This document shows positions 1 to 32,368 of a DNA stretch of 32,368 nt, one piece after another. The stretch is taken from the NCBI GenBank assembly GCA_024763245.1, contig JANTFW010000015.1, positions 1-32,368 on the forward strand, read 5' to 3'. Under the pieces are notes generated by a model, which ran no database searches, had not been told where the DNA came from, and was given only the letters and a program-made list of their open reading frames with translations. The DNA is from Flavobacteriaceae bacterium. Its GTDB lineage: Bacteria; Bacteroidota; Bacteroidia; Flavobacteriales; Flavobacteriaceae. The stretch's first letter is position 1, and each line of letters opens with the position of its first letter. The translations under genes and the position numbers were made by a program.

Positions 1-192
1 GTACTTAACTTAAATGCAAATCAAGCTATTGAAGCGGTAAGTATTTACAATATGTTAGGTCAAGAAGTCTTACGTGCTACCCCGAGCAATACCCAAGTAC
101 AAATGGATATGAATGTATTGCCAACCGGTTCGTATATCGTTAAAGTACAAGCCGGAGAACAAATAGGTTCTTATAATTTAATTAAGCAATAA
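1..192 (+). CDS. C-terminal end of a T9SS-secreted protein (type A sorting domain), partial
   Basis: The open frame runs from base 1 to a TAA at 190-192 and its start lies outside the window. The 63 residues visible read like a type A sorting domain of the type IX secretion system: IYNMLGQEVL, then a strand containing VLPTGSYIVKVQ, and a basic end, LIKQ. In this family the domain directs a protein through the outer membrane and is cleaved or anchored at the surface. The cargo domain is not visible, so the function of the whole protein cannot be stated. A strong terminator follows at once. Confidence 0.85.
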   Translation, partial: VLNLNANQAIEAVSIYNMLGQEVLRATPSNTQVQMDMNVLPTGSYIVKVQAGEQIGSYNLIKQ

Positions 193-213
193 AAATACTT
201 TTTTAATTTCTTT

Positions 214-245
214 AAAAAGCAGTCTTTCTTAAGGCTGCTTTTTTT
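214..245 (+). terminator. Rho-independent terminator after the T9SS protein
   Basis: AAAAAGCAGTCTT (214-226) pairs with AAGGCTGCTTTTT (231-243) around a TCTT loop, with one G-T pair, and runs into T residues to 245. It lies 21 bases after the stop codon of the partial gene. Confidence 0.85.
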
Positions 246-291
246 ATGTTAATTTTTTCTAAAGACTACTTTAATACTTGTAAATCCTTAG

Positions 292-299
292 TACCTTTG
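292..299 (+). promoter_or_regulatory. Bacteroidota -7 promoter element for the GNAT-like gene
   Basis: TACCTTTG matches the TAnnTTTG consensus and lies 34 bases before the ATG at 334. No well-spaced TTG at -33 is visible, so the call rests on the -7 element and its position. Confidence 0.5.
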
Positions 300-333
300 C
301 TTCAAAATAAGAAACTCATTCTAATTTTTTATA

Positions 334-1464
334 ATGATGCGTCAATCTATTGAAATAAAAGAAGTTAATTCTAAAAAGGAACTCAAGATATTTGTCAAGT
401 TCCCTTTTAGATTATACAAAGATAGTCCATACTGGGTTCCACCCATCATCAAAGAAGAATTAGAAAATTTTAATCCTAAATTAAATCCGGTTTTTGAGCA
501 TTCTGAAGCTACACTTTTTTTAGCCTATAAGGGGACTGAGGTAGTGGGTAGAATAGCAGCTATCATTAATCATTATGAAATAGAAAAACAACAAATACGT
601 AAAATTCGTTTTGGATGGTTTGATGTAATAGATGATGTAACGGTTACCGAATTATTACTTCAGAAAGTACAAGAGATAGGAAAAGCCAATAATTTAGACT
701 TTATTGAAGGACCTTTAGGTTTTTCGAATCTAGATAAAGTAGGAGTATTAACCTATGGTTACGATCATATAGGGACAATGATTACTTGGTATAATTATCC
801 GTATTACGTTACCCATCTAGAGCAATTAGGTTATATAAAATCAAAAGAGTGGTTAGAACATTATTTTGATACGACCCCGATGCGTATGGATCATTATAAA
901 CGTATGGCCGATGTAATTAAAAAGAGATACAAACTTAAAGAATTAGCATTTAAAACAACTGCAGAGGTGCTTCCTTATGTGGATAAAATTTTTGCTTTAT
1001 TTGAAGAAACGTATAAAGATTTGGCCTCTTTTGTTCCTATTTCCAAACGACAAATTGCCTATTTTAAGAAAAAATATATTTCGTTTATAGATCCGGAGTT
1101 TATTAAATATGTCGAGGATGATCAAGGAAATACGGTTGCTTTCGCGATAACCATGCCTTCTTTTTCTAAAGCCCTACAAAAATCCAAGGGGCGCCTATTC
1201 CCTTTTGGTATTATTCCTTTATTAAAGGCTAAAAAGAATCCTAAAGAGGTCTTGTTTTATCTTATTGGGGTTCATCCGGATTACCAAAAAAAAGGAGTAG
1301 TTTTTGTATTATTTGATGCCTATGCCAGAACCTATCACAAAAAAGGAATTGTAAAAGCCATAAGAACACCAGAGTTAGAAACGAATACGGATATAAATGC
1401 GATTTGGAAAGATTTTGATACCGTTAATCACAAAAGGCGCAGAACGTATCGTAAAGATATCTAA
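334..1464 (+). CDS. GNAT-like acyltransferase family protein
   Basis: This 376-residue protein has no signal peptide and is probably cytoplasmic. Its C-terminal half has a GNAT-like acetyl-CoA-binding motif, LIGVHPDYQKKGVVFVLFDA (about residues 308-327). The N-terminal half (VKFPFRLYKDSPYWVPP, EVVGRIAAIINH) matches my memory of a widespread uncharacterised Bacteroidota group annotated as GNAT or N-acyltransferase-like. The substrate cannot be told. ATG codons occur at 334 and 337, and either could be the start. It is a single gene between a terminator and the convergent minus-strand operon, whose last gene ends only 4 bases away. Confidence 0.6.
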   Translation: MMRQSIEIKEVNSKKELKIFVKFPFRLYKDSPYWVPPIIKEELENFNPKLNPVFEHSEATLFLAYKGTEVVGRIAAIINHYEIEKQQIRKIRFGWFDVIDDVTVTELLLQKVQEIGKANNLDFIEGPLGFSNLDKVGVLTYGYDHIGTMITWYNYPYYVTHLEQLGYIKSKEWLEHYFDTTPMRMDHYKRMADVIKKRYKLKELAFKTTAEVLPYVDKIFALFEETYKDLASFVPISKRQIAYFKKKYISFIDPEFIKYVEDDQGNTVAFAITMPSFSKALQKSKGRLFPFGIIPLLKAKKNPKEVLFYLIGVHPDYQKKGVVFVLFDAYARTYHKKGIVKAIRTPELETNTDINAIWKDFDTVNHKRRRTYRKDI

Positions 1465-1468
1465 CGAA

Positions 1469-2605
1469 CTATTCTAATTTTTTAAAAAACGTCATAGTAG
1501 CTCCTGATTGAATTTCCGGATGAAGTATTTGTATTAAATCCTGTAATACCAAATCGGGTCTAGTTGCTGCTAGCTCGTAATATAAAACGCCTCCTGTCAC
1601 GCCTTTGGTGTTGGAATAGGTATAGACCCTATTTTGTGTAAAGCTTTTAAACTGAGTGTAATGTGGACTGTCATTTTCCATTGCTTTTTTAGATGCATAA
1701 TAGCCGGGTGCAATCCAAAAATCGGCATCTTTTCCTTTGTCTAATACCGTTTCAAAACTCAAAGATAAACTACCGGTTCCCAATGTGTTTTTCCATAAAT
1801 AATCGCCACCGGCATCTGTAATAAATTGAGCGACAAAACTTTTTCCTGCCGGTAAATGCCAAGTATCATGAAATAAAGCACCACTAAGTACTGTAGGATG
1901 TTTTTGGACATTACGTATTGTTTTTTTGAGCGTATTGTAATGTGTTACAATGCTATCAAATTTTTGTTGCGCTATCGAGTCAAGGTTATAAAGTGCCCCA
2001 AAAAAGCGAATCCATTCTGCGCGACCTAAAGGGGTTTCTTCTAACCAATCACTGTTATAAATAACAGAAATCCCTAATTTTTCAATGGTTTTAAAGGTCT
2101 TATTAATATGGTCTACCCCAAATCCTACTACTAATTCCGGTTGTATATCAATTAAAATTTCGGTATTTATATTTTGTTCTTGACCCAATTCCTTAATTAT
2201 ACCATTGTCAATAAGTTGTCTTGTTTTGGGGGAAGAAATATAGGCCGTATTTGGAAATCCAATAATGGTATTTTCGCGACCTAAGAGCTCAACCATAGGA
2301 ATGTGGGTGGTACTGGTAAGAACAATACGTTCCACGGGTGTTCTAATGATATTTTTATGTTGTAACGAATCAGGAAGGGGAACTGATTTAGGAATCAAAT
2401 AATACGTAATTTGGTGATTGTCGTCTTTAAAAGCTTTTAGTATACGTAATGTTTTATAACCCTTAAAATTACGAATTTCAAAACCCTTGGCATATTGTAG
2501 CTTTTCTTTGTGTACCACTACATCAGAACCAACAGTTTTAGGCTTTGTTTGTGTACATGCACTTATAAGTATGCTAAGAAAAAGAAATAAAAGGACTCTA
2601 TTCAT
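1469..2605 (-). CDS. BtuF/FepB-like substrate-binding lipoprotein
   Basis: The ATG at 2605 gives 378 residues starting MNRVLLFLFLSILISAC, a lipoprotein signal with Cys17 as lipidation site. The frame can be extended to a TTG at 2632, but that would overlap mltG and spoil the signal peptide, so I reject it. The rest is a class III periplasmic-binding fold (TroA/BtuF type): RIVLTSTTHIPMVELLG, then IIGFPNTAYISSP, DIQPELVVGFGV and LGISVIYNSDWLEETPLGRAEW. Such proteins deliver corrinoids, haem or ferric siderophores to an ABC importer. No permease or ATPase gene is nearby, so the ligand is unknown. It begins 2 bases after mltG and is the last gene of the dapF operon. Confidence 0.75.
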   Translation of the reverse strand: MNRVLLFLFLSILISACTQTKPKTVGSDVVVHKEKLQYAKGFEIRNFKGYKTLRILKAFKDDNHQITYYLIPKSVPLPDSLQHKNIIRTPVERIVLTSTTHIPMVELLGRENTIIGFPNTAYISSPKTRQLIDNGIIKELGQEQNINTEILIDIQPELVVGFGVDHINKTFKTIEKLGISVIYNSDWLEETPLGRAEWIRFFGALYNLDSIAQQKFDSIVTHYNTLKKTIRNVQKHPTVLSGALFHDTWHLPAGKSFVAQFITDAGGDYLWKNTLGTGSLSLSFETVLDKGKDADFWIAPGYYASKKAMENDSPHYTQFKSFTQNRVYTYSNTKGVTGGVLYYELAATRPDLVLQDLIQILHPEIQSGATMTFFKKLE

Positions 2606-2607
2606 AT

Positions 2608-3639
2608 TTAATACGCTTGTTTGGCAATCCAATTTTGGTATTTTTTAGCATTGATATTGTGTTGCGTTAAACTTTTAGAAAAAATATGTTTGCCCAGGTT
2701 AGAAACACTGGCACACATATAGAAATACTCGTGCTTTTCAGCATTAAGAACAGCATCTATAGACGAAATATCGGGCATCCCAATTAATCCCGGGGGTAAT
2801 CCTTTGTTTTTGTAGGTATTGTAGGGTGAATCTATTGCCAAGTGTTTGGTCAATACCCTTTTAATCTCATAATTTTGACCATATTTTTGTTTATTGGCAA
2901 AGATAATAGTGGGATCAGCTTGTAAAGGCCATTTATTTTTTAAACGATTTAGATAGAGTCCGGCAATGGTTTTACGTTCCGGAACATAAGAACTCTCCTT
3001 TTGAACAATGGAAGCAAGAATACTTACTTGTAAGGGAGTAAGTCCTATTTTTTTTGCTTGTGCAAGACGTGAAGTATTCCAAAAAGACCGGTAGGCTTTG
3101 AGCATTTTTTTTCTAAATTTTTGTGCGCTGACATTCCAATAAAATTCATATGTGTTGGGAATATACATAGCAAGGGCAGTAGCTCTGGTAAAACCATTTT
3201 TCCCTAAAAATGCTTCATCTTTAAAAAATGATAACAGTGTAGTTGAGTCCGGTTCAATCTGTACAGCGATTCTACCGGATAATTTTTCTAAGCTATCTTG
3301 ATTATTAAAAGATACTTTTACCGGTGATTGATTGCCGCTGCGTAATAAATTTACCAAATCGTTGTTACTCATACCTTTCTTTAGTACATATTTTCCTGAT
3401 TTGATATGATGCATATATTTTTTCTTTTTAGCGAGCCATTTAAAGGGTTCTGTACGTTTTATTAAAGGACGCACTAAATGTGCAACATCCTCAAAATTTG
3501 CAGATGACGGGATATAAATAATTCCATCTTTAACAAGGTACGCTTTGTATATTTTGCTATAATATATATTTCCTAATATGGCGGAAAAGCCCACTAGAAC
3601 GATAAGTAATCCGTAGATAATATGTTTTTTAGATATCAT
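2608..3639 (-). CDS. mltG: Endolytic transglycosylase MltG (YceG family)
   Basis: MltG is an inner-membrane lytic transglycosylase that cuts nascent glycan strands and so ends peptidoglycan polymerisation. The 343-residue protein has one N-terminal membrane helix (about residues 7-25), a LysM-like region (SGKYVLKKGMSNNDLVNLLRSG) and the YceG catalytic domain: YIPNTYEFYWN, ASIVQKESSY with the presumed catalytic Glu215, then LYLNRLKNKWPLQADPTI and NTYKNKGLPPGLIGMP. Length fits the family. Its ATG overlaps the stop codon of the upstream acetyltransferase by 4 bases (ATGA), implying coupled translation. Confidence 0.93.
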   Translation of the reverse strand: MISKKHIIYGLLIVLVGFSAILGNIYYSKIYKAYLVKDGIIYIPSSANFEDVAHLVRPLIKRTEPFKWLAKKKKYMHHIKSGKYVLKKGMSNNDLVNLLRSGNQSPVKVSFNNQDSLEKLSGRIAVQIEPDSTTLLSFFKDEAFLGKNGFTRATALAMYIPNTYEFYWNVSAQKFRKKMLKAYRSFWNTSRLAQAKKIGLTPLQVSILASIVQKESSYVPERKTIAGLYLNRLKNKWPLQADPTIIFANKQKYGQNYEIKRVLTKHLAIDSPYNTYKNKGLPPGLIGMPDISSIDAVLNAEKHEYFYMCASVSNLGKHIFSKSLTQHNINAKKYQNWIAKQAY

Positions 3640-4151
3640 TTTAATAGTAATTGTAATAGATGTTCATTTTTATATTGACCTTCTGAAAAAATCCAATCTT
3701 TTTTGATTCCGGTTTCTATAAAACCTAATTTTCGGAATAGATGTAGGCTATTTTCGTTGTCGCTAGTAACGCTAGCATAGAGTTGATGTAACTGAAGTAT
3801 TTTAGAAGCATATTCCATAAGAAGTCTAATCGCTGCTTTTGCAATCCCTTTTGATTGATATTCCGATAGAATTACAATACCAATTCCAGCTCTATGGTGA
3901 ATAGGATCAAAATCGTATAAATCGACTAAGCCTACAGGTTTTTGGTGATAGGTAATAACCAAACGTACTTGTTTAACGCTAAAGATATCTTGGCCGGATT
4001 GGGCAATGTATTCGGTTAGTAGATGTTTGGAGAAGGGTTGTAAGGTGTTGCTGACTTTCCACAAATCAGTACTGTTCTCAACGGCATAGAGCCAATCTAA
4101 ATCAGCAGGTTCCAGAGCTCTTAATTGTATATGTTCCTTTTGCAGTAACAT
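3636..4151 (-). CDS. GNAT family N-acetyltransferase (RimJ/RimL-like)
   Basis: A 171-residue single-domain acetyltransferase, probably cytoplasmic. It starts IQLRALEPADLDWLYAVEN and carries the motif A region GIVILSEYQSKGIAKAAIRLLMEYA, then YASVTSDNENSLHLFRKLGFIETG, all typical of the RimJ/RimL and SpeG-like group that acetylates protein N-termini or small amines. The acceptor cannot be read from sequence. It lies between dapF (31-base gap) and mltG (4-base overlap). From memory, dapF, a GNAT gene and mltG recur together in flavobacteria. Confidence 0.85.
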   Translation of the reverse strand: MLLQKEHIQLRALEPADLDWLYAVENSTDLWKVSNTLQPFSKHLLTEYIAQSGQDIFSVKQVRLVITYHQKPVGLVDLYDFDPIHHRAGIGIVILSEYQSKGIAKAAIRLLMEYASKILQLHQLYASVTSDNENSLHLFRKLGFIETGIKKDWIFSEGQYKNEHLLQLLLK

Positions 4152-4182
4152 GGAATTAGTAATTTTTTTTCAATTTATACAC

Positions 4183-4968
4183 TTATTGATGACTAGAATA
4201 AATTCCTTCAAAAACCAAGGTGGCTGGTCCTTTAAGAAAAATAGAATGATAGGTCCCTTTATCCTTAAGGAATGAAACTTCTAATTTCCCGCCAAGGGTC
4301 ATTAATTTTACCGTATTATTCTTGGTTTTGTTATTTTCAAACATACTTATGGCTACGGCAGTAACGCCGGTACCACAGCTTAAGGTTTCATCTTCGACGC
4401 CTCTTTCGTAAGTACGCACCTTAAATGTATCTGGAGCTATTTGTTCAACGAAATTAACATTTGTTCCGATATCAAAATAAGGAGCAGCATGGCGAATGGA
4501 TCTGCCTTTATCGAAAACAGGATATACTTCAATACCGGTAACCATTTCAACATGATGTGGAGAGCCGGTATCTAGGTATGTGTGAGATACATGCTTTACA
4601 ATATCACTTACTTCTGACATTTGTAAAGCTATCTCATCTTGTTCTATTTGTGCCACATGCAAGCCGTCAATAGCTTCAAAATGAGCTTCGTTGGTAATGA
4701 TACCTAATTTTTTGGCAAAAGCGACTACACAACGTCCTCCGTTTCCACACATAGAGCCTTCAAAGCCATCTGCATTAAAATACTGCATAGAAAAGTCGTA
4801 TTTCTTAGAGCTATTCAACAAGATTAGTCCATCAGCCCCAATACCAAAATGTCGGTGGCACATTTGTGCAATTTTTTGATGATTATCTGAATTAAAGATT
4901 TGTGCCCTGTTATCAATTAAAATAAAATCATTTCCGGTTCCGTGATATTTAAAAAAAGTTATTTCCAT
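4183..4968 (-). CDS. dapF: Diaminopimelate epimerase DapF
   Basis: DapF converts LL- to meso-diaminopimelate, the precursor of lysine and of the peptidoglycan cross-link. The 261 residues show the expected landmarks: FFKYHGTGNDFILIDN at the N-terminus, the first catalytic cysteine in GSMCGNGGRC (Cys74) and the second in LSCGTG (Cys198). The length is normal for the family. It is the first gene of a four-gene minus-strand operon with cell-wall content (mltG follows). The ATG at 4968 lies only 5 bases from a -7 element, so the transcript may be leaderless. Confidence 0.97.
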   Translation of the reverse strand: MEITFFKYHGTGNDFILIDNRAQIFNSDNHQKIAQMCHRHFGIGADGLILLNSSKKYDFSMQYFNADGFEGSMCGNGGRCVVAFAKKLGIITNEAHFEAIDGLHVAQIEQDEIALQMSEVSDIVKHVSHTYLDTGSPHHVEMVTGIEVYPVFDKGRSIRHAAPYFDIGTNVNFVEQIAPDTFKVRTYERGVEDETLSCGTGVTAVAISMFENNKTKNNTVKLMTLGGKLEVSFLKDKGTYHSIFLKGPATLVFEGIYSSHQ

Positions 4969-4973
4969 GACTA

Positions 4974-4981
4974 CAAAACTA
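4974..4981 (-). promoter_or_regulatory. -7 element of the dapF operon promoter, apparently leaderless
   Basis: The plus strand reads CAAAACTA, which is TAGTTTTG on the minus strand. Only 5 bases separate it from the dapF ATG, so transcription would start at or next to the start codon. No TTG at a suitable -33 position is seen. Confidence 0.5.
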
Positions 4982-5061
4982 CATAAATTTATGAAGTATT
5001 AAAGGAAGGTTAAAATAGTTAAAAACGGGTTAAAGTTTCCAAAAATTTAAAATTTATACGC

Positions 5062-5069
5062 TAATTTTG
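5062..5069 (+). promoter_or_regulatory. -7 promoter element for degP
   Basis: TAATTTTG matches the Bacteroidota consensus and lies 51 bases before the ATG at 5121. A -33 TTG is not evident. Confidence 0.45.
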
Positions 5070-5120
5070 AGTTCTAAAATTAAAACAAACTTTACTATAA
5101 CTACTTAAAAAATAACAATT

Positions 5121-6560
5121 ATGAAAAAAATAGTTTCGTATGTATTGATTGCAGTATTGGCAGGGATACTTACTTTATCCGGATACAAAATATTTTTTGA
5201 ACCGACTGTTAAATCAGATGTGTTAACTACTAATCCTGAGACTTCAACAGCCCCAATAGTCAATACACATTTTGTTCGTAGCCCGGCTTATGCAGCAGAA
5301 ACAACCGACTTTACCAAGGCAGCAGCAGAAACAGTAGATGCTGTCGTACACGTAAAAAATACGGCCATTCAGACCTATAGAGATCCTTTGCAAGAATTTT
5401 TCTATGGGCGCGGAGGAGCACGCCAATACAAACAAGTGGGGACCGGAAGCGGGGTAATTATTTCATCGGATGGGTATATTATTACCAATAACCATGTGGT
5501 AGCTAATGCTACAGAAATTCAGATTACCTTAAATAATAAAAAAGAATACAAAGCTAAACTCATTGGAACTGATGAGGCTAATGATATTGCTTTGGTTAAA
5601 ATTGATGAAAAGGATTTGCCGTATTTGCCTTTTGCGAACTCAGATACTATTAAAATAGGAGAGTGGGTATTAGCTGTGGGTAACCCCTATAATTTAACCT
5701 CAACTGTTACCGCGGGGATTGTGAGTGCTAAGGGACGTGATTTGGATGGTAATAACCGAATTGAATCGTATATTCAAACAGATGCAGCCGTTAATCCGGG
5801 GAATAGTGGTGGTGCTTTAGTGAATACCCGTGGTGAGCTAATTGGAATTAATTCTGCCATTAGTTCGCAAACCGGTTCTTTTGTGGGGTATTCTTTTGCA
5901 GTACCCTCTAATATAGCCAGAAAAGTAGTAGAAGATTTAATGGAGTTTGGCAATGTGCAACGTGCCGTTTTGGGTATTAATATCATTGAACTAAATGGCG
6001 AAAATTATGAAAATTTAGGAGCTTCGGTGTCTGAAGGTATTTATGTAAAAAAAGTATTAGATAAAGGATCAGCTGCAGATTCTGGACTTAAAGAACAAGA
6101 TATTATCATAAAGGTAAATGATAATCCTATATCAAAATTTTCAGAACTCAAAGGGCAGCTCAGTTCGCATAGACCGGGAGAAACGGTTCAAGTAACAGTG
6201 ATTAGAAATGGTGAGGAAATAAGCCTTCCTGTATTGCTGAAAAATAAATTTGGGAAAGAGGAATTAGGCGCAACCGATTATATTGATAATGTTTTAGGTA
6301 TGGAACTCAAAAATATTTCGGATTCACAGAAAAAGAATCTAAATATTAATTATGGTGTTCGTATTACTAAAATTAAAAACCCTTCGTTTGAACGCTTTGG
6401 GATTAAGAAAGGTGCTATTATTCTTGGCATAGAACGTGAAAAAGTTTTTTCCGTAGATGATGTAGAACGTTTACTACGAGATAATGAAAATAATGCGTAT
6501 GTTACCTTACAAATTTTAAACACGAACAACAAAATTGAATATATTTCGTTAAAGTTATAA
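5121..6560 (+). CDS. degP: DegP/HtrA-family periplasmic serine protease
   Basis: A Do-type protease/chaperone that degrades misfolded envelope proteins. The 479 residues begin with a hydrophobic segment (residues 4-22) acting as signal peptide or anchor. A trypsin-like domain follows with triad His125 (TNNHVV), Asp155 (DEANDIALVKI) and Ser229 (NPGNSGGAL). Two PDZ domains come next: about 283-372, containing GSAADSGLKEQDIIIKVND, and about 388-479. The second PDZ is the more diverged. It is transcribed alone, divergent from dapF, and followed by a terminator. Confidence 0.93.
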   Translation: MKKIVSYVLIAVLAGILTLSGYKIFFEPTVKSDVLTTNPETSTAPIVNTHFVRSPAYAAETTDFTKAAAETVDAVVHVKNTAIQTYRDPLQEFFYGRGGARQYKQVGTGSGVIISSDGYIITNNHVVANATEIQITLNNKKEYKAKLIGTDEANDIALVKIDEKDLPYLPFANSDTIKIGEWVLAVGNPYNLTSTVTAGIVSAKGRDLDGNNRIESYIQTDAAVNPGNSGGALVNTRGELIGINSAISSQTGSFVGYSFAVPSNIARKVVEDLMEFGNVQRAVLGINIIELNGENYENLGASVSEGIYVKKVLDKGSAADSGLKEQDIIIKVNDNPISKFSELKGQLSSHRPGETVQVTVIRNGEEISLPVLLKNKFGKEELGATDYIDNVLGMELKNISDSQKKNLNINYGVRITKIKNPSFERFGIKKGAIILGIEREKVFSVDDVERLLRDNENNAYVTLQILNTNNKIEYISLKL

Positions 6561-6612
6561 GACCACTTTATTCTTGTAAAATATCAAAAAAACCGGTAAT
6601 TGGGTTTATTTT

Positions 6613-6650
6613 AAAACCTGTCAACACATTTTGTTTTGGCAGGTTTTTTT
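6613..6650 (+). terminator. Rho-independent terminator after degP
   Basis: AAAACCTGTCAA (6613-6624) pairs with TTGGCAGGTTTT (with one G-T pair) and is followed by a run of T residues to 6650. Confidence 0.85.
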
Positions 6651-6720
6651 GTGAATAACTTTTGTTTTTTTGTGAATAAGAATCAATTGTAAACCCCTGT
6701 ACGAAAACGTTTGAAATAGG

Positions 6721-6728
6721 TATTTTTG
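6721..6728 (+). promoter_or_regulatory. -7 promoter element for the GAPDH gene
   Basis: TATTTTTG matches TAnnTTTG and lies 35 bases before the ATG at 6764. The nearest clear TTG (6687-6689) is too far upstream for normal spacing. Confidence 0.45.
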
Positions 6729-6763
6729 CATTTAAATAAATTCAATAATTCTAAATAAAAAAT

Positions 6764-8212
6764 ATGTCTAATAAAGAAACTTTTGAAAAAGAAATTAACT
6801 TTCAAACAGACCGACGAAGGGCTACTGTAGAGTTTATCAAAATTATTAGTGATTTATGGTATGAAGATACCATTGAATTGCTCTTATTTCGCAATCAGTT
6901 AATTGATAGAAACGTCAGTGAAATCTTACACTTACTCGAGTATGCTAGGGATTTTGTTCAAAAAAAGATTTCGATTTTTGATGTTTTAGAATTGGCTAGA
7001 GCCATAAAGCGTTCAGGCTATCCACCGGCACGCCTAGATATTGGCAAGCTGGCTTTTGAATGTATGATAGAAGAAAATAAGTGTAAAGATAAATTTTCTT
7101 TTTTAGAAAGAAAACTTAATAAAATTCATACGCAACATACCTTAGTACCCAAGGATGTAGTTCTATATGGATTTGGTAGGATAGGGCGTTTACTAGCGAG
7201 AGAATTGATGACGCAATCGGGTAGAGGTAAGCAATTACGACTAAGAGCCATTGTGACACGTGGCGAATTGACACCCACTGTTTTAGAAAAAAGGGCTTCA
7301 TTGTTACGCAATGATTCCGTACACGGTGATTTTCCCGGAACCATAAGTGTAGATACTACAAATAAGGCATTAATCATTAATGGAATGACCATTCATATGA
7401 TTACAGCCCAAGCACCGGAAGCTATTGATTATACGCAATATCAAATACAAGACGCATTGGTGATTGATAATACAGGTGCTTTTAGAGACAAAGAAGCTTT
7501 AGGGCGTCATTTGAAAGCTAAAGGGGTTGAAAAAGTACTATTGACAGCTCCCGGAAAAGGGGTGCCTAATATTGTATTTGGTGTTAATCATAAAGCGTAC
7601 GATCCGGATGATGTATCTATTTTTTCGGCTGCTTCTTGCACCACCAATGCAATTACACCCGTTTTAGAAATTATAGAGGAGAGTTTTGGGATTAAATCAG
7701 GGCATTTAGAAACCATACATGCCTATACCAATGATCAGAATTTAGTAGATAATTTTCATAAAAAATATCGCAGAGGTAGAGCCGCAGCTTTAAATATGGT
7801 AATTACAGAAACCGGTGCCGGTAAAGCGGTGGCCAAGGCACTTCCATCGTTAGAAGGTAAATTAACCTCTAATGCAATACGAGTACCTGTACCCAATGGT
7901 TCCTTAGCCATTTTGAATCTTCAATTAGAAAAACCTGCCAACGTTAATGCAGTCAATAATGTGATAAAAAAATATGCATTGGAAGGTGATTTGGTAGAAC
8001 AGATTAAATATTCACTCAGTAATGAACTGGTTTCATCGGACATTGTGGGCTCTTCGGCTCCGGCAATATTTGATAGTAAAGCCACCATTACTACAGCCGA
8101 CGGTAGTACTATCATTATTTATGTGTGGTACGATAACGAGTACGGATATAGTCATCAAGTTATGCGATTGGCAAAATACATAGCTAAGGTTAGACGGTTT
8201 TCCTATTATTAG
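6764..8212 (+). CDS. gap: Glyceraldehyde-3-phosphate dehydrogenase, long form
   Basis: The enzyme oxidises glyceraldehyde 3-phosphate to 1,3-bisphosphoglycerate, or the reverse. The protein has 482 residues against about 335 for ordinary GAPDH. The extra part is an N-terminal helical region of about 130 residues before the Rossmann motif YGFGRIGR (135-142). Catalytic Cys292 lies in SAASCTTNAITP and the activating His319 in ETIHAYTNDQ. The C-terminal DNEYGYSHQVMRLAKYI is typical. From memory, an N-terminally extended GAPDH occurs in several Bacteroidota beside a normal-length copy, so this may be the isoenzyme with a special role such as gluconeogenesis. That role is an inference. Confidence 0.92.
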   Translation: MSNKETFEKEINFQTDRRRATVEFIKIISDLWYEDTIELLLFRNQLIDRNVSEILHLLEYARDFVQKKISIFDVLELARAIKRSGYPPARLDIGKLAFECMIEENKCKDKFSFLERKLNKIHTQHTLVPKDVVLYGFGRIGRLLARELMTQSGRGKQLRLRAIVTRGELTPTVLEKRASLLRNDSVHGDFPGTISVDTTNKALIINGMTIHMITAQAPEAIDYTQYQIQDALVIDNTGAFRDKEALGRHLKAKGVEKVLLTAPGKGVPNIVFGVNHKAYDPDDVSIFSAASCTTNAITPVLEIIEESFGIKSGHLETIHAYTNDQNLVDNFHKKYRRGRAAALNMVITETGAGKAVAKALPSLEGKLTSNAIRVPVPNGSLAILNLQLEKPANVNAVNNVIKKYALEGDLVEQIKYSLSNELVSSDIVGSSAPAIFDSKATITTADGSTIIIYVWYDNEYGYSHQVMRLAKYIAKVRRFSYY

Positions 8213-8243
8213 TCTTTTTTAAATCAGTAAAAAAAAGGAAAAA

Positions 8244-8282
8244 CCCTGTTAAAAATCCCTGATTTTCCCTGATGTTGACCTG
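8244..8282 (+). repeat. Short CCCTG(AT) direct repeats overlapping a promoter
   Basis: CCCTG occurs at 8244, 8257 and 8267, and CCTG at 8279; the last three continue as CCTGAT. The steps are 13, 10 and about 12 bases, close to one DNA turn. The array runs through the -33 region of the promoter of the small secreted protein, which suggests an operator for a DNA-binding regulator. This is an inference. Confidence 0.4.
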
Positions 8283-8302
8283 ATGAGATCGTATTAGTTT
8301 TG
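8275..8302 (+). promoter_or_regulatory. Promoter of the small secreted protein gene
   Basis: TTG (8275-8277), 17 bases, then TAGTTTTG (8295-8302): a good match to the Bacteroidota housekeeping promoter. It also decides the gene start. The possible TTG start at 8300 lies within the -7 element, so the ATG at 8342 must be used. Confidence 0.65.
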
Positions 8303-8341
8303 TCTTATATTTTTAAAAGAACACTTCTAAACGACCATTTT

Positions 8342-8668
8342 ATGAAAACGCGCTACTTTATTATACTAATTTTTTTATTGAGCACCCATTTTTCAAACGC
8401 CCAAGATTCTATTCAAAAGAAACAAACGATAACCAATCAAGAATCCCGAAAAATAGCACATTGTGTGGTATCAGATGTCTTACAAATACAGTGTAGTTTA
8501 AGTATTGATAGGGTTACCATTTCAGATCATAGTGGAACCGTGATTTACACTTTAACTCCTACGAATAATACAGTCTCTGTTCGTGATTTACAATCCGGTT
8601 TTTATTTGCTAGAAGCCTATGTTGAAGGGACAAAAGTAAAAAAGGGAATCATAAAAAAAATAGGTTAA
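8342..8668 (+). CDS. Small secreted protein, mostly a T9SS-type sorting domain
   Basis: From the ATG at 8342 the product has 108 residues. MKTRYFIILIFLLSTHFSNAQ is a clear Sec signal peptide ending in the NAQ cleavage site common in flavobacteria. The last 60 or so residues, with VTISDHSGTVIYTL, VSVRDLQSGFYLLEAYVEG and a basic end KKGIIKKIG, have the strand pattern of a T9SS type A sorting domain. Between the two only about 25 residues remain, so there is almost no cargo. I do not recognise a specific function. It stands alone with its own promoter, which carries a repeat array. Confidence 0.7.
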   Translation: MKTRYFIILIFLLSTHFSNAQDSIQKKQTITNQESRKIAHCVVSDVLQIQCSLSIDRVTISDHSGTVIYTLTPTNNTVSVRDLQSGFYLLEAYVEGTKVKKGIIKKIG

Positions 8669-8703
8669 ATTGAAATAATAATCGGCAGAGTTTGTAAAAG
8701 CTG

Positions 8704-8711
8704 TACCTTTG
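8704..8711 (+). promoter_or_regulatory. -7 element of the EamA transporter gene, apparently leaderless
   Basis: TACCTTTG ends 4 bases before the ATG at 8716, so the transcript would start at or next to the start codon. A TTG at normal -33 spacing is not seen. Confidence 0.5.
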
Positions 8712-8715
8712 CCGA

Positions 8716-9612
8716 ATGAAAATTACAAACCTGACAAAAGGATATTTGTATGCTTTACTATCGGTCATTGCCGTTTCAAATGTTTATATTTTTAGTAAAG
8801 CGGCCCTTAAAGAGATTAGCTTACCTCAATTCGGTACCTATTGGTTTTTCTTTGGGTTTCTTTGGATTCTTTTATTTGCTTGGTATAGAAATGCCTTTCC
8901 TGTTTTTAAAAACCTTAGCCTTAAAAGTATTCTACTACTAGTGTTTTTTGGCGTTTTTGAAGTAATTGGAACCTATTTCTTTTTTAAAGCAATTCATACC
9001 ATTAGCAATCCAACCATTGTCTCTTTTATAGGAAACATTAGTCCTGTTGTTGTTATTATGTTGAGTATTATTATTCTAAAAGATCGTTTTAATTTTCTGG
9101 AGGTAATTGGTATGGTGTTAACGATTACTGGTGCTTTTGTTATCAGTTACAAAGGAAATACTAGTTTTGAGACTATGTTTATTTTTGGGTCTCAGTATAT
9201 CGTATACTCAGCCCTATTTGGTGCAACAAATGCCATACTCATTAAGAAAAATATTAAGGATATACCTCCTATTATTTTAACATTAAATAGAACATTCTTT
9301 TTATTGTTTTTTTCCTTTGTAGCTTTAAAAGTATCCGGCTATTCGTTGAACATTCCGTCAACTGCCTTTAAAAATATCCTAATTGGTTCTGTTTTAGGTC
9401 CTTTTTTAACAGTCATTTCCGGTTATTTAGCTTTGCAATATATTCCTTTGTCTAGAAAGGCGATTATAGCTAGTTCTAAAGGTTTGTTTGTGCTTTTTGG
9501 TTCTTATTTGTACTTTGGTCAATTCCCTAAAACCATTACTTTAGTGGGAGGTTTGGTTACCATTATTGGCCTTTTACTAATTAGTTTTGGTAAAATAAAA
9601 TTAAAGAAATAA
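8716..9612 (+). CDS. EamA/DMT-superfamily transporter
   Basis: A 298-residue inner-membrane protein with about ten hydrophobic helices in two repeats of five, the EamA (DUF6) pattern. The first repeat holds FFFKAIHTISNPTIVSFIGNISPVVVIMLS and ends FLEVIGMVLTITGAFVIS; the second holds ALQYIPLSRKAIIASSKGLFVLFGSYLYFG and ends LVGGLVTIIGLLLIS. Relatives export amino acids, nucleotides or other metabolites; the substrate cannot be predicted here. It is a single gene with its own promoter. Confidence 0.88.
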   Translation: MKITNLTKGYLYALLSVIAVSNVYIFSKAALKEISLPQFGTYWFFFGFLWILLFAWYRNAFPVFKNLSLKSILLLVFFGVFEVIGTYFFFKAIHTISNPTIVSFIGNISPVVVIMLSIIILKDRFNFLEVIGMVLTITGAFVISYKGNTSFETMFIFGSQYIVYSALFGATNAILIKKNIKDIPPIILTLNRTFFLLFFSFVALKVSGYSLNIPSTAFKNILIGSVLGPFLTVISGYLALQYIPLSRKAIIASSKGLFVLFGSYLYFGQFPKTITLVGGLVTIIGLLLISFGKIKLKK

Positions 9613-9758
9613 TTTTTTTGGCGAACACTTTAAAGGCTATTGACTATCTGTGAGATAAATCATAGGTCGAACTCAGGTTATTAGGATTTAAATTTTAGAG
9701 AAGAAAGGAATTAGGAACCTCATTGTTATAATTTCGTACTTCATTTTGGCACTACATG

Positions 9759-9796
9759 ATAAAAGCCTTGCAAAAATTCATTTGCAAAGCTTTTAT
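9759..9796 (-). terminator. Long hairpin, terminator of the acidic lipoprotein gene
   Basis: ATAAAAGCCTTGCAAA (9759-9774) pairs with TTTGCAAAGCTTTTAT (9781-9796) with one mismatch, around a short loop. It lies between two convergent genes (eamA and the minus-strand lipoprotein) and may act on both strands. The T tract at its end is short. The rest of the 209-base gap, 9613-9821, shows no gene. Confidence 0.65.
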
Positions 9797-9821
9797 TGTG
9801 ATTAAGTTTTAAAACCTAAAA

Positions 9822-11195
9822 TTATAAACAATGTTCTCTAATAAAGTCTTCCAGCTCTTCCATACTCTCTATAGTTTCAATCTCTCCGGTTGCTGAAATT
9901 TCGATTTGAACGGGGAATGATATTTCTGCACCTTCACTGGTAGGATTAAAATATTGTTGAAGCTGTGTAAATGACAGTACGCTATATGTCATTCCTTGGA
10001 AACTTACTTCTATAGGATATTCAAAATCAAAACAAGAACCTACATAATCCATAAAGTCTACAGGTATTATAGCACACTCAGGCACTTCCCAATCTATTTC
10101 TTCTGAACAATTAGGCATATCATTAATACTAATTTCTAGGAAGTCTTCTCCAAAGCCTGCAGTTGGGAAATGTTCAATAGTTATGGGTAAGTCTGCTAAT
10201 GCATAATAATTAAATAATCCATAATCATTTATGTAAACATCAAAGTATTCGTTGCCGGGGTTATCATATTCAAAGTTAATTGTGATGCTGTAAGTACCGT
10301 CATCATTACAATCACCCACAGTAACTTCAAGATTACTAATATCACAATCATCATCAAAATTACAATCTACAAAATCATTTTCGGTAAAGCCTTCACAAAG
10401 TGCAAAACACTCATTAGGGAATGGAATAGTCATATCACTATCCATATCATATACACATACCGGATCATATTCATCATAACAATTACAATCATCGACATTG
10501 CCATCATAGGCATAGCAATCATCCATTAAGTCAAAGAAGTCGTAGATGTTTTCAATTACGATTTCTTCATCGTCTAAATTCACTACGGTAATAGGAAATA
10601 CAAAATTGGGTTCGTACATTGCATCTTGTGTTTCAAAGAATTCTACCAATTCATCATTTGAATTAACGGTTACGGTGGTTCCGTCTGATGCAATCATATC
10701 AATAGGATATACAAACTCAAAACAATCAACCACAACATCTTCATCGTCCCAAACATCAAAATCATCACAATTTTCTAGAACCTCGACTAAATCTTGTTCA
10801 CTATTGATAGTTACGGTTGTCCCGTCCTGAAGGAGAACTACATCAAAAGGAAATACGACACCTACAATGTAGAGTTCATTGGTTTCGTTCATCAATACTT
10901 GAATAAGGCCTTGAAAACTATCAACACTTACAAGGGTTCCGTTGTTGTATTCAAATTGTAAGGGATAGACAAAGTCAAAACAAAATCCATCATCATTATC
11001 ATTGGTTGAGCGTTCTGTGCTGCTATATCTTCCTGACGGATCGTTTGTAGCCTTAATTTTGTTTAAGACAGTTCGTAAAGCAATACTTGCTGTAGCATCC
11101 GGTTGGTCGGGAGTTACCGGACCATTATCCTGACAAGAGGTTAGGGCTAACATGCTAAATGTAATTGCCACTAAAATAAATTTGATTTTTTTCAT
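9822..11195 (-). CDS. Acidic repeat lipoprotein with a Kazal-like motif
   Basis: The 457-residue protein has a lipoprotein signal (MLALTSC, Cys21) and a very acidic body rich in Asp and Glu. I see six copies of a repeat of about 30 residues, in three pairs. Each has a (F/V)x(Y/F)P(I/L/V) strand, often a DGTTVTVNS-like turn and then a short helix such as DELVEFF; starts are near residues 72, 112, 158, 196, 388 and 425. Between pairs two and three lies CNCYDEYDPVCVYD...PNECFALCEG (about 237-269), which fits the cysteine and DPVC/N-C-A-C pattern of a Kazal protease-inhibitor domain, followed by an Ig-like stretch (about 285-375). It is divergent from the ECF/FecR/TonB operon and may be its surface partner or target. 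I do not recognise a named family for the repeats. Confidence 0.75.
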   Translation of the reverse strand: MKKIKFILVAITFSMLALTSCQDNGPVTPDQPDATASIALRTVLNKIKATNDPSGRYSSTERSTNDNDDGFCFDFVYPLQFEYNNGTLVSVDSFQGLIQVLMNETNELYIVGVVFPFDVVLLQDGTTVTINSEQDLVEVLENCDDFDVWDDEDVVVDCFEFVYPIDMIASDGTTVTVNSNDELVEFFETQDAMYEPNFVFPITVVNLDDEEIVIENIYDFFDLMDDCYAYDGNVDDCNCYDEYDPVCVYDMDSDMTIPFPNECFALCEGFTENDFVDCNFDDDCDISNLEVTVGDCNDDGTYSITINFEYDNPGNEYFDVYINDYGLFNYYALADLPITIEHFPTAGFGEDFLEISINDMPNCSEEIDWEVPECAIIPVDFMDYVGSCFDFEYPIEVSFQGMTYSVLSFTQLQQYFNPTSEGAEISFPVQIEISATGEIETIESMEELEDFIREHCL

Positions 11196-11253
11196 AATTA
11201 ATAAATTTAATGTGTATTATCTATTGGTTATTTGCTATGAAACAACTGGACTA

Positions 11254-11269
11254 AAAAAAACCCTACCTT
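11254..11269 (+). repeat. Inverted repeat, left copy, upstream of the ECF sigma gene
   Basis: AAAAAAACCCTACCTT is the exact reverse complement of AAGGTAGGGTTTTTTT at 11853-11868. The two 16-base copies flank the sigma gene, one in the promoter's upstream part and one between sigma and fecR. Confidence 0.6.
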
Positions 11270-11270
11270 G

Positions 11271-11298
11271 TTGTGTAATTATTTTTTGTTTAGTTTTG
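11271..11298 (+). promoter_or_regulatory. Promoter of the ECF sigma/FecR/TonB operon
   Basis: TTG (11271-11273), 17 bases, TAGTTTTG (11291-11298) fits the housekeeping consensus. Transcription would begin near 11304, shortly before the TTG start codon at 11324. Confidence 0.6.
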
Positions 11299-11323
11299 AA
11301 AACTCAAAAATAATACTTTTTAT

Positions 11324-11839
11324 TTGAAAGCATCACAAGACATATCCATTTGTGTAGAGGCCGTATTTGCAAAAATATATAAGCAATATTCGGAGGTATT
11401 GCGAAATTTTATTTACTATAAATTTGGTGATTTAGAAAATGCAGAAGATATAACCCAGAATGCTTTTATAAAATTATGGGAGAGTTGTCAAAAGATTCCT
11501 GTGGAAAAAGCCAAAAGTTTTTTGTTTACCACAGCAAATAACATGACTCTTAATACACTAAAACATCAAAAGGTAGTTTTAAAATATGCATCTACTATGA
11601 CAAAGACGCATACGGATGAAAATCCAGAGTATAAGTTGTTGGAAAATGAATTTAGGGATAAATTAGAATCAGCTATTGCATCCTTATCAGAAAAGCAAAG
11701 GGAAGTTTTTTTGTTAAATAGAATAGAAAAAATGAAATATGCAGAAATTGCCCTATTGTTGAATATTTCGGTTAAAGCCGTAGAGAAAAGAATGCATGCC
11801 GCACTGTTTTTGATGAGAGATAAAATAGGGAAGGTGTAA
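11324..11839 (+). CDS. ECF-family RNA polymerase sigma factor
   Basis: A 171-residue sigma-70 family factor of the ECF type. Region 2 is seen in VFAKIYKQYSEVLRNFIYYKFGDLENAEDITQNAFIKLWE and region 4 in SLSEKQREVFLLNRIEKMKYAEIALLLNISVKAVEKRMHAAL. The only plausible start is a TTG at 11324, because an in-frame stop lies at 11297-11299 and no ATG occurs before region 2. Directly followed by a FecR-type anti-sigma factor and a TonB receptor with an STN domain, so it should respond to a signal passed from the outer membrane, as in the FecIRA system. Confidence 0.92.
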   Translation: MKASQDISICVEAVFAKIYKQYSEVLRNFIYYKFGDLENAEDITQNAFIKLWESCQKIPVEKAKSFLFTTANNMTLNTLKHQKVVLKYASTMTKTHTDENPEYKLLENEFRDKLESAIASLSEKQREVFLLNRIEKMKYAEIALLLNISVKAVEKRMHAALFLMRDKIGKV

Positions 11840-11852
11840 CCCATTTATTCTA

Positions 11853-11868
11853 AAGGTAGGGTTTTTTT
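11853..11868 (+). repeat. Inverted repeat, right copy, between sigma and fecR
   Basis: AAGGTAGGGTTTTTTT is the reverse complement of the copy at 11254-11269. With AACCC just upstream it could also form a weak 5-bp hairpin ending in T residues, that is, a partial terminator inside the operon. Confidence 0.5.
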
Positions 11869-11895
11869 AATATGAATTGTTATAAACTGTAGATA

Positions 11896-12810
11896 ATGAA
11901 AACAGAGAAAATACATAATAGCCAAGAAACTTATTTAGCCAAATGGCTGGAAGGGGAATTATCGGATACCGAATTGCAAAAATTGGTTTCTAAGGAAGAC
12001 TTTTTGCTGTTTGTAAAGATAAAAGATACCTTTGAAAAGGTCGAAAAACCTAGCTTTAATACAACTAAAAATTATCAGAAAATTACGGACAGATTACACA
12101 AATCCTCGCCTAGGGTTGTACCTTTTATTCCAAATTGGGTGTATAGTGTGGCAGCTATGTTGGTGCTTGCTTTTGGTGTCTTTCGCTTTTATAAAGCATC
12201 CCTTGCTGTAGAAACCTCTTATGGTGAAACCAAGGAAATAGCCCTTAATGAAGGCACTAAGATATACCTGAACAATAAATCTACTATAAGTTATCCAAAA
12301 TATCAATCCCAAAGAAATGTAACACTTAATGGCGAGGCCTTTTTTCATGTAACCAAAAAGGGTGCATTTGTAGTCTCCACACCCTTAGGAGTGATACAAG
12401 TACTTGGAACACAGTTTAATGTAATGGCCACTGATAAGCTTTTTGAAGTAATTTGTTACGAAGGTAAAGTACGTGTGATTTATAATGATGTGGAAAAAAT
12501 CTTATTACCATCCGATGCTTGGCGTGTTATTGAGGGTAAAACACCACAATCTTGGACTACAAAAGAGACTACTTCGGGATGGATAACCGGGGAGACTACT
12601 TTTAGAACTATGCCCGTAAAATATGTGTTAAGTGCTCTAGAAAAGCAATATCATATTACTATTAGGGCTAAAGCTATTGATAAAAATCGTCTATTTACAG
12701 GGAGTTTTCCCAATGATAACCTCCAAAAGGCACTTCGTAGTGTATGCTTGCCTTTACAGATAGATTACGACCAACCTGATACTAATACGATTTTATTACA
12801 TAAAAAATAA
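11896..12810 (+). CDS. FecR-family anti-sigma factor
   Basis: A 304-residue inner-membrane regulator. The N-terminal cytoplasmic part (1-75) should bind the sigma factor. One membrane helix lies at about 76-98 (WVYSVAAMLVLAFGVF). The periplasmic FecR domain follows (about 105-200; ETSYGETKEIALNEGTKIYL, GEAFFHVTK, VLGTQFNVMA). The C-terminal region (about 235-304; FRTMPVKYVLSALEKQYHI, FTGSFPNDNLQKAL) is the DUF4974 domain usual in Bacteroidota FecR proteins. Its stop TAA overlaps the ATG of the receptor gene by one base. Confidence 0.93.
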   Translation: MKTEKIHNSQETYLAKWLEGELSDTELQKLVSKEDFLLFVKIKDTFEKVEKPSFNTTKNYQKITDRLHKSSPRVVPFIPNWVYSVAAMLVLAFGVFRFYKASLAVETSYGETKEIALNEGTKIYLNNKSTISYPKYQSQRNVTLNGEAFFHVTKKGAFVVSTPLGVIQVLGTQFNVMATDKLFEVICYEGKVRVIYNDVEKILLPSDAWRVIEGKTPQSWTTKETTSGWITGETTFRTMPVKYVLSALEKQYHITIRAKAIDKNRLFTGSFPNDNLQKALRSVCLPLQIDYDQPDTNTILLHKK

Positions 12811-15116
12811 TGTGGAAACCATTCCTCCTTTTCTTACTTTTTCTTAGTGTTACAGGCTTTTCCCAAAAAAGTAGTTCCTTTCATTATGAAAATAAGGAAC
12901 TGATAGAGGTATTGAATGATTTGGAGGATTCTTTTGATATCAAATTTTCATATCTTGATGATTTACTCACAGCAAAAAGAATAAGTATACAAAATGGATT
13001 GTATAACTTACCGCAGTTGTTGTCGATGATGGAAAATGAAACCGGTTTACTCTTTTATGAAATAGATTCGCGTTATTATGCCATCATACAAAAGGAAAAG
13101 AATCCTTTTGAAGAAGCAAATTTTTTAAAAGAAGTAGTTATTCACGGTTATTTAACCGAGGGAATTATGAAGCAAAAAGATAACTCATTTAAAATATTTC
13201 CTAGAAAAATGGAGGTGCTCCCCGGCTTAACAGAACCGGATATACTACAATCTATACAACAATTACCCGGGGTTATTAGTCCCAATGAAACCGCAACAGG
13301 TTTGCATGTAAGGGGAGGAACTCCGGATCAAAATCTTATTCTTTGGGACGGTATTACAATGTATCATAACGGTCACCTTTTTGGTATGATTTCGGGTTTT
13401 AATCCTAATATCGTTGAGTCTGTTTCTTTTATCAATAAAGGAACAAATGCACAATATGGTGGTCGTGTATCCAGTGTTATTGATATTAAAACAAATGATA
13501 AAATTCCACAAAAAACAGAACTGAATTTTGGTCTTAACGCGCTGAATGCCGATATGGATATAGCAATTCCTATTGTAGGGAAAAAGTTGGCTGTTCAGCT
13601 CTCCGGAAGAAGGTCTTTTACCGATTTATACCAATCATATACCTATGACAGACTATATGATAAGGTTTTTCAAAATACCAAAATAATTAAAGAGAATAGA
13701 GATTCCAATCGTTTTTATTTTCAGGATTACGAAGCTAAGATTAAATACCATTTATCAAAAAGAGATTTTATTGCAATAAGTACAATAAATATTTTTAACG
13801 ATTTGGATAATAGGTATGTTACAACCGATGAATCAGCGGAAAATAGAGATGAAATGGATATTTCAAATTTGGGTTATTGTATGCATTGGCAGCGTACATG
13901 GAATCCCAATTTTCATCAAAAATTAAGTGCTCATTATTCAAAATATCGATTAAATTATGTGTTTACACAAAATTATCAGAGTCCTGAGGATAATTTTGAC
14001 ATTTTCTCTAAGAAAAATAAAATTTTAGATTCGGGGATTTCTTTGTTAAATTTTTATACTATTTCAAGCAAGACTAAATTAGATTTTGGCTACCAGCTCA
14101 GCTCATTTGATGTAAGTCATGCCTTTACCTCCAAGAATCCTTTTTTAAATTTCATTCTGGATGACAATTCGGCCTTTATCCAAACCCATTCGCTTTTTAC
14201 AACTTCCTATTTTACATTTTCTAAAAATATACGGTTACAAGCAGGTGCCCGTTTTAATTATTATCCAAAATTTGAAAAATCCGTTCTGGAACCTCGTGTT
14301 AACTTTAGTTTTAATTTGCTAAAAGATCTTAGTTTAAGTTTTACTGCTGAGACAAAGAATCAGATTATCAGTCAAATAAAAGAGACGGTTGTTAGCGATT
14401 TAAGTCTGGAAAATCAGTTATGGGTACTTTCAGATCTTGATAAATATCCCATTATTAAGGCCAATCAATTTACCACCGGAGCACTTTTTAAGAAGAATAA
14501 TTGGACCTTTGATTTAGAAACCTATTATAAGCATATTACTGGACTAACCACTTTAACACTGGGTTTTTTAAACAATTTAGATCCCAATCGTCATATTGGA
14601 GAGAGTACCTCCAAGGGGCTTGATTTCTATGTCAAAAAAGATTTCAATCATGTAAAAACCTGGTTTACCTATTCGATGAATGAAACAAAAAATAATTTTA
14701 ATTCGATTAATAATGATTTAGATTTCCCTAATAATTCCGAGATTAAACATGCTGTTGCTGTTTCCGTTGCCTATAAAATAAACCACTTTCAACTGGCTTC
14801 TGGTTGGTATTGGCATACCGGTAAACCTTATACCTTAACAAATATTGTTGATAATGAGCTTGTATATAGTCAGATAAATGGAGAACGTCTACCGGCTTAT
14901 CATCGTTTAGATCTATCCTTTATTTATAATTTTAATTTATCTAATTCAACCGGAACTAAAGGTAAGTTGGGTTTTTCGGTATATAATCTGTACAATAGAA
15001 AAAACCTTTTAAATAAAGAGTACACTGTCACTCAATCGCCGGAGAATATCGTCGAAATTTCCGATAAATATTCTCTACGTATGATGCCTAACTTCTTCGT
15101 TAGATTTTCCTTGTAA
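12810..15116 (+). CDS. TonB-dependent outer-membrane receptor with STN signalling domain
   Basis: A 768-residue receptor with signal peptide (cleavage after GFSQ). An N-terminal STN domain (about 25-95; ENKELIEVLNDLEDSFDIKF) is the part that contacts FecR in transenvelope signalling. KEVVIHGY (about 108-115) may be the TonB box. The plug (about 130-230) has DILQSIQQLPGV, LHVRGGTPDQNLILWDGI and YGGRVSSVIDI. A beta barrel completes the protein, ending in the aromatic residue-rich FFVRFSL. No SusD-like partner is encoded; the divergent acidic lipoprotein is the nearest candidate partner. The ligand is unknown. Confidence 0.93.
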   Translation: MWKPFLLFLLFLSVTGFSQKSSSFHYENKELIEVLNDLEDSFDIKFSYLDDLLTAKRISIQNGLYNLPQLLSMMENETGLLFYEIDSRYYAIIQKEKNPFEEANFLKEVVIHGYLTEGIMKQKDNSFKIFPRKMEVLPGLTEPDILQSIQQLPGVISPNETATGLHVRGGTPDQNLILWDGITMYHNGHLFGMISGFNPNIVESVSFINKGTNAQYGGRVSSVIDIKTNDKIPQKTELNFGLNALNADMDIAIPIVGKKLAVQLSGRRSFTDLYQSYTYDRLYDKVFQNTKIIKENRDSNRFYFQDYEAKIKYHLSKRDFIAISTINIFNDLDNRYVTTDESAENRDEMDISNLGYCMHWQRTWNPNFHQKLSAHYSKYRLNYVFTQNYQSPEDNFDIFSKKNKILDSGISLLNFYTISSKTKLDFGYQLSSFDVSHAFTSKNPFLNFILDDNSAFIQTHSLFTTSYFTFSKNIRLQAGARFNYYPKFEKSVLEPRVNFSFNLLKDLSLSFTAETKNQIISQIKETVVSDLSLENQLWVLSDLDKYPIIKANQFTTGALFKKNNWTFDLETYYKHITGLTTLTLGFLNNLDPNRHIGESTSKGLDFYVKKDFNHVKTWFTYSMNETKNNFNSINNDLDFPNNSEIKHAVAVSVAYKINHFQLASGWYWHTGKPYTLTNIVDNELVYSQINGERLPAYHRLDLSFIYNFNLSNSTGTKGKLGFSVYNLYNRKNLLNKEYTVTQSPENIVEISDKYSLRMMPNFFVRFSL

Positions 15117-15153
15117 AAAAATAACCCACCTTTACTACTTATAAAGATGGGTT
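15115..15153 (-). terminator. Terminator of the minus-strand sulfur operon
   Basis: AACCCACCTTTA (15123-15134) pairs with TAAAGATGGGTT (15142-15153) with one mismatch. Read on the minus strand the hairpin is followed by a T run (plus-strand A residues at 15115-15121). It also lies right behind the TonB receptor stop and may work in both directions. Confidence 0.75.
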
Positions 15154-15234
15154 AAGATAGGGGCAAAATAAATTGTAAGACCCTTGCCTTGATATGGAGA
15201 ATTTATAGCTTTTAAAGGTCTATACGAATCTCGT

Positions 15235-15738
15235 TTATGTAAAAATAATTTGTGTTCTGTCGCCATCACACATTTCATAAAATTCACCGATGGTTATGAT
15301 GTCTTCTACATCATCCCAAAGGTCTTTTTTTTCGAGTTTGAACATATCAACGGCAAGTTTACATGCAAAAACACGTCCACCACCTGCAGTAATCATTTCA
15401 AGAAATTCATCCACCGGTGGCATATCAAGGGCTTCCATTTGCTTACGCATCATACCTGAAACAGCAGCTTCAACACCTGGCAAACCACCTAAAGCTGTTG
15501 GAAAAGGTAAACCTCCCGGCATACGCATAGCAGGATTTCCGGTAGTGGCGGTATGTAGATGGTTCATCGTTTTTTTTGTAATACCATCAAGCCCGAAAAA
15601 AGTAAAGAAAACATTGGTTTCAATACCTTCCATAACGGCACCATTTGCCATAACCAAGGAAGCATAAACATCTTCGAGGCTTCCTTTAGCACAAATCAGA
15701 CAGACCTTTTCTAAAGGTTTTTTTTCTTTTGAATCCAT
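15235..15738 (-). CDS. DsrE/DsrF-like sulfur-carrier family protein (DsrE2-like)
   Basis: The ATG at 15738 gives 167 residues; an upstream TTG at 15807 would run into the tusE-like gene and is rejected. The DsrE fold is seen in KVCLICAKGSLEDVYASLVM, the strand NVFFTFFGLDGI and GRVFACKLAVDMF. Cysteines are at 13, 16 (a CxxC), 126 and 157. Cys126 lies where DsrE-type proteins carry the persulfide-bearing cysteine. The middle part (PAMRMPGGLPFPTALGGLPG) resembles DsrE2-type proteins of sulfur oxidisers. As last gene of the SQR operon it probably accepts sulfane sulfur and passes it on, perhaps to the adjacent TusE-like protein. No TusA gene is present in the window. Confidence 0.85.
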   Translation of the reverse strand: MDSKEKKPLEKVCLICAKGSLEDVYASLVMANGAVMEGIETNVFFTFFGLDGITKKTMNHLHTATTGNPAMRMPGGLPFPTALGGLPGVEAAVSGMMRKQMEALDMPPVDEFLEMITAGGGRVFACKLAVDMFKLEKKDLWDDVEDIITIGEFYEMCDGDRTQIIFT

Positions 15739-15772
15739 TTTATAAAAAATTAAATTAGAACTATGTGTATTG

Positions 15773-16084
15773 TTAAACACAACTACTTGGTTTAGGTATT
15801 CCGGCAATCTTTGAAGAGAATTTTAAAGGGCCTTTAGGAAATAATTTATAAAGCTCTTTGATATCTACAACTCCTGATTTACCCACTTTTCTAATGGAAA
15901 GTGCTTCGCCGGCAGCTGTTTTTTCACGAAGATATTTTAATACCTCAAAATGCTTGTCGCTAAGCTCGATGTTTAGGTCTTTCGCTATTTCTTTTGCGAT
16001 ATCCTCATCCCATTGAGACATATCTTCCAGATATCCATCTTCTGTTACTTTGATTTGTTTTCCTGCTATTGTTTTTTCTGACAT
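15773..16084 (-). CDS. TusE/DsrC-family sulfur relay protein
   Basis: A 103-residue cytoplasmic protein of the TusE/DsrC family. The family body is seen in DGYLEDMSQWDEDIAKEIAKDLNIELSDKHFEVLKYLRE, KELYKLFPKGPLK and the C-terminal arm AGIPKPSSCV. The penultimate Cys102 (CysA) is the sulfur-carrying residue. The second cysteine of true DsrC, 11 residues earlier, is Ser91 here, so the protein is of the single-cysteine TusE-like type and cannot form the DsrC trisulfide between two cysteines. It sits between the DUF1641 gene (24-base gap) and the DsrE-like gene. No dsrAB or tusBCD genes are seen. Confidence 0.9.
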   Translation of the reverse strand: MSEKTIAGKQIKVTEDGYLEDMSQWDEDIAKEIAKDLNIELSDKHFEVLKYLREKTAAGEALSIRKVGKSGVVDIKELYKLFPKGPLKFSSKIAGIPKPSSCV

Positions 16085-16108
16085 AATATTTGAATTTAAA
16101 TTAATTAT

Positions 16109-16789
16109 TTATTCGTTTTTAATGGTCACGTCTTTAGATACATTTTTCATAAATGTAATACCAAATCCAAGGGCTTTTTTCATTTCGGGACTGTTCATTT
16201 CTTTAAGAACTCTCCAAACGGAATAAGAAGGAACACTTTCGGTTTCCATTGCGTTAAATGCTTTAACGGCATTTTCTACACTGCCCAACACTTCCGGTTG
16301 GGTCATTTCTTTAACAATAGAAAGAATAGAGACCACACTATCGGCTAATTCTCTTAAATCTTGAGGAGAGAAACCGGTTACAATATTATCCATTATAGGG
16401 GTTAATTCCTTAAAGAATTCAAAATACCCTTTTTGTTCAAAATGGTGTAATTGTTTGGTGAAATCAATAATCATTTCATTGGCAATCGGGCCTACTTCTT
16501 TGCTTAAATCTACAGCCATTTCTAGGGTGTCCATCACCATTTTAATATTGCCAACATTCCTCAGGAAAGTTATGGCTAAATCAGTCAATTTTGCTGGATC
16601 TAATTCAATGTTTCGTTTGTCTAGTTCTTCTACAGTCGAGTCATAAGCATCTTTTCCGATAATTCTTAAATCACTGACTAAATCTTCTACAACGCTTGCA
16701 TTGAGTTTTTGCTGATGTACATAGCCAATAATCAAATCTAATTTTCTGTCTAACGCATCTATTTGTGCTTGTATATTTTGATCTTCCAT
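16109..16789 (-). CDS. DUF1641-family protein
   Basis: A 226-residue soluble, largely helical protein with no signal peptide. The central and C-terminal parts (LRNVGNIKMVMDTLEMAVDLSKEVGPIANEMI, then GFSPQDLRELADSVVSILSIVKEMTQPEVL and ALGFGITFMKNVSKD) match the DUF1641 pattern. The family's function is unknown; from memory it is often encoded beside sulfide:quinone oxidoreductase-like flavoproteins or formate dehydrogenase genes. Here it is 11 bases downstream of the SQR-like gene, in the same operon, which supports a role in that enzyme's work or assembly. Confidence 0.8.
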   Translation of the reverse strand: MEDQNIQAQIDALDRKLDLIIGYVHQQKLNASVVEDLVSDLRIIGKDAYDSTVEELDKRNIELDPAKLTDLAITFLRNVGNIKMVMDTLEMAVDLSKEVGPIANEMIIDFTKQLHHFEQKGYFEFFKELTPIMDNIVTGFSPQDLRELADSVVSILSIVKEMTQPEVLGSVENAVKAFNAMETESVPSYSVWRVLKEMNSPEMKKALGFGITFMKNVSKDVTIKNE

Positions 16790-16800
16790 TTTGTCGTAGC

Positions 16801-18033
16801 TTAAACTCGTTTTTTACCTGCCATAGTCATGTCTGCTTCTATGGGTAGTTCTTTACCTTTTAATAGGATATGCCAATATATCCATCGAAATAACACTTTA
16901 CCATAGTGATTCATTTTCGTGTTTTTAAGTAAACCGAAAGGTCCTATGCCCGGTAATGGAAAAGTTCCGGGTAGTGGCTCTGTAGTGTAGTTAAAGTCAA
17001 TCAATGCTCCTTTTCCATAACCTGTTTCGATATAGCAGTTTGCATGCCCGTCAAATTCGGCAGGAAGTTTTCTACCCTCCATAGCTGCTAAAAGGTTTTC
17101 CATAAGAATTTCACCCGCAAAGTGTGCAACCGAACCGGCTTTGGATGTAGGGATGTTTGAAGCATCTCCAATAACAAAAATATTTTCAAAATCTTCCGAT
17201 TGTAAGGTGTATTTATTGGTTCTTATATAATTCATGTCATCTCCCAGTCCACTTCTTTCAACCATATCCGATCCCATATTTACCGGAACAATGGTTAGAA
17301 TATCAAAGGGAATCTCCCTTTCATCATACGAAATAATTTTTTTGTTGTCGTTGTCGACACGTTCTAGGTAGAAATCGGCTACAACGTCAATATTCTTTTC
17401 TTCTAACAAATCACCGAGCATTTTTGAAGCGACGGGTTTGGTAAAAGCTCCGGACATTAGGGTAACATAAGAAATGTTTACTTTATCTCTAATTCCTCTT
17501 TTGGTGAAGTAGGCTTCTGCAAGACAAACAAACTCAATAGGGGCAACAGGGCATTTATAGGGTAATTCGGGAATACACATCACTAAACTGCCACCTTCCC
17601 AGTCTTTGAATTTTTTATGTAAAGCTATAGCACCTTCTATAGTGTAGAAGTCAAAAATATCTTTATACCAGAGTTTGTCTTTTAATCCCGGCGTTTCCGA
17701 CGGTCTGGTTTGTGTTCCGGTAGCCACGATTAGAAAATCATAATTTAATACTTTTCCACCCTCGAGGTATACTTTATTTTCTTTACCTTCAATTTTATCA
17801 ATAGGACTAAAAATTACATTCGTTCCCGGAGGAAAAAAATCATATTTAGGTTTGGTAACATCTTGTTTGTTATAGATGCCAAAAGGAATGAATAAAAAAC
17901 CAGGTTGATAATAATGTGTTTTAAATTGATCTACGATGGTAAGTTCCCATTCGTCAAGATCTAATTCTTTATAGAGCTTATTTAGCATCATCGTTCCAGC
18001 TGTTCCTGCACCTAATATCAATAATTTTTTCAT
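16801..18033 (-). CDS. sqr: Sulfide:quinone oxidoreductase-like flavoprotein
   Basis: A 410-residue FAD-dependent pyridine-disulfide-family protein. It has the N-terminal FAD motif LLILGAGTAGTMMLNKL, the ATGTQTRP loop, Cys161 in PYKCPVAP, the second FAD motif NIFVIGDASNIPTSKAG (Asp290) and Cys333 in HANCYIETGYGKG. Cys161 and Cys333 sit where SQR enzymes hold the redox-active cysteine pair. The C-terminus (FRWIYWHILLKGKELP) is amphipathic and could bind the membrane. SQR oxidises sulfide to sulfane sulfur (polysulfide or persulfide) and reduces quinone. The SQR subtype is not certain. It is the first gene of a four-gene operon, with a CRP/FNR-type promoter. Confidence 0.87.
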   Translation of the reverse strand: MKKLLILGAGTAGTMMLNKLYKELDLDEWELTIVDQFKTHYYQPGFLFIPFGIYNKQDVTKPKYDFFPPGTNVIFSPIDKIEGKENKVYLEGGKVLNYDFLIVATGTQTRPSETPGLKDKLWYKDIFDFYTIEGAIALHKKFKDWEGGSLVMCIPELPYKCPVAPIEFVCLAEAYFTKRGIRDKVNISYVTLMSGAFTKPVASKMLGDLLEEKNIDVVADFYLERVDNDNKKIISYDEREIPFDILTIVPVNMGSDMVERSGLGDDMNYIRTNKYTLQSEDFENIFVIGDASNIPTSKAGSVAHFAGEILMENLLAAMEGRKLPAEFDGHANCYIETGYGKGALIDFNYTTEPLPGTFPLPGIGPFGLLKNTKMNHYGKVLFRWIYWHILLKGKELPIEADMTMAGKKRV

Positions 18034-18062
18034 AATTTATGAGTTGTTTATATTTTATTGCA

Positions 18063-18105
18063 CAAATGTATGCAGTGTAAATGGTTTAAAAACTGATAAT
18101 TATCA
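18063..18105 (-). promoter_or_regulatory. CRP/FNR-type promoter of the sqr operon
   Basis: On the minus strand: the perfect dyad TGATAATTATCA (18105-18094), 23 bases, then TACATTTG (18070-18063), with no TTG at -33. Transcription would begin near 18057, about 24 bases before the sqr ATG. The box would centre near -42. The spacing is identical to that of the promoters at 18317-18359 and 27601-27643. Confidence 0.75.
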
Positions 18106-18113
18106 ATTTTAAG

Positions 18114-18160
18114 TAATAAATGTTACTTTGCTAAAATAAAAAAAATTTAATAAATGTTAC
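18114..18160 (+). repeat. 13-bp direct repeat in the sulfur intergenic region
   Basis: TAATAAATGTTAC occurs at 18114-18126 and again at 18148-18160, 34 bases apart. It lies between the two divergent CRP/FNR-type promoters and might be an additional operator. Apart from these promoters and this repeat I see no gene in the 376-base gap 18034-18409. Confidence 0.4.
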
Positions 18161-18316
18161 AAATAGTACATAAATACTGAAGTTAGCGTTATTTTAATGT
18201 AATAATTATTTCTTAATACTTTTTGCAATTTTATTTATCTGTAATAGTTGATTCTTATCTTTCTTATTAATAATCATTATAAATTAGATACGATTTGATG
18301 AAATATTTAAATTAAG

Positions 18317-18359
18317 TGATAAAAGTCAGTTTTAGACCTTAAGAGACTGCGTAACTTTG
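18317..18359 (+). promoter_or_regulatory. CRP/FNR-type promoter of the molybdoenzyme/rhodanese operon
   Basis: TGATAAAAGTCA (18317-18328), 23 bases, then TAACTTTG (18352-18359), without a TTG at -33. Transcription would begin near 18365, 45 bases before the ATG. The box is an imperfect dyad (TGAT-N4-GTCA), while the other two in the window are perfect. Confidence 0.7.
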
Positions 18360-18375
18360 TCCTGTTAAAACAGGA
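18360..18375 (+). promoter_or_regulatory. Perfect dyad over the predicted transcription start
   Basis: TCCTGTTAAAACAGGA is a perfect 16-base palindrome immediately downstream of the -7 element and covers the expected start point. It could be a repressor operator or the start of a 5' hairpin in the mRNA. Confidence 0.45.
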
Positions 18376-18409
18376 TAGTTTTACAGAATTAAAAGTTAAT
18401 ACAACTATT

Positions 18410-20677
18410 ATGAGTAATTTTAATCGTAGAGATTTTATTAAAATATCAGGAGCCTCTGCTGCAGGTGTTGCTTTAACTCCAAAACTCTCTGGAGTTTTTC
18501 AAAACTTTTTTCAAAAAGAAGGAAAACATTTGTTAGAGAGTGATGCCGTTAAAGTCCCGACAGTTTGTGAGGTTTGTTTTTGGAATTGTGCCGGATGGGT
18601 CTATAAAGACCAAGAAGACAATATCAAAAAAATAATCGGTAACGACGATGATCCGCATAGTAATGGACGTTTATGCCCACGTGGAACAGGAGGTTTAGGC
18701 ATGTATTATGATGATGATCGTCTTAAAAAACCACTCATTAGAGTGGAGAAAGAGGGTCAACAAAGTTTTAAGGAAGTTTCTTGGGAGGAAGCATTTGATG
18801 TGATTGAAAAAAACATGAAAGCTATCGACAAGAAATATGGCAAAGAAAGTATGGCGCTATTGTTTCACGGAAAAACAGGACCTCACTTCGAGCATTTATT
18901 TAAAGCTTGGGGGTCTGATACTATGGGAGAGCCTGCCGGAGCACAGTGTTTAATTACCAGAGAAGCTGGTTTTATAGCTACCTATGGTGCTGGTTTAGCT
19001 TCTCCGGAACCTACCGATGTTCGCAATGCCGATTGTTTAGTTTTAATTGGAAATCATATCGGTGAAAATATGCATAATGGTCATGTTCAAGAGGTGTCAA
19101 CACTAATTGATAGAGGAGGTGAAATTATTACGGTAGATCCGCGTTTTTCAACAGTAGCCTCTCATTCTACAACCTGGTTGCCTATTAAACCTTCTACAGA
19201 CCTAGCGCTTCTCTTGTCTTGGATGAATGTTTTAATCAACGAAAACCTTTATGATAAAGACTATGTAGAACAATATACCTATGGATTTGATTTGTTAGCA
19301 GAGCATGTGCAAAAATATACACCCGAATGGGCAGAAGGTGTAACCACCATACCTGCTGCGGATATTTATAAAACGGCTCGTATAATGGGTGCTGCTGCAC
19401 CTAAGACGATTGTGCATCCGGGAAGACACACTGCTTGGTATGGCGATGATACTCAAAGAACAAGAGCTATTGCTATTTTAAATGCTTTATTAGGATCTTG
19501 GGGACGAAAAGGCGGTTTTTATTTTCCTGAAAAATTAAAATTACCTAAGGAAGCACATCCACCATTCCCAAAACCAAAATGGTCTTGGAAGGATATTTCC
19601 AAGAAAAAGCACAAATTGGCCATAATGGGTATTACCAATGAAATTTTGGATAATGCATTACCCGAATATAAAGGACCTCATAAAGTTAAAGGTCTCTTTA
19701 TTGCCGCTACCAACCCCTTACAATCAATCCCTGATGAGGCTAAGATTAAGAGAGCTTTAGATAATCAAGAGTTTATTGTAGTAGTAGATACTATGCCAAG
19801 TGAAATTACAGGCTATGCCGATGTGGTTCTTCCGGAGGCTACTTATTTAGAACGTTTGGATCATTTAAGAACTGCACATCATAGACAGCCTAACGTTGCT
19901 TTACGTTACCCTGCTGTAATGCCTAAATATGATAGTAAACCGGGTTGGTGGATTGCTAGAAAGATAGGACTTCGTCTAGGTTTGGACGATTTTTATGAAT
20001 GGGAAGATTTTGAAGAAGTGTTGGACTGGCAATTAAAACAAGTGGGCTCCTCTATGGAAGAGATGAAAAAAGAGGGCGTAAAATTATTTCCTAGAAACAC
20101 CCCTATGTATTTAGAAGATGGAGAAGAATATTGGTTTAACACAAACACCGGAAAAATAGAACTATTCTCTACAGACTTAGATGAGTGGGGCTACGATCCG
20201 ATGCCGGTTTATAAATCACATGGCGATGTACCTGCTGGTTTCTTACGATTAATATATGGTAGATTGCCAATGCATACTTTTGGTAGAACACTTAATAATC
20301 CCAACCTTAATGATCTTAAGAAAGAACCCAACTTATGGGTCAATCCAAAAGTGGCCAATATTTATGGTTTAGAGAATAACCAAGAAGTATGGTTGCAAAA
20401 TCCTAAAGGTAAAGTGAGTTCATTCCCTATTCACGTTAGAATTACAGAAAGAATTCGTCACGACTCGGTCTTCTTACCACACGGTTTTGGTAATAAGGGA
20501 CGCATTATGGTGAACGGTAAAGTAGAGGAAATGAGTAGAACCTATGGTAGAGGAATTAGTGATGCAGAGATGATTAGTAATATAGAAATTGATCCGGAAA
20601 CAGGAGGTACCGGAATGCGTAACAACTTTGTTACAATATTAACTGAAAAACCAACTAAAACAGAAGAAAAATCATGA
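18410..20677 (+). CDS. Molybdopterin oxidoreductase, polysulfide/thiosulfate reductase (PsrA/PhsA)-like catalytic subunit
   Basis: A 755-residue enzyme with a twin-arginine signal, NRRDFIKISGASAAGVAL, so it should act in the periplasm. The N-terminal [4Fe-4S] site has Cys53, Cys56, Cys60 and Cys89 (CEVCFWNC, then GRLCPRG). Cys180 in EPAGAQCLITREAG is the likely molybdenum ligand, as in the PsrA/PhsA group. Further landmarks are GNHIGENMHNGH, DPRFSTVASHS, VVVDTMPSEITGYADVVLPEATYLE and the C-terminal dinucleotide-binding domain. Substrate could be polysulfide, thiosulfate or another sulfur compound, and the direction of reaction is not readable. It leads an operon with its own ferredoxin, NrfD-type anchor, sulfur transporters and rhodaneses. 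Confidence 0.9.
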   Translation: MSNFNRRDFIKISGASAAGVALTPKLSGVFQNFFQKEGKHLLESDAVKVPTVCEVCFWNCAGWVYKDQEDNIKKIIGNDDDPHSNGRLCPRGTGGLGMYYDDDRLKKPLIRVEKEGQQSFKEVSWEEAFDVIEKNMKAIDKKYGKESMALLFHGKTGPHFEHLFKAWGSDTMGEPAGAQCLITREAGFIATYGAGLASPEPTDVRNADCLVLIGNHIGENMHNGHVQEVSTLIDRGGEIITVDPRFSTVASHSTTWLPIKPSTDLALLLSWMNVLINENLYDKDYVEQYTYGFDLLAEHVQKYTPEWAEGVTTIPAADIYKTARIMGAAAPKTIVHPGRHTAWYGDDTQRTRAIAILNALLGSWGRKGGFYFPEKLKLPKEAHPPFPKPKWSWKDISKKKHKLAIMGITNEILDNALPEYKGPHKVKGLFIAATNPLQSIPDEAKIKRALDNQEFIVVVDTMPSEITGYADVVLPEATYLERLDHLRTAHHRQPNVALRYPAVMPKYDSKPGWWIARKIGLRLGLDDFYEWEDFEEVLDWQLKQVGSSMEEMKKEGVKLFPRNTPMYLEDGEEYWFNTNTGKIELFSTDLDEWGYDPMPVYKSHGDVPAGFLRLIYGRLPMHTFGRTLNNPNLNDLKKEPNLWVNPKVANIYGLENNQEVWLQNPKGKVSSFPIHVRITERIRHDSVFLPHGFGNKGRIMVNGKVEEMSRTYGRGISDAEMISNIEIDPETGGTGMRNNFVTILTEKPTKTEEKS

Positions 20678-21207
20678 GATATGGAATGGCAATAGAAATC
20701 AACAAATGTGTTGGTTGCGCTGACTGTGTAGTAGCATGTCAAACGGAAAATAATGTTCCTATTGGTTATTCAAGAGATTGGATTATTGAAAAGGTTAAGG
20801 GGCAGTACCCTGATGTTTTTTTGCATTTTGAATCGCAACGTTGTAACCATTGTGACGATACACCTTGTGTAAGGACTTGTCCTACCGGAGCCAGTCATGT
20901 TATTGAGGGTGGTATTGTTAAGGTTACACAAGATGAGTGTATAGGATGTGGTGCTTGTATAGAAGCTTGTCCTTACGATGCCAGATATTTCCATCCCGAT
21001 GGCTATGTCGATAAATGTACATTTTGTGACCATAGAGTACAAGATGGTCTAGATCCTGCTTGTGTGGCTGTTTGTCCTACAACGTGTATGCATTTCGGTG
21101 ATTTAGATGATCCGGATAGCGATATTTCTAAATTAATTAGAAAAAGAGAGAATTTTACACTATTACCAGAGGCAGGAACTGCTCCTCAAATTTATTATTT
21201 AAAATAG
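20674..21207 (+). CDS. Four-cluster ferredoxin-like electron transfer subunit (PsrB-like)
   Basis: A 177-residue iron-sulfur protein with sixteen cysteines in four groups: CVGCADCVVACQTENN, CNHCDDTPCVRTCP, CIGCGACIEACP and CTFC...CVAVCP. This is the DmsB/PsrB/NrfC arrangement with four [4Fe-4S] clusters. It should carry electrons between the quinone site in the membrane subunit and the molybdenum centre. It has no signal peptide, so it would be co-exported with its Tat-tagged partner. Its ATG overlaps the stop of the catalytic subunit by 4 bases, which supports a fixed complex. Confidence 0.95.
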   Translation: MRYGMAIEINKCVGCADCVVACQTENNVPIGYSRDWIIEKVKGQYPDVFLHFESQRCNHCDDTPCVRTCPTGASHVIEGGIVKVTQDECIGCGACIEACPYDARYFHPDGYVDKCTFCDHRVQDGLDPACVAVCPTTCMHFGDLDDPDSDISKLIRKRENFTLLPEAGTAPQIYYLK

Positions 21208-21213
21208 AATAAG

Positions 21214-22209
21214 ATGGAAGAAAATATTTTAGCAACGGCACGAGATATTCATGGATTGTATCCTCATGTACACGTTTGGGGATTCCCAATTGCAGCCTAT
21301 TTGTTTTTAGGCGGTTTAGCAGCTGGTATTTTGTTATTTGCGACAATTTATTACCTAAGAGGTAAGGCGGAAGATATGCCTTTTACAGTAAAGATAGCAC
21401 CTATTTTTACATTTATTATTATTATGATTGGCTTATTTTTACTAGTCTTTGATTTGCATCATAAATTGTATGTATGGCAACTATTTTTAACCTTTAGAAT
21501 TGAATCACCTATGTCTTGGGGGGCTTGGACACTAGTTGGGGTTAGTATATTCTCACTACTTTGGCCTTTGAGTTATATAGATGATATTGAAGCCTATCTT
21601 CACGAGAGAGGATGGAGACGATTAGATGGTATTACCACTTTTATAAGAAATCTTGAGCACAACTGGAAAATACCTAGATTTATTATTCTAACTTTTAGAA
21701 AATACAGAACCTTTTTTGCCTACATCTTGTTGTTCTTATCGGTGATCTTAGGTATTTATACAGGTATTCTATTATCTGCATTTAATGCGCACCCCTTGTG
21801 GAATAACCCTATTTTAGGTCCTTTATTCCTTACATCCGGAGTTTCCACAGGATCTGCCTTTGTAATGTGGTTGAGTAATAATCATAAAGAACGTAAATTA
21901 ATGTCGACCATTGATATGGTATTAATTGCTGTTGAATTGTTTTTTATCATTCATATGATTATGGGAATGCAAGCCGGTCCTGAAGTCTTTAAACAAGCCG
22001 CCCATTTGTTTTTAGGAGGCGAGTTTACAGTTATTTTTTGGGTAATCTTTGTGGGTATGGGTTTGGTATTACCGTTTGTTTTAGAAGTCTTAGAATTAAG
22101 AGGTTTTAAAATTCATCCTGCTTTCCCCGCTCTTTTGGTATTGTTAGGTGGTTTGTTGTTTAGAATTATTATGGTACAAGCCGGACAAATCTCTGAATAT
22201 CCTTTTTAA
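21214..22209 (+). CDS. NrfD/PsrC-type membrane anchor subunit
   Basis: A 331-residue membrane protein with about eight to nine hydrophobic helices. The N-terminal HVHVWGFPIAAYLFLGGLAAGI, the stretch LFLLVFDLHHKLYVWQLFLTFRIESPMSWGAWTL and later GPLFLTSGVSTGSAFVMWLS are hallmarks of the NrfD/PsrC family, which holds the quinone or quinol site of such complexes. It follows the ferredoxin gene after 6 bases. Together the three genes give a PsrABC-like quinone-linked periplasmic complex. Confidence 0.93.
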   Translation: MEENILATARDIHGLYPHVHVWGFPIAAYLFLGGLAAGILLFATIYYLRGKAEDMPFTVKIAPIFTFIIIMIGLFLLVFDLHHKLYVWQLFLTFRIESPMSWGAWTLVGVSIFSLLWPLSYIDDIEAYLHERGWRRLDGITTFIRNLEHNWKIPRFIILTFRKYRTFFAYILLFLSVILGIYTGILLSAFNAHPLWNNPILGPLFLTSGVSTGSAFVMWLSNNHKERKLMSTIDMVLIAVELFFIIHMIMGMQAGPEVFKQAAHLFLGGEFTVIFWVIFVGMGLVLPFVLEVLELRGFKIHPAFPALLVLLGGLLFRIIMVQAGQISEYPF

Positions 22210-22231
22210 AGAATCATAAAATAAGTTAATA

Positions 22232-22765
22232 ATGAAAAATCAAAAACGAAATAAATATATGAATCCCTATGTAGCCGGATTGTTAATGGGTTTGCTGATT
22301 ATTGCGGCTTACTTCTTTTCCGGCGAAGGATTAGGGTCAAGCGGTGGCTTTAGAGATCTTGCCATAGGTGCAATAGATACGGTTTCTCCTACTTATGCAG
22401 AGAGTAACACCTTTGTAGCCCCTCATGTTACAGGAGAAGAGGGAGCCACACACACTTGGTTGGTTTATGAATTACTGGGTGTTATTTTTGGAGCGATAAT
22501 TTCTGCAGCGCTTTATGGTCGTCTAAAATTTGTGGTTGGAAAAGCACCACATCTTACGAATAAAAAGAGACTTTATTTTGCCTTAATTGGTGGGGCATTG
22601 TGGGGTGTCGGAACACAGTTAGGTAGAGGTTGTACCTCTGGTTTGGTGTTATCAGGTATGGCCGTTAACTCGTTATCCGGCTATATCGGATTGATAGGCA
22701 TCTTTGGCTTCGGCTTTATTTTTGCCGCAATATTTAAGAAAATTTGGATAAAAACTAATAAATAA
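22232..22765 (+). CDS. YeeE/YedE-family sulfur transporter, half-size, copy 1
   Basis: A 177-residue membrane protein with about four to five hydrophobic helices. The motif LGRGCTSGLVLSG (Cys134) is the YeeE/YedE signature; in the thiosulfate transporter YeeE (TsuA) such cysteines line the uptake path. Between helices one and two lies a periplasmic-looking insert (about 45-75). The full-length family has about 350 residues, and this gene plus the next make up that length, so they are probably the two halves of one transporter. ATG codons at 22232 and 22259 are both possible; the first is used here. Confidence 0.88.
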   Translation: MKNQKRNKYMNPYVAGLLMGLLIIAAYFFSGEGLGSSGGFRDLAIGAIDTVSPTYAESNTFVAPHVTGEEGATHTWLVYELLGVIFGAIISAALYGRLKFVVGKAPHLTNKKRLYFALIGGALWGVGTQLGRGCTSGLVLSGMAVNSLSGYIGLIGIFGFGFIFAAIFKKIWIKTNK

Positions 22766-22772
22766 TAAAAAT

Positions 22773-23390
22773 ATGGGACCATTATATCCACAAGAATTAT
22801 TAAACCCTGAATACAATCTTTTAATAGGTTTTATAATAGGAATCGGTTTTGGATTTTTATTAGAAGCTTCGGGTTTTACCAATACAAGAAAATTAGCCGG
22901 AATTTTTTACGGTTATGACGCCACAGTGATAAAAGTATTTTTTACAGCGGCCCTTACTGCTACTATAGGATTATTCTTTATGCATTTTATGGGATGGATA
23001 GATATAACAGCTACATTTTTCCCCAAAACTTTTTGGATACCGACTTTGATTGGTGCTGTCATTATGGGACTTGGGTTTATTATTGGTGGTTTTTGCCCGG
23101 GAACAAGTCTTTCGGCTGCTGTTACCGGAAAAATTGATGCTATGGTATTTATCATTGGTGTAATGTTAGGAATATTCGGCTTTATCTTTAGCTTTAATGC
23201 TTGGAAAGGGCTGAGAGCTTCAGGTAATATGGGTAAAGTTAATATTACCGAATGGTTAGGCATCCAAGAAGGGGTATTTATTTTCATTTTTGCACTAGTT
23301 GCTTTTGCCTCTTTTGTAGGTTTCCAGTGGTGGCAAGATAAATGGAAAAAGAATATGTCGAAGGAAGATATTGATGATTTAGGTTTATAA
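22773..23390 (+). CDS. YeeE/YedE-family sulfur transporter, half-size, copy 2
   Basis: A 205-residue membrane protein with about five hydrophobic helices and the second family motif, GFIIGGFCPGTSLSAAVTGK (Cys108). The N-terminal GFLLEASGFTNTRKLAG is also typical of this half. It starts 7 bases after the first half and should work with it to bring thiosulfate or another sulfane-sulfur compound across the inner membrane. The C-terminal tail (WQDKWKKNMSKEDIDDLG) is soluble. Confidence 0.88.
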   Translation: MGPLYPQELLNPEYNLLIGFIIGIGFGFLLEASGFTNTRKLAGIFYGYDATVIKVFFTAALTATIGLFFMHFMGWIDITATFFPKTFWIPTLIGAVIMGLGFIIGGFCPGTSLSAAVTGKIDAMVFIIGVMLGIFGFIFSFNAWKGLRASGNMGKVNITEWLGIQEGVFIFIFALVAFASFVGFQWWQDKWKKNMSKEDIDDLGL

Positions 23391-23406
23391 TATTAAAGTG
23401 AAATTT

Positions 23407-24036
23407 ATGAAACGTAGAGAAATTATTATTGTAGGGATACTATTAATGCTAGGCTTTGTAGCTATGTTTTTACCTAATACAGAACCTTTTAAACACGTAA
23501 TTAGCGAGAAGAAACTTTTGTATGAAGCAAATAAAGAAGGTAGATACGTATCAACCGACGAAGTGGCTCAGGCTATTATGGAAAGTGATCCCAGCTATTT
23601 GTTGATTGACCTAAGAACACCTGCAGAGTTTGCAAAGTTTACTATTGATGGTGCTATTAATATCCCTTATGCTAAAATAATGGATGAAGCTAATTTGGAC
23701 TATTTTGACCAAGATGTGTATACAACGGTTCTCTTTTCTAATGGTAGTAGCTTAGCCGATCAGGCTTGGATGCGACTTAGAAGTTATGATTATAAAGGGA
23801 ATAAAGTTATGAAAGGAGGAGTTAATGAATGGTATAAAACGATCATTAATCCGCAAAAACCTAAAGATATAGATACGGCCGAAGCTGAAGCGACTTACCT
23901 TTTTAGAAAAGGAGCGTCTATCTTTTTTACTGGAGCACAGGTAGTAGGTAATGCAGCACCGACAAAAAAATCAAAAAAAGCGGCTAAACCTATTGTCAAG
24001 AGAAAGAAAAAAGAAGTAAGTGGTGGTTGTGGTTAA
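23407..24036 (+). CDS. Membrane-anchored rhodanese-like protein without active-site cysteine, GGCG tail
   Basis: The ATG at 23407 gives 209 residues; a GTG nine bases upstream is possible. One N-terminal membrane helix (about 5-23) anchors a periplasmic rhodanese domain (about 46-150; LLIDLRTPAEFAKFTIDGAINIPY, then VMKGGVNEWY). Where active rhodaneses have Cys, the loop reads VLFSNGSSLA, so Ser111 replaces it. A basic A/K/P/S/T-rich linker leads to IVKRKKKEVSGGCG at the C-terminus. Cys208 in that tail is the only cysteine of the whole protein. The gene follows the YeeE/YedE pair after 16 bases. The domain probably no longer transfers sulfur by its classical site. Confidence 0.88.
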   Translation: MKRREIIIVGILLMLGFVAMFLPNTEPFKHVISEKKLLYEANKEGRYVSTDEVAQAIMESDPSYLLIDLRTPAEFAKFTIDGAINIPYAKIMDEANLDYFDQDVYTTVLFSNGSSLADQAWMRLRSYDYKGNKVMKGGVNEWYKTIINPQKPKDIDTAEAEATYLFRKGASIFFTGAQVVGNAAPTKKSKKAAKPIVKRKKKEVSGGCG

Positions 24037-24161
24037 TGACTTGAAATAATAAGTAGAAAAATAGGAATTTAATGAGGTGCACGCTCCAATTATTTGATAC
24101 ACGCAGAAACAAGTAATAGTGCCTTTCATTAGTTACTTAATAAAAATCAAAATTTAGACAA

Positions 24162-24755
24162 ATGAAAAAAATACTGATAGTAGTACTAAGCTTAAGCCTT
24201 TTGTCTTCTTGTATTTCAAAAGAAGGAATTACACAAGATGGCGCTAATCAAAATTGTGAAGCGAGTGTTGTCCCCAAAGATGATTTGGTCAATCTTCTTT
24301 ATAGTAAAGATCTAGAAGGCGTGCAGTTTATTGATATAAGAACACCCCATCAATATGCAATGGGGCATTTACCGAATGCGATTAATATGCCCATGAATAA
24401 TTTTTTTAATACCAAAGAGTTCAATAAGATTAATAAAGAAGATGTGCTAATTCTTTACGGCGAAGATGCATCCAGCCCTAAAATGTTAGCATTAATGGCA
24501 GGTCATTTTACCAATAGTAAATTTTATATTGCCGGAGGTGGGTATGATTTTATTAAAAATAAAATTCTTAACGGTTTGGGATATAACTCTGGTATTTACG
24601 ATGATGAAACTCCTTTGGTAGATTTTCAACAAGCTGTAAATGAAATTAAAAGTAGAGCAGGCGTAGCGCCTAATGCTGCTAAAAAAGCCAAACCTACTAG
24701 TACAAAACCTATCGTTAAAAGAAAGAAAAAAGAAGTTAGTGGTGGTTGTGGATAA
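24162..24755 (+). CDS. Rhodanese-like lipoprotein without active-site cysteine, GGCG tail
   Basis: A 197-residue protein with lipoprotein signal (LSLLSSC, Cys17). The rhodanese-like domain spans about 36-145: FIDIRTPHQYAMGHLPNAINMP, LILYGEDASSP, FYIAGGGYDFI. The position of the catalytic cysteine is Gly100, so the classical activity should be missing. The C-terminal linker rich in A, K, P, S and T is followed by the same IVKRKKKEVSGGCG tail as in the neighbours. Apart from lipidated Cys17 the only cysteines are Cys32 and tail Cys196. A 125-base gap separates it from the previous gene; I see no clear promoter or terminator there, so it may still be in the operon. Confidence 0.86.
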   Translation: MKKILIVVLSLSLLSSCISKEGITQDGANQNCEASVVPKDDLVNLLYSKDLEGVQFIDIRTPHQYAMGHLPNAINMPMNNFFNTKEFNKINKEDVLILYGEDASSPKMLALMAGHFTNSKFYIAGGGYDFIKNKILNGLGYNSGIYDDETPLVDFQQAVNEIKSRAGVAPNAAKKAKPTSTKPIVKRKKKEVSGGCG

Positions 24756-24807
24756 AAGTACCATTCTATGATTTTAGTATGTTCTAGAACTTAAAAAAAC
24801 AGAAACA

Positions 24808-25971
24808 ATGAAAAATATAACCTATACTTTTGCAATACTTCTAATGGTTTTGATTTTCTCTTCTTGTAGTAAACAAGAAAATTATTCCGGAGAAGCAGTT
24901 GGCAAAACAGTTGATTTTGATAGCATTATTAAAAAGGAAAATGCAGAACCTTTAGCTGAAATTTATTACAAGCATGGAAATTTTATCAATACGAAGGAGT
25001 TTCCTCCCATTGTCAAAGCACCGCAAGTACTAGAAAATGCGGCGGATTGGTTGTTGGTCGATATTAGAAGTGCAGATGCTTATGAAGCCGGACATATCAA
25101 TGGTGCCTACAATGTGCCCAAAGACGAAATAATTGACTTTTTAATGACAAAACACAAAGCGGCTTCATATGAAAAAGTAGTTATTATCTGTTATTCAGGT
25201 CAGATGGCTTCTTATGTAACCGGTGTATTGCGTTATTCAGGATTTGATAATGTATATGTGATGTTATTTGGAATGGCTGCTTGGAATTCGCAATTTTCAG
25301 GAATCCTAAAGAAAGGGTATGGAAAGCGTTTTACCAATATGATTGTAAAATCGGATGAAAACGCCGAAATAAAAGATGAAGCACATGAAGCGGTAAAATC
25401 AAAGGATATAGCTACTGCTGAAAAGGAATTACCGGTTTTAGACAAAACGATACCAACGGTGTTAATCTTGGAACGTGCTCGTAAACTATTAAAGCAACCT
25501 AGACAAGAATTTTTATTAAAAGCTGCTGAGTTTTTTCCTGAATACACTTCAAATCCCGATAAGTTTTATCCTGTTTTTTATCTCAGTAAACAAAGATTTG
25601 ATGAAGGGCATATCAAAGGGGCTCATTTATATATTTCTCGTAAAGATTTGAGTTTAGATCATAAATTGTCCGATTTGCCCAAGGACAAAGAAATTTTAGT
25701 ATACTGCAAAACAGGTCATACCGGAGGAAACACTACAGCCTATCTAGATATGTTGGGTTACAAAGCTCGTAATTTGATGTTTGGCTATAATTCCTTCAAA
25801 TACAATGTAACATCTAATACGGTAGATAATTATATCAATGATTTTCCCGTTATAGTAGGTAAACAACGTACCAGTAATAAAGTGGTGGCTACTTCAAGCC
25901 CCAAGAAAGCAAATACAAAAGTCAAAATAGTTAAAAGAAAAAAGAAAGAAGTTAGCGGTGGTTGTGGCTAA
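24808..25971 (+). CDS. Double-rhodanese lipoprotein with active-site cysteines, GGCG tail
   Basis: A 387-residue protein with lipoprotein signal (LIFSSC, Cys20) and two rhodanese domains. The first (about 64-170) has LLVDIRSADAYEAGHINGAYNVP and the active loop CYSGQMAS (Cys128). The second (about 230-350) has VFYLSKQRFDEGHIKGAH and the loop CKTGHTGG (Cys300). Both loops keep the cysteine that carries persulfide in rhodaneses, unlike the two upstream relatives. The protein ends in the same IVKRKKKEVSGGCG tail (Cys386). It is the last gene before a strong terminator and is likely the enzymatically active sulfurtransferase of the set. Confidence 0.9.
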   Translation: MKNITYTFAILLMVLIFSSCSKQENYSGEAVGKTVDFDSIIKKENAEPLAEIYYKHGNFINTKEFPPIVKAPQVLENAADWLLVDIRSADAYEAGHINGAYNVPKDEIIDFLMTKHKAASYEKVVIICYSGQMASYVTGVLRYSGFDNVYVMLFGMAAWNSQFSGILKKGYGKRFTNMIVKSDENAEIKDEAHEAVKSKDIATAEKELPVLDKTIPTVLILERARKLLKQPRQEFLLKAAEFFPEYTSNPDKFYPVFYLSKQRFDEGHIKGAHLYISRKDLSLDHKLSDLPKDKEILVYCKTGHTGGNTTAYLDMLGYKARNLMFGYNSFKYNVTSNTVDNYINDFPVIVGKQRTSNKVVATSSPKKANTKVKIVKRKKKEVSGGCG

Positions 25972-25995
25972 TTAGAGTTAAACAAAAAGATTAAG

Positions 25996-26028
25996 TAAGG
26001 CGTATATTTTTTATACGCCTTATTTTTT
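25996..26028 (+). terminator. Rho-independent terminator of the sulfur operon
   Basis: A perfect 11-bp stem, TAAGGCGTATA (25996-26006) with TATACGCCTTA (26012-26022), a TTTTT loop and a T run to 26028. It separates the rhodanese operon from enolase. Confidence 0.9.
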
Positions 26029-26071
26029 AATAATAGCAGGACAAATAGTAAAAAAATAGGCTAATTATCAT

Positions 26072-26079
26072 TAATTTTG
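26072..26079 (+). promoter_or_regulatory. -7 promoter element for eno
   Basis: TAATTTTG matches TAnnTTTG, 51 bases before the enolase ATG. No CRP/FNR-type box lies at the spacing found in the sulfur promoters. Confidence 0.45.
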
Positions 26080-26087
26080 CTTTTTGA

Positions 26088-27428
<1,341 letters not shown>

Positions 27429-27500
27429 GTAATTCTAATTGAATGAAATTCAAAGAAAAATCATTTTTAATGTAAAGTATTTTTTTTAACATAATATTTA

Positions 27501-27539
27501 AAAAACTGTCTAATTCTTTGTGGAATAGACAGTTTTTTT
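27501..27539 (+). terminator. Rho-independent terminator after eno
   Basis: AAAAACTGTCTAATTC pairs with GAATAGACAGTTTTT, with one bulged base and a TTTGTG loop, followed by T residues to 27539. Confidence 0.85.
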
Positions 27540-27566
27540 ATGTATATATTTGTAATATAAAGGATT

Positions 27567-27580
27567 GTAACTTAAGTTAC
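27567..27580 (+). promoter_or_regulatory. Perfect 14-bp palindrome upstream of gltA
   Basis: GTAACTTAAGTTAC is a perfect palindrome. Its centre lies 33 bases, about three DNA turns, upstream of the centre of the CRP/FNR-type box at 27601-27612, so it may be a second operator on the same face of the DNA. Confidence 0.4.
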
Positions 27581-27600
27581 TGATAAATAATAAGTTAATA

Positions 27601-27643
27601 TGATAATTATCATAAATTCAAGGTTACAGCAAGAGTAAATTTG
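27601..27643 (+). promoter_or_regulatory. CRP/FNR-type promoter of gltA
   Basis: TGATAATTATCA (27601-27612), 23 bases, then TAAATTTG (27636-27643), with no TTG at -33. Box and spacing equal those of the sqr promoter. Transcription would start near 27649, about 33 bases before the ATG at 27682. Confidence 0.75.
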
Positions 27644-27681
27644 TACAATTAGTAAGTAATAACATTTAAAATTTTATAATT

Positions 27682-28968
27682 ATGTCTGAAATAGGAGTAT
27701 TTGAATTTAAAGGAAAACGTTATGAGTTTCCTGTAGAAATTGGCACCGAAAATGAAATAGCCATTGAGATTAAAAGATTAAGGGGCGATACCGGAGGAAT
27801 TATAACCTTAGATCCAGGATTTAAAAATACAGGTTCTTGTAAAAGTGAAATTACTTTTCTAAATGGGGAAAAAGGAATTTTAAGACATAGAGGATACGCT
27901 ATTGAAGATTTGGCTAAGAAAGCAAGTTTTTTGGAAGTAGCTTATTTGATTATTTTTGGGGAATTACCCACTCAGGAACAGTTTGCAAAATTTGAAGCAG
28001 ATATCAAGAAAAACACATTAGTTAATGAAGAGATTAAAGATATTCTTGATGGTTTTCCAAGAGCAGCACATCCTATGGGTGTTTTATCATCATTAACCAG
28101 TGCATTAACGGCATTTAATCCGGAATATACAGATGTACATTCAGAAGAAGAGATGTATGATGCTATCACTAAGATATTAGGTAAATTTCCTGTTTTAGCT
28201 GCTTGGGCACATTCTAAAAATGAAGGAGCTCCGCTTAATTATGCCGATAACTCATTAGATTATATCGAAAATATTCTAATGATGATGTATAAAGTTCCTA
28301 CCACAGCATACAAAGGCAATCCAATTGTAAAAAAAGCAATGGAACAGTTGCTTATCTTGCATCAAGATCATGAACAAAATTGTTCTACTTCAACAGTTCG
28401 TTTAGTGGGATCATCTCATGCTAGTTTATTTGCTTCTATTTCTGCCGGTGTTTCTGCACTTTGGGGACCATTACATGGTGGTGCTAACCAAGCTGTTATA
28501 GAAATGTTAGAAGAAATTATTAAAGGAGGTGGAGATGTAGAAAAATATATCGCAAAAGCCAAAGATAAAAATGATCCGTTTAGATTGATGGGCTTTGGTC
28601 ACAGAGTTTACAAAAACTTCGACCCACGTGCCTTGTTAATTAAAGAAAGTGCAGATGCTGTATTAGCCGATTTAGGGATAGCCGATCCTACTCTAGAAGT
28701 AGCCAAACACCTAGAAGAAGTAGCCTTAAATGACCCTTACTTTAAGGAAAGAAAATTATTCCCTAATGTAGATTTCTATTCGGGTATTATTTATCGTGCC
28801 TTAGGTATTCCGGTCGAAATGTTTACCGTAATGTTTGCCATTGGTCGTTTGCCGGGTTGGATTGCACAATGGAAAGAAATGCGTATGAATAATGAACCAA
28901 TCGGACGTCCAAGACAATTGTATATCGGAAAGACAAAACGCGATTACAAAACTATGTCCGAAAGATAA
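27682..28968 (+). CDS. gltA: Citrate synthase (type II)
   Basis: The enzyme condenses acetyl-CoA and oxaloacetate to citrate, the entry step of the TCA cycle. The 428 residues have the extended N-terminus of type II, GltA-like enzymes (FEFKGKRYEFPVEIGTENEIAIE) and the catalytic core: ILRHRGYAIEDLA, the catalytic histidine region LWGPLHGGANQAVIEML, GFGHRVYKNFDPRA and the C-terminal IGRPRQLYIG. All core motifs are present. It is monocistronic, with a CRP/FNR-type promoter in front and a strong terminator behind. Confidence 0.97.
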   Translation: MSEIGVFEFKGKRYEFPVEIGTENEIAIEIKRLRGDTGGIITLDPGFKNTGSCKSEITFLNGEKGILRHRGYAIEDLAKKASFLEVAYLIIFGELPTQEQFAKFEADIKKNTLVNEEIKDILDGFPRAAHPMGVLSSLTSALTAFNPEYTDVHSEEEMYDAITKILGKFPVLAAWAHSKNEGAPLNYADNSLDYIENILMMMYKVPTTAYKGNPIVKKAMEQLLILHQDHEQNCSTSTVRLVGSSHASLFASISAGVSALWGPLHGGANQAVIEMLEEIIKGGGDVEKYIAKAKDKNDPFRLMGFGHRVYKNFDPRALLIKESADAVLADLGIADPTLEVAKHLEEVALNDPYFKERKLFPNVDFYSGIIYRALGIPVEMFTVMFAIGRLPGWIAQWKEMRMNNEPIGRPRQLYIGKTKRDYKTMSER

Positions 28969-28994
28969 ATAATAGTTATTTATTGATTTAATAA

Positions 28995-29042
28995 CCACTT
29001 TTAGAAAGTCTAAAAATCTTTCTAAAAGTGGTTTTTTTTTTT
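28995..29042 (+). terminator. Strong Rho-independent terminator after gltA
   Basis: A perfect 14-bp stem, CCACTTTTAGAAAG (28995-29008) with CTTTCTAAAAGTGG (29018-29031), followed by eleven T residues. An alternative upstream start for the next gene at 29028 lies within this hairpin and is therefore rejected. Confidence 0.95.
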
Positions 29043-29057
29043 GATATTTGCGTTCTT

Positions 29058-29972
29058 ATGTTACAATTAAATATTCAAGATGAAACGTCACGCTTACGTG
29101 CTGTATTGTTAGGAACAGCGGAGAGTTTTGGGGGAATACCCAAATTAGAAGAGGCTTATGATCCTAAATCAAAAGAACATATAAAATCAGGAACTTATCC
29201 TGAGGAGAAAGCGATGAGGAGAGAGATGCAAGCCTTCTATGAGGTTTTAAAAAAATATGATGTTCGTGTTTATAGACCTAAAATCATTAAGGACTATAAT
29301 CAAATATTTGCTAGGGATATTGGCTTTGTAATTGAGGATTTCTTTATCAAAGCTAATATTTTACCGGACAGAGCTAGAGAATTAGACGCAATTCAATACC
29401 TAATTGATCAAATGGATGCGAGTAAAGTAATTATACCTCCGGAAGCGGCTCATGTAGAAGGCGGTGATGTAATGCCTTGGGGTAACTATATTTTTGTAGG
29501 AACCTATAGAGGTGATGACTATCCTGATATAATTACAGCACGCACTAATATGAAGGCTGTCCAGTTTTTAAGAGATTTGTTCCCTGAAAAAAAAGTCGTA
29601 AGCTTTGATTTGGTGAAATCAAATACGGAACCAAGAGATAATGCCTTGCATTTAGATTGCTGTTTTCAACCGGTGGGTACGGATAAGGCAATACTCTATA
29701 AGGGAGGTTTTAAGAATCTTGATGAATATCAATTTTTAGTGGATTTATTTGGAAGAGAAAATATTTTCGAAATCTCAAGAGATGAAATGTATCGGATGTT
29801 CTCTAATGTATTTTCAATTTCCAAGGATATAGTGGTTTCAGAGAAAAATTTTACCAGACTCAATAATTGGCTTAGGGAACAAGGCTTTACCGTAGAGGAA
29901 GTTCCTTACGCTGAGATTAGTAAACAAGAGGGCCTACTACGTTGTAGTACTTTGCCTCTTATTAGAGATTAA
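29058..29972 (+). CDS. Arginine deiminase/dimethylargininase-family amidinohydrolase
   Basis: Starting at the ATG at 29058 the protein has 304 residues. It belongs to the guanidino-group-modifying family (arginine deiminase, dimethylarginine dimethylaminohydrolase and citrulline hydrolase CtlX). Landmarks are ARDIGFVIEDFFI, the acidic pair in VEGGDVM (Glu134, Asp137), the catalytic His198 in DNALHLDCCF and the catalytic Cys296 in GLLRCSTLP. The members are hard to tell apart by eye. The following carbamate kinase and ornithine carbamoyltransferase genes favour release of citrulline from arginine. GATATTTG (29043-29050), one base off the -7 consensus, lies just before the start. Confidence 0.85.
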   Translation: MLQLNIQDETSRLRAVLLGTAESFGGIPKLEEAYDPKSKEHIKSGTYPEEKAMRREMQAFYEVLKKYDVRVYRPKIIKDYNQIFARDIGFVIEDFFIKANILPDRARELDAIQYLIDQMDASKVIIPPEAAHVEGGDVMPWGNYIFVGTYRGDDYPDIITARTNMKAVQFLRDLFPEKKVVSFDLVKSNTEPRDNALHLDCCFQPVGTDKAILYKGGFKNLDEYQFLVDLFGRENIFEISRDEMYRMFSNVFSISKDIVVSEKNFTRLNNWLREQGFTVEEVPYAEISKQEGLLRCSTLPLIRD

Positions 29973-29994
29973 TTTTAAATAAATATAAATATAT

Positions 29995-30942
29995 ATGAGT
30001 AAACTAGCTGTTATTGCCCTTGGAGGAAATGCTATTATTAGAGGAGATGAACGGGGAACAATTCAACAACAATATAAGAATTCAAGTGACACTATTCATA
30101 ATTTAACCTATTTGTTAAAAGAAGGGTATAACTTGGTTTTAAGTCATGGTAATGGTCCACAGGTCGGAAATATTTTATTACGTAATGATGCAGGTGAGGA
30201 AAAATATGATATTCCACAGATGCCTTTAGATATCTGTGTTGCCGATTCACAAGGAGGCATTGGATATATGCTCGAAAAGATGTTAAAGAATATCCTAAAA
30301 GAAGAAGGTATAGATAGAGAGGTAGTTACTATTGTAACTCAGGTAGTAGTTTCTAAAGATGACCCTGCTTTTGAAAATTATACCAAACGCGTAGGAAAAT
30401 TATATTCAAAGAAAGAGGCTGATGCATTAAGCGAACGTAAAGGATGGATTTTTAAAAAAAGTCCTAAACGTGCCGATGCTTGGCGTCGTGTGGTGCCATC
30501 ACCTAAACCCATTCAAATAATGAATGATCAAATCATAAAAAATTTAGTCAATTCCGGAGTTATTGTTATTGCTGCAGGAGGTGGTGGTGTTCCGGTATAT
30601 TACGATGACGAAGGATTATTACAATCACTAGAAGCCGTTATTGATAAAGATGCTTCTTCTTCGTTGTTAGCATCTAATATCAATGCTGATGAGTTCTATA
30701 TCTTGACAGATGTACCTTACGTATACAGTAATTTTGGGACTCCAAACCAAGAGATCGTTGAATTGATCAATAAAGAGAAAATTCAAAAAATGATAAAAGA
30801 AGGGGCTTTTGGCGAAGGTAATATGTTACCAAAAATTGAAGCAGCACTTCGGTTTGTCGAAAAAGGAGGGCAAAAGAGTGTCATTACTGAAGCTAGTAAG
30901 CTCGAAAATAGAAAATACGGAACACGAATTACTTTACATTAA
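29995..30942 (+). CDS. arcC: Carbamate kinase
   Basis: Carbamate kinase transfers phosphate from carbamoyl phosphate to ADP, the ATP-yielding last step of the arginine deiminase pathway. The 315 residues show the amino-acid-kinase fold with carbamate kinase motifs: VIALGGNAI at the N-terminus, LVLSHGNGPQVGNILLRND, WRRVVPSPKP, GVIVIAAGGGGVPV and DKDASSSLLA, then FGEGNMLPKIEAALRFVEKGG. It lies 22 bases behind the amidinohydrolase and 21 bases before the ornithine carbamoyltransferase gene, so all three should be co-transcribed. Confidence 0.95.
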   Translation: MSKLAVIALGGNAIIRGDERGTIQQQYKNSSDTIHNLTYLLKEGYNLVLSHGNGPQVGNILLRNDAGEEKYDIPQMPLDICVADSQGGIGYMLEKMLKNILKEEGIDREVVTIVTQVVVSKDDPAFENYTKRVGKLYSKKEADALSERKGWIFKKSPKRADAWRRVVPSPKPIQIMNDQIIKNLVNSGVIVIAAGGGGVPVYYDDEGLLQSLEAVIDKDASSSLLASNINADEFYILTDVPYVYSNFGTPNQEIVELINKEKIQKMIKEGAFGEGNMLPKIEAALRFVEKGGQKSVITEASKLENRKYGTRITLH

Positions 30943-30963
30943 TTTTAATTTATTAAACGAACT

Positions 30964-31962
30964 ATGTACAATTTAAGAAATAGAAATTTTCTAAAACTTT
31001 TAGATTTATCTTCTAAGGAAATTAAGTTTTTAATAGACTTGGCTGCCGATCTAAAAAAAGCAAAATATACAGGAACAGAGCAGCAGAAACTAAAGAATAA
31101 GAATATCGCTTTAATTTTTGAAAAATCCTCTACCCGAACTCGATGTGCTTTTGAAGTAGCTGTACACGATCAAGGAGGAAACGTAACCTATTTAGGTCCT
31201 TCGGGTAGCCAGATAGGAGGTAAGGAAACTATGAAAGATACCGCTCGTGTGTTAGGAAGAATGTACGATGGAATTGAATATAGAGGATTTGCTCAGCAAA
31301 CCGTTGAAGAGTTGGGAGCATTTGCCGGTGTCCCCGTATGGAACGGCTTGACAAATGAATACCATCCTACTCAAATTTTAGCTGATTTTTTAACCATGCA
31401 AGAACACTCTGATAAACCACTACACCAAGTGCGCTTTGCTTATTTGGGCGATGCTCGAAATAATATGGGAAACTCGTTAATGATTGGTGCTGCTAAAATG
31501 GGCATGGATTTTAGAGCTGTAGCTCCTAAATCTTTGCAACCAGATGCTGAGTTGGTAAAGCAAGCGAAAGAAATTGCTCAAAAAACCGGTGCCAAGATAA
31601 GCATCACGGATAATGTAGAAGAAGGCGTAAAATCTTGTGATTTCCTTTATACGGATGTTTGGGTGTCTATGGGAGAAGCTCCTGAAGTTTGGAAAGAACG
31701 TATTGCGTTATTAATGCCCTACCAAATCAATAAAAAGACAATGGATTTAACCGAAAATCCTAAGGTCAAATTTATGCATTGCTTACCGGCATTTCACAAT
31801 CGAGATACCAAAGTGGGAGAAGATATTTATCAAAAATTTGGTATTGATGCTATGGAGGTAACTGAAGAAGTTTTTGAATCGGAAGCTTCTATTGTCTTTG
31901 ATGAAGCTGAAAATAGACTGCATACCATTAAAGCCGTAATGGTTGCTACATTAGGGAGTTAA
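30964..31962 (+). CDS. argF: Ornithine carbamoyltransferase
   Basis: The enzyme interconverts ornithine plus carbamoyl phosphate and citrulline plus phosphate. The 332 residues carry the carbamoyl-phosphate motif [15 protein letters not shown] (STRTR at 56-60), [14 protein letters not shown] and HCLPAFHN with the active-site cysteine. The Cys-Leu-Pro site and length fit ornithine rather than aspartate carbamoyltransferase. In this operon it probably works in the catabolic direction (as ArcB), but sequence alone does not settle that. No arginine/ornithine antiporter gene is seen in the window. Confidence 0.95.
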
Positions 31963-31976
31963 ACAGAATCGGTTTT

Positions 31977-32368
31977 ATGATAAATCCGTGTCCTTTGTGT
32001 GTGTCTAATCAAACCAAATTGTATATGCATACAAAGGAGAGGGATTTTTTTATGTGTACTACTTGCGATTTAATTTTTGTACCGCAAGCATTTTTCTTAT
32101 CAAAAGTAGAGGAGCAAGAACGGTATAAAAAACATCAAAATTCTTGTATAGATGAAGGCTATCGAAGATTTTTATTTCAAGTTATAAAGCCAATAAAAGA
32201 TAGATTCCCAATAGGTGGTTTGGGTTTGGATTTTGGTTCGGGTCCTTTTCCTGCCTTAGCCCAACTACTTCAAGAAGAGGGATATAGAATAAATCATTAT
32301 GACCCCTTTTTTCATAATGACCCGAAAATTTTTGATAAGTTATACGATTTTATAACCCTTACCGAGGT
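31977..32368 (+). CDS. Zinc-ribbon class I SAM-dependent methyltransferase, partial
   Basis: The frame opens at ATG 31977, 14 bases after argF, and runs off the window with 130 residues visible. The N-terminus has a four-cysteine zinc-ribbon pattern, CPLC (5-8) and CTTC (27-30). Then LGLDFGSGPFPALAQLLQEEGY resembles motif I of class I methyltransferases, with an acidic second motif at NHYDPFF. Proteins of this build are often annotated as methyltransferases of unknown substrate. The C-terminal half is missing, so the target is not known. Confidence 0.8.
   Translation, partial: MINPCPLCVSNQTKLYMHTKERDFFMCTTCDLIFVPQAFFLSKVEEQERYKKHQNSCIDEGYRRFLFQVIKPIKDRFPIGGLGLDFGSGPFPALAQLLQEEGYRINHYDPFFHNDPKIFDKLYDFITLTE

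Follow-up and report, generated by a model that had tools for sequence, protein, structure and literature searches.

Proteins of the DsrC/TusE type carry a mobile C-terminal arm with a penultimate cysteine. In thiosulfate oxidation by the Sox system, sulfur is carried by SoxY on the cysteine of a C-terminal GGCGG motif (PMC6067878, PMC5336275, PMC9774590). Sud of Wolinella succinogenes is a periplasmic polysulfide-binding protein that feeds Psr (PMC2628731), and Desulfurivibrio is reported to have Psr operons that include YeeE and rhodaneses of the periplasmic lipoprotein type (PMC12142623). YeeE has itself been proposed to relay thiosulfate via cysteines to a further cysteine on YeeD at the cytoplasmic side (PMC11073785). 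Open-access literature on rhodaneses with GGCGG, and on YeeE together with a rhodanese and a polysulfide/thiosulfate reductase in Bacteroidota, yielded no account of the tail analysed here or of a pathway of this kind.

The window analysed here is the whole of a 32,368-nucleotide stretch from a Flavobacteriaceae bacterium (assembly GCA_024763245.1, contig JANTFW010000015.1), in which genes of these kinds lie in a row on the forward strand. The row opens with a PsrA/PhsA-like, Tat-exported molybdopterin enzyme (18410–20677; best PDB match the Thermus polysulfide/thiosulfate reductase 2vpw, E 4e-170), followed by a PsrB-like 4Fe-4S subunit (20674–21207) and an NrfD/PsrC-like membrane subunit (21214–22209). 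Two halves of YeeE (both PF04143) come next, half A (22232–22765) with a single cysteine in GRGCTSG and half B (22773–23390) with a single cysteine in GGFCPGT; both motifs were found again in most of the related loci described below. Three rhodanese genes complete the row, namely rhd1 (23407–24036, with an upstream in-frame GTG at 23398), rhd2 (24162–24755) and rhd3 (24808–25971). The operon probably terminates directly after rhd3, where an inverted repeat precedes a run of T residues (25996–26022); in the consensus scan this repeat appeared on the reverse strand only, and the forward-strand T run was read from the sequence itself. Further sulfur genes run divergently on the reverse strand (15235–18033) and encode DsrE2-like, DsrC/TusE-like and DUF1641 proteins and a sulfide:quinone reductase (SQR)/FCSD-like flavoprotein. 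The DUF1641 gene (16109–16789) is placed between the SQR-like flavoprotein and DsrC/DsrE2, and the DsrC/TusE-like protein (15773–16084) ends in PSSCV, with the penultimate arm cysteine only and the second arm cysteine apparently replaced.

As the first-pass annotation had claimed, rhd1, rhd2 and rhd3 are open reading frames for three rhodanese-like proteins with one and the same C-terminal tail. Each product matches Rhodanese (PF00581) above the Pfam cut-off, and no other Pfam family was above threshold. Rhd1 consists of a single N-terminal membrane anchor, a rhodanese domain devoid of cysteine (loop FSNGS) and a flexible arm ending in GGCG. Rhd2 carries the lipobox LLSSC and a rhodanese domain without a loop cysteine (LYGEDAS), and Rhd3 the lipobox FSSC and two rhodanese domains that do have loop cysteines (CYSGQ and CKTGH). 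All three translations end in IVKRKKKEVSGGCG, encoded on the forward strand at 23992–24033 in rhd1, 24711–24752 in rhd2 and 25927–25968 in rhd3. The remaining sequences differ as widely as had been stated, with a pairwise body identity of 28–31% once the last 14 residues are removed, and the earlier count was reproduced exactly: 8 of the 14 tail codons differ and every change is synonymous. A recoding reading of the tail cysteine was rejected, its codon being a plain TGT in all three tails. In a whole-genome search with a 16-residue query, the tail was confined to Rhd1, Rhd2 and Rhd3; the one other GGCG-stop match in this genome, at the end of a 21-codon stretch, is attributed to chance. Given the anchor of Rhd1, the lipoboxes of Rhd2 and Rhd3 and the Tat export of the putative partner, Rhd1–3 and their tails are predicted to be periplasmic.

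The closest working analogue of the tails would be the periplasmic SoxY arm (PMC6067878) rather than TusE/DsrC, which had originally been offered as the analogy. The likeness to SoxY lies in the predicted periplasmic location of the putative carrier and in a flexible C-terminal arm that bears a glycine-flanked cysteine. The exact GGCGG end was found only in two rhodaneses of a separate cluster (L082), the operon rhodaneses ending in GGCG or GGC. Unlike SoxY, the operon proteins have the rhodanese fold, occur as several paralogs, each anchored N-terminally, and belong to a Psr/NrfD/YeeE operon. With PF00581 as their only family they fall outside the SoxY family PF13501; a search of the genome with PF13501 gave no match, as did its positive control, and no soxZ or other sox genes were present among the profiled neighbours of the operon. 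With DsrC/TusE the tails share the cysteine-bearing mobile arm, and a gene of that type is present in the window, but DsrC/TusE is cytoplasmic and has an unrelated fold and another arm sequence, and Rhd1–3 do not match the DsrC profile (PF04358). The tailed rhodaneses sit where Sud would act, beside a Psr-type molybdoenzyme. They differ from Sud in that Rhd1 and Rhd2 lack the polysulfide-binding loop cysteine (which Rhd3 has), in the placement of a cysteine on a C-terminal arm, and in being membrane-anchored. Thiosulfate uptake by YeeE/YeeD (TsuA/TsuB) likewise combines a YeeE cysteine relay with an external cysteine protein, and YeeE halves are present in this operon; YeeD, however, has a TusA fold and works at the cytoplasmic side, whereas the tails are predicted to be periplasmic.

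The operon, in the form psrA-psrB-nrfD-yeeE-yeeE-rhd1-rhd2(-rhd3), has 12 further occurrences in genomes or contigs of Bacteroidota. These loci were collected from relatives of Rhd3 (four Flavobacteriales contigs), from tail matches (four more genomes) and from a molybdoenzyme search covering 395 genomes of the class; the sampling overall comprised fewer than 2000 genomes of one phylum. The order psrA-psrB-nrfD-yeeE-A-yeeE-B-rhd1-rhd2 is maintained in each of the 12, and a third, double-domain tailed rhodanese is present in the Flavobacteriales group. PsrA/B/NrfD-like genes thus lie upstream of the rhodaneses in 13 of 13 aligned loci, a genetic linkage like that of a Sud-type Psr feeder. Absence of the tail from orthologous clusters had been named as a refuting outcome, and the reverse was found: a C-terminal GC, with the cysteine last or penultimate, is present in 34/34 aligned rhodaneses from the 13 loci, and a GGC or GGCG end in 33 of them. 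Four loci, the most distant ones, end in the cysteine itself (EGGC, KPEGGC, VAGGC and SGGC/GGGC). The glycine-flanked cysteine is retained even in lineages with a whole-protein identity of 33–40% for Rhd1 and 20–24% for Rhd2. Over the last 35 residues, by comparison, the net charge ranges from −1 to +15, and in one locus (L062) the basic run is absent, the stretch being even acidic, with the tail cysteine retained. Judged from these alignments, the core of the tail is the glycine-flanked cysteine, and the basic stretch is a variable trait of lineages. Of the polybasic tail regarded as a unit, then, the cysteine with its glycines stood, and the basic part did not, distant orthologs keeping GGC or GC only.

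Some members of these clusters depart from the common pattern. Rhd1 of L080 carries the arm KKKKKMVQGGCS, and the rhodanese-family neighbour in second position (L080:3075-3593) has neither a tail nor any cysteine, so not every paralog needs a tail. In distant operons, the double-rhodanese proteins encoded after the tailed pair (L063:5661-7665 and L064:190-1206) are without a GGC tail; it therefore looks as if the Flavobacteriales group gained the Rhd3 tail, or other lineages lost it. Besides a Porin_O_P protein, a full-length YeeE and two other rhodanese proteins, the L082 cluster contains two rhodanese lipoproteins ending in TGGGCGG (L082:5663-6145) and SGGCGG (L082:9203-9703), the latter without a loop cysteine. 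A GGCGG-stop search in the order of genome G1012 yielded no further rhodanese among the inspected loci, and tblastn with a GGCGG rhodanese against 277 genomes (E 1e-15) gave no match, the query's own genome apparently lying outside that sample. Plasmid collections held generic rhodaneses only.

A joint alignment suggests where the cysteine of the rhodanese fold has gone. At the catalytic-loop position, Rhd1 has serine in 12 and glycine in one of 13 proteins and Rhd2 has glycine in 11 and alanine in two of 13, while the cysteine is kept in 15/16 Rhd3 domains. The cysteine that opens the active-site loop of a catalytic rhodanese is accordingly present in Rhd3 only and missing from Rhd1 and Rhd2. 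None of the 13 Rhd1 proteins has any cysteine besides that of the tail, one listed upstream cysteine of the L038 protein preceding the chosen start and hence being uncounted. The AlphaFold model of Rhd1 predicts an N-terminal helix (residues 3–20), a confident rhodanese fold that aligns with solved rhodaneses at Z of about 12–15 (VIA-align), and disorder over residues 178–209; the model of Rhd3 is weaker overall, with residues 337–387 likewise disordered. As modelled, Rhd1 is an anchor, a rhodanese domain without cysteine, a flexible arm and a single cysteine. Rhd1 and Rhd2 would then be scaffolds of a pseudo-rhodanese type, the role of the lost loop cysteine perhaps having passed to that of the tail.

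Based on these features, we think that the tails probably are swinging carrier arms for sulfane sulfur, resembling SoxY but built on a rhodanese fold, and that they serve the split YeeE, the Psr-type molybdoenzyme or both. The initial suggestion of a selected tail on a mobile sulfane-sulfur arm gains strength from the conservation among orthologs, the predicted disorder and the apparent replacement of the catalytic cysteine. Because of this replacement by a cysteine-tipped tail, Rhd1 and Rhd2 most likely act as swinging arms that move sulfur between enzymes and transporters on the outer side of the membrane. For the sulfur chemistry at the tail cysteine, its partner, the flow direction and what the basic residues do, we infer the following. 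The N-terminus would hold each rhodanese at the membrane, with the C-terminal cysteine on a flexible, usually basic linker of ~30 residues. This glycine-flanked, sterically free cysteine could take up sulfane sulfur in the periplasm as a persulfide, polysulfide or thiosulfonate. The source would probably be thiosulfate or polysulfide handled by the cysteine-competent double rhodanese Rhd3; alternatively, the tail cysteine might be loaded directly from polysulfide or thiosulfate. The arm would then exchange sulfur, as donor or as acceptor, with the Psr-type molybdoenzyme and/or with the YeeE-A/YeeE-B channel at its periplasmic mouth; the channel may relay sulfur via its single cysteines. The basic residues could attract anionic sulfur species, and docking at one common partner site could make the tails of a genome nearly identical. 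The conserved gene order is equally consistent with Psr and with YeeE as the partner of the arm.

The tails of one genome do resemble each other more than their bodies would predict. Over the eight residues preceding GGC(G), within-genome paralogs have 6.83 of 8 in common vs. 4.26 of 8 for orthologs of different genomes, a value reached in none of 5000 permutations; with GGCG genomes only, tail similarity is 7.36 within vs. 6.16 between genomes (again 0/5000). In the bodies the relation is reversed, identity being 0.28 within a genome vs. 0.45 (Rhd1) and 0.37 (Rhd2) between orthologs. At the codon level, the window tails have 24/42 in common where 19.7 are expected from codon usage (p = 0.13), and since the silent sites are thus at the codon-usage expectation, recent copying does not explain the identity of these tails and a recent duplication in the window was rejected. 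The same does not apply to all relatives: 38/42 are shared in L035 (0/2000 simulations as high), and the paralogous tails of L040 (p = 0.002) and L039 (p = 0.014) also have an excess of identical codons, which points to occasional tail copying there. The original statement that no recent DNA duplication was involved thus holds for the window. A partner common to all tails of a genome, combined with occasional conversion, fits the concerted change best; that DNA copying adds to the likeness of tails in some lineages counts against the explanation we favour.

Concerted change of this kind would also be expected if the tail were a docking or redox-tether tag that binds one partner site, in the Psr complex or YeeE, and if its cysteine formed a regulatory or structural disulfide and carried no sulfur. 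The cysteines of the SoxYZ carrier arm do, in fact, form disulfide cross-links as well (PMC5336275). We nevertheless regard this as unlikely: the basic and linker residues, which should be fixed in a tag, vary across families with the glycine-flanked cysteine alone being kept, and the loss of the loop cysteine from a sulfur-transfer fold is better explained by a tail cysteine that took over the chemistry.

In eukaryotic Rab proteins, polybasic cysteine ends are recognised for modification. Superficially, Rhd1–3 resemble such proteins, with GGC coming after a basic stretch at the C-terminus, so that the GGC(G) end might be conceived as a signal for lipidation, a prenyl-like modification or sorting. 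This is very improbable for proteins that already possess an N-terminal membrane anchor or lipobox, that lack a C-terminal hydrophobic segment and whose tail is not shared by any further protein of the genome. Nor does the tail resemble C-terminal sorting signals (LPXTG, GlyGly-CTERM etc.), which have a hydrophobic helix and serve several unrelated proteins of a genome; it is hydrophilic and predicted to be disordered, and has three carriers only in the genome. The retention of the cysteine in L062, where the basic stretch is missing or acidic, speaks against such a signal and likewise weakens the former proposal of a tag on polybasic cysteine ends. The census of basic GGCG ends that had been called for places KKKxxxGGCG-stop in three of 396 genomes of the order, exclusively in rhodanese clusters, the reversed-pattern control giving zero. 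Other GGCG-stop matches outside rhodanese clusters, among the inspected loci of the order, are short or antisense-looking frames and were set aside as chance. A looser basic-x-GGCG pattern gave four matches outside the genome itself in 395 genomes of the phylum, and the one inspected ends a 33-codon frame. When 395 genomes of the class were searched with an Rhd1 profile, the matches whose context was inspected lay in YeeE clusters or beside the other rhodaneses of such clusters.

Joint binding of a metal (Cu or Zn), or of an Fe-S precursor destined for the Psr complex, by the cysteines of several tails appears just as remote. Several tailed copies per operon could form a multi-cysteine site, but each tail contributes one cysteine, with no conserved His, Met or Asp beside it, and the neighbours are sulfur genes. 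That the tail is neutral and was merely spread by recent gene conversion or duplication is scarcely credible, for despite the excess codon identity in L035, L040 and L039, the silent sites of the window are at expectation while the amino acids are identical, and the glycine-flanked cysteine is kept across genera and families in strongly diverged proteins.

If the tails are swinging carriers of sulfane sulfur, rhodanese scaffolds would have arrived independently at the SoxY strategy of a free C-terminal Gly-Gly-Cys substrate arm, their catalytic cysteine having shifted to the arm, and there would be a concrete route for periplasmic sulfane sulfur to Psr-type enzymes and YeeE channels. More tentatively, and with somewhat more doubt than conviction, we propose for Bacteroidota a separate system of extracytoplasmic sulfur trafficking, in which the cysteine moved from the loop to a SoxY-like arm, the co-evolving tail shared by several copies is a docking code for Psr and the split YeeE, and a chain of single cysteines connects periplasm and cytoplasm in either direction. 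A rhodanese with a GGC, GGCG or GGCGG end beside yeeE could serve as a sequence marker for Bacteroidota sulfur metabolism, and the single-cysteine design of the parts makes them directly testable by mutagenesis and mass spectrometry.

Elsewhere in the window, the reverse strand encodes a large, internally repetitive lipoprotein (9822–11195) that is rich in Asp/Asn, contains cysteine and matches no Pfam family, near sigma-factor-like, anti-sigma-factor-like and TonB-dependent-receptor-like genes. Downstream of the operon, genes for arginine deiminase-like (PF02274 by profile), carbamate kinase-like and ornithine carbamoyltransferase-like proteins stand in a row (29028–31962).
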